64,000 nt of DNA, from contig DQPL01000021.1 of assembly GCA_015664885.1 (NCBI GenBank), positions 1-64,000 on the forward strand, given 5' to 3'. The notes beneath the pieces were generated by a model that worked only from the letters and a program-made list of their open reading frames with translations, ran no database searches and was not told where the DNA came from. Origin of the DNA: Gemmatimonadota bacterium (lineage in GTDB: Bacteria; Gemmatimonadota; Gemmatimonadetes; Longimicrobiales; Gaopeijiaceae). The translations under genes were made by a program, and so were the position numbers. Positions 1 to 64,000 of this stretch are shown here, in pieces. The number at the start of each line of letters is the position of its first letter. Position 1 is the first letter of the stretch.

Positions 1-633
1 CACTCTCAGGATCTTGTGGCGGAAGGACGTGACATCGTATCCGGGCACGTCACCGCCCCGCTCCAGGGAGAGGTAGGTCTTCGCGACTTCGCTTCCGAAC
101 TCGGTGCCGACACTCCGCTCGATCACCTCGATGATCTCCTCAGAGCTGAGCGGCGGCCGGTGCGGCCGCTCTTACCGGAGCGCCGCAACGGTATCGGAGA
201 GCCGCAGGATCTGTGCGCCGAGCGGAATCGCCGATCCGTCCAGTCCGTCGGGGTACCCGATTCCGTCCCACCATTCGTGGTGGTGGTGGACCAGGGGAGC
301 CAAGACCTCGAGGTGCGGGATCTGCCTGATACGCTCCTCAGAGCGCGCTGGATGCAGGCCGACTCTTGCACACACGTCGGGAGGGAGCTCGGAAACCGGA
401 TTCTCCCAAGCATCCTCGGCCAAATCAACCATACCCATGTCCGCCAGAACCGCGGCAAAAAACAGCTGCGAGCACTCGGACTGGGACAGGCCCATCTCTC
501 GCCCGATCTCGGTCGAAAGCATGGCGACCATCGGACCGTGATCACGCAAATAGCCCTTCGCCGAGCCCATGACCTCCGTCAAAGCCTCGAGCAGGCCTGC
601 GTTAAACGTCCTACCAGCATGTCTTCCGGTCAT
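1..633 (-). pseudogene. HD-GYP domain protein interrupted by an in-frame stop, running off the window edge
   Basis: From the ATG at 633 the frame encodes an HD-GYP-type domain. The late signature HHEWWDGIGYPDGL followed by IPLGAQIL is clear. A TAA at 172-174 then stops translation after 153 residues. The same frame continues without another stop to base 1, giving 57 more codons that match the expected end of the domain (RPHRPPLSSEEIIEVIE, then VGTEF). The break is therefore a single nonsense codon with no frameshift. The HD motif itself is degraded: the usual LHDIG reads LADMG, so the metal-binding His is absent. HD-GYP proteins are normally cyclic-di-GMP phosphodiesterases, but this copy is probably inactive in any case. 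The 3' end lies outside the window. Family identification is confident; whether the stop is biological or a sequencing error is not known. Confidence 0.75.
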
Positions 634-701
634 TCGCGCGCGTTCCCAGGGGGGGCCACAAAATGCCGGACACTACAGATGCCACCGTGGCGATACTGGA
701 G

Positions 702-1520
702 CTATCGGCGCGAACGCATGGTATCCGGCTGAGCGTCTGCGCGCTCGCGATCACGCCGCTCCTGAATCGCCTGCTGGCGGGCGCTCCACGCCTCTTCCAC
801 GTCGTAGCGCGCACTTTGGCGCATGATCTCATCCCACTGCCACTGTCGTTGCGCGACCTCGTCGCGCTTGCCGACAGGCACTCCGAATAGGTGCGTCCCC
901 GGTAGAACGACATCGCCCAGATAGATCTTGCCGTCGGCGACGCCCCAGCGTTTGCCGTCACTGTCGGTGAAGGTCCAGTCGGTGAGCCGCGCCTCCGCCG
1001 TCTGCGCCGCCTCGAGCGAATCCACGAAATCCGCGATTCGGCCGCGCAGCGCGAGCTCCTCGCGCTGCTCCAGACTCAGGTCGGTGAGCCTGAGGTCGAT
1101 CGGTCGCCACAGGCGTTCGTCGGTCAGGCGCGGTCGCAGCAATTCGGCGCCGGTGAGCGGCGGCGGCGTGAACTCGAGGCCCGGCTCCGCTTCCAAGACC
1201 AACGGGTCGGGAGTCACGTCGGGGGACTCGACCGCTTCGATCTCGTTCGGGTCTTCCGGCCGCTCGCTATCCGACGCCAGTTCCGCCTCGATGAGGCGCA
1301 GCAACTCGAGCGCATCTGAGCTCACAGTGAAGTCAGGGGACGGTAGGTTGGGGTTGTCCCGTTCCAACGTGCCGTAGGCCGGGTACAAGCCGATGAACAG
1401 GAGGTGGAGCGCGACCGAGATGCCAAAGGACGTCCACACGACCCGGCGAGACCCGAGCCCAGACCGGTCCCGACCGGCGCCCCGACCGGCGCGATTCGTT
1501 TGACCTCCCTGAGCTTGCAT
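702..1520 (-). CDS. Unknown single-pass membrane protein
   Basis: A 272-residue protein that I do not recognise. It has a short basic N-terminus (GSRRVVW) followed by one hydrophobic segment at about residues 31-48 (including ALHLLFIGLYPAYG). An acidic, proline-rich stretch follows (about 55-125), then a soluble part with a DSDGKRWGVADGKIYLGD core, and a basic C-terminal tail. The N-in single anchor with a Pro-rich linker recalls TonB-like energy transducers, but no TonB C-terminal domain is visible. It lies 33 bases downstream of the aminotransferase and could be cotranscribed with it. Coding status is supported by length, domain-like composition and absence of a better frame. Confidence 0.6.
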   Translation of the reverse strand: MQAQGGQTNRAGRGAGRDRSGLGSRRVVWTSFGISVALHLLFIGLYPAYGTLERDNPNLPSPDFTVSSDALELLRLIEAELASDSERPEDPNEIEAVESPDVTPDPLVLEAEPGLEFTPPPLTGAELLRPRLTDERLWRPIDLRLTDLSLEQREELALRGRIADFVDSLEAAQTAEARLTDWTFTDSDGKRWGVADGKIYLGDVVLPGTHLFGVPVGKRDEVAQRQWQWDEIMRQSARYDVEEAWSARQQAIQERRDRERADAQPDTMRSRR

Positions 1521-1553
1521 TTGTCTTCCTAAACCGCCCTCTGAGCCCCGTTC

Positions 1554-2729
1554 CTAGCAGGCCGAATCTCGCTGGAGCCGACCGAGTCTCTGCGTCGCCT
1601 CCAACATGCGCTCTTCAGTGACCGTGAGCGCAATACGGAAGAATCCTTCGCCGCCGGCGCCCAATGCGCCCCCGGGCATGACGATCACTCCCTCCTGCTC
1701 GAGTGCCCTCGTCGAAAAAGCCTGCGAAGACTCGCCTCCTGGGACCGAAACCCACACATACATGGTTGCCTTGGGCAGCGCGGCATCGAACCCGGCCTCC
1801 GATAGACCCCGCACCGCCGCGTCCCGACGTCGCTTGAACGTGGCCACATTGCCCGGTACCCATTCTTCCCAGCTCTCCAGTGCGGCGACGCCCGCGGCCT
1901 GGACTCCCAAGAACTGGCCGGTATCCATGAAGGACTTCACTTTCGAAAGCGCCACAATGGTCTCGCGGTTTCCCGCCACCCACCCCAACCGCCACCCCGT
2001 CATGTTGTACGTCTTGGACAGCGAGTGGAATTCAACTGCGACGTCGCGGGCTCCGTCGAACTCGAGGATGCTGCGCGGCCGATACCCGTCGAACGCGATC
2101 TCCGAGTACGCGTTGTCGTGCAGGAGCACGGCTTCGCGCTCCGCGCAGAATCGGATCGACTGCTCGAAGTAATCGTCCGGCGCGGTCGCTGTGGTGGGGT
2201 TGTTGGGATAGTTGAGATACACGAGTCGCGTACGACTCGCGACCGACTCGGGCAGCTCGTCGAGCGGGATCAGGAAGTCGTTCTCCGGTCGCAACGCGAC
2301 CAGGTGGGGATCACCCCCCGCCAGCGTGACACCACCCAGATACGCCTGGTAGCCTGGATCCGGGATGATGGCGGCATCGCCTTCGTTCAGAAACGCAAAC
2401 GGAATGTGCGCAAGCCCGTCCTTGGATCCGATGAGCGGTAGCACCTCGGCCCACGGGTCCACCGTGACGCCAAATCTGCGCTGCATCCAGCTGGCGATCT
2501 GTTCACGGAACGCGGGCAGCCCCATCTGAAACGGATAGCGCGAGTGGGCGTTGTCGCCTGCGACCTCCCGCAGCCGCTCGATGACCGCCGGCGGCGGATC
2601 CAGGCTCGCGTCTCCCGCGCCCAGATCGATTACGTCGACACCTTCGGCTTCGAGTCTTCGCCGCGCCGCCTTCATCTCGGCCAACGGGAAGGCCGGGAGC
2701 GCCTCGAAGCGAGTGCTGCGTCGCGGCAT
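1554..2729 (-). CDS. PLP-dependent class I/II aminotransferase, LL-diaminopimelate aminotransferase-like
   Basis: A 391-residue fold-type I aminotransferase. The PLP lysine motif SLSKTYNMTGWRLGW, the NYPNNPTT segment and the IGSKDGLAH / PDPGYQAYLGG region are visible. The last two resemble DapL-type enzymes, which convert tetrahydrodipicolinate directly to LL-diaminopimelate. The start at 2729 is favoured because GAGGAG of the preceding gene's end (GAGGAGTAGGCATG) forms a Shine-Dalgarno at proper distance. The frame is open further upstream but only overlaps the FAH-family gene. It is coupled to that gene with a 2-base gap. LysA at 23.9 kb would complete the route to lysine. Exact substrate is inferred; another aminotransferase specificity is possible. 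Confidence 0.85.
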   Translation of the reverse strand: MPRRSTRFEALPAFPLAEMKAARRRLEAEGVDVIDLGAGDASLDPPPAVIERLREVAGDNAHSRYPFQMGLPAFREQIASWMQRRFGVTVDPWAEVLPLIGSKDGLAHIPFAFLNEGDAAIIPDPGYQAYLGGVTLAGGDPHLVALRPENDFLIPLDELPESVASRTRLVYLNYPNNPTTATAPDDYFEQSIRFCAEREAVLLHDNAYSEIAFDGYRPRSILEFDGARDVAVEFHSLSKTYNMTGWRLGWVAGNRETIVALSKVKSFMDTGQFLGVQAAGVAALESWEEWVPGNVATFKRRRDAAVRGLSEAGFDAALPKATMYVWVSVPGGESSQAFSTRALEQEGVIVMPGGALGAGGEGFFRIALTVTEERMLEATQRLGRLQRDSAC

Positions 2730-2731
2730 GC

Positions 2732-3352
2732 CTACTCCTCGCGCACGCGATTCGCGACCTCGCCGACGCCCGCGACGTCCACGACGACCTGGTCCCCGTC
2801 GGCGAGCGGTCCGATACCCGACGGCGTGCCCGTCGCGATGACGTCTCCGGGCTCGAGCGTCATGAAGCGCGTGATGTATTCGATTAGGACCGGGATGGGG
2901 AATACCATGTCCTGAACCGGAGCGTCCTGATGCACTTCGCCGTTGACGAGCGTCGTGACGCGCAGCTCCTCGAGGTCCACTTCCGCCAGCGGGGTCACCG
3001 AACCGATGGGGCAGAACGTGTCGAAGCCCTTGGACCGGCTCCACTGCCCGTCGGCGACCTGAAGCTCCCGCGCCGTGACGTCGTTCATGGGCGCCAGACC
3101 GGCGACGTGCTCCCAGGCAGCATCCGCGCTGACGTTGCGGGCGCTAGCGCCGATGACGACGCCTATCTCTCCCTCGAAGTCGACCCGCCCCGCCCAGGTC
3201 GGCTTGACGATGTCGTCCCCTGCGCGGACGATCGCGGACGGTGGCTTCAGGAAGATCAGCGGCTCACTCGGAACGTCGCCACCGAGCTCGGCTGCGTGCG
3301 CCGCGTAATTCTTGCCGACACAGACGATCTTGGACGGAAAAGGCAAGGCCAT
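2732..3352 (-). CDS. Fumarylacetoacetate hydrolase family protein
   Basis: A 206-residue protein of the FAH family, close to the small single-domain members (YcgM/FAHD1-like). These act as metal-dependent hydrolases or decarboxylases on acylpyruvates and oxaloacetate. Visible signatures are VGKNYAAHAAELG near the N-terminus, FLKPPSAI, the metal-ligand segment DFEGEIGVVIG and the C-terminal TGTPSGIGPL. Length is normal for the short form. It is the first gene of a two-gene run with the aminotransferase, and its leader carries four 13-bp repeats. The physiological substrate cannot be read from the sequence. Confidence 0.88.
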   Translation of the reverse strand: MALPFPSKIVCVGKNYAAHAAELGGDVPSEPLIFLKPPSAIVRAGDDIVKPTWAGRVDFEGEIGVVIGASARNVSADAAWEHVAGLAPMNDVTARELQVADGQWSRSKGFDTFCPIGSVTPLAEVDLEELRVTTLVNGEVHQDAPVQDMVFPIPVLIEYITRFMTLEPGDVIATGTPSGIGPLADGDQVVVDVAGVGEVANRVREE

Positions 3353-3364
3353 CCGGGTCTCCTT

Positions 3365-3416
3365 CGAGAATCGCTGGAGAGAAACGCTGAAGAGAAACGC
3401 TGAAGAGAAGCGCTGA
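3365..3416. repeat. Four tandem 13-bp repeats upstream of the FAH-family gene
   Basis: Units at 3378-3390 and 3391-3403 are identical (agagaaacgctga). The unit at 3404-3416 differs at one base. A more degenerate copy sits at 3365-3377 with three mismatches. The array lies just 5' of the FAH start at 3352, inside the leader. It could be slippage-generated, could bind a regulator, or may have no function. Confidence 0.75.
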
Positions 3417-3426
3417 CATACGACCC

Positions 3427-3465
3427 AAAAACACCAAAGGCCGCCCGAACCTAGGTCCGGCGGCC
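3427..3465 (-). terminator. Rho-independent terminator downstream of the small membrane protein gene
   Basis: On the minus strand GGCCGCC and GGCGGCC (outer arms 3459-3465 and 3439-3445) enclose a further near-palindrome (GGACCTAGGTTCG). TTT and TTTTT runs follow at 3436-3438 and 3427-3431. It ends the 3492-3692 gene and separates it from the FAH operon. Confidence 0.75.
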
Positions 3466-3491
3466 TCCAGAGTCACTTCCAAACGATGGCT

Positions 3492-3692
3492 TCAGGCATC
3501 GGTCGGCTGCGTATGAATCCAGGTGCCGATCAACGCGCCCAAGCCGGTGATGGCCAGCAGGCCTGCGATCACGGTCCACCAGAAGCCGAGGTCCGAATGT
3601 CCCGCGTCCCATCCAGCGCCGCCGTTGAGGAACGCCAAGAAGGCCATGCCCAGCCAGACCACACCCACGCCCATTCCGAAGATCCGTCTCAT
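3492..3692 (-). CDS. Small two-helix membrane protein of unknown function
   Basis: A 66-residue protein with two hydrophobic helices at about residues 7-24 (MGVGVVWLGMAFLAFLN) and 38-58 (WWTVIAGLLAITGLGALIG), joined by a short loop, with a polar C-terminus. No family is recognised. It has its own terminator downstream and a 97-base gap from the helicase gene upstream. Coding is supported by the clean hydrophobicity pattern and the terminator. The start ATG at 3692 is the only good candidate. Confidence 0.6.
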   Translation of the reverse strand: MRRIFGMGVGVVWLGMAFLAFLNGGAGWDAGHSDLGFWWTVIAGLLAITGLGALIGTWIHTQPTDA

Positions 3693-3789
3693 GCGCGCAA
3701 TTCTTGGTTGGAGTTCACGCTCGGCACAGGCCCGAGAGCACGGAATCTAGGCAGCATGGCTCGTGGTACCAAGAACGCCTGCTCATGGC

Positions 3790-6372
3790 TCAGCCACCCT
3801 CGTAGAACGCCTGCAGCCGTCGACGCACGTCGCTCCAGGCGCCCTTAATGAAAGGCGCGTCCGGTAGCGAATCCCGCAGGTAGCGTCCGTATCGCTTCGC
3901 CACGATGCGATCGTCCAGCAGCAGCACCGCTCCACGGTCGGAGCGCGATCGGATGAGCCGCCCAAAGCCTTGCTTCAGGCGCAGCGCGGCATGAGGAAGC
4001 ATGTATTGTTGGAAGGCGTCGCCACCGGCGCGCTCCACGGCTTCCATGCGAGCCGCCGTGATGGGCTCGGTCGGCACACGAAATGGCAATTTCTGAATGA
4101 CCAGGCCGCGCAGGGGGTCCCCCGGCACATCGACACCCTCCCAGAACGACGTCGTGCCCAGCAGGATGCCTCGTCCGTGCTCCACGAATCGCTGCAGGAG
4201 CCGGTGGCGGTCGTCCTCTCCTTGAACGAATAGCGGCCAGCGCTCGCAGGATGCATGGCCACGCAGCAGCTCGGCGACCTGTCGCAGCGCCGCGTGCGAC
4301 GTGAAGAGCACGAAGAGCCCGCCGTCGCTCATCTCTGCGAGGTCGCGAGTGACGTCCGCCGTCGCCGCCTGAAACGCCTGCGCGCCGCCCTCGGCAGCCG
4401 GTAAGTCCGTGGGCACACAGAGCACAGTCTGACTCTGGAAATCAAACGGCGACAACAAGATACGTTCTGTTATCTTAGGTGGATTATCGGCGAAATTGAG
4501 ATGTTGTGCGTCAAGCCCGAGGCGCGCGCGCAGGAAGTCGAAGCCTTTGCGCGTCGAGAGCGTCGCCGAGGTCAGCACCGTGGACTCGGCCTTCGTGAAA
4601 AGCGCATCCAGAAGCAGGCCTCCGAGATCGATCGGGGCCGCCGCCATCACGACGTTGGCCCGTTTGCCGAGTCCACGGGTCTCCAGCCAGCGCACGTAGG
4701 TATTGGCCTCCTCCGCCGGGGCGAGCACGAGGCGCAGTCCATGCGTAGAAGCCGCAAGACGCCGCTCCACGGAACGCAGGTCCAATACCCGCCCTTCCAG
4801 CGCCTCGGAAAGCTCTTCATCGAGCTCGATGCGTGCCCGCAGTTCGGCGACCTCCCGCTCGAGCGCACCCATCGCGGCCAGCGTCCCCGCCAGTCGCTCC
4901 CGAATATCGTCACGCTCCGCCGGCTCCCCGATGCCCGAGGGCCCGAGGCGGACGCTGCCCCCGCCAGGAGGTATGAACGACTCGATCGCGTCGACGAAGC
5001 CCTCTACCTCGGCGCGTGCGCGGGACATCGCGGGGCGAACACGGTTCTCGACCCTCTCTCGCAACTCCTGGCTCTTCGAAGATGCCGACAGGGCGTCGTG
5101 AAGCGCCGTCAGGATGCCCCTGCCCCGTCGGTCGAGCCTGGAGAACACTCGGTAGAGGCTACTGCGCGTGACCTCGACGCCCAGGTGGGAGGTAGCGGCG
5201 TCCTCAATGTTGTGAGCCTCGTCCAGGATCACCCTGTTGTACGCCGGAAGTACCGCGGACTGCGTGAAGTTCAAAGTGGCGTTGCGCACCGCCAGGTCGG
5301 TGAACAGGAGGTGGTGGTTCACGACCAGAAGCTCGGCTGACGCCGCCCGGCGGCGCGATTTCTGATAAAAGCATTGTTGGAAGTGCGGACACCGGCTGCG
5401 CAGACAAATGTCCGGATCGCTGCGTACCTCCTCCCAGGTCTCGGGCTCGGGCGTGAAAGGGAGGTCCGAGAGCGACCCATCGTCCGTGCTGTCGATCCAT
5501 TCGAGCAGCGACTTCATCTCGTTGGAGCGATCGTCGTCGAAGAGCGAGGTCTGCGCTTCGGCTGCGAGCAACGCCCTGCGGATCGACACGTAGTTGCCTC
5601 GACCCTTCACCAGTGCCCAGCGCACGTCGCCCGTCAAAGACTGCACCAGCGGCAGATCCTTGCCGGCGAGCTGTTCCTGCAGGTTGATGGTATTGGTCGA
5701 GAGCACCGTGCGCTCTCCGTTTTCCCTCGCCCAGCCCGCCGCAGGGAGCAGATAGGCCAGAGACTTGCCCGTGCCCGTGCCCGCTTCGACGATCGCGACA
5801 CCCCCCTCATTGAAGCAGTCGACCACGGTTCTCAGCATGTCCCGCTGCGCCGGGCGGTCCTCGTAGCCGTCGAAGCGCTGGGCGAGCGCCCCGCCCGGTG
5901 CGAGTACTGCGTCCAGCTCTTCGATGCGTAGCGGCACCCGGACTCGCGGCTGCGGCGGTTCGACCACCACGTACAATCGCTGCGCATCATTGTCGATGAT
6001 CGCGGTGCCCAGGCCCTGTTCGTAGAGCTGCGCCGCGACGCGGAAGTCCGCATCGGAGGGCTCGAGCACGCCCGAAGGGTGATTGTGCAGCATCACGTCG
6101 CCCTCGTCGGCGTCGCGAGCCGCCACCAGCACCGCTTCGAAGCTGCCACGGGCTACCGCGCGGGGCTCGTGTATCACTCGGTCTTCATCTACGCGCGCGA
6201 GAAAGCACACCTCTCGTCCACCCGCGCGTTCGATCTCCGCCTTCAAGCGCGCCGAGCTCTCGGCGGACAGCGTCAGCGGAGCGGGTGGGGTCTTGCCCGG
6301 TGCTTTGGCCGGCGGTGCCTCATCCGGTTCCAGCCCGTCTAGACCGACCAGGGCCTCCTTGGGGAGCCGCAT
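3790..6372 (-). CDS. DinG/XPD-like helicase with N-terminal JAB/RadC-like domain
   Basis: An 860-residue superfamily 2 helicase of the DinG/XPD group. Numbered from the ATG at 6372, an N-terminal domain carries a JAMM-type signature (HNHPSG at 96-101, then S and D at 106 and 109). RadC and JAB metallo-domains use the same motif. The helicase part follows: Walker A AGTGTGKS (198-205), NYVSIRR, DEAHNIED, and C-terminal motifs TSATLSTRKGF, GTTSFWEGVDVPGD and QGFGRLIR. Three cysteines of an Fe-S cluster region are present (CLRSRCPHFQQC), but the usual first cysteine (NYxC) is Ser. The frame is open upstream to a TTG at 6555, and GTG 6399 is an alternative start, so the N-terminus is uncertain. 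Expected role is 5'-3' unwinding of damaged or structured DNA. Confidence 0.88.
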   Translation of the reverse strand: MRLPKEALVGLDGLEPDEAPPAKAPGKTPPAPLTLSAESSARLKAEIERAGGREVCFLARVDEDRVIHEPRAVARGSFEAVLVAARDADEGDVMLHNHPSGVLEPSDADFRVAAQLYEQGLGTAIIDNDAQRLYVVVEPPQPRVRVPLRIEELDAVLAPGGALAQRFDGYEDRPAQRDMLRTVVDCFNEGGVAIVEAGTGTGKSLAYLLPAAGWARENGERTVLSTNTINLQEQLAGKDLPLVQSLTGDVRWALVKGRGNYVSIRRALLAAEAQTSLFDDDRSNEMKSLLEWIDSTDDGSLSDLPFTPEPETWEEVRSDPDICLRSRCPHFQQCFYQKSRRRAASAELLVVNHHLLFTDLAVRNATLNFTQSAVLPAYNRVILDEAHNIEDAATSHLGVEVTRSSLYRVFSRLDRRGRGILTALHDALSASSKSQELRERVENRVRPAMSRARAEVEGFVDAIESFIPPGGGSVRLGPSGIGEPAERDDIRERLAGTLAAMGALEREVAELRARIELDEELSEALEGRVLDLRSVERRLAASTHGLRLVLAPAEEANTYVRWLETRGLGKRANVVMAAAPIDLGGLLLDALFTKAESTVLTSATLSTRKGFDFLRARLGLDAQHLNFADNPPKITERILLSPFDFQSQTVLCVPTDLPAAEGGAQAFQAATADVTRDLAEMSDGGLFVLFTSHAALRQVAELLRGHASCERWPLFVQGEDDRHRLLQRFVEHGRGILLGTTSFWEGVDVPGDPLRGLVIQKLPFRVPTEPITAARMEAVERAGGDAFQQYMLPHAALRLKQGFGRLIRSRSDRGAVLLLDDRIVAKRYGRYLRDSLPDAPFIKGAWSDVRRRLQAFYEGG

Positions 6373-6548
6373 GGGGAAGCCTTCGGGCACGTCGGTCACG
6401 ATTTCTCGGGCTTCTCCCAGGGGACCATGAAGGTGCAGGGTCGCTCTGCCACGGAAGATACTAGCGCAACCTGCGTGCTCCGTGCTTGCGCACCGGTCGG
6501 GGCAGATAGGATGTTGGTCGCTCCCAATCCTTCGAGGCCGAGAAACTC

Positions 6549-7192
6549 TTGCCAACCGACGCTATCAGCCGCCTGAATGCTGCCTCGCAGGGCCGCTATC
6601 GCATCGAGGGGGAGCTGGGTGCAGGAGGCATGGCTACGGTCTACCTGGCTGAGGATCTGAAGCACGAGCGAAAGGTCGCGTTGAAGGTGCAGCCGCGGTG
6701 GGCGCAGAGCGCTTCCTGGCCGAGATCAAGACAACGGCCAACCTCCAACATCTACATATCCTTCCGCTCTTCTATTCGGGCGAGGCGGACGGCTTCCTCT
6801 TCTATGTGATGCCCCGCGTGGAGGGCCTGACTCTGCGGCAGCGGCTCGACCGCGAGTCGACCGAAGCCTTCCACGTCTTGGCTATTCTGCTCAAGCATGC
6901 CCTCGAAGAAGAGCGGGGCAAGATGACCGAGCTCCTGACCGATGATTTCGTGAAGACCGCTCGTCGCGATCCGCAGTTCTCGTACTTCGTGGGTTCGATC
7001 TTCGTCCTAGCGGGGATGAACGAGCAGGCCATGGACTGGATCGAGAACGCGCTGGACCGCGGATTCTTCAACTATCCCTTCGTCGCGCAGCAGGATCCTC
7101 TGCTCAACAACCTCCGGGACACACCACAGTTCAACGAGCTTCTCGCCCCTATGAAGACTCAATGGCAGGCGTTCGTGGCCGCTACGTCTTGA
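6549..7192 (+). pseudogene. Decayed Ser/Thr protein kinase (frameshift plus large internal deletion)
   Basis: The first frame, starting at TTG 6549, has a protein-kinase N-lobe: GAGGMATVYLAEDLKHE and the lysine motif VALKV. At about 6690 the frame shifts. The kinase sequence resumes in another frame as GAERFLAEIKTTANLQH, HILPL and FYVMPRVEG. After LRQRLDRES (about 6860) the rest of the kinase domain is missing. There is no HRDxK catalytic loop, no DFG and no transmembrane segment. The text jumps to a C-terminal piece typical of kinase-attached TPR tails (AMDWIENALDRGFFNYPF, then DPLLNNLRDTPQFNELL). Two lesions thus destroyed the gene. Its 3' end overlaps the convergent secreted-protein gene by 11 bases. 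Confidence 0.85.
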
Positions 7193-8477
7193 GCTTCTTC
7201 TTCTTGGCCGCCGGAAAAAGTACGTTGTTCAGAATCAGGCGGTAGCCGGCCGAATTCGGATGCAGCGACAGGTCGGTCTGGGGATCGCCGATCTGGTGCT
7301 CGGGGTCTTCAGGATCGTGCCCACCGAAGTAGGTCCAGGTGCCCTCGCCCAGGTTGCCGTGCACGTACTTGGCCCAGCCCCGTTCCTGTGCGAGCACGAT
7401 CGTGCCGGACTGAAGCCGATCTTCACGGAACGAGGTGGTCAGCCCGTAGAAGTCCGGTAGCACGGACTGGTGGTTCTGCGTCAGCATCGACGGCACCGGG
7501 TCGAACTTGGCGGAGAAGTCGAAGAGCGTGTACACGCCGAGCTCCTTCCTCCACTGCGTATTCACTTGATGCGCGTCGATGTCGGAGAAGGAATTCACCG
7601 CGGGCGCCAGCTGAACCTGTGCGCCCTCGAACGCGAGCGTGCGGCTCCAGTCGAGCTTGCTGGAAGCGTTCGGGTCCGGTGGCGTACCGTCCGAATATGC
7701 CGCAGCGATATCGACCGAGCCCGCCGCGAGCGCGAGCTCGAGCGTCTCGGTAGCCGAGCACATCGCGAACAGGAACCCTCCGTTTTCGACGTAGTCGCGG
7801 ATCTTGAGCGCGATGTTCTTCTTGAGCTCGGGCACGTCCGCGAAGCCGCCGGCCCTCGCGACTTCCTGATTGCGCGCGACCTCTTCCTGCAACCAGGGCG
7901 CTCCCGCATAGGTGAGGTAGAACTTCGAGTACTGCCCGGTGAAGTCCTCGTGGTGCAGGTGGATCCACTCGTAGTCGTTCAGGTCCTGCTCGAGTACCTC
8001 GTAGTCCCAGATCGTCTCGTACTCGATGCCGGCGTAGTCGAGCACCATCGTGACGGCGTCGTCCCAGGGCGTCGAGTTGGGCGGCGTGTAGATCGCGACC
8101 TTGGGGGCGCGCTCGAGCGGCACGGCCTCCATGTTGGAGTCTGCGATCGTCGCGCGAATACGCGCCTCACCCGGCGCGTCAATTGGGACGATGGTAACGC
8201 CGCGCAGTGCCGCCTCTCTGCGTATGTCCGCGCGGTCAGGAAGTAAGAAGGAGCCGCCTCGGTAATTGAGCAGCCACTCCGACTTCTCTTCTTGCTCCAG
8301 CGTCCAGTAGGTCAGGCCGTAGGCGCGCAGATGGTTCCTCTGGTCGCGGTCCATGGGGACGAGCAGCCACTGCGCCGACGCCGGTGCAGCCGCGAAGAGC
8401 CCTGAGAGTACAAGCGCGGTCGTGAGGTAGCCCACCGCGTGCCGGCTGGAGGACCCGTGGCGGGCGTGACGCTTCAT
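7182..8477 (-). CDS. Secreted protein of unknown function with a ThuA/amidotransferase-like segment
   Basis: A 431-residue protein with a classical signal peptide (hydrophobic run YLTTALVLSGLFAAAP, cleavage after ASA near residue 35), so it is exported to the periplasm. The mature part contains KVAIYTPP, a PWDDAVTMVLDYAGIEYE segment and IRDYVENGGFLFAMCSATETL. This pattern of alternating strands and helices resembles the Rossmann-like fold of ThuA and class I amidotransferase relatives. No complete catalytic triad can be assigned. GGFL also occurs in the DUF4159 protein at the other end of this cluster. It overlaps the TPR gene by 4 bases, so it is translationally coupled to an envelope operon. 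The function is unknown. Confidence 0.7.
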   Translation of the reverse strand: MKRHARHGSSSRHAVGYLTTALVLSGLFAAAPASAQWLLVPMDRDQRNHLRAYGLTYWTLEQEEKSEWLLNYRGGSFLLPDRADIRREAALRGVTIVPIDAPGEARIRATIADSNMEAVPLERAPKVAIYTPPNSTPWDDAVTMVLDYAGIEYETIWDYEVLEQDLNDYEWIHLHHEDFTGQYSKFYLTYAGAPWLQEEVARNQEVARAGGFADVPELKKNIALKIRDYVENGGFLFAMCSATETLELALAAGSVDIAAAYSDGTPPDPNASSKLDWSRTLAFEGAQVQLAPAVNSFSDIDAHQVNTQWRKELGVYTLFDFSAKFDPVPSMLTQNHQSVLPDFYGLTTSFREDRLQSGTIVLAQERGWAKYVHGNLGEGTWTYFGGHDPEDPEHQIGDPQTDLSLHPNSAGYRLILNNVLFPAAKKKKLKT

Positions 8478-10240
8478 CCGCCCCTCCCGCGTAGCCGCTC
8501 GAGCTCGACGCGCGCATCTGGCACGACCGCCGCGTTGGGACGCGAGATGATGAGGTCTTCCAGCAGCGCGATGGCAGCGTCGACACCGTCCCTCGACGCG
8601 GCGCGGTAGCGTGCGAGCGCCAGCGCCGCTTCGCCGACCTCGGGCGAGTCCGGGAACTCGCTGAGAATACGTTCCCGGATGAGCGCGGCCTCGCTGAGCA
8701 GATCCGCGCGTTGGGCGATGCGCGCGGCCTCTGCTAGCACAGGCGGACGTTCGTCCTGGCCGAGCGATTCGGCGCCCTCGCTCAGCATTGCTGCGGCCTG
8801 AGAGGACTGCCCCCTGTGCGCCTGAACGCCGGCAGTGGCGAGCAGCTGTACGCCCTTCGTAGAAAGGCGACCCATGAGGCCCACCAGTTGGATGACCTCG
8901 GTCGCGTCGGACGGCTCCAGGCCGGGCAACGCGAACAGGAGTGCCTGACGACCCTCTTCGACCTCACCGGCATCGAACAGCAGATACGCCCGCTCGACGC
9001 TACTGCGGGGGCCCTCGATGCCTTCGAGCACCGCCGCCGCCCCCGCGGCGTCGCTGCGCGCCAGTAGCCCGGCGGCAACCGTGGCCGCCAGATCGTCGAG
9101 TTCCGGCGCATTGGGGAACTCGTCCCGGAAGTCCCCCAAGAGTTGCCGGAGGCGTCCCGGTTCCGCGCCGACACCCTCGAGGCGGATGACCTGCGCGGTC
9201 GCCCGCCGTCGGTCGACGGAGCCCGCAGAGAACGAAGCCGCGATGCGGCGTTGAGCGGTCAATGCGGCTGAGGTGTCCGCCGCAGCTAGCGCCACGTCCA
9301 GAATGCGCTGGTCGAACTGGCGGCGTTGCGCCGGGGTAGACGCGTCGCTGCCCAACTCGGACAAGGCCCAGGACGCCGTCTGCACGAGGTCCTGGTCACG
9401 CGCCCGGCGCGCGACGTCATTGAGGAACATCTCTCGCGCGCGCCCATTCAAATTACTTGCCACTTCCTTCGACAGATCGAGCGCCTCGGCCCCTAGACCC
9501 AGGTCGAGCGCGATGCGCGCGCCCGCGCGCCGCCTGGGCAGCAAGTCGGAGCGCGCGAGCGCGCGTACCAGCCGGCGGCCGGCGGCGTCCCTGCCGTGGG
9601 TCAGCCCCTGCACTCGCCGCGCGATGGCCGTGGTCTGCGCGCCGTCGTCACCGATCGCGAGCGCCCATTCGTCGACGGCCCCGTCACGGTCGTCCATGGC
9701 TGCCAGCAGGTCACCGATCTCCAACGCGAGCGCGTCACCACCTGCGGCCTCGCGCCCTCTGCGCAGGACCCTCAGCGCCCGCTCCGATCCGAAGGCGCGC
9801 TCATAGACACGGGCCACCTCTCGGTACGGAACCTCGCTCGCCTGCTCGAGGTCGAACCAGAGTTCGGCTTCATGCTCGACGGCATCCAGCAAATCGAACT
9901 CCGCCAGGACTCGCAACTTCAGGTAGCGCACCCCAGACGAAGTCGCGTCTCGAGCGAGGAACGCGTCCACCACGGGGAGGATCTGCTCGGTCTCGCCCTT
10001 GGCGCGCAGCACGCGCTCCAGCGCGAAGAGCCCGCCCGAAGACGATGGGTCGGCTTCGAGCAATTCACGCAACGCGACTTCGGCCGCGTCGAAGTCCCCT
10101 CGCGACTCGTGAGCGGCCGCGGCGCGAAGGAGGCGAGCCTCGTCCGTGCCGCGGCGGTTCTGTGCGCTTACAGGTGGCGAGCACAGCATCAGCATCAACA
10201 GCGCGATCGAGCCAGGCCAGAGTCCGCGACACGACATCAC
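8474..10240 (-). CDS. Exported TPR-repeat protein
   Basis: A 588-residue protein with a signal peptide (WPGSIALLMLMLCSPPVSAQ). It is followed almost entirely by helical tetratricopeptide-like repeats, visible as ESRGDFDAAEVALRELLEADP near the start and LSEAALIRERILSEFPDSPEVGEAAL near the end. TPR solenoids mediate protein-protein contacts, so a scaffold role in the periplasm is likely. Two ATG codons open the gene, and the first is at the 4-base overlap with the DUF4175-like gene. It is the third member of the four-gene coupled set 14255-7182. No enzymatic motif is seen. Confidence 0.75.
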   Translation of the reverse strand: MMSCRGLWPGSIALLMLMLCSPPVSAQNRRGTDEARLLRAAAAHESRGDFDAAEVALRELLEADPSSSGGLFALERVLRAKGETEQILPVVDAFLARDATSSGVRYLKLRVLAEFDLLDAVEHEAELWFDLEQASEVPYREVARVYERAFGSERALRVLRRGREAAGGDALALEIGDLLAAMDDRDGAVDEWALAIGDDGAQTTAIARRVQGLTHGRDAAGRRLVRALARSDLLPRRRAGARIALDLGLGAEALDLSKEVASNLNGRAREMFLNDVARRARDQDLVQTASWALSELGSDASTPAQRRQFDQRILDVALAAADTSAALTAQRRIAASFSAGSVDRRRATAQVIRLEGVGAEPGRLRQLLGDFRDEFPNAPELDDLAATVAAGLLARSDAAGAAAVLEGIEGPRSSVERAYLLFDAGEVEEGRQALLFALPGLEPSDATEVIQLVGLMGRLSTKGVQLLATAGVQAHRGQSSQAAAMLSEGAESLGQDERPPVLAEAARIAQRADLLSEAALIRERILSEFPDSPEVGEAALALARYRAASRDGVDAAIALLEDLIISRPNAAVVPDARVELERLRGRGG

Positions 10241-13200
10241 GACCCTCCTCCGCCACCGGCGCTACCGCGATTGAGGCGCTCGAAGTATTGAATGACGAGC
10301 TGGCGGACGGCCGGGCTCAGGCGTTGCAACTGAGCGGCGTCCGGTAGCCGGAAGCTAAGCGCGCCCAGCTGGTCTGCGGTGAGCGCAACGATATCGCCGC
10401 GCTCGAACTCCTCCGGCACCTCGGATTCCCGCTCTTCTGAGGTCTCCTCGCGCTCGAGCGATCGTCCGGCGTCCAGAAGTCGGTGGAAGAGTCGCTCCTG
10501 CCGCTGCGTCACCTCGGGCGTGAGTCGCCCTTGAGCGAGTTGCTCGGCGAGCGCTGCGGCTTCGGCCGCGAGCTGATCGAGGTCTCCGAGAGAATCCTCC
10601 GCCCCTGGCTGGTCGGCGAGTTCGCCGAGATCGGAAGCGACCGACTGCTGCCCCTGCGACATCTCTTGCAACTGCTGTTGCATGGCCTGCTGACCGAGCT
10701 CGAGCGGCATCAGCTGCCCGGTCTGGTTCATGAGGTCACCCTGCTGCTGCGCGAGCTGCTCGAGCTGCTGAGCCATGTCCCCCGACTGGCCTTCTCCCTG
10801 CTGACCCATCCCTTCCGCGCCGGCGATGGCCGCGAGCGCGAGCTGGTTGAGGTCTCCGATCGCCTGACCGGCCTGTGCATGCGGCGAGGGCGTGGAGCCC
10901 CGGCGGGTCTGCATCGCCTCGATGGTCTTCTGGATGGACTCCATCGCTCGCCCCATCTGTGCTGACAACTCCTGGTTTCCTTCCATCGCCCCATCGCCTG
11001 CGGCTTGCAGGTTTTCGGCCATGTTCTCGACGCCCTGCAACAACGATGCTTCGTCGCTACGCATTGCGGCCACTTGCTCTTGGCTCGAGCCCCGCATGCG
11101 CTCGCGCAGCTCGGTCTGCCGGCGCGCCAGCGAGAGCGCATCGTCCGCCGCTTGGTTGAGCGCAGCTTGGGCAGCCTCCGCCCTCTGTTCCGCCATCTGC
11201 TCCTGCGCTTGCTGCAACTCGTCCGCCACCTGCTGGAGCTGCTCCGCGGCATCGTCCGCCTGCTCGGCGGCACTTTGATTCTGGCCCTGGTTCGCCTGCT
11301 GCTCGGCTTGCTGCATCTGTTGCTGCGCCTGCTGCAGCGACTCTCGCGCTTCTTGAACGCCCGCAGCCGCGTCCTGTTCGTCGATCTCGCCCAGTCGCTG
11401 CTCGAGCCTCTCCATTTGAGATTCCAGCTGCTCGGCGCGCGCCTCGAGGTCCTCTTGCTGCTCGGCACGCAGCTCCGGATTGTCCTCCTCAGCCATGGCG
11501 TCGGCCAAAGCTTCCTCCTGACGCGCAAGCTCCTCGGCCTCGCTGGTCGTCGCGCGGAAGTCCTGCTCCACCGCGGCCCGCCTAAATCGCTCCAGCGCCT
11601 CCTCGAGTCGTTGGCGGAACTCCTCCTGCTGCTCCGCTAGATCGCTCAAAGACTCGTTGGCCTGGCGCAGATCGTCCTGCTGCAGCGCTTCCGCCATCTC
11701 TTCCATGCGCTGCTGCAGGTCGCTCCCGGTCAGTTCCCTGAGCAGCTCCTGGAGCTCCTCGAGCTCTCTCGAAAGCTCCGGGTCCGCTTGGCCGGCTTCC
11801 TCCAGCATGCGCTCGAGCTCTGCGAGTTCAGCTCGCATCGAGTCGGCTGTGGCGCTCATCTCCTCTTGATCGTCGAGCGCCGCCTGCAGCTCCTCCTTCT
11901 GCTCGAAGTCCGGCTGCCCCTCTTCTCGACCGCCCCGCGCATCCGGCTCAGCGGCGTTTTCGAGCGCTTGGTCCCGGTTCTCTTCGGCGCGACGCGCCGC
12001 TTCCTCCGCTAGCTCCTCGAGCCGATCCGCGACGTCCTCGAACTGCTGTCCCGCGGCGCGCTGCATCTCGGCGGCGGCCGGCATGCGCAGCACGTATTCG
12101 CGCGTCGACGCCGCCTGCCCTGAGGGCGAGTTGTCGACCGCTCGGGCGTAGTAGCGCACCGTGTCGCCGGGCAACAGCCTCCAGCTCCGCAGGTCGAGCA
12201 GAGGACGCGCGAGCGCCGCGCGTGTGCCGCCCAGGTCCAAGCCCTGGGTGATGGGCTCGTGCCGCTCGCCGAACGCCGTGACTCTGTACGCAACGAGCTC
12301 CAGACGGCGGAGACCGTAGTCGTCACTCGCTTCGAGGACGAGCGGTTGACGGAGGCTCAACGGCAGAATCGTGTCACGGCCCGGTAGCGGGATCGCCACG
12401 TGAGGCATGGAGTCCGGCACGAGCGTGACCACGAGCGGTCCCGGCTGGATCTCGGCTGGGTCCCCATCGTTGTCCTGGAACGACCAGGAGAACACACCGT
12501 TCACGCGCGGTGTCCAGGCTCCGCGAAAGCCGCCCCCGTCTACCTGAAGCTCGGTGGCGACCGCGCCCGTCGAATCCTCCAGGACGGCGCGGGAAAGCGG
12601 GCGGCTGGCGCGTCCCTCGAGTGTTAGGTGGGATCCCACGGGCAGACGTAACGGAGGTGGGTCTCCGCGGTACTCGTCCGGCAGCAGTCCGGTGTGAGCG
12701 GGGTAGAGCACGACCAGAACGAGATCGCTTACAAAGAGCGGGTCGATGGGGATGATCGAGTAGGTCTCGGTCTCGCTGCCGTCATCCCCTCGCACGCGAT
12801 ATTCGATGGGCGCGGCAATGGCCTCGAAGACATGCGCGGCCCGGTCCTGCGTCAGCTCGATCGACTCGTTCCTCGCGATGTCCCCCGCTGCCTGCCACGA
12901 AAGCAACACCGAGGCCCTGCCCGGAGCCTGGATGGTGAGCACGACGTCCGAGCCGCGCAGGACCTCCACATTTCCAGGCGTGACCACGATCGCAGGCAGC
13001 ACAGCGTCTTTCATGACGCTGAACGGCGACGAAAGGCCTGACCATGCCCCCAGCGATCGGCTGGGCGTGGCGACCGCCAGCCCGATCGCGATCACTGCAA
13101 GAACCGTGAAAGCGGCGAGACCCCGCCGCGTCCAGACATCGATCCATGCACCCCACTCACCCGATAGGAACGCAGGCGAGCGCTCGCTGATCCCGGCAAC

Positions 13201-13590
13201 CGTACGTTCCGCAGCTCGCGCGGCGAGCGCGGGAGAGACGCCTGATGGGAGCTCACGCGACAATTCGAGAGTGCCCCGTACGATGCCCGGGCGTAGGCCC
13301 GCAGCACGCTCGATCGTCTCCGAGAGCGGAGCTTCCGCCAACCACCGCATCGCTCCTGCTCGATGCGCCCATAAAGCAGCTGCTGCGAGCAGCACCACCA
13401 CCGCGTCCAACTGCGCCGGCACGTCGCTTCCCTGCCGCCAGCCCTCCGGACCCGCAAGCATCCAGGCAGCGACTAGCACGAGGCCGACGACCGCGGCCAC
13501 CCAAACGCTCAGCGCGAGCGCCGCCCGCTTTCTCAGGTGACCGCGAACCCCCTGGACCTCGCCGTCCAGCCGCTTGCTCGCCGGACTCAC
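10237..13590 (-). CDS. Large DUF4175-like membrane protein with long Gln/Glu-rich coiled coil
   Basis: 1117 residues. Three predicted membrane helices lie near the N-terminus (about 24-45, 61-77 and 157-175). An extracytoplasmic region with Ig-like strand patterns follows (about 190-500; TPGNVEVLRGSDVVLTIQ). About 450 residues of Gln/Glu/Ala-rich coiled coil (about 510-960) come next, then a polar tail. This order matches the DUF4175 type found with DUF4159 proteins in MoxR/BatA-like envelope clusters. Here no MoxR, DUF58 or von Willebrand factor gene accompanies it. It overlaps both neighbours by 4 bases. A mechanical or scaffold role in the envelope is inferred only from architecture. Confidence 0.8.
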   Translation of the reverse strand: MSPASKRLDGEVQGVRGHLRKRAALALSVWVAAVVGLVLVAAWMLAGPEGWRQGSDVPAQLDAVVVLLAAAALWAHRAGAMRWLAEAPLSETIERAAGLRPGIVRGTLELSRELPSGVSPALAARAAERTVAGISERSPAFLSGEWGAWIDVWTRRGLAAFTVLAVIAIGLAVATPSRSLGAWSGLSSPFSVMKDAVLPAIVVTPGNVEVLRGSDVVLTIQAPGRASVLLSWQAAGDIARNESIELTQDRAAHVFEAIAAPIEYRVRGDDGSETETYSIIPIDPLFVSDLVLVVLYPAHTGLLPDEYRGDPPPLRLPVGSHLTLEGRASRPLSRAVLEDSTGAVATELQVDGGGFRGAWTPRVNGVFSWSFQDNDGDPAEIQPGPLVVTLVPDSMPHVAIPLPGRDTILPLSLRQPLVLEASDDYGLRRLELVAYRVTAFGERHEPITQGLDLGGTRAALARPLLDLRSWRLLPGDTVRYYARAVDNSPSGQAASTREYVLRMPAAAEMQRAAGQQFEDVADRLEELAEEAARRAEENRDQALENAAEPDARGGREEGQPDFEQKEELQAALDDQEEMSATADSMRAELAELERMLEEAGQADPELSRELEELQELLRELTGSDLQQRMEEMAEALQQDDLRQANESLSDLAEQQEEFRQRLEEALERFRRAAVEQDFRATTSEAEELARQEEALADAMAEEDNPELRAEQQEDLEARAEQLESQMERLEQRLGEIDEQDAAAGVQEARESLQQAQQQMQQAEQQANQGQNQSAAEQADDAAEQLQQVADELQQAQEQMAEQRAEAAQAALNQAADDALSLARRQTELRERMRGSSQEQVAAMRSDEASLLQGVENMAENLQAAGDGAMEGNQELSAQMGRAMESIQKTIEAMQTRRGSTPSPHAQAGQAIGDLNQLALAAIAGAEGMGQQGEGQSGDMAQQLEQLAQQQGDLMNQTGQLMPLELGQQAMQQQLQEMSQGQQSVASDLGELADQPGAEDSLGDLDQLAAEAAALAEQLAQGRLTPEVTQRQERLFHRLLDAGRSLEREETSEERESEVPEEFERGDIVALTADQLGALSFRLPDAAQLQRLSPAVRQLVIQYFERLNRGSAGGGGGS

Positions 13591-14255
13591 GACACCGCCT
13601 GACCCAGCACGAACAGGAACAGGTTCACGCCCATGCGAAGCGCAGCCTCGCGGAGGTCCTCGGAGTCACCGTGAACGTCTTCGTCTTCCCAACCATCTCC
13701 CAAATCCGATTCGTATGAGTAGAACACCACCAGCCGTCCCTCGTGAAAGACCCCGAAGGCCTGCGGAGGGTTGCCGTCATGCTCGTGAATTTTCGGCAGG
13801 CCTTCCGGAAAATCGTAGAACGTGTGGAAGACCGGGTGGTCTGGGGGAATCTCGGTCAGCTCGGCGTCGGGAAAGATCTGGGCGATTTCTTCCCGGAACG
13901 ACTCGTCGAGACCGTAGTTGTCGTCGGCGTGGAGAAAGCCACCCGACGTGAGATACTCCCTCAATTCGGCACGCTCCGCCGCGGAGAAGCGCACATCACC
14001 GTGACCGGTCATGTAGAGGTAGGGGTGGTCGTAGAGCGCAGGATCGAGCGGTCGCACGTTGACCGCCCGGCGGGCGACCGGGATCCCGGTCCTCTGCTGG
14101 ATCGCGGCCAGCAGATTGGGCAGCGACGACGGGTTGGCGTACCAGTCTCCTCCGCCCTCGTACTGCAGGCGCGCGATCGTGATCGAGTCGCTCAGGGCGG
14201 GCTCGACGCGCAGGTCACCAGACGCCACGAGCGTCGCCAAAAGGATCCAAGTCAT
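13587..14255 (-). CDS. DUF4159 domain protein
   Basis: A 222-residue protein that begins with a short hydrophobic segment (WILLATLVASG), which may be a signal peptide. The rest matches DUF4159: ARLQYEGGGDWYANPSSLPNLL, LYMTGHGDVRFSAAE, GGFLHADDNYGLDESF and HPVFHTFYDFPEGLPKIHEHDG. DUF4159 has an amidotransferase-like fold of unknown activity and is commonly adjacent to DUF4175 proteins, as here (4-base overlap). It is 12 bases downstream of rsmI, so the envelope operon may be transcribed from the trxA-rsmI promoter. Confidence 0.85.
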   Translation of the reverse strand: MTWILLATLVASGDLRVEPALSDSITIARLQYEGGGDWYANPSSLPNLLAAIQQRTGIPVARRAVNVRPLDPALYDHPYLYMTGHGDVRFSAAERAELREYLTSGGFLHADDNYGLDESFREEIAQIFPDAELTEIPPDHPVFHTFYDFPEGLPKIHEHDGNPPQAFGVFHEGRLVVFYSYESDLGDGWEDEDVHGDSEDLREAALRMGVNLFLFVLGQAVS

Positions 14256-14267
14256 GCGTGCTTAGTG

Positions 14268-15122
14268 TCAGTCCATTAGGGAGTCGTGGGAGTCGTGGAC
14301 GATACGGTACGCGTCGTTGCGCGATAGGTCGAGACGGCTGGCGATCTCCTTGGCGGCCGCGGACGGCTTCATACCCTCGGCGGCAAGCTCCCGCGCCAGT
14401 TCTCTCGCAGCCTCCAGCCTCGAAGCACGGTCTGATTCGGACAACCCTGAGTCCACGGGAGCCACGACCACCGTGACCTCACCCTTGGGCGGATGCTCCC
14501 GGTAGTATGACGCGACCTCGGCGAGGCTGCCGCGCTGGAACTCCTCATGAACTTTGGTCAATTCACGTGCGACCGCGACCGACCGTTCCCGCCCGCATTC
14601 GGTCGCCAGATCCTCGAGCAACCGGACGGTACGCTGGGGAGACTCGAACAGCACGACCGTCTCGCTGCTGGAGGCTACCCTCTCGAGCAGTGCCTGCCTC
14701 GATTTCCCTTTGCGATCGGGAAAACCAAGGAACAGAAAGCTTCCCATGGGCAGCCCGGCACCAACCAGCGCGGCGAGCACCGCGGAGGGCCCTGGAATGG
14801 GAACGACCGCATGTCCGGCGTCGTGCACGGCCGCGACCAGGGTCGCACCGGGATCGGATACCAGCGGCGTGCCGGCGTCGGAAACGAGCGCGAGGTCCTC
14901 ACCCGCATCGAGCCACGCAAGTGCGCGCTCGACGCGCCCGCGCTCGTTGTGGGCGTGCAACGATACCAGAGGTGCCTCCGCTCCGACGTGGGCCGCGAGC
15001 ACCCGTGAACGCCGCGTGTCCTCCGCGAGGATCCGGTCCACCTCGCGGAGCGTCTGCCGCGCCCGGTCACTCACGTCCGCGAGGTTCCCGATGGGCGTGC
15101 TCACGATGTACAAGGTGGCCAC
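14268..15122 (-). CDS. rsmI: 16S rRNA (cytidine(1402)-2'-O)-methyltransferase
   Basis: A 284-residue SAM-dependent methyltransferase of the tetrapyrrole-methylase fold that 2'-O-methylates C1402 in the 30S decoding centre. Signatures are TPIGNLADVSDRA at the N-terminus, LAEDTRRSRVL, ALVSDAGTPLVSDPG, PGPSAVLAALVGAGLP, FLGFPDRKGKSRQ and VLFESPQRT. The C-terminal helix-turn-helix-like tail (SAAKEIASRLDLSRNDAYR) is also present. Length is normal. It sits between trxA (9-base gap) and the DUF4159 gene. Confidence 0.95.
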   Translation of the reverse strand: MATLYIVSTPIGNLADVSDRARQTLREVDRILAEDTRRSRVLAAHVGAEAPLVSLHAHNERGRVERALAWLDAGEDLALVSDAGTPLVSDPGATLVAAVHDAGHAVVPIPGPSAVLAALVGAGLPMGSFLFLGFPDRKGKSRQALLERVASSSETVVLFESPQRTVRLLEDLATECGRERSVAVARELTKVHEEFQRGSLAEVASYYREHPPKGEVTVVVAPVDSGLSESDRASRLEAARELARELAAEGMKPSAAAKEIASRLDLSRNDAYRIVHDSHDSLMD

Positions 15123-15131
15123 CCCGGGGGC

Positions 15132-15467
15132 CTACAAGTGTTGTAGGATTTTCTCCTCGAGGTCCGGACGCGGAACCGCGCCGACCACGGTGTCGACGAG
15201 CTCTCCGTCCTTGAAGAACAAGATGCTCGGAATCGACGTCACGCGAAAACGCGTGGTCACACTGGGGTTGGTGTCCACGTCGAGCTTGCCGACTCGCAGT
15301 CCCTTCTCCTGGTACTCTTCGGCGAGCGCTTCCACGATCGGCGAGACCATCTTGCACGGGCCACACCAAACCGCCCAGAAATCGATCATCTGGAGCCCCT
15401 CACCACCCTCGATTTCCTCCGTGAAGTTCGCGTCGGTAACCTCGAGAATCGCATCACTCGTTGCCAT
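15132..15467 (-). CDS. trxA: Thioredoxin
   Basis: A 111-residue cytoplasmic thioredoxin with the redox motif WCGPCK (Cys35 and Cys38), the preceding DFWA strand, the cis-proline segment TSIPSILFF and the C-terminal EKILQHL helix. It reduces protein disulfides with electrons from thioredoxin reductase, which is not in the window. AAGGAGAGCCGAA before the ATG is a strong ribosome binding site. It heads the minus-strand run through rsmI into the envelope cluster. Only 27 bases separate it from the divergent epimerase gene. Confidence 0.97.
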   Translation of the reverse strand: MATSDAILEVTDANFTEEIEGGEGLQMIDFWAVWCGPCKMVSPIVEALAEEYQEKGLRVGKLDVDTNPSVTTRFRVTSIPSILFFKDGELVDTVVGAVPRPDLEEKILQHL

Positions 15468-15494
15468 TTCGGCTCTCCTTATCAGCTTTCTTCA

Positions 15495-15905
15495 ATGTTT
15501 CAATCAATAGAGGCCAAACGCCCACTGGACCACGTGGGCATCGCCGTTTCGTCCTTGGAAGAGGCGTGCCGCCTCTTCGAGGTCCTGCTCGGGGAAACCA
15601 GCTCCCCGCCTGAAGTCCTAGAGGCCCAAGGAGTCCGCATCGCCTTCGTCGGCGCTGTCGAGCTGCTCGAGCCACTGAGCTCGGAAACGACCATCGGTCG
15701 CTTCCTCGAACGTCGGGGTCCGGGACTCCACCACTTCGCGTACCGAACTGATGACATCGAGTCCGAACTTGCCCGCCTCGAGGCGCAGGGCATCGAGCTC
15801 ATCGACCGGGTCCCGCGCCCGGGCGCCAACGGACATCTAGTCGCTTTCTTGCACCCCTCCAGCACTCAAGGCGTACTCATCGAGCTGATCCAGCACTCCC
15901 GTTAG
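15495..15905 (+). CDS. mce: Methylmalonyl-CoA epimerase
   Basis: A 136-residue protein of the glyoxalase/VOC fold. Metal ligands expected for the epimerase are visible in LDHVGIAV, LHHFAYRTDDIE and the C-terminal VLIELIQ. The LLGETSSPPEVLEAQGVRIAFV segment is typical. The enzyme interconverts (R)- and (S)-methylmalonyl-CoA, feeding methylmalonyl-CoA mutase in propionate, odd-chain fatty acid and branched-chain amino acid use. No mutase gene is in the window. It is divergent from trxA and followed by a stem-loop. No strong Shine-Dalgarno precedes the ATG. Confidence 0.92.
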   Translation: MFQSIEAKRPLDHVGIAVSSLEEACRLFEVLLGETSSPPEVLEAQGVRIAFVGAVELLEPLSSETTIGRFLERRGPGLHHFAYRTDDIESELARLEAQGIELIDRVPRPGANGHLVAFLHPSSTQGVLIELIQHSR

Positions 15906-15930
15906 TCCGCCGCTTGCTTCACCGCGGGCC

Positions 15931-15960
15931 CCCCCGTACCTAACAAACGTACGGGGGTTC
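15931..15960 (+). terminator. Stem-loop after the epimerase gene
   Basis: A perfect 9-bp stem, CCCCCGTAC (15931-15939) with GTACGGGGG (15949-15957), encloses a 9-base A-rich loop. Only TTC follows, so it is a weak intrinsic terminator or a 3'-end stabiliser. Confidence 0.5.
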
Positions 15961-15987
15961 CCACGCGCGCACAAAGCCCGTCACAGC

Positions 15988-16509
15988 CTACCGGGCGGCC
16001 ATCACAGCCTGCAGATCGACCTTCTGGACGAGCCACCTCCCCCCACTCGCCTCGACCACCAGAAAGGGGATGGTGTCGACGCGTTGACCACGGATCGTAA
16101 GGTTGACCACGACTCGCGTTGTTGGTGCGTCACGGCCCGCCACCATCTCCTCGCGCTCGATTCGGTAGTTCTCGTGGCGGAGTATGGAGGAAATGGCCTC
16201 CATGCGGATCTCGACCTCCTGCCGGGTCACGCAGGACTGACCCCCGAATCACGACCCGATCTTCTTGAACATGCAGCCGAAAGTGCCGCCAGTTTCCATG
16301 ACGGGCCCGCTCGACGTCCTGAAAAGGCGGCCCATCCCGTGCAAGTCTCGCGAGTTGGCCGCCTGAAGGGATCTCTCCACCGACAGCTGGGGCAGGACCG
16401 CCATTGCCCCCGGGGACTGGATGACCTGGGTCGTGCACGCCGCCGACACGATGACGATTGCTAGCAACGCTAGACGACCCGGTCCGAACACGCTCGTCGA
16501 TCCACTCAT
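15988..16509 (-). pseudogene. Lipoprotein gene split by an in-frame TGA
   Basis: The ATG at 16509 is preceded by AGGAG and opens a lipoprotein signal (LALLAIVIVSAAC; lipobox Cys at about residue 25). The mature part (SLQAANSRDLHGMGRLF, then TFGCMFKKIGS) ends at a TGA at 16249-16251. The same frame continues as FGGQSC and, from 16230, EIRMEAISSILRHENYRIERE and on to RWLVQKVDLQAV, ending at 15988. Together this is a 173-codon protein of the kind expected for a small SnoaL-like or NTF2-like lipoprotein. The reading on both sides of the stop looks like one domain. The second half could be translated separately from the GTG at 16230, but that would have no signal sequence. Function is unknown. Confidence 0.65.
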
Positions 16510-16588
16510 CGCCACTCCTGGCACACGGTTGGAGGAGGCCCCCGCAATGTCGGCAAAACCGCTGTGGGCAGGAAGCCCTCGCGGGCCC

Positions 16589-19219
<2,631 letters not shown>

Positions 19220-19351
19220 GGTTCTCTACCACGGGCTGCTAGGCAAGTCAGACCCCCTTCGTGTCGATACTACAAGGACAGCCGGAGCGCCTCCAGACCC
19301 GGTCATGTCGGCGCTCACTCGAATGCTGCGGCATGGCGGGCCTCAAAACGT

Positions 19352-21127
19352 GTGACTGTGCCCTATAGCGATCCCGAAACTCCATCTCGTGCCGACGTCC
19401 TAACGGACGCCCAGACCGGACTTCCCAACCGGTCGCACGCCTCGGTATTCCTCGAGGCCGGGTGGGCGCTGGCTTTGCACGGAAACGGTCTCGCGGTGGT
19501 GTTGATGGAGCTCGACCGCCGGGGTGAGGACGGCTCCGTGCTGCAAGAAGAGACTGCCGAGCACGCAGTCCAGACGCTAGAATGCATCCTGGCAGACCGC
19601 ACCCGCCGCATGGACCTGTGCGCTCGCTACACCGGTGCGCGATTCCTCACGATCCTGCCCGACTGCCCACTCGAGCAAGCGCGACGGTACGCAAGGGAGG
19701 CAAAGGACAGCTTCGACGACTCCGCGTTCCCGTGGGGGCGCACCAAGCTGCTCGTAGGCGTGTCGGCGATCAAGGACGGAATGGGATCGCCGGACATACT
19801 TCTCGCTGCCGCGGACAGGGCCCTGTATCTGGCTAGCGAGCAGAGTCGACCGCCCCCGACGGAGCCCAGACGAGCGCGAGCGCCGGTCGTGGTCGTGGAG
19901 CCTCCGCCCACGCAGCTCGAGGCTCTGCGCGTGTTGGTGGCGGACGATGATGAAGCGACTCTGCGCGCGACGCGTCGCATACTCGAGCGCTTCGGCTGCG
20001 AGGTCACGGCAGTCGCGTCAGCCCGCGAAGCACTCGCTTGCATCACCGGGCCCGAAGCCATCGACCTATTGGTACCCGACATCGTGATGCCGGAAATGAG
20101 CGGGTTCACACTGGTGGATATCGCAACCCGGGCGCGCAAGGACCTACCCGTGCTGTACATGTCGGGCTATCCGCAGGAAGAGGTGTACTGGGGCGGCACC
20201 CCAGGTCCGCGCAGCGCATTCATGAGCAAGCCCATGGAGATTCACGAACTGCGTGACGCGGTTGTCGACCTTTTCGATCTCGACGACGGCCAGACACCAC
20301 CTGAGAAGAAACCACAAACGAGTGGGACGAAGTCACCGTCCGCGCATCTCGAGATCGATGGCACACCCGACATTGGGGTCCGGCTGGAAGGCAAGATCCT
20401 GGTGGTCGATGACGATCAGGTGATCGTGGGGTCTCTGCAACGCTTGTTCCGCAGAATGGGCTACGCCAAGCCCGCGGGTATCACCGACCCACGTCTGGTC
20501 CTGGATTTCGTGAAACGGGAGCACGTGGACCTGATCATTCCGGACCTCTACATGCCCAAAGTCGACGGGTTCCAGCTGCTCGCTTCGCTGTCGTCCATCT
20601 TCTCTGCGGAGGAGTATCTTCCCATTCTCGTCATCACGGGCGACGACAGTCCCGAGGTGCGCCAGCGCGCCCTCGCAGCAGGAGCGATGGGCTTCCTGAC
20701 CAAGCCCTTCGACCCGGACGTGGTGGAGGCCTTGAAGGTCATCTACGATCGTGGGGGGCCAGATCAAATCCTGGGTCTGGCGGACCCCATCGACCCGATG
20801 AGGGATATCAACTCCCTATGGTCCCACTTCAGACTGCGCGCGCCCGGACGCTTCTGTTCATGGGGCTCGCTGTATCCCTCTCGGCGTGCATGGGCGACGC
20901 GGCAGGCCCCGGCGACGTCATCGACCGCTCCGTCTTTGTTGCTGTCTACGTCGATCTTCGAGCTGCCGCGCTCACTACGGATGAGCGAGAGATCACAGAT
21001 GAAGCGCGTGCCGAGGTGCTGTCTCGTCACGGAGCCAGCGAAGCCGACATTCTCGGCTTCGCCGAGTACTACGGGCGGGACCTCACCGTCATGCGTGAGG
21101 TCTGGGACGAGATTGAGCTCCTGCTAG
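19352..21127 (+). CDS. Degenerate GGDEF - receiver - receiver response regulator with run-on C-terminus
   Basis: From GTG 19352 the protein has a GGDEF-like domain (15-165) and two receiver domains (about 193-305 and 348-465). The GGDEF signature is replaced by TGARF (94-98), so cyclase activity is unlikely. Both receivers keep the acidic DDD pocket, a phosphoacceptor Asp (D243 in PDIVMPEMSG and D398 in PDLYMPKVDG) and the conserved Lys (K293 and K451). Recognisable protein ends near 20800. The frame then stays open for another 330 bases through an overlapping lipoprotein gene to 21127. This suggests a lost stop or an indel; a one-base shift would put TGA at 20799-20801. The start is uncertain; the upstream extension overlaps clpB and is not favoured. 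Output is probably protein-protein. Confidence 0.78.
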   Translation: MTVPYSDPETPSRADVLTDAQTGLPNRSHASVFLEAGWALALHGNGLAVVLMELDRRGEDGSVLQEETAEHAVQTLECILADRTRRMDLCARYTGARFLTILPDCPLEQARRYAREAKDSFDDSAFPWGRTKLLVGVSAIKDGMGSPDILLAAADRALYLASEQSRPPPTEPRRARAPVVVVEPPPTQLEALRVLVADDDEATLRATRRILERFGCEVTAVASAREALACITGPEAIDLLVPDIVMPEMSGFTLVDIATRARKDLPVLYMSGYPQEEVYWGGTPGPRSAFMSKPMEIHELRDAVVDLFDLDDGQTPPEKKPQTSGTKSPSAHLEIDGTPDIGVRLEGKILVVDDDQVIVGSLQRLFRRMGYAKPAGITDPRLVLDFVKREHVDLIIPDLYMPKVDGFQLLASLSSIFSAEEYLPILVITGDDSPEVRQRALAAGAMGFLTKPFDPDVVEALKVIYDRGGPDQILGLADPIDPMRDINSLWSHFRLRAPGRFCSWGSLYPSRRAWATRQAPATSSTAPSLLLSTSIFELPRSLRMSERSQMKRVPRCCLVTEPAKPTFSASPSTTGGTSPSCVRSGTRLSSC

Positions 21128-21168
21128 AAGCACAGCGTGCGATGATGGACGACCCCGGACGCCGGTAG
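20818..21168 (+). CDS. Small lipoprotein of unknown function
   Basis: A 116-residue protein with a lipoprotein signal (TARARTLLFMGLAVSLSAC, lipobox LSAC, Cys at about 24). A helical, acidic mature domain follows (TTDEREITDEARAEVLSRHG, then YYGRDLTVMREVWDEIE). Short helical lipoproteins of this type are common in envelope proteomes but I cannot name the family. It is on the same strand as the regulator but in a different frame, inside the regulator's run-on tail. Its protein-like composition makes it the genuine gene of the two frames here. Confidence 0.7.
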   Translation: MVPLQTARARTLLFMGLAVSLSACMGDAAGPGDVIDRSVFVAVYVDLRAAALTTDEREITDEARAEVLSRHGASEADILGFAEYYGRDLTVMREVWDEIELLLEAQRAMMDDPGRR

Positions 21169-21174
21169 CGCTTC

Positions 21175-21792
21175 CTAGTTCTGAGTGCGACTGGACCCGC
21201 TCGGTACCGAAATGCCGAGTGCCAGTGCACCCCTCCCTCCCACGCTCAGCCCGAATCGGACGATCCACCCCGAGGTCAACTCCAGGTCCATGCCGACGTC
21301 CAGGAAGGCGTCAAACACGAGCTCGTCCCCGTCGATGGACGTGAAGTCCAGGGCGATGTGACCGCCCAAGTACGGCCAGAAGACCACGTCGTCCCCCTCT
21401 CCAGTCCAGCCGGCGACGATCGCGAGCGGGACCGACACCATGACGTCGTCACCGGTGCCCGCGCCGACGCCCGTCCATCAGAGAATGTCGATGTCCGAGT
21501 CCTCCAGACCCCGACTGAGCACCCCAGAGATGTCGATGCCTCCGCCTAGCGCCAGGTCGCCGTCGACCCCCCTCCCCAACGGACGCGCGGCACCCCTCGT
21601 CCACTCGCCCACGCGACCCTCGCCAAGTGACGAGCCCGCGAGACCGTCGCCGGGATCCGAGTTCGTGAGATAGATCGCCAAACCGTTCGGCGAAGCGGGT
21701 CCGATCAATGACGGGGCGTCGAACGCGACCTGGGCGGACACCGGCGCGGCAAGCAATACCAGAAACGGAATCGTGACGACCGAGCGACGCAC
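21175..21792 (-). pseudogene. Exported beta-rich protein split by an in-frame TGA
   Basis: A GTG at 21792 follows a perfect AAGGAGG and opens a signal peptide (RRSVVTIPFLVLLAAPVSAQ). The mature text runs to LEDSDIDIL and stops at a TGA at 21478-21480. The same frame then continues as WTGVGAGTGDDVMVSVPLAI and VVFWPYLGGHIALDF, up to SVGGRGALALGIS, ending at 21175. Alternating hydrophobic strands in this second half are typical of an outer-membrane beta-barrel. The joined product would be about 205 codons. The second half alone lacks a signal peptide, so this is best read as one gene with one nonsense codon. Confidence 0.7.
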
Positions 21793-21833
21793 GTGGTTCC
21801 TCCTTGTTGCAGTGAGCTGGGCCTTCAGTGAAC

Positions 21834-21858
21834 GTGAACACCTAGAGGGTGTCCTCAC
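21834..21858. promoter_or_regulatory. Inverted repeat in the divergent intergenic region
   Basis: GTGAACACC (21834-21842) faces GGTGTCCTCAC (21848-21858), pairing with one small bulge. It lies in the 86-base gap between the broken exported-protein gene and the RidA gene. It could be an operator for either gene, or a transcript hairpin before RidA. No regulator is identified. Confidence 0.35.
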
Positions 21859-21878
21859 TTTTGCACGCGGAGCAGCAA

Positions 21879-22298
21879 ATGTCGTTCCAAAGGGTCTTCA
21901 GCGGCGCGCAATGGGAATCGAAAGTCGGCTATTGTCGCGCGCTGCGCGCGGGCGATCGCATCTTCGTGACCGGCTGCGCACCGGTCGCGATCGACGGCGG
22001 AGTGCATGCCCCGGGGGACCCATACGCTCAGACGGTCCGTTGCATCGAGATCATTCGTGAAGCACTCGAGGGCCTCGGCGGCGGGCTCGCTGATGTCACC
22101 CGAACTCGGATGTTCGTGACGAACATCGACAGCTGGCAGGAGTTCGGGCGTGCTCACGGTGAGTACTTCGGCAAGCATCCGCCGACGACGTCGATGGTCG
22201 AAGTACGGCGGCTCATCGAGCCTGAGATGATGATCGAGATCGAGGCGGATGCGGTGGTGGTCAAGAAGCTACCGGTGGAGGGCCAAGCCTTCGTGTAG
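21879..22298 (+). CDS. RidA family protein
   Basis: A 139-residue member of the YjgF/YER057c/UK114 (RidA) family. It begins at the ATG 21879 preceded by GGAGCAG. Signatures are QWESKVGYCRALRAGDRIFVTG, TVRCIEIIREALEGLGGGLADVTRTRMFVT and the C-terminal IEIEADAV. Canonical RidA hydrolyses reactive enamine/imine intermediates from PLP enzymes. Subfamily members vary, and the active-site Arg that canonical RidA uses appears as the R in TRTRMFVT. An upstream in-frame start near 21849 adds only unlikely residues. It converges on guaA with a 43-base gap. Confidence 0.9.
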   Translation: MSFQRVFSGAQWESKVGYCRALRAGDRIFVTGCAPVAIDGGVHAPGDPYAQTVRCIEIIREALEGLGGGLADVTRTRMFVTNIDSWQEFGRAHGEYFGKHPPTTSMVEVRRLIEPEMMIEIEADAVVVKKLPVEGQAFV

Positions 22299-22341
22299 TG
22301 TCCTGTCCCAGAAGTTCGGCGCGCGACCGGAGATGCTTGCC

Positions 22342-23892
22342 CTACTCCCATTCGATGGTCGCGGGCGGCTTAGAGCTAATGTCGTAGGTCACGCGGTTCA
22401 CGCCCCGCACCTCGTTGATGATTCTGGTGGAGATCCGTGCCAGCACCTCGGGCGGAAAAGGATACCAGTCCGCGGTCATGCCATCGCGCGACGTCACGGC
22501 TCGAAGCGCCAGCACGCTTTCGTAGGTGCGGGCATCTCCCATCACGCCCACCGACTGGACGGGCAGCAGTACCGCGAACGCCTGCCAGATCTCGTCGTAA
22601 AGTCCGGCGCTGCGGATCTCTTCCAGGTAGATCGCGTCGGCATCCCGTAGCATCGACAAGCGTTCATCGGTGATCTCCCCGATGATGCGGATTGCGAGTC
22701 CGGGTCCGGGGAACGGGTGGCGCCCGACGAAGTGGTCGGGCAGACCCAGCTCCCGACCGACGTTCCTGACTTCGTCCTTAAAGAGCTCGCGCAGTGGTTC
22801 GATGAGCTGGAAGGGCATGTGCTCGGGCAGGCCGCCAACGTTGTGATGACTCTTGATGGTCACCGAAGGCCCCCCCACCGAAACCGACTCGATGACGTCC
22901 GGATACAGAGTGCCCTGAACGAGGAACGTGGCTCCGGTGCCCTCGCGCTTGGCGGTGGCTTCGAAGACCTGGATGAAGCGGCCGCCGATGGCTTTACGCT
23001 TGGCCTCCGGGTCCGAAATTCCCGCGAGGTCACCGAGAAACCCCTGCTGCGCGTCCTCCACCACGAGCTTAATGTCGTAGTGGGACCGAAACATCGTCTC
23101 CACCTGCTCGCGCTCGTTCTTCCGCAGTAGCCCGTGGTCGACAAAAATGCACGTGAGTCGGTCCCCGATGGCGCGGTGGACGAGCAGCGCAGCAACCGAA
23201 GAGTCCACGCCACCGGAGAGCCCGCAGATGACGCTGGCCTCGCCGACTTGTTCCCGGATGCGCTCGATGGTGTCTTCGATGAAGGCATCGGCCGTCCAAG
23301 TGGCGGCGCAGCCGGCGACCTCGAATAAGAAATTGGAGAGAATCTCGTCTCCCCGGTGTGTGTGAGCGACCTCGGGGTGGAACTGCACGGCACACACCGG
23401 CCGGTCCAGGGCACGGAACGCAGCCACGGGAAGCGTGTCGGTGGACGCCAGCGCTTCGTAGCCAGGGGGTGGCTCGTCGACGTGGTCCCCGTGCGAGCAC
23501 CAGATGGTCGTCGATTCTCCGGGCTCGAAGCCAGCGAAGACTCCCTCATCGACATGCACTGTGAGCTCGGCTCTCCCGTATTCACGACGGCCATGTTCGA
23601 CCTTGGCGCCCTCCAGATGAGCGATGAGATGGAAGCCGTAGCAGATGCCCAGCACTGGAATGCCCGAGTGCAGCAGCTCGCGGTTCGTGGTGGGTACGTT
23701 GTCGTCGTACACCGACGACGGACCACCGCTCAAGATCACGGCGGCCGGATTCCATTCGCGAATCCACTCGAGCGATCGCGTGGGAGGGTGAATCTCACAA
23801 TAAACCCGCTCTTCTCGAATGCGACGCGCGATGAGCTGCGTGAACTGCGATCCGAAGTCGAGAATCAGGACGCGGTCGTGTATGTGGCTCAT
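22342..23892 (-). CDS. guaA: GMP synthase (glutamine-hydrolysing)
   Basis: A 516-residue two-domain enzyme that converts XMP, ATP and glutamine to GMP. The N-terminal class I amidotransferase domain has the nucleophile elbow GICYG (Cys84) and the QFHPEVAHT segment (His and Glu of the triad). The ATP-pyrophosphatase domain has the P-loop SGGVDSS (about 227-233) and the dimerisation domain ends in ATIEWE. The start ATG at 23892 overlaps the lysA stop as ATGA; the longer open frame upstream is a shadow. One small oddity is GFHLIAH in place of the usual GMQLMA after the nucleophile. Confidence 0.97.
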
Positions 23893-25148
23893 TCTTCTCC
23901 GCGGACAAGGTCGGGCAGAGTCTCCCGCTGCCGGATCAAGGTAGCTTCGTTCCCGTCGACCATCGTTTCCGCTGGTCGCAGGCGGCCGTTGTAGTTCGAC
24001 GCCATCGCGAATCCATAGGCCCCGACAGTGCAAACCGCGAGCAAGTCACCCTGCTCCGGAAGGGGCAGCTCGCGGTCGCGCGCGAGGAAATCTCCGGTCT
24101 CGCATATGGGGCCCACGATGTCGACCCGCGTAGTGGCTCCTTGGCTGGGCATTGTATGCGCCACGGCGTGGAAGCCGCCGTAGTGGCTCGGTCGGATCAG
24201 CTCGCTCATGCCACCGTCCACGACCACGAAATGCTTGCGCCCGCTCCTCTTCACATACTCGACCCGGGTCAGCAAGACACCTGCGTCCCCGACGATGGAG
24301 CGGCCTGGCTCGAGAATGAGTCGCAGACCCGCCGACTTCACGCGCGGCACGAGCTCGGCCGCCAACTCGTCGACGTCCATCCCCGGATCATGGTCGTAGC
24401 GGATACCGTAGCCTCCTCCGATATTCAGGAACTTGAGGTCGACACCAGCGGCGCTCAACTCGGTGACGAGGTCGAGCACACACTCGAGCGCGCGCACGTA
24501 GGGTGTGGCATCGACGATCTGCGAACCGATGTGCATATCGATGCCGGCCGCGACGAGCCACGGACGGTCCTTCGCCCACAGGTACAAGTCACCGGTCTCG
24601 TCCCAAGGCACCCCAAACTTAGTGCTCGCGGTGCCCGTGCGTGTGTACTCGTGCGGGGTCGCCGCGAAGACGTCCGGATTCACCCGAATCGCAAAAGGCG
24701 CGCGTCGCCCTAGGCGCGTCGCGACCTCATCGATGCGTTCGAGTTCCCCCCTGCTCTCGACGTTGAACGCGTAGATGCCGTATTCGAGTGCCGCCTCGAT
24801 CTCCGGCACGGTCTTACCCACTCCGGCGAACACGATCATGCGCCCGGGAATACCGGCCTGCCGAGCCCGATAGAGCTCACCTAGGCTCGTGATGTCGGCG
24901 CCGCATCCCATGGCATGAAGGCGCCGTAGGATCGACAGGTTCCCGTTGGCTTTTACGGAATAGGCGAGTAGGTGGTCGACCCCCGCAAAAGCGGTGTGAA
25001 ACGCGCCTACGCGTTCAGCGATACGTCGGATGTCATAGACGTACAACGGTGTCCCAAAGCGTTCGGCGAGCTCCGCGGCAGGGATGTCCCCGCAGTGAAG
25101 CTCACCGTTTCTGCGCACGAACGGCTGGGTCAGTAGGCTCTCGCCCAA
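23889..25148 (-). CDS. lysA: Diaminopimelate decarboxylase
   Basis: A 419-residue PLP enzyme of the alanine-racemase fold that makes lysine from meso-diaminopimelate. The PLP lysine lies in [28 protein letters not shown] and EPGRSIVG bind the cofactor and substrate. The second-subunit [13 protein letters not shown] motif supplies the active-site Cys. Its 5' end overlaps the proS stop by 19 bases and its 3' end overlaps guaA by 4. With the DapL-like enzyme at 1.5-2.7 kb it covers two late steps of the lysine/diaminopimelate route. Confidence 0.96.
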
Positions 25149-26590
25149 GCCGCCTCCGTCACCGACTCACCCGCGCCCGAGACGCACGTGGCGGGCGCTT
25201 GATCTGAGCGGAATTCTTCGTCGGGCAGCAGACGAATGGTTGCCTTCATGCGCTCCTTCACGGCTTCCTCCACCGCGGGGTCACCACTCCACCCGCTGAA
25301 AACGAAGCCTGCGCCATCCTCGAACGCCTCCTCCATTTCGTCCAAGCTCTTCACGCCGCGCACTGTATTGGCTTCTCGACGCGCGATCGCCGCTTGCAAG
25401 AGCTCGCCCTGGAACGACTCCAATCGTTCTGGAAGCTCGGCGAGCGCTTGAGCCTCAGGAAGGAAGGCCTTTCGCTTCTCGCCCTCGGGCGTCAATCGAC
25501 GCGCGAGCGCGACCTTTCCTTCAGCGAGATCCCTGGGTCCGATCTCTAGCCTGAACGGCACGCCCTTTCGTTCCCACTCGAAGAACTTGGCTCCGGGCGA
25601 GAGGTGGTCCCTCGCATCCAGGCGCACGCGCACCCCGTTCTCTTTGAGCCTGGATACGATCTCGTCCGCCTTGTCTCGAACCGGCCCGGCATCGTCTCCC
25701 CGCAGGATCGGTATGACGACAACCTGTGCGGGAGCGAGCCTCGGCGGGATGACCAGCCCGTTGTCGTCGCCATGTGTCATTACGAGCCCACCGATGAGAC
25801 GGGTCGAGACGCCCCAGGACGTATTCCAGGCGAACTCTTCCTGGCCATCCTCAGATTGAAACGTGAGCTCGAACTGCTTCGCGAAGTTCTGACCGAGGAA
25901 GTGCGAAGTGCCCGCCTGCAGCGCCTTGTTGTCCTTCATGAGCGCCTCGCAAGCGTAGCTGCGCACCGCCCCGGCGAACTTCTCGGACTCGGACTTGAGA
26001 CCGGTCATCGGCGGCATGGCGATCCAGTCTTCCATGAACGTGCGATACAGGCCCAAGATGAGCCGCGTCTCTTCTTCGGCCTCCTCCGCGGTGGCGTGCG
26101 CGGTGTGGCCCTCCTGCCACAGGAACTCGGACGTACGCAGGAAGAGCCGAGTGCGCATTTCCCAACGCACGACGTTCGCCCACTGGTTCATGAGCACAGG
26201 CAGGTCGCGGTAACTCTGCACCCACTTGGCGTACATCGCGTAGATGATCGTCTCCGACGTGGGGCGGATCACATAAGGCTCCTCGAGCTCCTTGCCGCCG
26301 GCTTGAGTGACCACCGCGAGCTCGGGCGCGAAGCCTTCCACATGCTCCTTCTCGCGCTCGATGAAGCTCATGGGGATCAGAAGCGGAAAATAGGCATTCT
26401 CGTGCCCAGTCTCCTTGAACATTGCATCCAAGGCGCTCTGCATGTGCTCCCAGATTCCGTAGCCCCACGGCCGAATGACCATGCTTCCGCGCACCGGCGA
26501 GTGGTCAGCGAGCTCGGCTCTCAGCACGACTTCGTTGTACCACTTGGCGAAGTCCTCCTGTTGGGACGTCAGCTTCTTATCGTCGGCCAT
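25130..26590 (-). CDS. proS: Prolyl-tRNA synthetase, archaeal/eukaryotic-like type
   Basis: A 486-residue class II synthetase charging tRNA-Pro. It is the short form found in archaea, eukaryotes and some bacteria. It lacks the inserted editing domain of the E. coli enzyme and has a C-terminal zinc-binding-like extension. Motif 2 reads VVRWEMRTRLFLRTSEFLWQEGHTAH and motif 3 follows SWGVSTRLIGGLVMTHGDDNGLVIPP. The ATG at 26590 starts the conserved KKLTSQQEDFAKWYNEVV segment, so the longer upstream frame is rejected. The first 14 bases overlap the small membrane-protein gene. Confidence 0.95.
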   Translation of the reverse strand: MADDKKLTSQQEDFAKWYNEVVLRAELADHSPVRGSMVIRPWGYGIWEHMQSALDAMFKETGHENAYFPLLIPMSFIEREKEHVEGFAPELAVVTQAGGKELEEPYVIRPTSETIIYAMYAKWVQSYRDLPVLMNQWANVVRWEMRTRLFLRTSEFLWQEGHTAHATAEEAEEETRLILGLYRTFMEDWIAMPPMTGLKSESEKFAGAVRSYACEALMKDNKALQAGTSHFLGQNFAKQFELTFQSEDGQEEFAWNTSWGVSTRLIGGLVMTHGDDNGLVIPPRLAPAQVVVIPILRGDDAGPVRDKADEIVSRLKENGVRVRLDARDHLSPGAKFFEWERKGVPFRLEIGPRDLAEGKVALARRLTPEGEKRKAFLPEAQALAELPERLESFQGELLQAAIARREANTVRGVKSLDEMEEAFEDGAGFVFSGWSGDPAVEEAVKERMKATIRLLPDEEFRSDQAPATCVSGAGESVTEAAWARAY

Positions 26591-26891
26591 ATTCGTTTTC
26601 GAGTTTCCTTTGGGTCTTCGCACGAGCTTCGCGCTCGTCCTTTCGCATACGCCTGATTGCGATGACACCCGGCACCACGAACAGCAGCACCGACATCACC
26701 GTCCAAATGGGTCGAAAACCGAACGCAAGCGTGGGCGCGATCAACCACGCGACGGCCGCACCTCCCCCGATCGCCAACAACATGGCGCCAGCAAGGATGA
26801 CCCACTCGAGAATGTCGAGGCGTCGAATTGCACGAACCGCAACTTCGTGTGCTGCCTGCGCTTCTCGTTCGATGCGCGCCCGCTCACTCAC
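26577..26891 (-). CDS. Small two-helix membrane protein between hisS and proS
   Basis: A 104-residue protein with a helical amphipathic N-terminus (about 1-27) and two membrane helices (about 31-52 and 58-80: VILAGAMLLAIGGGAAVAWLI and PIWTVMSVLLFVVPGVIAI). It ends in a basic, charged tail (RRMRKDEREARAKTQRK). No family is recognised. It overlaps hisS by 4 bases and proS by 14, so it is translationally coupled to both synthetases. A role linked to them cannot be claimed, but the arrangement makes it a real gene. Confidence 0.7.
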   Translation of the reverse strand: MSERARIEREAQAAHEVAVRAIRRLDILEWVILAGAMLLAIGGGAAVAWLIAPTLAFGFRPIWTVMSVLLFVVPGVIAIRRMRKDEREARAKTQRKLENEYGRR

Positions 26892-28171
26892 GTGAGCTCG
26901 TCCAGCCCGACCTCGCTTTGCTCCCCGGATACCATGTCTTTCACGAGCACGCTGTCGCGCGCCAGCTCCTCCGGGCCAACGATCAGCACCCGTCGTGCTC
27001 CTTCCTTGGCTGCGACTTTCATCTGTTTCGCCACACCGCGTTCGCTGAGCACGTACGCCACGCTCTTGCCGCTTTCGCGGAGCCGATGCGCGATGCCAAG
27101 CGCCTGGGGCCTCTGCTCTTCCGAGATCAATACCAGGAAGTAGTCGAGAGATCTCTGGTATTCCGGTATCAGACTCCGGTCCGAGAGCAGCTCGCCCAGG
27201 ACCACGTCCCCCATGCCGAACCCCACCGCCGGGAGTGCCTCACCTCCGACGAGCTCGAGCAGCCGATCGTAGCGCCCCCCTCCACAGATTGACCTCAATT
27301 CACGTTTGCAATCGAACAGCTCGAAGACGATGCCTGTGTAGTAGGCGAGGCCGCGCACGATGGTAAGATCGACCTCTACGAAGTCACCCAGACCCATCGC
27401 CTCGAGAGACGCAATGTACTCGCGCACCGGCTCGAGTGCGGCACCCACATCATCGCGGTCCGCAAAGCGCTCTGTGAGCGCTTCGATGCTGGAGTCATCG
27501 AGCATGCCGAGCACCTGGTCCGCTACGGACGGGTCCACCCCTACCTCGTCGGTGAGGTGAGCGCGCGACTTTTCCTTCGGCTGACGCTCTGACTTGTCCA
27601 CGAGCGCAAAGGTGCCCGGAAGCTGCTGCTCCGAGACTCCCAATGCCCCCAGAACCGCAGTCAACAGCCGCCGATCAGATACCCGCGCAGCGAAGTCGTC
27701 GCTCGTCAGTCCGAGGGCTCGCAGCCCGTCGATGCCGACCGCGAGCACCTCCACGTCCGCGGCCACGCCGGACTCACCGACAATGTCGACGTTCCACTGG
27801 AAGTGCTCCTTCAAACGTCCGCGCTGCTGCCGCTCGTACCTGAACAGTTGCGGCATGCTGAACCACCGAATCGGCTTGCTCATGCCGCGGCTACGGTCCG
27901 CCAGAATGCGTGCCAACGAGGGCGTCATTTCGGGCCGCAACGTCACGTTGCGTTCGCCCTTGTCGACGAAGTTGTACAGCTGCCCGACGATCTCCTGCCC
28001 ACTCTTCTCGACGTAAAGATCGAGAGGCTCCAGCGGCGGACCGTCATACTCCAAGAATCCGTAGCGCCGGGAAGTCTGGCGCCACGCACCGAAAATCAGA
28101 GAGCGGAGGGCGAGGTCTTCCGGAGGAAAGTCGCGAAACCCGGGAAGTCTCGAGAAAGCTGAGCTAGCCAT
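26888..28171 (-). CDS. hisS: Histidyl-tRNA synthetase
   Basis: A 427-residue class II synthetase. Motif 2 reads FRYERQQRGRLKEHFQWNVDIVG. The histidine-specific motifs are LAYYTGIVFE and SICGGGRYDRLLELVGG, and motif 3 is AVGFGMGD. The C-terminal anticodon-binding domain (VLISEEQRPQALGIAHRLR) is intact. The ATG at 28171 is the start in front of LPGFRDFPPEDL; the frame upstream is a shadow of folC. LRPEMTPSLAR is characteristic of HisS rather than the HisZ paralogue. Confidence 0.94.
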   Translation of the reverse strand: MASSAFSRLPGFRDFPPEDLALRSLIFGAWRQTSRRYGFLEYDGPPLEPLDLYVEKSGQEIVGQLYNFVDKGERNVTLRPEMTPSLARILADRSRGMSKPIRWFSMPQLFRYERQQRGRLKEHFQWNVDIVGESGVAADVEVLAVGIDGLRALGLTSDDFAARVSDRRLLTAVLGALGVSEQQLPGTFALVDKSERQPKEKSRAHLTDEVGVDPSVADQVLGMLDDSSIEALTERFADRDDVGAALEPVREYIASLEAMGLGDFVEVDLTIVRGLAYYTGIVFELFDCKRELRSICGGGRYDRLLELVGGEALPAVGFGMGDVVLGELLSDRSLIPEYQRSLDYFLVLISEEQRPQALGIAHRLRESGKSVAYVLSERGVAKQMKVAAKEGARRVLIVGPEELARDSVLVKDMVSGEQSEVGLDELT

Positions 28172-28184
28172 GATGGCGCAGAAT

Positions 28185-29519
28185 CTAGCGTAACGGCTCG
28201 CGGCCGAGCAGTCGTAGTGCGCTGCCGACGGTGTGCACCGAGCCCGTGACCACCACGGTGCCCTGCCCGGCGTCACAGCGGACCCGCTGGAACGCACGCT
28301 CGAAGTCTTCTTCGATCGTGACTCGAGTCATCTTCGCCACCGCGTGGGCCGCGTCCGCGGGGCTCCAACGCCGCTCCGGAGGCGCCGACGGCGGCTGAGT
28401 CAGCACCGCGGCATCGGTTCTCGCGAATAGCGGCGGTAGCATGCTGCGCCAGTCCTTGTCGCCCAGAACTCCAACCAGCGCGACCAACGGTCGCGGCAGC
28501 TCGAGTCGATCGATGGTATCGACCAACGAGCGAATTCCCGCGGTGTTGTGCGCCACGTCGAACAGCCAGGTCAAGCCGTCGATGATCTCGATCTCATCCC
28601 GGCCATGGTACTCGACGGCGCGCACACCATTGCGAATGGCATCGGCGTCAGGGCGCAGATCGTCCGGCAGGTACTCGAGTACTTCGATGGCCAACGCTGC
28701 GTTCGTCGCCTGATGACGTCCCACCAGGGGCGTCTCGATTTCCAGGCGGCCCCACGCATGGGTGTGCAAGGCGAAGCTGGTGCGGTCGGCCGCGACTGTG
28801 AGGTCCTCGACCGAGTCCGGATCCAGTGTCACCAACGGGGCTCCGGTTTCGGCCGTCACGTCGCGGAAGACCTGCAACAAGGCTGGCTCCACCTCGGCGG
28901 TCACCAAGGGGACCCCCGGCTTGACGATTCCGGCCTTTTCCCAAGCGATCTTCTCGAGCGAGTCTCCGAGATAGTCGGCGTGGTCCATGGCGATGTTGGT
29001 GACCGCAGCGACCTCGGGCCTGAGCACATTGGTGGCGTCGAGCCTGCCACCGAGGCCGACCTCGATCACCGCGACATCCGCAGACGAGCGCGCGAAGGTG
29101 TGGAAGCCCAGCACGGTCACAGCCTCGAAGAACGTCAGGCCGAAGCGCACTACGGCGTCCGTTACTTCCTCGGCGTGAGCAAGGATCTCGTCCTCCGGGA
29201 GCGGCTGCCCGCCAACCAATATGCGCTCGCGAAAGGAGCACAGATGAGGCGACGTGTAGCACGCCGCGTTCAACCCGCTGGCGTTCAGGACCGATGAGAG
29301 CGTGGAGGCCACCGAGCCCTTCCCGTTGGTCCCACCAACGTGGATCGTCGGATAAGCGCGATGCGGGTCGCCGAGCGACTCCAGCGCCCGCGCGGTGCGC
29401 TCCAACCCCCAGTGCACGCCCGTGGCCAGCGGCGGGAAAAGCCGCAAGACGAGCGGATCTGCGAAAGGCCTGTCCAGGCGGTCGGGCGCGGAGAGGCGCG
29501 GGCCGGCTACTCCGTCCAT
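28185..29519 (-). CDS. folC: Folylpolyglutamate synthase / dihydrofolate synthase
   Basis: A 444-residue Mur-ligase-fold enzyme adding glutamate to dihydropteroate and folates. Signatures are the P-loop HVGGTNGKGSVASTL, the YTSPHLCSFRERI segment, EVGLGGRLDATNVL, NIAMDHADYLGDSLEKIAWEK and the C-terminal FDVAHNTAG. Its start overlaps the accD stop by 13 bases; accD-folC is a common bacterial pairing. Confidence 0.95.
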   Translation of the reverse strand: MDGVAGPRLSAPDRLDRPFADPLVLRLFPPLATGVHWGLERTARALESLGDPHRAYPTIHVGGTNGKGSVASTLSSVLNASGLNAACYTSPHLCSFRERILVGGQPLPEDEILAHAEEVTDAVVRFGLTFFEAVTVLGFHTFARSSADVAVIEVGLGGRLDATNVLRPEVAAVTNIAMDHADYLGDSLEKIAWEKAGIVKPGVPLVTAEVEPALLQVFRDVTAETGAPLVTLDPDSVEDLTVAADRTSFALHTHAWGRLEIETPLVGRHQATNAALAIEVLEYLPDDLRPDADAIRNGVRAVEYHGRDEIEIIDGLTWLFDVAHNTAGIRSLVDTIDRLELPRPLVALVGVLGDKDWRSMLPPLFARTDAAVLTQPPSAPPERRWSPADAAHAVAKMTRVTIEEDFERAFQRVRCDAGQGTVVVTGSVHTVGSALRLLGREPLR

Positions 29520-30355
29520 CCGGCGAACTGATGGCGGAGGACGAGCGCCACTGTCTTCTTCAACTCACGCCGATCGACGATGCAATCGACCATGCCGTGC
29601 TCGAGCAGGAACTGTGAACGCTGAAACCCCTGCGGCAGCTCCTGTTTGATGGTCTCTTCGATCACTCGGGGCCCGGCGAATCCAATGAGCGCGTCGGGTT
29701 CGGCGATGTTTACGTCGCCGAGCATCGAATGCGACGCCGTGACACCACCGGTCGTCGGGTTGGTCAAGATGGAAATGAACGGGATCGAGGCCTCATGAAG
29801 CCGCGCGAGCACCGTCGACGTCTTGGCCATCTGCATGAGTGAGAGCATGCCTTCTTGCATGCGCGCTCCACCCGACGCGCTCACGATGAGGAAGGGGATC
29901 TCGCGCTCGAGCGCGACCCGGCCGGCACGCGCGATTTTCTCGCCGACCACGGACCCCATGGAACCGCCGATGTAGGCGAAATCCATGACCGTCAGCACGA
30001 TGTCGATCCCATCGAGTTTGCCCGTACCGGAGATGGCCGCCTCGGTCTTGCCCTTGGCTTCGGCCGCCGCAATGCGATCCGGGTAGGCCTTCAGGTCCTC
30101 GAAACCGAGGGGGTCCGCGGCGCGCAGATGAGCATCGATCTCCTCGAACGTACCGCTGTCGGCGAGAATGCTCAGGTACGCCTCGGCAGCGATCTTCAGG
30201 TGGTGATCACATGCCGGGCAGACGTTGAGGTTTTGCGCCAGCCGCTCGCGGTACAAGATCTCGCTACAGCCCGGACACTTGTCGAAGACGTCGGACGGAA
30301 GGTCCCGCCTGTCCTGCGCCTTGAGCGGCTTTTTGTCCTTTCGGAACCACGCCAT
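29507..30355 (-). CDS. accD: Acetyl-CoA carboxylase carboxyltransferase subunit beta
   Basis: A 282-residue carboxyltransferase beta subunit of acetyl-CoA carboxylase, the first step of fatty acid synthesis. The N-terminal four-Cys zinc ribbon is present (Cys27, 30, 46 and 49: CPGC and CPAC). It is followed by the crotonase-like fold with GGSMGSVVGEKIARA, SASGGARMQEGMLSLMQMAKTS and LTNPTTGGVTAS. The alpha subunit accA is not in the window. It sits 8 bases downstream of rodA. Confidence 0.96.
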   Translation of the reverse strand: MAWFRKDKKPLKAQDRRDLPSDVFDKCPGCSEILYRERLAQNLNVCPACDHHLKIAAEAYLSILADSGTFEEIDAHLRAADPLGFEDLKAYPDRIAAAEAKGKTEAAISGTGKLDGIDIVLTVMDFAYIGGSMGSVVGEKIARAGRVALEREIPFLIVSASGGARMQEGMLSLMQMAKTSTVLARLHEASIPFISILTNPTTGGVTASHSMLGDVNIAEPDALIGFAGPRVIEETIKQELPQGFQRSQFLLEHGMVDCIVDRRELKKTVALVLRHQFAGWTE

Positions 30356-30363
30356 GCGACTTC

Positions 30364-31599
30364 CTATCGTTCGTGGGCGACGCGGACGGCGATCGCGACG
30401 GCGACCCAGGACATCAGTAGGAACGTGCCGCCATAACTCACGAAGGGCAGCGGGATCCCGGTGATCGGCACGACCCCCACGGTCATGCCGACATTGACGA
30501 AAATATGGACGAGCCAGGCCCCCAAGATACCGAGCAGGACTAGGCCGGCAAAGGGATCCGGGGACTCTTCGGCCATCCGGACCAAGCGCGTGAGGATGAA
30601 GGCGAAACCGAGAATCGCCGCCATCGTGCCCAAGAAACCGAGCTCCTCACCTACGACGCTGAAGATGAAGTCGGTGTGCTGCTCCGGCAGGAAGTCGTAG
30701 CGCTTCTGCGGGCCCAGCGTGAACCCCTGTCCGGTCAGACCGCCACTGCCGACCGCCACCTTCGATTGTATGACCTGGTACCCTGCCCCGCGGGCGTCGA
30801 CCTCCGGGTCGAGGAATACCAGGATGCGATTCTGCTGGTAGGGCTTGAGCGATTCCCAAAGCGGCCGCGAGATTGTGCCCGCAGCGACATTCGCCAATAC
30901 CACGGCCACGGATTCGAATAGGAAGAGGCGGTAACGATACAGATACAGGAAGGCGACCACGCCCACGATGTACGCCGACCAGATCCGGGTGTCGAAGGAG
31001 AGCACGAGTCCCACGCCTGGACTCGCGACGAGCAGCAACAGCGCCACCGGCGTACCCGCCCAGAACAAGATCGCGAAGAGGATGCCGCCAAACGCCAGCG
31101 CCGTACCAAGGTCCGGCTGCAGCATAATCAGCGCGAGCGGGAGTCCCACGAGCACCGATGGCAGCAGCAAATCGCGCAGCGAGGTGAGCGGCTCTTTTCG
31201 CTGGGAAAGCACGCGGGCAAGCATCAGGATCGTGGCGATCTTGGCGAATTCGGACGGCTGGAAGCCAAACCCGCCGATGCGAATCCAGCTCTTCACGCCG
31301 ATGGCGGTTCCGGCGCCCGTCCCGATGACCAACGTGATGGCGAGCAGGAGGACCCCAACCACGTACGACGGGACCGCCACCCACTCGATCCAGCGCAGGG
31401 GGACTCGGGCGAGCACTGTGAACGCGACAAGCGCGATCGCGAACCACGCCGCCTGCTTGACCCATGCGTCCTGCGTCACCGCATTCGGGATGTGCACGAC
31501 CCCTGCGGAATAGATCATCGCGATTCCGAACAAGGTCATCGCGAAGATGGCGAAGACGAGCGGAGGGTCCACCGCCCACTTTTCGAGCAGGCGGGTCAC
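30364..31599 (-). CDS. rodA: Peptidoglycan glycosyltransferase RodA
   Basis: A 411-residue SEDS-family polytopic membrane protein with about ten helices. Conserved features are the GVKSWIRIGGFGFQPSEFAKI region, LQPDLGTA, the long extracytoplasmic loop with GSGGLTGQGFTLGPQKRYDFLPEQHTDFIF, and the C-terminal GIPLPFVSYGG. RodA polymerises glycan strands during side-wall growth together with the PBP2 transpeptidase encoded just upstream. It starts at a GTG that overlaps the mrdA stop by 4 bases. Confidence 0.96.
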   Translation of the reverse strand: MTRLLEKWAVDPPLVFAIFAMTLFGIAMIYSAGVVHIPNAVTQDAWVKQAAWFAIALVAFTVLARVPLRWIEWVAVPSYVVGVLLLAITLVIGTGAGTAIGVKSWIRIGGFGFQPSEFAKIATILMLARVLSQRKEPLTSLRDLLLPSVLVGLPLALIMLQPDLGTALAFGGILFAILFWAGTPVALLLLVASPGVGLVLSFDTRIWSAYIVGVVAFLYLYRYRLFLFESVAVVLANVAAGTISRPLWESLKPYQQNRILVFLDPEVDARGAGYQVIQSKVAVGSGGLTGQGFTLGPQKRYDFLPEQHTDFIFSVVGEELGFLGTMAAILGFAFILTRLVRMAEESPDPFAGLVLLGILGAWLVHIFVNVGMTVGVVPITGIPLPFVSYGGTFLLMSWVAVAIAVRVAHER

Positions 31600-33473
31600 C
31601 GGCTACCGGCGTTCGTGGGATAACGCTCCCGGTACCACGCGGGCACCGGGCCCCGCTGAATATGCTCGAGGTACGTCTGCACCGTGTCGAATGGGATGTC
31701 GTATTTCTTCCGCAAATAGAAGTCCGCGGTCTTGGACATGATCGGGGACGCCACCGAGCTCCCGCTCTGCCCATACTCGACGATCACCACCACCACGATC
31801 TCGGGGGGACCGCCGAACGGCCCAGCCATGCCTGCGAACCACGCGTGCGGCGGCGCGGTCCCGGCCTGGCTTTCGGCGTGCTCACCCGTTCCTGTCTTTC
31901 CCAGGACCTCCCAGTACTCCAGTGAGGTCCGGATGTGGGCGGTCCCGCCGGGTGCGGTTACCGCGCGAAGACCATCGCGTAGGGACTCGAGGTGCTCCGG
32001 CGCGAGGTCGAGCGACCACCCCTCTCCCTCATTCGCGCCCTGCGCGAGCGCGGGGGTCGGCGCTGATCCGTCGCTGGCGATCGCCAGGTAGAACTGCGCC
32101 ATCTTGAGCGGTGTCTGCGAGTTGGGCCCCTGTCCGATGGCGAGGTTGAGCACCTCGCCTTCGCGTGGCGCGTACCCGAAGCGCCGCTCCCAAAACGCCC
32201 GCTCAGCCGGGAAGATACCCTGGCTCTCCTGAGGCAGATCGATGCCACAGCGTTGACTGAAGCCGATTTCGGTCGAGCGCCGGAGCAGCTCGTCGAGCGT
32301 GATCCTGAGTCCGAGCTGGTAGAAGTAGACGTCGCACGAATTACCGATCGCCTGGGCCAGATTGTTGAAGCCGTGGCCCTCAGCTAGATGGCATCGGTAC
32401 GAACGCGCGCCAAAGGTGAAGGACCCGTTACACGGCACGGCCATGAATTCGTCGGGAGTTACGACGCCGAGGTCCAGCGCAATGCCCGCGGTCGCCAGCT
32501 TCCAAGTCGACGCGGGCGCGTACAAGCCGAGCACCGAACGGTCGTACAACGGATTGCCCTCATCCGCCGTGAGCGAGGCCCACAGATCCGTGCTGATTCC
32601 TCCCACGAACTCGTTGGGGTCGTAGGAGGGGGCCGAATAGAGCGCCAGGACACCACCATCCGCCGGATCGAGCGCCACTACCGCCCCCGCCATCGAGTCC
32701 GGGAAGATCGAGTGGATCCACGCCTGGAGTTCCATGTCCAAGTTGAGATGGAGGTCCTGTCCCGACTCGCCCGGATCCGTGCGCGCGCCTCCGAAGTCAC
32801 CGACGATGTGCCCTCGTGCATCGAACTCCAGATACCGGAGTCCCTGCCGGCCCTGAAGCTGCTGCTCGTACTCGTTCTCTATCCCATTCTTGCCGACCAC
32901 CATGCCTTGGCGATAAAGGTCGGCGGCGAACGATGGAGAGGCCAACTCCTCGGCGGTGATCTCTCCCACGTACCCCAGCACGTGCCCCGCCGCCTCCCCG
33001 AGCAGGTATCGGCGGCGCGGACGCATCTCGAGATAGAGGCCGGGGAACTCGGCTCGACGTTCTTCTAGCGCGCTGACCGTCTCGAAGTCAGCATCAGCGT
33101 CGACTACGACCTCTCGTCCATATCGGCGCAGCGTGGCGAGTACTCGCTCGATGCGTTCCTCGGACATCTCGACATACGCACTCATGCGTTCTAGTGTCTC
33201 GCGTGCCTCATCCAGGGGACCGGGCAGCAAAGTGATGGCGTACCCCGGCACGTTGTCGACCAGGATGTCCCCGTTCCGGTCATAAATGATGCCACGGGGC
33301 GCGGGCAACGAGAGCTGGCGAATTCGATTCGAGGTCGCCCTCAACTCCCAGGCGTCCGAACCCAGGACCTGGATGCGGAAGAACGCGGCCGCGAGCAACC
33401 CCAGAACCAGCGCAATCATTAGCTGCGCGCCCCGAGCCCGACGACGACGCTCGTGCGCGTGGTGTACGTTCAT
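31596..33473 (-). CDS. mrdA: Penicillin-binding protein 2 (elongation-specific transpeptidase)
   Basis: A 625-residue class B PBP with an N-terminal membrane anchor (about 18-32), a dimerisation/linker region (PAPRGIIYDRNGDILVDN) and the transpeptidase domain. Catalytic motifs are STWK (nucleophile Ser at about residue 320), SCD in NSCDVYFYQLG, and KTGTGEH. It crosslinks side-wall peptidoglycan with RodA. The start is the ATG at 33473 overlapping the mreD stop (ATGA). A 200-codon open extension upstream is a shadow of mreD. Confidence 0.96.
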   Translation of the reverse strand: MNVHHAHERRRRARGAQLMIALVLGLLAAAFFRIQVLGSDAWELRATSNRIRQLSLPAPRGIIYDRNGDILVDNVPGYAITLLPGPLDEARETLERMSAYVEMSEERIERVLATLRRYGREVVVDADADFETVSALEERRAEFPGLYLEMRPRRRYLLGEAAGHVLGYVGEITAEELASPSFAADLYRQGMVVGKNGIENEYEQQLQGRQGLRYLEFDARGHIVGDFGGARTDPGESGQDLHLNLDMELQAWIHSIFPDSMAGAVVALDPADGGVLALYSAPSYDPNEFVGGISTDLWASLTADEGNPLYDRSVLGLYAPASTWKLATAGIALDLGVVTPDEFMAVPCNGSFTFGARSYRCHLAEGHGFNNLAQAIGNSCDVYFYQLGLRITLDELLRRSTEIGFSQRCGIDLPQESQGIFPAERAFWERRFGYAPREGEVLNLAIGQGPNSQTPLKMAQFYLAIASDGSAPTPALAQGANEGEGWSLDLAPEHLESLRDGLRAVTAPGGTAHIRTSLEYWEVLGKTGTGEHAESQAGTAPPHAWFAGMAGPFGGPPEIVVVVIVEYGQSGSSVASPIMSKTADFYLRKKYDIPFDTVQTYLEHIQRGPVPAWYRERYPTNAGSR

Positions 33474-33952
33474 GCCGGGGCCTCCTGCCTGAGTCCAGTA
33501 ACCGCGAGCAACACCACGCCGACGATCGCGGCATACATGCCTCCGATGAGGCCTTGAATGAGCACCTGATCGACGAAGGGCTGCCGAAGGGTCTCGCCCA
33601 CCATGAACCAATACACCAGGTCTCGGACCCACTTCCCGATCAAGAAGTACGACACCAAAAAGAACAAGGAGTCTCCTACGAAGAGATCCCTCGTAACCGC
33701 CCCCAGCACGGCGACGATGGTCATCGCGGCGCTGTTCGCCCCAAACGACAACACGCTCAGTGCGTCCTCCAGCAACCCGAAGAGCAGCCCCATGCCAGCC
33801 GCGCGCCCCATGCCCACCTCCCGCGCTCCCAGCAGCAGCGCAACCGTGAGCAAGTCGGGTGCGGCCCTTCCGATCCCGAATCCCACGTGCAGCAGCAAGT
33901 GCATCAGCGCGAGGCCCGCGAAGAGCAGCCAGATGCGAGCATCGGTCTTCAC
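33470..33952 (-). CDS. mreD: Rod shape-determining protein MreD
   Basis: A 160-residue membrane protein with about five helices (for example LLFAGLALMHLLLHVGFGIG and the C-terminal GGMYAAIVGVVLLAVTG). Sequence conservation in MreD is low, so assignment rests on length, topology and position between mreC and mrdA with 4-base overlaps on both sides. It is the inner-membrane partner of MreC in the elongasome. Confidence 0.9.
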   Translation of the reverse strand: MKTDARIWLLFAGLALMHLLLHVGFGIGRAAPDLLTVALLLGAREVGMGRAAGMGLLFGLLEDALSVLSFGANSAAMTIVAVLGAVTRDLFVGDSLFFLVSYFLIGKWVRDLVYWFMVGETLRQPFVDQVLIQGLIGGMYAAIVGVVLLAVTGLRQEAPA

Positions 33953-34839
33953 GGGCGGCGCCCGAGTTGGGTGCGCGCCTCACCCACCTGCACCGAATCC
34001 GCCAACCACAGAGCTCCGACGTCGCCACCAGCGCCTCGCCTGGCGACCAAGACGTGAGTGACCTCCCCCGGCTCGACCATCGGCCGTAGCCAATAGCTCT
34101 TTCCCCACTGCCCTTGAGTCGCCTCCACTTCATCGATTACACCCACGGGAATGCCCCGCGGATATGTGGCACCCAATCCGCTGGTAAGCACCGGAGTGCC
34201 TGGCAATGCGTCCTCGTTGAAGGGTGTGCCGTTGAGCACGAGGCGGTCCACCTCGCGGAACGCGCGCCGTCGGTTGTCCACAATGCCGAACATCGTGCCG
34301 TCCTGAAGCATGGCACTCACTTTGAAGTCCGGGTGGGTCCAATCCATGCCGCGCGAGATCTCCTTCTGCACCTCTAGAATGACCCCCACCAAGCCGCGCC
34401 AGGTCACGACCGGAGCGCCCTCATAGATCCCCTGAGCGGCGCCGACTCTTACCAAGAACATGCTCTCCGAGCCTGCCGTACCACCCCGCAGCACCGTGGT
34501 CGGCAAGAACGAGGGCCCAGCGCGCTCGGCAAGGTCGAGCAGTTTGCGTAGCGTGGAGTTCTCGTCGAAAAGCGCCGCCTGCGTGGATAGCACGGCGGTC
34601 ATCGAGTCGATCTGTCCCATGAGCTGCTCGACGTTCTGCGCGTTCATGCGCGCCGCCAGGATCCGCTCTTGCGTGGCCAGGAACGGGCGTAGAATCGAAA
34701 CCCTCAACGTCCACGCGATGCGCTGCTGGGCGACGTCCGGCAAGTACGAGATCGAGAGGGCAAGCAGCAGAAAGGTGATCGCGAGCATGCCCGGTCGTCG
34801 GCCGCCGTTGGTCTCCGGCTCAGGTCCGTACGCCGGCAC
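33949..34839 (-). CDS. mreC: Rod shape-determining protein MreC
   Basis: A 296-residue protein with one membrane helix (LAITFLLLALSISYLP), a short coiled coil (ATQERILAARMNAQNVEQLMGQ) and the periplasmic beta-domain with VGAAQGIYEGAPVVTWRGLVG, SAMLQDGTMFGIV and TSGLGATYPRGIPVG. It links MreB filaments to PBP2. I chose the GTG at 34839 because GGGAAAGG sits properly upstream and the mreB stop is just before it; the longer open frame overlaps mreB. Confidence 0.93.
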   Translation of the reverse strand: MPAYGPEPETNGGRRPGMLAITFLLLALSISYLPDVAQQRIAWTLRVSILRPFLATQERILAARMNAQNVEQLMGQIDSMTAVLSTQAALFDENSTLRKLLDLAERAGPSFLPTTVLRGGTAGSESMFLVRVGAAQGIYEGAPVVTWRGLVGVILEVQKEISRGMDWTHPDFKVSAMLQDGTMFGIVDNRRRAFREVDRLVLNGTPFNEDALPGTPVLTSGLGATYPRGIPVGVIDEVEATQGQWGKSYWLRPMVEPGEVTHVLVARRGAGGDVGALWLADSVQVGEARTQLGRRP

Positions 34840-34850
34840 CGCGCCTTTCC

Positions 34851-35894
34851 CTACGGAACCAGAACGGTGCGGTACTTGTGCAGGTCGTCTAGGATGCGGC
34901 CCGCGCCCCGCACGACACACGTGAGCGGCTCATCGTCCACGTGGATCGGCAGGTTGGTCTCGTGGTACAGCAGCCGATCGAGTCCCCGGATCAGCGCGCC
35001 GCCACCGGTCATGACGATGCCACGATCGACGATGTCCGAAGACAGCTCGGGGGGCGTGATCTCCAGCGCACGGCGTACGGCCTCGACGATGGCCTGGATC
35101 GGCTCCTGTATGCATTCGCGTACCTCCTGCGAGTGCACTTTGACCGTCTTCGGGATCCCCGAGACGAGGTCCCTGCCCTTCACGTCCATCTCCCGCTCTT
35201 CGCCGAAGTCGAACGCCGAGCCGATCTGGATCTTGATGGCCTCGGAGGTCGGCTCGCCGATAAGCAGGTTGTAGTTCTTCCGCAGGAAGGTCACGATGGC
35301 CCGGTCGAGCTCATCGCCCCCCACGCGAATCGAGGTGTTGGACACGATACCCGAGAGCGCGATGACCGCGATCTCGGTCGTACCACCGCCTATGTCGATC
35401 ACCATGTTTCCGGTCGGGGTCTCGACGGGAAGCCCGACACCGATCGCGGCCGCCATCGGCTCGTCGACCATGTACACCGCTTTGGCGCCGGCCGACATCG
35501 CGGAGGAGCGCACCGCACGCCGCTCGAGTTCGGTGATGCCGGACGGCACACCCACCACGACCCGCGGCTTGATGCGGAAGATGCGCTTCTTGGTCACCTG
35601 CTTGAGGAAGTGACGCAGCATGAGTTCGGTGATGTCGACGTCCGCGATGACGCCGTCCTTGAGCGGTCGGATGGCCTCGATGCCCTCGGGCGTGCGGCCC
35701 AGCATCCGCTTCGCCTCCAAGCCGATGCCCATGATGCGCTTGCTACCCTTGTTGACCGCGACCACAGAGGGCTCGTTGAGTACGATGCCCTCACCTTTCA
35801 CATATACGAGCGTGTTCGCCGTGCCTAGGTCGACGGCGATGTCGTTTACCGGGACAAGACGCCCCGAGCCGAACCAATCGCTCAGTGCGGACAA
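34851..35894 (-). CDS. mreB: Rod shape-determining protein MreB
   Basis: About 347 residues of the bacterial actin homologue that forms membrane-associated filaments guiding wall synthesis. Nucleotide-binding motifs are AVDLGTANTLVYVKG, DEPMAAAIG, VIDIGGGTTEIAV and MTGGGALIRGLD. The start is a TTG at 35894 preceded by GAGAAG, giving the usual short N-terminus (SALSDWFGSGRLVPVNDIAVDLG). The open frame upstream crosses a terminator hairpin and is not favoured. It is the first gene of mreBCD-mrdA-rodA. Confidence 0.95.
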   Translation of the reverse strand: MSALSDWFGSGRLVPVNDIAVDLGTANTLVYVKGEGIVLNEPSVVAVNKGSKRIMGIGLEAKRMLGRTPEGIEAIRPLKDGVIADVDITELMLRHFLKQVTKKRIFRIKPRVVVGVPSGITELERRAVRSSAMSAGAKAVYMVDEPMAAAIGVGLPVETPTGNMVIDIGGGTTEIAVIALSGIVSNTSIRVGGDELDRAIVTFLRKNYNLLIGEPTSEAIKIQIGSAFDFGEEREMDVKGRDLVSGIPKTVKVHSQEVRECIQEPIQAIVEAVRRALEITPPELSSDIVDRGIVMTGGGALIRGLDRLLYHETNLPIHVDDEPLTCVVRGAGRILDDLHKYRTVLVP

Positions 35895-35916
35895 ATCAGC
35901 TTCTCTGGTGGTGAGG

Positions 35917-35950
35917 GCCAAAAAGGACCCGCGGCTGGCTCCACCGCGGG
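35917..35950 (-). terminator. Terminator-like hairpin just upstream of mreB
   Basis: On the minus strand CCCGCGG (35944-35950) pairs with CCGCGGG (35928-35934) around a 9-base loop, followed by TCCTTTTTGG. The same CCTTTTTGGCC sequence also precedes the hairpin, so the structure is flanked by a direct repeat. It ends the ald-dut transcript or attenuates entry into mreB, whose start is only about 23 bases further on. Confidence 0.75.
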
Positions 35951-36009
35951 CCAAAAAGGCCTTGGAACATACGTTTACTTCTTCCGGGATGCCAGTGTCC
36001 CGTATGCGT

Positions 36010-36456
36010 TTAGCTCGTTCCCGTGCTGCCGAACCCACCCTCGCCCCTCTCGGTCTCATTCAGCTCGTCCACCTCGAGCACTTCGGGTGCCTCGAAGCGA
36101 GCGAAAATGAGCTGTGCGATGCGCTCTCCGCGCATCAGCGTGACAGCCTGTGGGCCGAGATTTTGCATGATGATTCGGAGTTCACCGCGATAGTCCGGGT
36201 CGATGGTGCCGGGGCTGTTTGGCAATGTGATCCCGTGCTTGAGCGCGAGCCCGGAACGCGGTCGGACCTGGCACTCCATACCCTCGGGCAGCTCCATGAC
36301 AAGGCCCGTGCTCACAAGCCGGATCTCACCTGGTTGCAGCACCACCTCGTCTTCGGCAGAGCGGATGTCGTAGCCGGCCGCTTGAGGTGTGCCCCTACCC
36401 GGCAGCGGAAGATCGGGGTTCGATGCAAGCCGGCGAAAGCGGACGACCGAGCTCAA
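36010..36456 (-). CDS. dut: dUTP diphosphatase
   Basis: A 148-residue trimeric dUTPase that hydrolyses dUTP to dUMP, preventing uracil incorporation. The five motifs are visible: [46 protein letters not shown] and the C-terminal [10 protein letters not shown], which closes over the substrate. The ATG at 36456 overlaps the ald stop by 4 bases. Confidence 0.97.
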
Positions 36457-37568
36457 GTCAGAAAGTCGTCGGTGTCATGGCACTCGAGGCCGCACGCGTC
36501 AGCGACCGCAGGGTAGGTCACATGGCCACGCACGACGTTGACGCCGAGCTTAAGGGCGTCGTCCTCGAGGCACGCTCGCTGCCAGCCCTTGCCCGCCAAC
36601 GCCATCGTATAGGGCAGCGTCGCATTGGTGAGCGCGAGCGTACTCGTGCGCGGGACGCCGCCGGGCATGTTCGCCACAGCATAGTGGATGACATCGTCGA
36701 CCGTGTAGACAGGGTCCTGGTGCGTCGTGGGCCTGATCGTCTCGACGCAGCCTCCTTGGTCGACCGAGACGTCGACGATCACCGTACCGGCTCGCATGAG
36801 GCCGAGGTCCTCGCGGCTGATGAGGTGGGGCGCCTTCGCTCCGGGAATCAGAACCGCCCCGATGATGAGGTCGGCATCCTGAATCTGCTTCCTGATCGCG
36901 TAGCGAGTGCTGTAAAGCACGTTCACATTTGCAGCCATCACGTCGTCGAGGTAGCGCAGGCGCTTGAGGTTGATGTCCATCATGTGGACGCGAGCGCCCA
37001 TGCCGGCAGCCATTTTCGCCGCGTTGGTACCGACCACGCCAGCGCCCAGGATGAGTACCTTTCCTGGTAGCACACCCGGAACACCGCCCAGCAGAACCCC
37101 GAGGCCGCCCTGGGGGCGTTCCAGGTACTTGGCACCCTCCTGTACGGCCATGCGGCCCGCGACCTCGCTCATGGGCGTGAGCAGCGGCAACTCTCCGGTT
37201 GGAAGCTCGACCGTCTCATACGCGATCGCGATGGATCCGGACTCGACGCATGCCCTTGTGAGCGACTCGTCGGCAGCGAAGTGGAAGTACGTGAAGATGA
37301 CCTGGCCGTCGCGCATGCGAGGCCACTCGACCTCGATGGGCTCCTTGACCTTCACGATCATATCGGCCCGCGCCCAGACATCCTCTGGGCCATCGAGTAT
37401 TGCCGCGCCGGCGTTCACATAGAAGTCGTCGGTGAACCCGCTACCCAACCCGGCACCCTTTTCGACAAAGAGCTCATGCCCGGCCTGCGTGAGCATCTCT
37501 GCCCCGGCCGGCGGCAACGCGACGCGATACTCGTCGCTTTTGATCTCCTTCGGAACGCCGATCAGCAT
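36453..37568 (-). CDS. ald: Alanine dehydrogenase
   Basis: A 371-residue NAD-dependent enzyme interconverting L-alanine and pyruvate plus ammonia. Signatures are [38 protein letters not shown], the Rossmann motif [21 protein letters not shown], and a C-terminal [15 protein letters not shown]. Length matches the family. It is cotranscribed with dut. Confidence 0.96.
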
Positions 37569-37603
37569 TTCTTAAGCGCTTCCCTGGTTGGATTGTCTTT
37601 CAG

Positions 37604-38851
37604 TCACGCTTGCGCGCTCCCATTCGTGGCATCCGGGCCAAGTCGGACCACCAGTTGGCGGTCGGGATCGTAGAATTCGGCCGCGACACGGCATACGTCC
37701 TCGAGGGTCACCGAGTCGATCTTGTCGAGTAGGCCATCGAGCCCTAAGAACGGCTCCCGATGCAGCGCGAAGGAAGCCAGCCGGTACAGCCGCGCCCCGG
37801 TCGACTCCAGGGACAGCATGACTTGCCCCTTCACCTGCCTCTTGGTCTGCTCCAACTCGTCCGCGCTGAGTCCGAGATTGGCCATGCGGCTCATCTCAGC
37901 GGAGATCGCGTCGACCGCGGCATCCGCCGTCGCCGGCCGCGTTCCGACATACACTCCGGAAAGGCCCGACGCGCTGTAGAACGATTGGTAGGTGTACACG
38001 GAGTAGCAGAGTCCGAGCTCCTCCCTGATTTTCTGAAAAAGCCTGGAGCTCATGCCTCCGCCCAGCTCCGAAGAGAGCAGCGCGAGCGGGTACCGGTCCT
38101 TGTGCCCGTGCCCCGGAACCCCGGCCCCGAGCACCACATGTGTTTGTGCGGTCGAGCGTGCGATTCGGTGCTGGCCGGCGAGAGTAGGTCCGGGTATCGC
38201 GACGCGGTCGCTGGGCTCGCCCGTGGCCCGAGAGCCAAAAAGGCTGTGGACCGCCTCCACCAAGCGCTCGTGTTGCACGTTGCCGGCCGCGGCGACGACT
38301 AGGTTCTCACCGCCATAGGTTCGGGCGTGCAGTTCGCGTAGCGTGTCGATGCTCATGTCGGCGACCGACTCTTTCGTGCCCAGGATCGAACGGCCGTACG
38401 GGTGCCCAGCCCAGAGAAGATCGGAGTGGAGCTCGAAGACCAAATCGTCCGGCGTGTCCTCGACCTGTGCGATTTCCTCGAGCACGACCTCGCGCTCGAG
38501 CTCCAGATCCTCTGCCCGCAGCAGAGGATCCAATACCATGTCGGCCAGTACATCGAGTGCCTCGCCGATGTGCTCGTCCAGAACCCGGGCCTGATAGGAA
38601 GTGTGTTCGCGACTGGTATAAGCGTCGAGTGAGCCACCTAGGCCTTCGAGCGCCATCGCGATCTCGGCGGCCGAGCGTCGCTCTGTGCCCTTGAAGACCA
38701 TGTGCTCGAGCAAGTGGCTCACGCCCGTGTCCAACAACGGCTCGTGGGCCCCACCCTGGCGGATCCAAATACCGACGCTCGCCGAACGAACCGACGGTAT
38801 GTACTCGCTGAGCACGTGGATCCCACCGTCGAGAACCGACTCTTTCATCAT
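37604..38851 (-). CDS. M16 family zinc metallopeptidase
   Basis: A 415-residue peptidase of the M16B (PqqL/mitochondrial processing peptidase) family. The inverted zinc motif HLLEH is present at about residues 47-51. The third ligand Glu lies about 75 residues on, in EREVVLEEIAQ. RPATADAAVDAISAEM and GGGMSSRLFQKIREELGLCYSVY belong to the second half. It is the usual gene next to pnp. Two adjacent ATG codons (38851 and 38848) begin the protein. No signal peptide is visible, so it is probably cytoplasmic. Confidence 0.92.
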   Translation of the reverse strand: MMKESVLDGGIHVLSEYIPSVRSASVGIWIRQGGAHEPLLDTGVSHLLEHMVFKGTERRSAAEIAMALEGLGGSLDAYTSREHTSYQARVLDEHIGEALDVLADMVLDPLLRAEDLELEREVVLEEIAQVEDTPDDLVFELHSDLLWAGHPYGRSILGTKESVADMSIDTLRELHARTYGGENLVVAAAGNVQHERLVEAVHSLFGSRATGEPSDRVAIPGPTLAGQHRIARSTAQTHVVLGAGVPGHGHKDRYPLALLSSELGGGMSSRLFQKIREELGLCYSVYTYQSFYSASGLSGVYVGTRPATADAAVDAISAEMSRMANLGLSADELEQTKRQVKGQVMLSLESTGARLYRLASFALHREPFLGLDGLLDKIDSVTLEDVCRVAAEFYDPDRQLVVRLGPDATNGSAQA

Positions 38852-38907
38852 GTCAGTACCGTCCCCGGCGGCGCTCGACCCGGCACGCGTCTCAGTCAGT
38901 GGCGAAG

Positions 38908-38936
38908 CCAAAGAGAGCACGGGCGTATGCCCGTGC
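38908..38936 (-). terminator. Hairpin between pnp and the M16 peptidase gene
   Basis: A perfect 8-bp stem, GCACGGGC/GCCCGTGC (38917-38924 and 38929-38936), has a 4-base loop. On the minus strand TCTCTTTGG follows. It lies about 30 bases after the pnp stop and could partly terminate or protect the pnp transcript. Confidence 0.55.
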
Positions 38937-38967
38937 CCCCTCGTGGTCCTACTCGGCACCCGCCTGC

Positions 38968-41133
38968 TCAGGCGTCGGCGGTCTGAGCCGCCTCGTCCGC
39001 ACCCTCGGCCGCGTCGTCGCCGTTGTCGGCCGCGTCAGCAAGCTCCTCCTCCAAGGCGGCCTTTCTCGAGAGCCTGAGGCGACCCTTCTCGTCGATCGAG
39101 AGCAGCTTGACCTTGGTGATGTCGCCCTTCTTGAGCACATCCTCGGTCTTGTCGGTGCGTCCTTCCTGGAGCTCCGAGATGTGGCACAGGCCTTCGGTAC
39201 CAGGCATGATCTCGATGAAGGCACCGAACGTGGTGGTATTCTTCACCGGGCCCTCGTAGATCCGTCCTATCTCGGGGTCCTTCACGATCGCTTCGATCAT
39301 CTCCCGCGCCCGAGCTCCGGCCTCGCCCGACACCGCGGCGATCTTGACCAGACCGCTGTCGTCGATGTCGATCGTGGCACCCGACTCTTCCTGGATCGCC
39401 CGAATGGTCTTGCCCTTGGGGCCGATGATCTCACCGATCTTCTCGGGGTTGATCTGGATCGACACGATGCGCGGCGCGTAGGCGGAGAGGTCGTCGCGCG
39501 CCTCGCTGAGCACCTGGTCCATCAGGTCCAGAATGTGCAGCCGAGCCTTGTGCGCGCGCTCGAGAGCTACTTTGAGGACGTCGACCGTCAGACCTTGGAT
39601 CTTGATGTCCATCTGGATCGAGGTCACACCGTCACGCGTGCCGGCGACCTTGAAGTCCATGTCACCGAGTGCATCCTCGAGCCCGAGGATGTCGGTGAGA
39701 ATGGCGAGCTCGTCGCCTTCTTGGATCAGGCCCATCGCCACGCCCGCGCACGGGCCTTTGATGGGAACGCCGGCGTCCATGAGCGCGAGCGAAGAACCGC
39801 AGACCGTCGCCATGGAGGACGAACCGTTCGACTCCAGGATGTCCGACACGATCCGGATCGTATAAGGGAAGTCGTCGTACGCGGGCAACAGCGGTTGGAT
39901 CGCGCGCTCCGCCAGGTTGCCGTGGCCAACCTCACGCCGTGACGTGCCACGGAACGGCTTGGCCTCACCGACCGAGAAGGGCGGGAAGTTGTAGTGCAGC
40001 ATGAACGACTTGGTGACCTCCTCTCGGGTGTCGATGGAGTCGATGCGCTGCTCGTCGCGCGACGTGCCCAGTGTCACCACCGCGAGCGCCTGGGTCTGAC
40101 CACGCGTAAAGAGCGAGGAACCGTGCGTGCGTGGAAGCACACCGACCTCACTCGTGATCTGACGGATGTCTTCCAAACCACGTCCGTCGGCGCGTTCGCC
40201 CTTATCGAGGATCTGGCGACGCATGGTCGTCTTCTCGATGCCGCGCAGGATCTCGCCGATGTCCTTCGCGTGCTCGGCGTACTGCTCGTCCTCTTCGGTG
40301 AGCGTCGCGACGACGTCTTCGGTCACCGCGGCCATCGCCTGATTCCGCTCCTGCTTGTCACCGAGGTTGAGGGCCTCAGCCACCTTGGCGGCAGCCATAC
40401 CTTCGACCTTTTCCTTCAGGTCGGCATCGGGTGCGGTCGACGTCCACTCCATGTCCGGCACGCGATGGCCTTCGAGAAGCTCGTCCTGGAACGCGCACAG
40501 CTCTTTGATGCCTGCATGCGCGACCTCGAGCGCTTCGAGAATCTCACTCTCCGGCACCTCGAGAGCGCCGCCCTCGACCATCGTGATCGCTTCCGCGGAG
40601 CCCGCTACGACGATGTCGACGTCGGAGTACTCGAGCTGCTGGAAGGTCGGGTTCAGCACCCAGGTGTCCTTGATGCGGCCCACTCGGACCGAGGCCACCG
40701 TCGTGTTGAACGGGATCTTCGACATGTTGAGCGCCACCGAGGCACCCAGCATGGCGAGCACGTCGGCATCGTTTTCCTGGTCCGCGGACAGAATGAAGCA
40801 GGCGACCTGCGTCTCGTTTCTGAACCCCTCCGGAAACAGGGGCCTGATGGGCCGATCGATGCAGCGCGCGGCGAGAATCTCCTTCTCGCCAGGCCGCCCT
40901 TCGCGCTTGAAGAAGCCGCCGGGGATCTTGCCCGCAGCGTACGACTTCTCGCGATACTCGATGGTGAGGGGGAAAAATGGGAGGTGGGTTGGCCTGTCCT
41001 GCACTGTGGTCGCAACCAGCACCACCGTATCGCCGTACTGCACGAGGCAAGAGCCTTGCGCGAGTTTGGCCATACGGCCGATTTCGAGCGACAGTGTCCG
41101 TCCTGCGAACTGGCGCTCCATCCTTTGAATCAT
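38968..41133 (-). CDS. pnp: Polyribonucleotide nucleotidyltransferase (PNPase)
   Basis: A 721-residue phosphorolytic 3'-5' exoribonuclease. It has two RNase PH domains (FFKREGRPGEKEILAARCIDRPIRPLFPEGF in the first, RRVGHG-type RREVGHGNLAERAI in the second), a linking helical region, then a KH domain (KIGEIIGPKGKTIRAIQEESGA) and a C-terminal S1 domain (GRIYEGPVKNTTTFGAFIEI). An acidic tail follows. It is in the normal place after rpsO. The 229-base leader contains a strong stem-loop of the sort used for PNPase autoregulation. Confidence 0.97.
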   Translation of the reverse strand: MIQRMERQFAGRTLSLEIGRMAKLAQGSCLVQYGDTVVLVATTVQDRPTHLPFFPLTIEYREKSYAAGKIPGGFFKREGRPGEKEILAARCIDRPIRPLFPEGFRNETQVACFILSADQENDADVLAMLGASVALNMSKIPFNTTVASVRVGRIKDTWVLNPTFQQLEYSDVDIVVAGSAEAITMVEGGALEVPESEILEALEVAHAGIKELCAFQDELLEGHRVPDMEWTSTAPDADLKEKVEGMAAAKVAEALNLGDKQERNQAMAAVTEDVVATLTEEDEQYAEHAKDIGEILRGIEKTTMRRQILDKGERADGRGLEDIRQITSEVGVLPRTHGSSLFTRGQTQALAVVTLGTSRDEQRIDSIDTREEVTKSFMLHYNFPPFSVGEAKPFRGTSRREVGHGNLAERAIQPLLPAYDDFPYTIRIVSDILESNGSSSMATVCGSSLALMDAGVPIKGPCAGVAMGLIQEGDELAILTDILGLEDALGDMDFKVAGTRDGVTSIQMDIKIQGLTVDVLKVALERAHKARLHILDLMDQVLSEARDDLSAYAPRIVSIQINPEKIGEIIGPKGKTIRAIQEESGATIDIDDSGLVKIAAVSGEAGARAREMIEAIVKDPEIGRIYEGPVKNTTTFGAFIEIMPGTEGLCHISELQEGRTDKTEDVLKKGDITKVKLLSIDEKGRLRLSRKAALEEELADAADNGDDAAEGADEAAQTADA

Positions 41134-41242
41134 GTTGTTCTACTCACTTCGGTTTCGGCCGGGGAACATCCCCAGCCTCGGATTGAATGCCGAGTTGCCG
41201 TGGGACCGGAGGAGAGAGCGACCGCCGCGAGGGGCACGCGGG

Positions 41243-41265
41243 CACCCACGCAAAAAGCGTGGGTC
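41243..41265 (-). promoter_or_regulatory. Stem-loop in the pnp leader
   Basis: An 8-bp perfect stem, ACCCACGC (41244-41251) with GCGTGGGT (41257-41264), has an AAAAA loop. It lies about 110 bases 5' of the pnp start and after the rpsO terminator. In other bacteria PNPase represses its own synthesis through leader hairpins; that role here is inferred. Confidence 0.45.
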
Positions 41266-41332
41266 GCGTGAGCCCGTTTCCGCGGCCAAATCGTAGGCCG
41301 TCTCCCGACCGAGGCGCACAACCGCTTCGGCT

Positions 41333-41358
41333 GAAAAAAACTGAGGCGATCGCCTCAG
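41333..41358 (-). terminator. Rho-independent terminator after rpsO
   Basis: The 18-base perfect palindrome CTGAGGCGATCGCCTCAG (41341-41358) is followed on the minus strand by a run of about seven T. It starts 5 bases after the rpsO stop and is a textbook intrinsic terminator. Confidence 0.92.
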
Positions 41359-41362
41359 CGTA

Positions 41363-41623
41363 CTAATGTCGCAAGCCCAGATCCTTGATCAGGCTGCGGT
41401 ACTTCTCGATGTCCGTCTTCTTCATGTACTCGAGAAGGCGACGCCGACGCCCGACCATCTTGAGCAGGCCGCGGCGGCTGTGGTGATCCTTCTTATGGTC
41501 GTCGAAATGGCCTCGGAGATCGTTGATTCGAGCCGTAAGGATCGCGATCTGGACCGGGGTGCTTCCACGATCGTTGTCGTGGAGCTGATACTTCTGAATA
41601 ACTTCTTCCTTGACGATCGCCAT
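41363..41623 (-). CDS. rpsO: 30S ribosomal protein S15
   Basis: An 86-residue S15 with the conserved [49 protein letters not shown] and a short C-terminal helix. It binds the central domain of 16S rRNA early in 30S assembly and often represses its own translation. It is the last gene before the strong terminator and lies 93 bases after ribF, room for its own promoter. Confidence 0.98.
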
Positions 41624-41716
41624 TGGGCGTCGGCCTCCTCGAGAGTCAGTCGCTGCAAGGGAAGCGAGAGCGCTGGACCACGAAAGCGGAAGCGCCGTTG
41701 TTTGTTAGCCCATAAG

Positions 41717-42667
41717 CTAGGCAAACTCCGAATCCTCGTCTACCACGTGGCGAGCCAGGTCGACGTCTGCCCGCATTTGATCGATCAGCGCTCCCACGCT
41801 GTCGAACGGCAGAACCGGCCTCAGATACTGCACGAAGTCGATCCTCACGGCCTCGCCGTAGATGTCGCCTTCGAAGTCGAGCAGGTGCAACTCGATGCTA
41901 GGGGGAGACCCAGCGAAGGTCGGTCGCGGACCCAGGTGCAAGGCTCCTACATACGTACCGCGCTTGAGCACGCCCCGAACGGCGTAGATCCCCGAGGGCG
42001 GAATCAACTTGTCGCTCGCCGAGACCTCGAGATTGGCGGTCGGAAAACCTAACCCCTTGCCGCGCCCGTCCCCGCGAACGACTACACCGCGAATGGAGTA
42101 GGGCCTCCCCAGACACATGCGGGCCTCCTCCATGCGCCCGGCTGCAACCGCGGCGCGAATCCGTGTGGAGGAGACAGCCTCTTCCCCCGCCTCCACCGGC
42201 GGTACCACGTCGACGTCGAAGCCGAGGTCGGCTCCGATCTCGCGCAGCGTGTCGGCGTTGCCGGAGCGATCACGGCCAAAGCCATGGTCGAACCCGATCA
42301 CGAGCTCCTCCACATGCAGGCGGTCGACCAGGATTTCCTCGACGAACCGGCGAGGCGAGTAGCGCGACAATGTTTCGGTAAATGCGATGAAGACCGCGTA
42401 CTCGAGCCCGCTCTCCGCGAGGATCTCCTTTTTCTCGAGTGGTGTCGTCAGCAGAGGCGGCGCATGCTCGGGCCGTACGATACGCAGAGGGTGCGGATCG
42501 AAGGTCACGAGGACGCTGCGGCGATTGGTGGCTCGCGCGCGCTCTCGGATCTCCTCGAGCACAGCCCAATGTCCGCGGTGCACACCGTCGAATGTACCCA
42601 CCGTCACGACGGTGCCTTTGTCCGTGGGCAAGCCCGGTGGGTACGCCCAGCGCACGGTTCCGCTCAT
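41717..42667 (-). CDS. ribF: Bifunctional riboflavin kinase / FAD synthetase
   Basis: A 316-residue enzyme making FMN and FAD. The N-terminal adenylyltransferase domain has the nucleotidyltransferase motif GTFDGVHRGHWAVL, LVTFDPHPLRI and IGFDHGFGRDRSG. The C-terminal kinase domain has RGDGRGKGLGFPTANLE and HLGPRPTF. It overlaps truB by 4 bases. The rbfA-truB-ribF-rpsO order is the conserved bacterial arrangement. Confidence 0.96.
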   Translation of the reverse strand: MSGTVRWAYPPGLPTDKGTVVTVGTFDGVHRGHWAVLEEIRERARATNRRSVLVTFDPHPLRIVRPEHAPPLLTTPLEKKEILAESGLEYAVFIAFTETLSRYSPRRFVEEILVDRLHVEELVIGFDHGFGRDRSGNADTLREIGADLGFDVDVVPPVEAGEEAVSSTRIRAAVAAGRMEEARMCLGRPYSIRGVVVRGDGRGKGLGFPTANLEVSASDKLIPPSGIYAVRGVLKRGTYVGALHLGPRPTFAGSPPSIELHLLDFEGDIYGEAVRIDFVQYLRPVLPFDSVGALIDQMRADVDLARHVVDEDSEFA

Positions 42668-43539
42668 GGCAGGAATACCTTCTCAGGCCTGAGAGCGCCG
42701 TCACGAACTCGGGCGATCGCCACCAGCCGGCCGTCGTATTCCACGGCGACGTGCCCGCCGTCTGCCGTCTCTGGCGCGTCGACCGTTTGACCGAACGCGA
42801 GTCGGTCACGGCCCTGCTCATCGACAACGACAGCCGGTAGGTGCCCGAGTGCTTCCAGCGGTGACAGCGCAGCCCTCGATACCACCTCGGGGTCCTCGAG
42901 CTGGGAAGGAGTGATCGCCTGTTCCAGGGTGTGCGACCCGATCGACGTCCTCCTGAGTCCGGTGAGGTGCGCTCCTACCCCTAGCGCCTCTCCGATGTCG
43001 CGTGCCAGGGACCGTACGTAGGTCCCAGTCGAGCAACACACCCGGAATTCCATGAAAGGCAGGTCGAGTGAGCGCAGCTCGAGCTCATGGACCGTGATCT
43101 GTCGCGCCGCCAAATCGACGTGTTCTCCACGACGCGCGCGCCGATGCATGGCCACGCCGTCGACTTTCTTCGCCGAGAACTGCGGAGGGACTTGATCGAT
43201 GTCGCCCTTGAAGGCCTGCATTGCGGTGACTACAGCGTCGCGTTTCAGATCGGCCCATCCGGGGCGTTCCTCGCCGGGCTCGCCGTCGCGGTCTTCAGTG
43301 TCGGTCGTGATACCGAGGCGAGCGACGGCGTCGTAGGACTTTGCCAAGCCGGTGAAATACTCGGCAAGCCGGGTCGCCTTCCCGATACAGAGCAACAAGA
43401 GTCCGGAAGCGAACGGATCCAACGTGCCTGTGTGTCCGACCTTTCGGATGCCCAAGGCCTTCCTCGCCATCGCCACCACGTCGTGCGAGGTTGGCCCTTC
43501 CGGCTTGTCCAGCGGAAGGACGATGTCGAGCCTGGTCAC
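42664..43539 (-). CDS. truB: tRNA pseudouridine(55) synthase
   Basis: A 291-residue pseudouridine synthase modifying U55 in the T loop of tRNAs. Signatures are LDKPEGPTSHDVV, VGHTGTLDPFASGLLLLCIGKATRLAEY (catalytic Asp in GTLDP), VDGVAMHRRARRGE and VCCSTGTYVRSLARDIGEALG. The C-terminal part is a PUA-like extension. It overlaps its neighbours by 4 bases on both sides. Confidence 0.97.
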   Translation of the reverse strand: MTRLDIVLPLDKPEGPTSHDVVAMARKALGIRKVGHTGTLDPFASGLLLLCIGKATRLAEYFTGLAKSYDAVARLGITTDTEDRDGEPGEERPGWADLKRDAVVTAMQAFKGDIDQVPPQFSAKKVDGVAMHRRARRGEHVDLAARQITVHELELRSLDLPFMEFRVCCSTGTYVRSLARDIGEALGVGAHLTGLRRTSIGSHTLEQAITPSQLEDPEVVSRAALSPLEALGHLPAVVVDEQGRDRLAFGQTVDAPETADGGHVAVEYDGRLVAIARVRDGALRPEKVFLP

Positions 43540-43934
43540 TCCGAGCTCTCGGGCGGGGTCTCCGCGTCGACCTCGACCGTCTCTTCCTCCGGCACGTCCA
43601 CCTCCGACAGCAGCTGCTCGATCCGACGTGCGTGCTCCATGGACCGGTCTTCGCGGAAGCGCAGTTCAGGGATCCGGCGGATGTGCAGAATGCGGCCGAG
43701 CAGCCCACGCAGGAACGGCGCTGCAGCTTCGAGCCCAGCAAGCGTCTCCTTGAACTCGGCCTCATCGCCGATTATGCGAACGAAGACGCGCGCGGATCCG
43801 AGGTCAGACGCCATCTCCACGGCCGTTACAGTGACCACGCCCACACGCGGGTCCCTGACCTGCGTGCGGATGAGCTCTGAAAGTTCACGTTTGAGTTGCT
43901 CGTTGAGGCGAGCCACGCGCTTGGATGCCATCAA
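43536..43934 (-). CDS. rbfA: 30S ribosome-binding factor A
   Basis: A 132-residue KH-fold assembly factor for the 30S subunit. It shows RVARLNEQLKRELSELIRTQVRDPRVGVVTVT, the FKETLAGLEAAAPFLRGLLGRILHIRRIPELRF segment and RSMEHARRIEQLL. An acidic tail follows. It is coupled to DUF503 and truB by 4-base overlaps. Confidence 0.96.
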   Translation of the reverse strand: MMASKRVARLNEQLKRELSELIRTQVRDPRVGVVTVTAVEMASDLGSARVFVRIIGDEAEFKETLAGLEAAAPFLRGLLGRILHIRRIPELRFREDRSMEHARRIEQLLSEVDVPEEETVEVDAETPPESSE

Positions 43935-44209
43935 TAAATCTCTCGGCGCACACCGGTGATCAGCGCGCCGTGGTTCTCTACGAAGCGATCGATCTTATCG
44001 AGCGCGGACTCTGCGAGGCGTCTATCGGATGCGACCAAGGCGACCGTGATCTGGGCACGTGCGTGTACGTCCTGAAAGTCGGTCTCGGCCACGGACACAT
44101 TGAACTTGTGCATGAGCCGATCACGGAGCGAGCGAATCACCGATCGCTTCTCCTTGAGAGAGGAGCAGCCCGGCAGTGCTAGATCCCAGGTCAGTGAAGC
44201 GACGACCAT
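43931..44209 (-). CDS. DUF503 (YlxP-like) protein
   Basis: A 92-residue DUF503 protein. The family signature LPGCSSLKEKRSVIRSLRDRLMHKFNVSVAE is clear, and the rest (QITVALVASDRRLAESALDKIDRFVE) matches the ferredoxin-like fold. It lies between infB and rbfA as in Firmicutes ylxP. A ribosome-biogenesis role is suspected from context; the biochemical function is not established. Confidence 0.9.
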   Translation of the reverse strand: MVVASLTWDLALPGCSSLKEKRSVIRSLRDRLMHKFNVSVAETDFQDVHARAQITVALVASDRRLAESALDKIDRFVENHGALITGVRREIY

Positions 44210-44221
44210 GGCACCACCTAC

Positions 44222-46960
44222 CTACTGGCTGGCCTCAGCCAAAGTCCGGGCGATCTCTTCGATGGTGTAGCACTCGATGACATCTCCGACCTTGATGTCG
44301 TTGAAGTTCAGGATGCCGATACCGCACTCGAAGCTCTCCCGGACCTCCTTGACGTCGTCCTTGAAACGCTTCAGTGACGAGATCTCACCGTCGTAGACCA
44401 CGATGCCGTCACGGATCAAACGCCCGTGTCCCTTGCGATCGATACGGCCTTCGATGACATAACAACCAGCAATGGTCCCAACCTTGCTGACCCTGAATAT
44501 CTCTCGCACCTCCGCAGTGCCCTCGATGGTCTCCCGCCTCTCGGGCGCGAGCAGTCCCTCGAGCGCCGCGGTCACCTCGGCGACCGCCTCGTAGATGATG
44601 TCGTAGGTGCGGATGTCCACATCTTTCCGCTCCGCCTCGAGTCGCGCCGAAGTCTGCGGCCGCACGCCCAGACCTATGATGACCGCGCCCGACGCCTGTG
44701 CCAGCAACACATCGGACTCATTGATCGCACCAACCGCGCGGTGAATGATCTCGACCTTCACTTCGTCGGTACCGAGCTGCTCGAGCGAATCGGAAAGCGC
44801 CTGCACGGAGCCGTCCACATCGCCCTTGATGACGAGCGGAAGCGTCGAGGCCTTGCCCTCCGCAGCCAGCGCACCGAAGTCACCGAGCTTGACTCCGCGC
44901 TCACGAATGCGTAGCTGCTTCTCGCGGTCGAGCCGCTGCCGGTCCGTTGCGATCTCAGCTGCCTTGACCGCTTCCATGGCCTGGAAGAGGTCACCCGCCT
45001 GCGGCACACCGCCGGCGCCCAGAACCTGAACCGGCGTGGCCGGCCCGACCTCTTCGACGTTCTGACCGCGCTCGTCGAGCAGAGCTCGCACCCGGCCGTC
45101 ATACAGGCCGCATATGAACGAGTCCCCAACGCGTAGCGTGCCGGCCTGCACGAGCACGGTAACCATCGGACCCTTACCGATATCCAGCTGAGCCTCGATC
45201 ACCGTGCCCTGCGCAGCACGATTCGGGTTGGCCTTCAGTTCGAGCATTTCGGCCTGAAGCAGCACTTTGTCCAATAGGTCGTCCACACCCTCGCCCGTCT
45301 TCGCCGAGAGCTCCGCGGATAGCACGTCACCCCCGAAGTCTTCCACATTGATGGCGTGCTGGAGCAGCTGTTGCTTGACCCGAGCGGGATCGGACGCAGG
45401 CAGGTCAACCTTGTTGATGGCCACCACGATCGGCACGCCAGCGTTCTTCGCGTGACTGATCGCCTCGATGGTCTGAGGCATCACCGAGTCGTCCGCCGCG
45501 ACGATCAGCACGACGATGTCGGTGACGTCGGCGCCGCGCGCGCGCATCGCGGTGAAGGCGGCATGCCCCGGAGTGTCGAGGAAGCTGATGCTGCGGCCGC
45601 CGCCGATGTCGACATGATAGGCGCCGATGTGCTGTGTGATTCCGCCCGCCTCTCCCGCCACCACGTTCGTGGACCGGATGCGGTCGAGCAGAAGCGTCTT
45701 TCCATGATCGACGTGGCCCATCACGGTCACGACGGGGGGCCGTGGCAAGAGGTCTTCCGGGGCGTCCTGCACGACCGCAAGCTCCGGCCCCGCCACGTAC
45801 GCTTCTTCCCGAACCGCGGTGTAGTTGAACTCTTCCAGCAGCATCTCGATCTGGTCGAAGTCGAGGCGTTGGTTGATCGTGACGAGCAACCCGAGGCTCT
45901 TGAAGGCAGAGCCGATGATGTCCGTGGAGGTCACGTCGACGAGCTCGGCGAGCTCGGCGACTGTCAGGAACTCGTTAACGCGTACGGTTGTGCGCTCCCG
46001 CTCCACCTCCTCCCTCTGCAGCTCTTCCTTGGCCTCTACCTCCTGCGCTGAAAGCCTCCCCTTCTTACGACGGCGCTTCTTACCACCACCTTTTATTTCC
46101 GCCATGACCCGCTGGATGTTGGACTGTACCGCGTCCTTGTCCACGCGTTGGCGTTTCCCCTTTTTGCCTCGGTCCTTGCCCGCGCGCCGACCGTCGGGGG
46201 TGTACCCTTCTGCCTGGATCCGTACTTGGCCACCCGGACCGGCACTCGCGGCGGGTGCTGGACTCGGCCTACGAATCGTCCGCACCGGCCCATCAGGCGC
46301 ACCCGCACGGGCCGGTGATGGGGGCGGCGCGGCCGCGGCCGCCGGCTCCGACTCCAGAACGAACGCCTCTTCGGCGCCGGAACTTTGCTCAGCGCCTTCC
46401 GCCGCAGCGTCGTCGGCAACAGCAGCATCGCGGTCCGTGTCCTCCGAGGCGTCGTCGCCCTTCAATGGCGCGTCGGCGGCGGCCATCGGAGCGCCATCGT
46501 CGCCGACGACGGAGGTATCCGTCGAGGCGTCCTCATCGTCCGCGGCGGCGTCGCGGGCCGTCTCGATGGCGGCCCCAGCCGGGGTGTCGTCGTCGGTGGA
46601 CTCGTCCGCGGCGGCCGCAACCTGGTCGTCCTTCGCCTCGTCTCCGGTCAGCCCCGACTCGGTACCATCGACCGACTGCTCGGTCTCTTCGGGCTCCGAC
46701 TCGACCACGTTCGCTTTTCGGCGCCGGCGACGACGCTTGGTAGGCGATGGCGCAGCCTCTTCAAGGGCGGCTTGGATCGCCACCGCTGGATCGCCGCCTG
46801 TTGCCCGCCGCTCACGCTCAACTTTCGCAAGCACCTTGTCATGTTGACCAGCGGTGATCATCGCGTCCCTGTCCGCCACGGGAATCCCCATTTGGCGAAG
46901 CAAGGAAACGAGCGCCTTGGCATCGACGCTGAGTTCCTTCGCTAACTCGATAACCCGCAT
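44222..46960 (-). CDS. infB: Translation initiation factor IF-2
   Basis: A 912-residue GTPase that places initiator tRNA on the 30S subunit. The N-terminal IF2-N domain ([25 protein letters not shown]) is followed by a long low-complexity acidic/Ala/Pro region (about 75-240) and a basic [13 protein letters not shown] stretch. The G domain follows with [16 protein letters not shown] and [10 protein letters not shown], then domains II, III and the initiator-tRNA-binding C2 domain ([20 protein letters not shown]). Length and order are normal. Confidence 0.97.
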
Positions 46961-46968
46961 TCTGTTCG

Positions 46969-47307
46969 CTAATCCTCCACTTCGCGTGCGACCGCATCGT
47001 TCAGATCTTGAAGCAGCCGTGTGGCGAGCGATTCATCCGTGACCGCTAACGCTGCAACCGGAGCCTTCCCAATGGCAGCACCCAACGTGGCTCGATCCCC
47101 CAGGATAACCTGAGGGATCGGCCGGTTGCTCAATTCCTTCCGTATTTTATCCAACTGGACGCGCGAAGCGTCCCCAGCCATCAAAACCAACCGGGCCTCT
47201 CCTCGACGGATCGCCCGGCGGGTGGCATCCGTACCCGGAGCTACCGCACCGGCCCGTCGGGCCAGGCCCAGCAATCGGAAGACCTCAGGCCTCCCCTTCC
47301 CCTTCAA
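46969..47307 (-). CDS. L7Ae/YlxQ-like RNA-binding protein
   Basis: A 112-residue L7Ae/S12e-fold protein with RLLGLARRAGAVAPGT, RRAIRRGEARLVLMAGDAS and the C-terminal LATRLLQDLN. These bind kink-turn RNA. Two TTG starts are possible. TTG 47307 is preceded by a perfect AGGAGGT with 5-base spacing and overlaps nusA by 23 bases. TTG 47274 has only GAGG before it. YlxQ normally follows ylxR (DUF448), but no ylxR lies between this gene and nusA. Confidence 0.82.
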   Translation of the reverse strand: MKGKGRPEVFRLLGLARRAGAVAPGTDATRRAIRRGEARLVLMAGDASRVQLDKIRKELSNRPIPQVILGDRATLGAAIGKAPVAALAVTDESLATRLLQDLNDAVAREVED

Positions 47308-48769
47308 GTGGGACCTCCTCCGACACCTCCACGTCCGGGGCGTCGTCCCCCGGCACCTCCGCGTCCGAAGTGTCGTCCGCAGCGTCTGCCGCGACCTCAT
47401 TTTCGCCGGCAGCCTCGGCGCCTTCCTCCGCTGCCGACTCGTCCTCACTGTCCGCCCCTTCGGCGGCACCGACCTCGCCTTCGATCACTGTCAACTCGTC
47501 GATGAGCTGAAGAAGACGGTCTGCATCCTTCTCCCCGAGACCCTCGATCCCGAGGAAATCCCGGCGGTCTAAGTCGATGACCTGCAGAAAAGTATCATAC
47601 CCAGCCGCAGATAGAGCCGCCAGTGTGGCCGCCTGTAGATCCAGCTCAGAAAGCGGGAAATCCGCAGTCTCGTACTCGTCTTCCTCGCTCGCCTTGAAGA
47701 GCGAGAGGTCAGCCCCGCGCTCGAGCCATTCGCGCGAGCCGTACAGGTCGATCTGCCACCCGATCAGTTGCGACGCGAGCCGCACATTCTGGCCGTTCCG
47801 GCCGATTGCAAGCGAGAGCTGGTCCTCACCCACGATCGCCGTAATCACTTGACGCTCGGTGTCGCTCACGACCTTGGAAACCCGCGCGGGCGCCAACGCT
47901 CGCCGAGCGTACACCTCGGTGTCGGGATGCCAAGGCACGATATCGATCCGCTCTCCACCCAGCTCGGAAACGACAGCCTGCACGCGCGAGCCCTTGAGTC
48001 CCACACATGCCCCCACCGGATCCACCGACTCATCCCGGCTGTACACCGCGATCTTGGTCCGGCCACCCACTTCGCGGGCGATGCCACGGATCTCGACGAT
48101 GCCCTGGTGGATCTCCGGGACCTCGAGCTTGAAGAGCGCGGAAACAAAGAGAGGATCCCCCCGGGACAGAATGAGTCGCGGGCCCCTCGGTGTCTCCTCG
48201 ACCTTCTTGAGTACCGCTCGGATGGGGTCACCTTGGCGGAACCGTTCGCGCGGATTCTGGTCCTTCCACGGGATGATCGCGTCGGCGTCACGCGCACGAT
48301 TGAGCATGACGACGAGCTTTCCGCGCTCCGTCTGCTGGACCTCACCGGAGAGCAGTTCACCCACCTCGCCCTCAAACTCGTCCCGGATTCGGTCGCGCTC
48401 GTTTTCCCGAACGCGCTGCTCGATCCGCTGCTTCACCGCCATGACGGCGTTGCGACCGAACTCGGTGAAGTCGACGGGAATCTCCATGACATCACCGACC
48501 TCGAAACCATCGTCGTCCCAGCGGGCCTCTTCAAGTGCGATCTCGGTTGCCGGGTCTTCGACCTCAGCCACCACCCGGCGCAGTACCACGATGTCGAACT
48601 CGCCGGTCGTGTCGTCGATTTCGATTTCGGCCTGCACCGTCGCTCCGTATATACGCGCCAACCCCGCGAGCATGCCGTCCTTTACCAGGTCCGTCATCTC
48701 TTCCTCGGTGAGGCTCTTGGTAGCCGCCACGTCCCTAAACGCCGCTACGATCTGCGCCGCATTCGCCAT
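47285..48769 (-). CDS. nusA: Transcription termination/antitermination protein NusA
   Basis: A 494-residue NusA with N-terminal RNAP-binding domain (about 1-130), S1 domain (LLSGEVQQTERGKLVVMLN), and two KH domains (DPVGACVGLKGSRVQAVVSELGGERID and SLAIGRNGQNVRLASQLIGW). A helix-hairpin-helix-like C-terminal segment (RDFLGIEGLGEKDADRL) and an acidic Ala/Glu-rich tail follow. The ATG at 48769 begins the conserved N-terminus. It is 10 bases downstream of rimP. Confidence 0.97.
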   Translation of the reverse strand: MANAAQIVAAFRDVAATKSLTEEEMTDLVKDGMLAGLARIYGATVQAEIEIDDTTGEFDIVVLRRVVAEVEDPATEIALEEARWDDDGFEVGDVMEIPVDFTEFGRNAVMAVKQRIEQRVRENERDRIRDEFEGEVGELLSGEVQQTERGKLVVMLNRARDADAIIPWKDQNPRERFRQGDPIRAVLKKVEETPRGPRLILSRGDPLFVSALFKLEVPEIHQGIVEIRGIAREVGGRTKIAVYSRDESVDPVGACVGLKGSRVQAVVSELGGERIDIVPWHPDTEVYARRALAPARVSKVVSDTERQVITAIVGEDQLSLAIGRNGQNVRLASQLIGWQIDLYGSREWLERGADLSLFKASEEDEYETADFPLSELDLQAATLAALSAAGYDTFLQVIDLDRRDFLGIEGLGEKDADRLLQLIDELTVIEGEVGAAEGADSEDESAAEEGAEAAGENEVAADAADDTSDAEVPGDDAPDVEVSEEVPLEGEGEA

Positions 48770-48779
48770 GTCTAGTTCC

Positions 48780-49271
48780 TCACTTCCACGTGAAGACCAA
48801 GTGGGCGTCCCGAATCTTCGACCGCGGGACGACCACTTCATCACCGTCGGCGAGCCGCAAGCGAATCGCCTCTGACTGCCCTGCACTTCCGGCGAGCCCG
48901 AGCAACTCTCCCTCGAGTCGGTGCGACCGACCCGCGAGCACCTCGCGACCCTTGATCACCACTCTCTCACCGCTGAAGCGATCGAAATCCCGCGCCTTCT
49001 TCAGCGGCCGCTCAACGCCCGGAGAGGAAACCTCGAGCACGTAACGCTCCGAGAGCGCCTCGTGCTCGTCCAACCGTGCTTCGAGCGCTCGGCTCACCTT
49101 CGCACAATCGCCCACAGTCACTCCGTTCTCCGGGCTCGAATCCTCGCGATCGATGCGAATGCGGAGAACCGGCCGTCGACCACTTCCTCCCCACCGAACA
49201 TCGACGAGCTCGAAACCGAGGTCTTCGACCTCGCTCTCGAGGACCCGCTCGACATCGGCAACTGCGTGCAT
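48780..49271 (-). CDS. rimP: Ribosome maturation factor RimP
   Basis: A 163-residue RimP needed for 30S maturation. It has DLGFELVDVRWGGSGRRPVLRIRIDRE, the CAKVSRALEARLDE helix, LEVSSPGVERPLKKARDFDRF and a C-terminal Sm-like domain. I chose the ATG at 49271 because GGAG lies 8 bases upstream; a TTG at 49289 in the same frame adds six residues. It is the first gene of the operon running to rpsO. Confidence 0.95.
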   Translation of the reverse strand: MHAVADVERVLESEVEDLGFELVDVRWGGSGRRPVLRIRIDREDSSPENGVTVGDCAKVSRALEARLDEHEALSERYVLEVSSPGVERPLKKARDFDRFSGERVVIKGREVLAGRSHRLEGELLGLAGSAGQSEAIRLRLADGDEVVVPRSKIRDAHLVFTWK

Positions 49272-49291
49272 AGAGCCCGCTCCAATCAATA

Positions 49292-49319
49292 GGGGTACAC
49301 CGCAAGAGCGACGTACCCC
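49292..49319 (-). promoter_or_regulatory. Leader hairpin before rimP
   Basis: GGGGTAC (49292-49298) pairs with GTACCCC (49313-49319) around a 14-base loop. It sits about 20 bases from the rimP start. With the terminator-like hairpin at 49344-49363 it forms a structured leader that could regulate the operon. Confidence 0.45.
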
Positions 49320-49335
49320 CCAAACACACTCCGAA

Positions 49336-49363
49336 CAAAAAAGCGGGGGCGACCTGCTCCCCC
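49336..49363 (-). terminator. Terminator-like hairpin in the rimP leader
   Basis: On the minus strand GGGGGAGCAGGTCGCCCCC (49345-49363) is followed by GC and six T. It is downstream of the candidate rimP promoter, so it would act as an attenuator rather than as the end of the upstream gene. Confidence 0.6.
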
Positions 49364-49409
49364 ACTTCAGAAAAAAGTAGGACCGCCCGGTGGCGGCCCG
49401 TCCAACGCT

Positions 49410-49457
49410 ACAATATAAACAAGGCCCGAAACGCGCTCAAGGTCGGCGCTTCGGGCC
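49410..49457 (-). terminator. Terminator of the acidic helical protein gene
   Basis: An 8-bp stem, GGCCCGAA with TTCGGGCC (49423-49430 and 49450-49457), has a 19-base loop, then TTGTTTATATTG on the minus strand. It is 23 bases after the stop of the upstream gene. Confidence 0.6.
49412..49440 (-). promoter_or_regulatory. Candidate sigma-70 promoter for the rimP-nusA-infB operon
   Basis: TTGAGC (49435-49440) and TATATT (49412-49417) are spaced 17 bases apart on the minus strand. Four of six and five of six bases match the consensus. It overlaps the terminator of the upstream acidic-protein gene and lies about 140 bases before rimP. Confidence 0.5.
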
Positions 49458-49480
49458 ACCGCTGCAATCGGGGAAAACCC

Positions 49481-50044
49481 CTAGTCGGAACGCTCCTGAG
49501 CATCGGGCGTCCCCCCAGCAGACGTCTGCTCAGCCTCAGGGGTCTCCTCAGCTTGGGACGTCTGCGCCTTAGGGGCCTCCTCAGCTTGGGACGCCTGCTC
49601 AGCGTCGGACGCCCCCTCAGCCTCTTTGCTTTCTTCCGCATCAGCCGCGGCTCCGTCGTCCGCGGCCGAAGCGGGCACGTCCTCAGTGGCTTCTGCAACG
49701 TCGCCGTCTTCAGCCGCCTTCCCGAAGCCGAGGTGGTCCTCCAGTGCGGCTACCCGGGTCTTGATGACGTCAACCACGCTCCCGAGGCCATCGAATTCCT
49801 TTTGCGTAACGAAGTCGATCCGATCCTTCGCCTCTTCGGCTGCAGCCTGCGCCTTGTCGAGCGCTTCTCTCATGAGCTCACGAGCCCGCTCGGTCGAAAG
49901 ATCGCCCTTCTCCTTGGCGTCTTGGATCGTCTCTTCCAAAGCCTCCTTGAACGCGGAGAGCACCCCGATGCCTTGCTTGATGCCGTCGGAGACTCGTTCC
50001 TTCGCGCCCCGCTTTTCTTCCTCGCCCTTCTTTTCCTCGGTCAT
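49481..50044 (-). CDS. Acidic helical protein, phasin-like
   Basis: 187 residues. The N-terminal half is helical and mixed-charge (RVSDGIKQGIGVLSAFKEALEETIQDAKEKG, then LMREALDKAQAAAEEAKDRIDFVT). It resembles phasins and related coiled-coil proteins. The second half is an Ala/Glu/Asp/Ser/Gln low-complexity tail that includes a repeated QAEEAPK/QAEETPE pattern. No enzymatic motif is seen. It has its own terminator and lies between murA and the rimP operon. Polyhydroxyalkanoate-granule binding is only a possibility. Confidence 0.6.
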   Translation of the reverse strand: MTEEKKGEEEKRGAKERVSDGIKQGIGVLSAFKEALEETIQDAKEKGDLSTERARELMREALDKAQAAAEEAKDRIDFVTQKEFDGLGSVVDVIKTRVAALEDHLGFGKAAEDGDVAEATEDVPASAADDGAAADAEESKEAEGASDAEQASQAEEAPKAQTSQAEETPEAEQTSAGGTPDAQERSD

Positions 50045-50111
50045 CGTGCGTCCTCTGCTCCACTCGTGAGTTGCTGCCTCTGCGCCCTAGGGCGCCCAGT
50101 TGGCACTCGAT

Positions 50112-51401
50112 TCAACCGTCCGACTCCTCCGTACGCTCAATGCGCGCGCCCAATCCGGCCAGCCGCTCGTCGATGGCCTCGTAGCCTCGTTCGATCTGCC
50201 GGATGTTGCGGATCTTGCTGGTCCCGTGCGCTCCGAGCGCCGCTATGAGCAATGCCATGCCCGCGCGGATGTCCGGACTCTCGAGCACCCCTGGCTGGAG
50301 GGGAGTCGGTCCGACGATCACCGCGCGATGAGGGTCGCACAAGATGATCGACGCTCCCATCGCGACCAGCTTGTCGGTGAAGTACATGCGTGATTCGAAC
50401 ATCTTCTCGTGAATGAGCACAGTGCCCTCGCACTGCGTCGCGACAACGACGGCGATCGACGTGAGGTCCGCGGGAAACGCAGGCCACGGGCCGTCATCGA
50501 ACTTGGGCACGTGGCCAAACGCATCCTGCCGGATCTTATGTCGCCCAGACCCGTGTACATGCAAATCCGAGCCCTCCACGGTGCATTCGATGCCGAGGCG
50601 CCGAAACCCCAGCAGTGTGGAGTCGAGATGCTCGAGCGGCGCCCCTTCGATGGTAATATCGCTACCGGTCACCGCGGCGAGGCCTATGAACGAACCGGTC
50701 TCGATGTGGTCGGCGCCGATCGTGTACTCGGTACCGTGTAGAGCCTGCACACCTTCGATTTCTAGAATGTGGGTACCAATGCCCTTGATTCGCGCACCCA
50801 TGGCGTTCAGCAAGTGACAGAGGTCCTGGACGTGGGGCTCTGAAGCCCCATTGCGAATTCGAGTGTGACCTTCGGCACGGACCGCGGCCATGATCGCGTT
50901 CTCGGTACCCGTCACCGACGGCTCGTCCAGAAACATGTCCGCCCCGAGCAACCGCTTAGCGGAGATGGTGAATCCACCGTTCAAGGTCACCTCGGCACCC
51001 AACGCCTCGAACGCGAGAAAGTGGGTGTCCATCCTCCGCCGCCCGATCACGTCGCCGCCGGGAGGCGGGAGCTCTACGTGGCCAAACCGCGCAAGCAGCG
51101 GCCCCGCCAGCAAGAGCGACGCACGGATCCGTTCGGCGAGCACGCGATCCACAGAATTCGTGTGCACTGACGAAGCGTCGATGGTTACATCGTTGGCACC
51201 ATCCCAGCCTACCTCCGCCCCCAGCGACTCGATGATCTCCAGAAACGTGAGCACATCCCGAATCCGCGGGATGTTGTGCAGGGTCACCGGTTCCGACGCA
51301 AGCACCGTGGCAGCCAGGCAGGGTAAAGCGGCGTTCTTGTTGCCGGCGGGGCGAATCCGGCCTTGGAGCCGGTGGCTGCCTTCGACCAAAAAAGTCCCCA
51401 T
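50112..51401 (-). CDS. murA: UDP-N-acetylglucosamine 1-carboxyvinyltransferase, Cys-to-Asp variant
   Basis: A 429-residue MurA, the first committed step of peptidoglycan synthesis (enolpyruvyl transfer from PEP). The UDP-GlcNAc site motif PAGNKNA (Lys22) and the inside-out barrel repeats are normal, and the end IRNIRQIERGYEAIDERLAGLGA is typical. The flexible loop reads PPGGDVIGRRRMD. Asp117 occupies the position of the catalytic and fosfomycin-alkylated Cys115 of E. coli. This substitution is known in Mycobacterium, Chlamydia and Borrelia and makes the enzyme fosfomycin-insensitive. The ATG at 51401 starts at the conserved N-terminus. Confidence 0.94.
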   Translation of the reverse strand: MGTFLVEGSHRLQGRIRPAGNKNAALPCLAATVLASEPVTLHNIPRIRDVLTFLEIIESLGAEVGWDGANDVTIDASSVHTNSVDRVLAERIRASLLLAGPLLARFGHVELPPPGGDVIGRRRMDTHFLAFEALGAEVTLNGGFTISAKRLLGADMFLDEPSVTGTENAIMAAVRAEGHTRIRNGASEPHVQDLCHLLNAMGARIKGIGTHILEIEGVQALHGTEYTIGADHIETGSFIGLAAVTGSDITIEGAPLEHLDSTLLGFRRLGIECTVEGSDLHVHGSGRHKIRQDAFGHVPKFDDGPWPAFPADLTSIAVVVATQCEGTVLIHEKMFESRMYFTDKLVAMGASIILCDPHRAVIVGPTPLQPGVLESPDIRAGMALLIAALGAHGTSKIRNIRQIERGYEAIDERLAGLGARIERTEESDG

Positions 51402-51596
51402 GGTCTCCGAGAAACGGGGTGGTGGTGGGGTCGGGCGGCCTCGAAGATACCGCTCGTCTCCACTCAGCAGCAACTGAGTCATGCGCCCTCCTCTTCTGGA
51501 CGCACATGAGCAATGCATGATGCATGCCCGCCAGCTTGCTCCGGGTCGCCGACCGATCTAACATCGCCCAGTCCTTCGGTTTTCTACCGGTCAGCT

Positions 51597-52058
51597 ATGC
51601 GCCTCAGAGAGTTTCTTCGATCAGATTTCGTCGTCCTACGCCTTGAAGCGAACGACATCGACGGGGTAGTCGAGGAGGTATGCGCTTGCGCGGCGGCAGC
51701 GGGGATCGGCGACGCGGAGGTCATCGCCGACAAGCTGCTGGAGCGCGAACGCGCCCACTCGACGGTGATCGGTTCCGGCCTCGCGATTCCGCACGCCACG
51801 GTCCCAGGCTTGGCAGAACCAGTGATCGGTGTCGCCATCGCCGGGAAGCCAATCGACTACGGACCGCCCGGCACCGACCCTGTGCGCTTGTTCTTCGTTC
51901 TGCTTTCGCCGCCTGGAAGAGAACGCGAGCATGTGAAGCTATTGGCGCGTATATGCCGCCTCGCGCGACACGACGACTTCATCGACGAGCTGCAGTCTGC
52001 CCATGACGATGCATCGGTGATCCGGAGTATCGAATCGGTCGACGACCGGCACGTATGA
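51597..52058 (+). CDS. PTS EIIA (fructose/nitrogen type)-like regulatory protein
   Basis: A 153-residue EIIA-2 domain protein. The phosphorylatable His66 lies in GSGLAIPHATVPGL, and the LFFVLLSPPGREREHVKLLARICRLARHDDF segment is typical of PtsN/FruA-type IIA. The ATG at 51597 starts at the domain; an upstream extension is less likely. No EIIB, EIIC, HPr or EI gene is nearby, so a regulatory rather than a sugar-transport role is likely. It overlaps the next gene by 4 bases and is divergent from murA with a 195-base gap. Confidence 0.87.
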   Translation: MRLREFLRSDFVVLRLEANDIDGVVEEVCACAAAAGIGDAEVIADKLLERERAHSTVIGSGLAIPHATVPGLAEPVIGVAIAGKPIDYGPPGTDPVRLFFVLLSPPGREREHVKLLARICRLARHDDFIDELQSAHDDASVIRSIESVDDRHV

Positions 52059-52429
52059 CGACGGACGGTAGCAAACGGCTGCTCGTCGCGATCATCAACG
52101 ACCCCGACACGATCGACGAGATCCTGTCAGGCTTCATCGAGCTCGGGATCACTGGTGCGACCATCCTCAATAGCGAAGGCATGGGGAGCGTGTTGTCCCA
52201 CGACATCCCCATCTTTGCGGGCCTTCAGACCTTGATCAGCGGATCTCGTCCACAAAATCGGATGATCTTCTCGGTCCTTCCGGCCTCGTTGGTCGACTCG
52301 GCCGTCGAGCTGCTCCAGGAGATTTCGGGGGACCTGGAGAAGCCCGCGACAGGCATCGTGTTCACGCTTCCGGTGGATCGTGTCGAGGGGTTGGCGCCAG
52401 AGTTGGGCGGCGAGGGCAACCCGATCTGA
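52055..52429 (+). CDS. PII-like signalling protein
   Basis: A 124-residue protein whose pattern matches the PII/CutA1 ferredoxin-like fold: KRLLVAIINDPDTIDEILSGFIELGITGATIL, SHDIPIFAGLQTLISGSRPQNRMIFSVL and GIVFTLPVDRVEGL. It lacks the T-loop tyrosine site of GlnB. It is placed between an EIIA-like gene and a cation antiporter with 4-base overlaps on both sides, which suggests a small-molecule or EIIA-dependent regulator of the antiporter. Ligand and target are inferred. Confidence 0.7.
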   Translation: MTTDGSKRLLVAIINDPDTIDEILSGFIELGITGATILNSEGMGSVLSHDIPIFAGLQTLISGSRPQNRMIFSVLPASLVDSAVELLQEISGDLEKPATGIVFTLPVDRVEGLAPELGGEGNPI

Positions 52430-53724
52430 AACCCCTGGTCGGCGCTCTCGTCATCATCGTTGTCGCCCTCGTGGGCGCGCGCTTCACCTTCTCGAGGCAG
52501 CGCACCCCGTTGGGACCGCGGCTGCTGTTTCGGACCGGCACGCACTTCTTGATTGTCGGCTTCTTGATCGGCCCCGCCGGTCTCGGGCTAGTCACCGAGC
52601 AGGCAACCGGCCAACTCTTGCCGTTCCTCGCACTGGGGCTAGGGTGGGTCGGCTTCCAGTTCGGTCTCCAACTCGACCGAGAGAACCTACGACTTTTCGC
52701 TGCCTCCTATCACGCGCTGGCGATTGGGCAGGCTGCCATCACGTTCGCTCTGTTCTTCGGGGTGGGCTGGACGATCTTGACGATCGCCGGCCTAACAGAT
52801 CGCGTGGCGCACCTGTTGCTGCTCGGCGCCGCAAGCACGGCAGCGGTTACCGCCCCTGCCGGTATCGCTATGGTATCGTCGAACTTCATGGTGAAGGGAC
52901 ATGTGCGGGACCTCTTGTTCTTCGTCGCGTCCGTCGACGCAGTGTTCGGTATCTTCGCCTTGCAGGTCACCTACTCTCTCTACCGCCACGACTCGGTGAC
53001 CGCGGACGCAGGTCTCCTCGCCCAACTCGGCTTCTTCCTAGCCGTGGCGCTCGGTCTGGGCATTCTTTGCGGCATCATCTTTCTCTGGCTGGTTCGGGTG
53101 CGGCCGGCCGCCGAAGAGCTCGTGCTGTACCTCTTGGGCATCTGCGCGTTCGCCGCCGGCGCCGCGTTGCAGTGGGGACTCTCGCCGTTATTCGTCTCGA
53201 TGGTCATGGGCGCGATGGTCGCCAACATGGGCCGTCGTAGGCAGCGCGTCTCCGCCGTTTTGAGGCGATGGGAGAAGCCCGTCTACGTGACGTTCTTGCT
53301 GCTAGCGGGGGCGCTGCTCCAAATCCCGAGCTGGTGGGTACTGCCGCTGGCGATGGCGTACGCGCTGCTGCGCTTCGCGAGCAAGGCGGTCGCAGCCGCA
53401 ACCATGGTCTCGCTGCTGCCCTTCGACATGGACGTTCCGAAGCGACTCGGGCTGGGCCTCATCCCACAGGGCGGGATTTCGCTCGCCATGGCGGTGTCCG
53501 GAGTGCTACTGTACTCGGACCTTCAGATTCGGGGACTCGAAGCCGAGGCGACACTTCTCGCTGTGATCGTGATCGGCGTCATGCTTTCTGAGATTACGGG
53601 ACCATTCTTGACGATCCGAGTCCTACGCCGCGCTGGCGAAATCTCCCTCCAGGTCGAACAAGCGATCGCAGAGGGGGACACGAGCAAAGCACGCCTAGCA
53701 GCGTTCCCGCCTCGGAGCGGTTAG
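52426..53724 (+). CDS. Cation/proton antiporter (CPA2-like), apparent CTG start
   Basis: About 432 residues with 11-13 membrane helices. The CPA-type segments are FLIGPAGLGLVTEQATGQLLPFLALGLGWVGFQFGLQLD, AASTAAVTAPAG, GAMVANMGRR and GLIPQGGISLAMA. These proteins exchange Na+ or K+ for H+. The first helix (LVGALVIIVVALVGARF) begins before the only conventional start (GTG 52471). Upstream there is no ATG, GTG or TTG in frame. A CTG at 52426 overlaps the preceding TGA as CTGA, with GAGGG upstream, so this is the proposed start. Confidence 0.85.
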   Translation: MKPLVGALVIIVVALVGARFTFSRQRTPLGPRLLFRTGTHFLIVGFLIGPAGLGLVTEQATGQLLPFLALGLGWVGFQFGLQLDRENLRLFAASYHALAIGQAAITFALFFGVGWTILTIAGLTDRVAHLLLLGAASTAAVTAPAGIAMVSSNFMVKGHVRDLLFFVASVDAVFGIFALQVTYSLYRHDSVTADAGLLAQLGFFLAVALGLGILCGIIFLWLVRVRPAAEELVLYLLGICAFAAGAALQWGLSPLFVSMVMGAMVANMGRRRQRVSAVLRRWEKPVYVTFLLLAGALLQIPSWWVLPLAMAYALLRFASKAVAAATMVSLLPFDMDVPKRLGLGLIPQGGISLAMAVSGVLLYSDLQIRGLEAEATLLAVIVIGVMLSEITGPFLTIRVLRRAGEISLQVEQAIAEGDTSKARLAAFPPRSG

Positions 53725-53732
53725 ACTAAAAG

Positions 53733-54377
53733 ATGAGACTGCTGCTCGCGCCCATTCCGCTCCAGAGTTCCCTCCCGGCCGGTGACAGCCTCGCGATCGC
53801 CGCCGATATCGCGATGATCGTGGTCGGTGTGGCGATCGTGATCCTGGCGTTCGCCGGCGTGATGCTCGCGCGCAAGATCAATCGCACGTTGGACGGAGTA
53901 CGTACCGCGGTGGGCCAGAACCTCGGACCCGTGTCAGATCGGGCGCGCGCCATCTCAGACAACGTCGAGTTCATCTCTCATGCGTTGCGCACCGATGTGG
54001 AGCGGCTGAACGCCTCGGTGCACGCACTGAGCGACCGACTCCATCAGGCTTCCGGTCGCATGGAGGAGCGCATCGAAGACTTCAACGCGCTTATGGAAGT
54101 CGTTCAGGAGGAGGCCGAGGGCATGTTCATCGATACCGCGGCAACCATGCGCGGCCTCCGCGAGGGTGCGGCCGCAATCACGCGTGCCGCCGCGACGCCC
54201 GCGGTCGAAAGCGACCAGCGGGACGAGGCCACGCACGAGGCCGATGAGGGAGACGACGTCTTCCTCGAAGCCGAGGCCCCTGAGGAGCCCGACCACCCCG
54301 ACGGCGACTCGGACGCGGCCGACAAGGCGCGGCAGCTCGCGGCCGAGCGGGAGGCGCTGCCTACACCGGAGGGCTGA
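53733..54377 (+). CDS. DUF948-like membrane-anchored coiled-coil protein
   Basis: 214 residues. After a short N-terminus a single membrane helix lies at about 24-46 (IAADIAMIVVGVAIVILAFAG). A helical region follows with ARAISDNVEFISHALRTDVERLNASVHALSDRLHQASGRMEE, similar to DUF948/methyl-accepting-type coiled coils. The C-terminal tail is acidic and disordered. It is 8 bases after the antiporter stop, so it belongs to the same operon. Function is unknown. Confidence 0.7.
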   Translation: MRLLLAPIPLQSSLPAGDSLAIAADIAMIVVGVAIVILAFAGVMLARKINRTLDGVRTAVGQNLGPVSDRARAISDNVEFISHALRTDVERLNASVHALSDRLHQASGRMEERIEDFNALMEVVQEEAEGMFIDTAATMRGLREGAAAITRAAATPAVESDQRDEATHEADEGDDVFLEAEAPEEPDHPDGDSDAADKARQLAAEREALPTPEG

Positions 54378-54394
54378 GTCTCATCGGCAGTCTC

Positions 54395-55357
54395 ATGGCC
54401 GCGCTCCTCGTCGCTCTCGCATGGCTCCTCTTGCTTCCCCACCCGGCAGCCGCCTGGGGTCCCGCCACGCACGTCGCGCTGGGTCAGGTGGTACTCGGTG
54501 CTCTCTACCTGGTACCGCCAGCGATCCGGGTGCTGCTCGAGCGCTACCCTCTTGACTTCCTTTACGGCTCGATCGCCGCCGACATCTCCTTCGCGAAGAA
54601 ATACGTTCCGGAGGGTCGGCATTGCCACAACTGGGCAATCGGCGAGGAGATTCTCGAAGCCGCCGGTACGGACCGGCTGCGGGCGGTCGGCTACGGCTAC
54701 CTGGCCCACCTCGCGGCCGACACGATCGCGCACAATATCTTCGTGCCGCGTCAACTTTTGCTCACCAGCACGACCAAAACACTCGGTCACGCCTACTGGG
54801 AACACAGGATGGACCTGCATGTGGGGGACGAATTCCTCAGGCAGGCCCGAGTGCTGGTCATCGAAAACGACCATTCCGACGCAGACGAGCTCCTCGACGA
54901 TGTGTTGAGCCGCACGATCTTCAGCTTCAAGGCCAATCGGAAGATCTTCCGAGGGATGATTCGCCTCACGGGCGATGAACGATGGCAGCGAGTCTTCGGG
55001 CAGGTAGTCGCCAAGTCGCGCTTCGATCTCCCCAACTCCGTGGTCGATCGCTACTTCGAACTCGCCTTCGAGCAAGTGATCGACTACCTGACCGCCCGGG
55101 CCGATTCGGGTGCCGCCCAGCTGGATCCGGTCGGAGAGCTGAATCTCAAGCTGGCCAAGAAGGTGCGCCGGCGGGCGCTATCAGATCACTCGGTGGACCA
55201 GCCTGGCGTGCTGACCGAGATGGCTGATGCCTTCTTTCCCTTCCCGGATGGCTCACCCCGTTTTTGGCCAGAGGTCCGCGACCCCGCGTTCAAAGCCGGC
55301 GTGAGTGCGCACCAATCAGAGTCGTCCCGGGATCCAGGCGCACTCGGCCAATCATAA
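54395..55357 (+). CDS. Exported zinc-dependent phospholipase C-like protein
   Basis: A 320-residue protein with a signal peptide (LLVALAWLLLLPHPAAA, cleavage before WGP). The mature Trp plus conserved His/Asp positions are those of the zinc-dependent phospholipase C family: THVALG, GSIAADISF, HCHNW, YLAHLAADTIAHNIFVPRQ and HAYWEHRMDL. These enzymes bind three zinc ions and hydrolyse phosphodiester bonds. It is probably periplasmic. It is the last gene of the plus-strand operon and converges on gatB. Confidence 0.85.
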   Translation: MAALLVALAWLLLLPHPAAAWGPATHVALGQVVLGALYLVPPAIRVLLERYPLDFLYGSIAADISFAKKYVPEGRHCHNWAIGEEILEAAGTDRLRAVGYGYLAHLAADTIAHNIFVPRQLLLTSTTKTLGHAYWEHRMDLHVGDEFLRQARVLVIENDHSDADELLDDVLSRTIFSFKANRKIFRGMIRLTGDERWQRVFGQVVAKSRFDLPNSVVDRYFELAFEQVIDYLTARADSGAAQLDPVGELNLKLAKKVRRRALSDHSVDQPGVLTEMADAFFPFPDGSPRFWPEVRDPAFKAGVSAHQSESSRDPGALGQS

Positions 55358-55364
55358 GCCGACC

Positions 55365-56792
55365 CTAGCTGAGCCGTTCCACCAGAAGCTCATTCACGCG
55401 TCGCGGGTCAGCCTGGCCCTGAGACCGACGCATGACCTGGCCAACCAGGAATCCCAACACCCTGGTCTCGCCTGATCTGTACCGCGCCACCTCGTCGGGG
55501 CTCTCTGCCACCACCGCCTCCACCCATTCGGCGAGGCGACCATCGTCACGCACCTGCAGCAACCCTTTGGACTCGATGATCTCCATCGCTTCTCCGCCTC
55601 CGTCGGCCATGAAGCCCAGCACCTTCTTCGCGGCAGAATCGGAGACCGTACCGTCCTGGACTAGCGCGATCAGCCGGGCAAGTGACTCGGGTCGCACAGG
55701 CACGTCGCGCGCGTCATCACCGCGCTCGTTAATGAGCGCTTGAAGCGCGCCCATGACCCAGTTCGATGCGGTCTTGGTATTCGCGCCAGCCCCGACGACC
55801 CCTTCGAAGTAATCGGCGGTGGCGGCGGATTGCGTCAGGACCTCGGCGTCGTACGCGGGCAAGGAATAGTCAGCCTCCAGGCGTGCCTTCCGGGCGCGAG
55901 GTAGCTCGGGCAACGCGCGCCTGGCGGCTTCGATCTCCGCTGCCGAGACGCTCAATGGCGGCAGGTCCGGCTCGGGGAAGTACCGGTAATCGTGACTCTC
56001 TTCTTTGGAACGCATGGACCGTACTTCGCCCCGGTGGTCGTCCCAGAGCAAGCTCTCCTGCTCAATGGTGCCGCCCTGCTCCAGCACGTCGATCTGGCGA
56101 GCGATTTCAATGTCGAGCGCGCGTTCGATGCCCGAGAACGAATTGACGTTCTTGATCTCGGTCTTGGTGCCGAGCGTCTCGCTTCCCCGGCGTCGCACCG
56201 AGACGTTGGCATCCGCCCGCAGACTGCCCTCTTCCATGTTGCAGTCGCTCACGTCTATGTACTCGAGCGTACGCTTCAGAGTCCCAAGGAAGGCCCGCAC
56301 GTCAGCGGGAGTGCGCAGGTCGGGTTCCGTAACCACTTCCACGAGAGGTGTACCCGCGCGATTGAGGTCGACCGCGGTTGACCCCGGCACGCGGTCGTGC
56401 AACGACTTGCCCGCGTCCTCCTCCATGTGGATGCGACGAATCCGGACAGAGCCCTCCCCTTCCGGTCCATCGAAGTCGACGACACCAGCCGTGGCCAACG
56501 GCCGATCGAACTGAGTGATCTGGTACCCCTTGGGAAGATCGGGATAGAAGTAGTTCTTCCGCGACCAGACGCTGCTCTCGTGCACCGTGCAGTCGAGTGC
56601 AAGCGCGGTGCGAACCGCTAGCGCGACCGCCTCGGGGTTCGTGGTCGGCAGCGCACCCGGAAGGCCCAGACAGACCGGACACACGTGCTTATTGGGCTCG
56701 TCTCCGAAGACCGCGGCGTTGCCGCAAAAGAGCTTCGCGGACGTGCGCAACTGGACGTGGATTTCGATCCCGATAACCGGCTCCCACGTCAT
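55365..56792 (-). CDS. gatB: Aspartyl/glutamyl-tRNA amidotransferase subunit B
   Basis: A 475-residue GatB, the ATP-using subunit that activates misacylated Glu-tRNA-Gln or Asp-tRNA-Asn. Signatures are [55 protein letters not shown] and the C-terminal YqeY-like domain with [19 protein letters not shown]. Two zinc-binding Cys of CPVC are present. It overlaps gatA by 4 bases. Confidence 0.97.
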
Positions 56793-58138
56793 GGTGCGCT
56801 CCCAGCCAACGAGGCTTCCAGCGCGCCGGCGACCGCGAGCATGGCCGACTCATGCCACCACGGTGCAAGCACTTGCCCGCCTACCGGCAGACCGTCGACC
56901 TCGCCTACCGGCACCGACATGGCCGGAATGCCCGCAAGGTTCGCGGTGACCGTGAAGACGTCGGACAAGTACATGGCGAGCGGGTCGTTTGTGTGCTCTC
57001 CAAGCGCAAACGCCGGCGTCGGCGCCGTCGGAGTGAAGAGCACATCCACCTGTTCGAACACGCCGGCAAAGTCCTGAGCGACGAGCGACCGAGCCCGCTG
57101 TGCGGTGCCATAGTATTCGTCGTAATAGCCCGACGAGAGGGCATACGTCCCTAGCATGATGCGTCGCTTCACTTCGTCGCCGAACACAGCGCGAGTCCTT
57201 TCGTACATCGACGCGATGTCCGGCCCGCTCTGGCGAACACCAAAACGAACGCCGTCGAATCGCGCGAGGTTGCTGGAGGCTTCAGCAGGAGCGAGCACGT
57301 AGTACGACGGAATCGCAAAAGAGGTGCTGGGCAGAGAGACGTCCTGGAGTCGCGCGCCTGCGCCCACCAGGCGAGCTAGCGCTTTGTCGATCAACTCCTT
57401 TATCGCGGGGTCGAGAGCCTCCGGGAAATACTCCGCCGGGACGCCAACCACCATGCCCTCGACTCCCCTTCCCACGTCACTGGTGAAGTCCGGCACCGGG
57501 GTGTCGGCGCTGGTCGCGTCGCGGGGGTCGTGGCCGGCGATCACGCCGAGCAGGGTGGCGGCGTCGGAGACGGTCCGGCCGAGCGTGCCGACCTGATCGA
57601 GCGATGACGCAAAAGCCACAAGGCCGTAACGGCTCACGCGCCCGTACGTCGGCTTGATGCCCACGACCCCACAGAACGACGCGGGTTGGCGGACCGATCC
57701 ACCGGTGTCCGAGCCCAGCGCCATCGTGGTGTAACCAGCCGCGACAGCGGCAGCCGAGCCACCAGAGCTCCCCCCCGGCACGCGGGACCGATCGTGCGGA
57801 TTGAGCGTCGGACCGAAGCCCGAGTTCTCCGTGGACGATCCCATTCCGAATTCGTCGAGGTTGGTTTTCCCAATCACGACAGCGCCCGCATCTCGCAGCC
57901 TGCGCACCACCGTAGCCTCGTAGGGAGCCTGGTAGCCTTCGAGAAGTCGCGACCCACACGTGGTCGGCAGTCCGGCCGTGGACAGGTTGTCCTTGACCGC
58001 GACCGGAACCCCGGCCAGCCGCCCAACGGCGCGCACATCGAGATCGCCTGGGGTGGCGAGCGCCAGGAACGCATTGAGGCCCTCTGGACCGTCCTCCATC
58101 TGGGTGATGCGATCGAGCGCGGCCCTGGCGTCGCTCAC
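56789..58138 (-). CDS. gatA: Aspartyl/glutamyl-tRNA amidotransferase subunit A
   Basis: A 449-residue amidase that releases ammonia from glutamine. The Ser-cisSer-Lys triad is in place: Lys49 (VAVKDN), Ser124 in [10 protein letters not shown] and nucleophile Ser148 in SDTGGSVR, with normal spacing of 75 and 24. The start is the GTG at 58138, overlapping the gatC stop as GTGA; the longer open frame is a shadow. Confidence 0.97.
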
Positions 58139-58449
58139 TCCGGCTCCTCCCGGTGCACACCCGGCGGCGGCGGCACCACGAAGAAGTTCTCCCGCCAATC
58201 GGGCGCGAAGGAACCGAGTGGTCGAGTGAGGGCATCGGGCTCCTCGACTGACGCGGCTCGGGTCGCTGGCAGCGGGGAGCGGATCTGCGGCGTGAGATCC
58301 GACGTCTCGGCCAGGTCGAGAGAAGTCAGTTGATCGACGTGCCCGAGAATTCCGTTGAGCTCCGATGTGAGCCGCTCCAGCTCTTCCTCTGCGAGCTCCA
58401 GCCGGGCCAACGCGGCAATCTTCACAACGTCCGCGTGGGTGACGCTCAC
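58135..58449 (-). CDS. gatC: Aspartyl/glutamyl-tRNA amidotransferase subunit C
   Basis: A 104-residue GatC, which wraps around GatA and GatB and stabilises the complex. It has [33 protein letters not shown] and the Asp-Leu-Thr-Pro region ETSDLTP. The GTG start overlaps the pcrA stop as GTGA, so gatCAB is coupled to the helicase gene. Confidence 0.95.
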
Positions 58450-60716
58450 GGCCAGCCCTTCTCGAGAGACGCGTAGCGTACCAGCAGCTTCTTCTGTCCG
58501 ATGTCGTCGAAGTCGATTGTGACCTTGAGATCTCGCCCGAAACCCGTGATCTCAACCACTGCACCGGACCCGAACGTCTGATGCACAACACGTTCGCCCT
58601 TCACGAAGCGCGGCAAGTCCTGGTTCATGGCCTCGTCCAGGTCGGGCTCGAACGTAGTGTCGAACGACTTGCGGCCCTCGGACCGCGGCCGGCCTCTATG
58701 GGGCGTGGAGTGCTGGAGTCGCGTCAGGCGCTCGCTGCGTCGGCGGTCGAGCAGCTCATCCGGCACGGCGTCCACGAAAGTCGAGAGGGTACCGTATGTG
58801 AAATCGCCGGCGCGCCTGCGCTGCCGCGCCCACGACAGCGACAACTTGTCCTCCGCGCGCGTGATTCCGACGTAGAAGAGACGTCTCTCCTCCTCGATGG
58901 CATCGGCCTCGTCGTAGGCTCGGCTGAGCGGAAAGAGGCCTTCCTCGAGCCCCGCGATGAACACCACGGGAAACTCCAGGCCTTTTGCGTTGTGCAGGGT
59001 CATGAGCGTCGCGGTCGCCGCGTCGGGGTCGAGACGATCCACATCCGCTACCAGCGCCACTTGCTGCAAGAACAAGTCGAGCTCAGTGAAGGTGTCGAGC
59101 TCGCCCTCGTCCATCCCCTTCATGAGCATGCCGTCGAAGTCAAGCGCTCCCGCAATGAGCTCCGCGACGTTTCGAGTTCGATCCTCTCCGTCGGGTCCTT
59201 CGTCATAGAGATGGCGCACGAGGTCGAGGTCCTCGACCAGCTTCTCCAAGAGTTCTCCGATCGTCGCTTGCGTGGCGCGTAGGCTGAAGCGCTGAATGAG
59301 GTCCGCGAAGCGCATGAGTCCGTTAGCGCCCGCTGCCCTGACGTCGGGAATCTCGTCCGCGCGAGCCGATGCCTCGAGCAGGGTCAGCCCCTGCTCCGCG
59401 GCCCAGCGCGCCATGTGCTCCTGTGTCGTCAACCCGACAGCCCGGCGCGGGTAGTTCACGACCCGGCCAAAGGCTACAGCGTCCTTCGGGTTCGAGATCA
59501 GCCGCAAATAGGCAAGTACGTCCTGGATTTCACGGCGCTCGTAGAAACGCACACCGCCCACTACCTGATAAGGCACACCCTCTCGACGGAACGCGTCTTC
59601 GAGCGCTCGGGCTTGCGCATTGGTGCGGTACAGCACGGCGCAGCCGTTGTATGAGAGACCGGGCGTTTCACGGATACGTGTCTCGATCTCCCCGACGATC
59701 CAACGGGCCTCGTCGCTTTCGTCGAAGGTTTCGACGAGCGTGATTTTCTCCCCACCAGTGCGGTCCGTTCGCAGCGTTTTGTCGGGACGGTTCACGTTCT
59801 CGACGATGACCGCGTTGGCCGCATCGAGAATACGCTCGCTGGAGCGGTAGTTGACCTCCAGCGCTACCACGAGTGCGCCGGGGAACGCAACTTCGAAGTC
59901 CAGAATGTTCCTGATGTCCGCGCCACGCCAGGCGTAGATGGACTGGTCCGGGTCGCCCACGACCATGAGGTTCTCGTGACCCTGGGCGAGCAGTTCCACG
60001 AAACGGAACTGCGCCCGGTTCGTGTCCTGATACTCATCCACGAGGATGAAGGAAAAGCGCTCGCGGTAGCGGTCCAGCAAGTCCGGATAGTCCTCGAAGA
60101 GCTGCACAGGCTTCATGAGCAGGTCGTCGAAATCGAACGCGTTCTGGTCCTTGAGGGCCCTCTGATACTCCGTGAAAACGCTTCCCACGTTACGCAGGAA
60201 CAGATCGAAGGAACCCTCCGTGTCCTTTGCGAACGTATCGCCGTCGACGAGCTGGTTCTTGGCGTTGCTGATCTCGGCGCGTATCGCCTTGGGGCTCCAC
60301 CGCTTGGGGTCGAGCCCTATCGAGTCCTGAACGTTCTTCACGAGGCGAAGCGACTGGTCCGAATCGAAGATGCTGAAAGAACGTTCCCAGCCCAGCCGAT
60401 CCGCGTGGCGGCGGAGCAGGCGCGCGCCGACCGAATGAAATGTTCCCACCCACATGCCCGAGGGCTCCGCGCCGAGCAGCCGCGTGATCCTGTCTCGCAT
60501 CTCGCCGGCGGCTTTGTTGGTGAACGTTACCGCCAAGATCCGGTCCGGAGGCACGCCGTGCTCGCTTATCAAGTGGCTGACACGGGCCGTCAGAACCCGC
60601 GTCTTCCCCGAGCCGGCACCAGCCAGCACGAGCAACGGACCCTCGAAGTGCGACGCAGCCTCTAGCTGCTCTGGATTGAGTCCCGCGAGATATTCCGGCA
60701 CCTGCAGATCAGGCAT
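58446..60716 (-). CDS. pcrA: UvrD/PcrA-type DNA helicase
   Basis: A 756-residue superfamily 1A helicase (3'-5'). It has Walker A GAGSGKT (33-39), [24 protein letters not shown], the DEYQDTN Walker [15 protein letters not shown], the [10 protein letters not shown] motif, [27 protein letters not shown] and [10 protein letters not shown]. The C-terminal tudor-like segment ([21 protein letters not shown]) is present, as in PcrA. It acts in repair and plasmid replication. The ATG at 60716 overlaps the histidine-kinase stop by 8 bases. Confidence 0.94.
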
Positions 60717-61890
60717 CGGCCGCCGGCAGTCGTATCTGGAACGTGGTACCCTCGAAGCCTTCGAGCAGCTCGATACGGCCCTTGTGCACACCCTCGACGA
60801 TGCGACGGGAGAGCGCGAGCCCGACCCCCCACCCACTCGACTTGGTGGTCACGCCTGGCTCGAAGAGTTTGTCCCGGATCTCGGGATCGACGCCGGGACC
60901 GGTATCGCGGATGCGCAGCGAGATCCATTTGCCGCCGATTTCCCGGGCATAGATCGTGATCTTTCCACCGCGCCCCGCGAGGGCGTCGAGCGCGTTCTTC
61001 ACGACGTTCTCCAGCGCCCAGATGAGCAAGACTTCGTTGCCCTGCACTCTGGGCAGTCCCGGGGGGATGTCCACGACCAACTCGACGCTCTTCCGGCTCA
61101 GCTTTGGGATCCGGGACGCGAGGTACTGTTCCAGGTCGCTGACCACCTGGCGGACCGAAAGGGATTCCAGCTCGGGCTCGGTTCCGATGAGCTCGAAGCG
61201 ATGACTGATTCCCTCGAGCCGCTGAAGGTCCTCGCCGATCGAGCCGGCGATCTCGCGGTCCCGAAGTCCGCCGGGGCGCTCGTCGACCGGAAGACTGAGC
61301 ACTTCGAGCCATCCCGCCAACGAAGAGAGCGGCGTGCCCAGCTGGTGCGCGAGTTCCCGCGCCATCGATGTCCAGGCTTTCTCACTCTCCGCGCGCCGTT
61401 GGGAACGGATGACGACGAACCCGATCAACGCCGTGAGCAGCATTCCGCCGGCTTGGAACCACGGGATCCGGCGCAGTGACTCGAATTCAGGCGTACTCCC
61501 GAAATGGATTTGTTGGACGTTGGGGTCTCCGACCGGTGGATGGGCCGCGTCCAGGCTCCGGGTGTATGCGAGTATCTCCCTCTGACCCTCGGGCGAATCG
61601 AGGTCGACCTCGAAGTCCAGGTTCTCGAAGGCCGTCGCCAAGCCTCCTGGACCTGTAATCACCAGCGGCACCCCGGACTCGATGATGATGCCCTGCAGAT
61701 TGAACATCGCCGTTATTGCCGCGGACTGATCCATCGTCGCAAGGCCGGCCTGCACCTCGTGGTAGATCTCACTCAGCCGCTCGGCGTTGTCCTCGAGCGC
61801 CCGGACGATCGACTCCGTGTAGAACAGGTACCAGCCGAGCAGCACGAGAAACATCGTAGCCAGCGCGACGGGCCACTGGATCTTCAGCAC
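60709..61890 (-). CDS. Orphan sensor histidine kinase
   Basis: 393 residues with two membrane helices (about 8-24 and 147-162) flanking a periplasmic sensor of about 120 residues. The dimerisation/phosphoacceptor helix has H182 in ARELAHQLGTPLSSLAG, and the HATPase domain has NVVKNALDAL (N box), RDTGPGVDP (G1) and SSGWGVGLALSRRIVEG (G2). No response regulator is adjacent. Its 3' end overlaps pcrA by 8 bases, so it is in that operon. Confidence 0.93.
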   Translation of the reverse strand: MLKIQWPVALATMFLVLLGWYLFYTESIVRALEDNAERLSEIYHEVQAGLATMDQSAAITAMFNLQGIIIESGVPLVITGPGGLATAFENLDFEVDLDSPEGQREILAYTRSLDAAHPPVGDPNVQQIHFGSTPEFESLRRIPWFQAGGMLLTALIGFVVIRSQRRAESEKAWTSMARELAHQLGTPLSSLAGWLEVLSLPVDERPGGLRDREIAGSIGEDLQRLEGISHRFELIGTEPELESLSVRQVVSDLEQYLASRIPKLSRKSVELVVDIPPGLPRVQGNEVLLIWALENVVKNALDALAGRGGKITIYAREIGGKWISLRIRDTGPGVDPEIRDKLFEPGVTTKSSGWGVGLALSRRIVEGVHKGRIELLEGFEGTTFQIRLPAADA

Positions 61891-61920
61891 GCGACGCAGA
61901 ACTCCATGCCGATCACCCTT

Positions 61921-63201
61921 CTAGGTCGACGGCGTGAGCCGGTCCAAGCCCACGTAGGGATGCAGCACTGGAGGTAGCACGACGCTGCCATCGGCCTGCT
62001 GGTACGTCTCAAGCAGCGCAGCCATCACTCGAGGAAGTGCCAGCGCGGAGCCATTCAGCGTGTGCACGAACTCCGGCTTCTCTGCCTGCGAACGCCGGAA
62101 GCGGATGTTGGCCCGGCGCGCCTGGTAGTCCGTAAACGTGGTGCAGCTCGAAACCTCGAGCCACTTGTCCACCCCCGGTGCCCACACCTCGAGGTCGTAG
62201 GTGAGCGCGCCGCTCTGCCCCAAGTCACCTGTGGCGAGCAAGAGGCGCCGATAGTGCAGACCGAGTCGCTCGAGCAAGACCTCCGCTTCCCGTGTCAGCT
62301 CCTCGAGGGCTTCGCGGCTGCGCTCGGGTAGTTCGTAGCGGACGAGCTCGACCTTGTCGAATTGGTGGACGCGCAGTAGGCCGCGGGTGTCCTTGCCGGC
62401 AGCCCCCGCTTCGCGCCTGAAGCACGGCGTGTACGCCGTGTACCGGAGCGGAAGATCATCCGCGGCGAGCAACTCGTCCCGATGCAAGTTGGTGACCGGC
62501 ACCTCGGCGGTCGGGATCAGCCAAAGCTCATCGCGCTCGGTCTGATAGGATTCCTCCGCGAACTTGGGGAGCTGCCCCGTGCCGGTCATGGTGTCGCTGG
62601 TTACCAGATACGGTACCCGTACCTCGGTGTACGCGTGCTCATCGACATGCACATCCAGAAAGAAGTTGATGAGCCCGCGCTGCAGCCGCGCACCGTCCGC
62701 CAGCAGGACCGGGAAACCGGAACCGCTGACCTTGGAGCCACGCGCGAGATCGAGTATGCCCAGCGTCTCCCCCAACTCCCAGTGCGGGCGTGGCTCGAAG
62801 TCGAACGTCGCGGGTGAGCCGTGACAGGATAGGAGGACGTTGTGGTCCTCATCGCCTTCGGGGACCTCGTCGAACGGCGTGTTCGGGATGCCCAGCAGCA
62901 GCGCTTCGATTTCCTCGTCGGCCTCTCGAATGGTCACATCCAGCTCGCCGATCCGGACTCCTACTTCGCGCATCTCGAGGATGGGCGCCTCGGCGTCTGC
63001 TCCCTCTCGCTTGAGCTCCCCGACACGCTTCGAGACCTCGTTGCGCTGCGCCTTCAAGTCGTTGACCACCCCGAGCGCTTCGCGGCGCGTGACGTCGAGC
63101 TCCAGAACGCGGTCCACCAAGTCCGGCAGGCTCGAGTCTCGCCTCGCCAGAGCGTCTTTTACGGCCTCCGTCTCGTGTCGGAGGCGGCGGATGTCAAGCA
63201 T
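61921..63201 (-). CDS. serS: Seryl-tRNA synthetase
   Basis: A 426-residue class II synthetase. The N-terminal antiparallel coiled coil (about 1-105) binds the long variable arm of tRNA-Ser. Motif 2 is FRREAGAAGKDTRGLLRVHQFDKVE and motif 3 is NGSALALPRVMAALLETYQ. The start overlaps the lipoprotein stop by one base (TGATG). A 30-base gap separates it from the histidine kinase. Confidence 0.97.
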   Translation of the reverse strand: MLDIRRLRHETEAVKDALARRDSSLPDLVDRVLELDVTRREALGVVNDLKAQRNEVSKRVGELKREGADAEAPILEMREVGVRIGELDVTIREADEEIEALLLGIPNTPFDEVPEGDEDHNVLLSCHGSPATFDFEPRPHWELGETLGILDLARGSKVSGSGFPVLLADGARLQRGLINFFLDVHVDEHAYTEVRVPYLVTSDTMTGTGQLPKFAEESYQTERDELWLIPTAEVPVTNLHRDELLAADDLPLRYTAYTPCFRREAGAAGKDTRGLLRVHQFDKVELVRYELPERSREALEELTREAEVLLERLGLHYRRLLLATGDLGQSGALTYDLEVWAPGVDKWLEVSSCTTFTDYQARRANIRFRRSQAEKPEFVHTLNGSALALPRVMAALLETYQQADGSVVLPPVLHPYVGLDRLTPST

Positions 63202-63797
63202 CAGTCCGGCGGAATGAGGCGGAGGCTGTTACAGACCGGGCTCACGTCGAACTTGAACGTCAGCGTACCGCCCTCCACGTCGATCACGAGCGGCACGAGT
63301 TTGGCGTAGTACGAGCAGGACGTGCCGAAGATGCCGGGACTCTGGGACGTCTTCACGATGTACACGGTGCCCATCTGCACCGGGACCGCATCGAACCGCG
63401 TGTAGACGGCGGTGTCCTCCGGAGCCTCGAGCACGTCGTCGAACTCGAGTCCGGGCAGCGCGGCCACGCTGGCCTTGGAGCTGACGCCCAACGCCCCCGG
63501 TGGCAACAACACAATCTGGCCGCCTCGAGTATCGACCGCGACGTCCCAAGTGCCCGTAGCGGTCGCGGCCTCCACCCTCACTTTCCGGCGATTGTTGAAG
63601 TTGTACGCTGCCTCGAGGTTCAGCTCAGGACGCGCCAAAGAGTAGAGCAGAACGGTGTCCGGGGAGAGCTGCCAAGGGAATGCGAACGGATCGCTCCCGC
63701 ACGCCACGAGGCCGACACTGAGTGCGACGAGCGCCGCAACAGGAGCGGGGCTGAGCCCACGGAGATTCACGCTTTTTACGGGTCGCTGCGGTGTCAC
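63201..63797 (-). CDS. Lipoprotein of unknown function
   Basis: A 198-residue protein from GTG 63797, which AAGGA precedes. Its signal peptide (PVAALVALSVGLVAC) has a lipobox Cys at about residue 34, indicating membrane anchoring. The mature part is beta-rich (NFNNRRKVRVEAATATGTWDVAV, LTFKFDVSPVCNSLRLIPP) and contains a second Cys pair (SCSYYAKLVPLVIDVEGG and VCNSL), possibly a disulfide. I cannot name the family. It is upstream of serS with a one-base overlap. A longer open frame upstream is not favoured. Confidence 0.7.
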   Translation of the reverse strand: MTPQRPVKSVNLRGLSPAPVAALVALSVGLVACGSDPFAFPWQLSPDTVLLYSLARPELNLEAAYNFNNRRKVRVEAATATGTWDVAVDTRGGQIVLLPPGALGVSSKASVAALPGLEFDDVLEAPEDTAVYTRFDAVPVQMGTVYIVKTSQSPGIFGTSCSYYAKLVPLVIDVEGGTLTFKFDVSPVCNSLRLIPPD

Positions 63798-64000
63798 GAA
63801 ATCAGGTCCTTGTTCACAACGCGGCCGAGGCCGAAGAGAGAGCGAAAGGTGCCGGAAGCAAGAAGGGGGTGTCAACCCCGGAAAGCCCTGCAATTCCTTG
63901 ACTTTACCCCATGTGCCGGGTAGGTTCCCCGCCCGTCGCCCCCGGCCTCACGGCCGTTTTCCTCGGTCAGACGGTCGGCGGCCCTCAGATCGAGGAGCAA
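63798..64000. other. 203-base end region without a gene
   Basis: No complete frame or RNA gene is seen. A short stem CGGCC/GGCCG (63943-63947 and 63952-63956) followed by TTTT on the plus strand could be a weak terminator of something outside the window, or chance in GC-rich DNA. Confidence 0.4.

Follow-up and report, generated by a model that had tools for sequence, protein, structure and literature searches.

Switching of transporters is known for PII-fold proteins and, separately, for EIIA proteins: GlnK acts on AmtB and SbtB acts on SbtA, and among the EIIA proteins, EIIAGlc acts on LacY (PMC10710835). A further precedent is that of E. coli EIIANtr and TrkA (Lee 2007, as cited in PMC9239096). 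The known PII-transporter pairs are apparently restricted to transporters that are able to act as trimers (PMC10710835). At the locus described here, the joint action of an EIIA and a PII protein would be the new element. The initial annotation of this DNA could not match the combination to a described system, and we likewise found no description of an EIIA/PII/antiporter module in the open-access literature, nor an account there of EIIA and PII as one unit or of a Na+/H+ or K+/H+ antiporter controlled by a PII protein; this result covers open-access papers, so novelty is unproven. The findings presented here point to the module as an undescribed tie between ion balance and the energy state of the cell.

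The window, which is the whole stretch of 64,000 nucleotides that was analyzed, contained three plus-strand genes at 51597-53724 in the order EIIA-PII-exchanger, and murA was their divergent neighbor (tblastn/hmm synteny):

50112..51518, - strand: murA
51597..52058, + strand: EIIA (PTS_EIIA_2, Fru/Ntr type), ATG at 51597, 153 aa; codon of the predicted acceptor His66 at 51792-51794
52055..52429, + strand: PII-like protein (PF00543), ATG at 52055, 124 aa
52426..53724, + strand: CPA-superfamily cation/proton exchanger (PF00999), about 432 aa from an inferred CTG start

The three genes had been annotated as having 4-base overlaps. The overlap between the EIIA stop codon and the PII start codon (ATGA) was confirmed, and the overlap between the PII and exchanger genes (CTGA) requires CTG 52426 as the start codon of the exchanger, whose first common start codon (ATG, GTG, or TTG) was GTG 52471. 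The CTG start is plausible because aligned exchanger homologues have a Met at the position of this codon and because GAGGG is located 9 nt upstream of it. When 12 loci and positions 45000-60000 of the window were searched against Rfam for RNA control elements, including a c-di-AMP riboswitch, no match was obtained.

The locus resembles glnK-amtB in that a PII-fold protein is encoded beside a transporter, and by analogy, gating by direct binding is likely. In contrast to GlnK-AmtB, the partner here is an antiporter rather than an ammonium channel, an EIIA frequently accompanies the PII protein, and the PII branch lacks the UTase Tyr51 and the GlnB B-loop lysine. SbtB, like the protein described here, is a PII-like protein outside nitrogen control that is paired with an ion-coupled transporter; however, SbtA is a Na+-coupled bicarbonate transporter of a different family, and we know of no EIIA partner for SbtB. 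PtsN shares with our EIIA the features of a free EIIA that has an acceptor His and is tied to K+/cation homeostasis, but PtsN acts on K+ uptake (TrkA) and a sensor kinase (KdpD), whereas the EIIA described here is in an operon with, or fused to, a PII protein and is located beside antiporters. To our knowledge, PtsN has no PII partner.

The initial annotation described the first gene product as a phosphoryl-accepting EIIA with His66, and this description agrees with the PF00359 match (E 2e-28, 99.5 bits versus a cut-off of 27), with the position of His66 in the sequence AIPHAT, and with an alignment in which this predicted acceptor was kept in 49 of 50 EIIA loci. In the remaining locus (L047, the same gene type as L009), a Tyr replaced His66 beside an intact PII and exchanger. 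The profile match and the acceptor His place the protein among PTS EIIA proteins of the Fru/Ntr fold. Its nearest solved relatives were PtsN proteins, and its score against the PtsN/EIIANtr equivalog TIGR01419 was 56.9 bits versus a cut-off of 138.7.

The genes for EI and HPr were found together on contig C8 of the host genome, near genes for a mannose-family EIIC and EIID; a phosphate donor for EIIA is therefore available. The host genome contained two further EIIA_2 domains, one that resembles PtsN and lies 8 kb from EI/HPr (L002) and another on contig C95 (L003). None of the EI, HPr, and other EIIA_2 sequences that we searched for in the host genome was inside the window, which for these three families bears out the earlier remark that no other PTS genes were nearby. 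EI and HPr were present in 15/15 genomes tested in the Gemmatimonadota set, and EI was present in 9/10 distant hosts.

The second gene product had been described as a PII-fold sensor. It matched PF00543 with 31.2 bits (cut-off 25), and its AF2 model (pLDDT 82) gave GlnK2 as the best fold match (Z 13.1, 95 residues, rmsd 3.4); hence, the protein has the P-II profile and the ferredoxin-like double beta-alpha-beta fold of the PII superfamily, and the sensing role is predicted. Conservation within this PII branch was strongest in the base of the T-loop and the T-loop itself (GATIxxSEGMGRxLSxDxPIFAGL) and in the B-loop Gly. The features that define GlnB/GlnK, namely, the B-loop TGxxGDGK, Gln39/Lys58, and the uridylylated Tyr51, were absent in an alignment to GlnB and in the family alignment. 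Specifically, GlnB Lys90 in the B-loop was replaced by Ile/Leu101 and Gln39 was replaced by Val/Leu46, and Lys58 and Tyr51 were unconserved. GlnB Arg101 and Arg103 appeared to be replaced by Gly and Ala, at positions extrapolated beyond the end of the alignment. The equivalents of GlnB Thr29, Gly35, and Gly89 were retained (T36, G42, and G100). As judged from these substitutions, the branch has lost the GlnB ligand and uridylylation residues. Lys90, Arg101, and Arg103 of GlnB hold the nucleotide phosphates; because all three were replaced, the pocket may have kept its adenine side and lost its triphosphate side.

PstA/DarA was the other PII-like protein to which the branch could be compared. 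The model matched the PstA fold (Z 12), and Thr36, Leu38, and Gly42 aligned with T28, L30, and G34 of the PstA/DarA motif TKLxxxGGFLxxGNTT (PMC4316997). However, GGFL and Asn41 of this motif were missing. The branch had TIxxSEGMGRxLSxD, a long T-loop, and a short B-loop, unlike the short T'-loop and long B'-loop of PstA/DarA. A c-di-AMP cyclase gene was present in 21/21 genomes tested, which argues only weakly for c-di-AMP as the ligand because 11/14 controls carried the gene too; with the PstA motif also missing, c-di-AMP is a weak candidate. The PII-like protein BB0017 of Borrelia was rejected as a family member because it is a DUF2179 membrane protein.

The third gene product matched PF00999 with 65 bits, and its AF2 model (pLDDT 85) matched NapA (Z 33.0), MjNhaP1 (Z 32.0), and KefC (Z 24). 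A sequence search against the PDB gave no match for the exchanger, and its placement comes from the fold search. The Na_H_Exchanger profile and the NapA/NhaP-type fold put the protein in the CPA antiporter superfamily. Of the first description, a CPA2-like exchanger, the exchanger part stood. The narrower CPA2 label is tentative, since the match to NapA (CPA2) was about as good as that to MjNhaP1 (CPA1) and the TM5 motif was S(V/L/I)D, not DD, QD, or ND; CPA2 is marked by a DD or QD ion-site pair in TM5. Asp171 in TM5 (codon 52936-52938) and Lys320 in TM10 were invariant in 13/13 aligned close homologues, and the exchanger had no cytoplasmic RCK/TrkA domain.

To place the locus among its relatives, we used a sample of 98 related genomes in which an exchanger with >500 bits was counted as a close homologue. 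The PII gene was present in 33/98 genomes and adjoined murA in nearly every fetched locus. Thirteen genomes carried a close exchanger homologue, the gene for which adjoined the PII gene in every case and was never found apart from it. An EIIA gene adjoined the PII gene in 13 of the 33 PII-bearing relatives (one EIIA copy was frameshifted), and the complete triple was present in 11. Many Gemmatimonadota kept the PII gene beside murA without an EIIA or exchanger gene; thus, the triple is not obligatory, and the gene arrangements indicate that PII must have some role that is independent of linked EIIA and exchanger genes. In the genomes with PII alone, a general EIIA encoded elsewhere may serve as the partner (matches of about 100 bits were found there).

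A CN_hydrolase gene followed the PII or exchanger gene in nine Gemmatimonadota loci (L050, L052, L054, L056, L057, L058, L083, L092, and L114), and in five of the nine, it was followed by a NadE-like gene, which was named by reading and had no Pfam match. In a Calditrichaeota locus (L112), a CN-hydrolase protein resembling NAD synthetase was encoded divergently to EIIA-PII. A link between the PII protein and NAD synthesis is possible.

Scanning genome contigs for the PII protein yielded 296 relatives. Of the named ones, those closest to the gene were in Gemmatimonadota MAGs, and the best 80 of the 296 were in Gemmatimonadota, Acidobacteria, Aminicenantes, Nitrospirota, Spirochaetes, Sumerlaeota, Calditrichaeota, and others. 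The EIIA-PII-exchanger order was also found in Acidobacteria and Aminicenantes, where another exchanger gene usually followed the first. In five of these loci (L093, L097, L101, L102, and L103), the first tandem exchanger lacked the TM5 Asp (S, N, T, or G at this position) and the second had it in a KD motif, as if the two were a dead and a live antiporter. Both tandem exchangers retained the TM5 Asp in L095; the exchanger scored in L098 and L099 was the first copy only, and it lacked the TM5 Asp.

The link between EIIA and PII was examined in whole-genome samples of spirochetes and Acidobacteriota that were selected without regard to EIIA, with E < 1e-10 and >50 bits defining a strong PII match. 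EIIA was adjacent or fused at 19/19 strong PII matches (11/11 and 8/8). Weaker PII matches in these two samples had no EIIA alongside and are probably members of different PII branches. EIIA and PII formed a single ORF of 272-278 aa in five spirochete loci (L126/L157, L127, L131/L158, L132/L161, and L133, with L161 judged by its near-identity to L158), each beside a CPA-type exchanger gene; the loci L131 and L132 were near-copies. The PII halves of the fusions matched the family profile with E values of 2e-13 to 2e-20 and are divergent, as most of them were missed by the Pfam P-II model. The fusions fell in two places on the PII tree; the resolution of this tree was poor, as the protein is short.

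PII-EIIA genes were also located directly upstream of genes for multi-subunit Mrp antiporters in spirochetes and in an Aerophobetes MAG. The products encoded downstream matched MnhE, MrpF, MnhG, MnhB, and a Mrp/NuoL-type antiporter subunit. The pair preceded mrpE-F-G-B-D in L119 and mrpE-F(-G) in L121 and L107 (Pfam) and in L123 and L124 (profile search). In one locus (L111), EIIA-PII directly followed a gene for a CNNM/CorC-type transporter with CBS domains; this may be a third type of ion transporter to which the pair is linked.

We scored 97 PII loci, including that of the window; many were from close relatives and are not independent, and some contigs ended near the pair. EIIA, PII, and a CPA exchanger occurred together in 40 of the 97, EIIA and PII with Mrp in 6, and an EIIA-PII fusion with a CPA exchanger in 5. 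EIIA and PII without an antiporter accounted for 14 loci and PII with neither EIIA nor an antiporter adjoining for 30, some of both at contig ends, and 2 loci had only PII and an exchanger. These labels were clustered on the PII tree (19 changes versus 49 in shuffles). Together, the full triples, the 13/13 exchangers beside PII, and the 19/19 strong PII matches with EIIA show that the three genes do not co-occur rarely.

The same EIIA-PII pair was attached to two unrelated antiporter families, CPA and Mrp, which provides strong evidence, at the level of gene arrangement, for a role of the pair in controlling cation/proton exchange. The initial annotation had proposed an antiporter regulated by phosphorylation state and a small-molecule signal; cross-phylum co-occurrence, EIIA-PII fusions beside exchangers, and the pair leading Mrp operons all support such putative control. 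We therefore favor, with a probability of roughly two-thirds, the idea that EIIA and PII are the two parts of a cytoplasmic regulator encoded in an operon with its target, the cation/proton exchanger. With somewhat less confidence, and only a little above even odds, we propose that EIIA and the new PII branch are one widespread regulator of CPA and Mrp antiporters that couples Na+/K+/pH to PEP status and the PII ligand. Several findings count against control of the antiporter by the pair, namely, the 30/97 PII loci with neither EIIA nor an antiporter, the 14/97 with EIIA but no antiporter, and the one locus with Tyr in place of His66. The first two groups suggest that there are other uses for the pair or for PII by itself.

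For the trimer, the EIIA-PII contact, the docking and its sign, the ion, and the ligand, we infer a scheme in which EIIA would be phosphorylated from PEP via EI and HPr encoded elsewhere, and the state of His66 would report the balance between PEP and pyruvate (energy/carbon). The PII-like protein, which presumably forms a trimer as other PII proteins do, would bind EIIA when EIIA is in one of its phosphorylation states, and it would probably also bind a small ligand; it would add a ligand signal and be the part that contacts the antiporter. The EIIA-PII assembly would dock on the cytoplasmic face of the antiporter and alter its turnover. The effect would most likely be inhibition in one of the states, by analogy with GlnK on AmtB and SbtB on SbtA. 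CPA exchangers are dimers, whereas the known PII partners appear to be trimer-capable, so the docking geometry of GlnK-AmtB is not transferable. If this scheme is true, it links the glycolytic energy state directly to the homeostasis of ions and pH in bacteria of several phyla, and the ligand of the new PII branch becomes a testable question. The EIIA-PII fusions offer a single soluble protein for assaying phosphorylation together with ligand binding.

An alternative is that EIIA and PII are a signaling pair whose main target is something other than the antiporter, with which they are merely co-expressed, and that they act in trans on other partners, such as kinases, NAD synthesis, or cell-wall enzymes. 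The stand-alone PII genes beside murA, the EIIA-PII loci without an antiporter, the CN_hydrolase genes (about half with a NadE-like gene), and the NAD synthetase-like protein in Calditrichaeota fit this idea. We consider it unlikely: co-expression hardly explains why the pair is repeatedly linked, in different phyla, to antiporters of two unrelated families, and the close exchanger homologue stays with PII in all relatives that have it. It is much less probable still that PII serves cell-wall synthesis with the divergent murA and that EIIA and the exchanger are passengers. Although murA was the most constant PII neighbor within Gemmatimonadota, it was not beside PII in the Acidobacteria, Aminicenantes, and spirochete loci, where EIIA stays, and the close exchanger homologue occurred only with PII; murA was rejected as a functional partner because it is a neighbor in Gemmatimonadota only. 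Least probable of all is that EIIA belongs to an ordinary sugar PTS with its EIIB/EIIC elsewhere, as the EI, HPr, and mannose-family EIIC/EIID genes on contig C8 might suggest, since a chance grouping of the three genes is excluded by orthologues in the same order across phyla and by the EIIA-PII fusions.

Two further EIIA sequences were observed outside such operons. The EIIA_2 domain on contig C95 (L003, G000:C95:4288-4665) was in a frame of at least 700 aa, the N-terminal part of which resembled an amino-acid/APC permease and the C terminus of which resembled TrkA_C; both were named by reading the sequence. In genome G046, the assembly showed a frameshift in the operonic EIIA (L005), and another EIIA of this type (L162, G046:C22:10693-11148) was found alone on a different contig.
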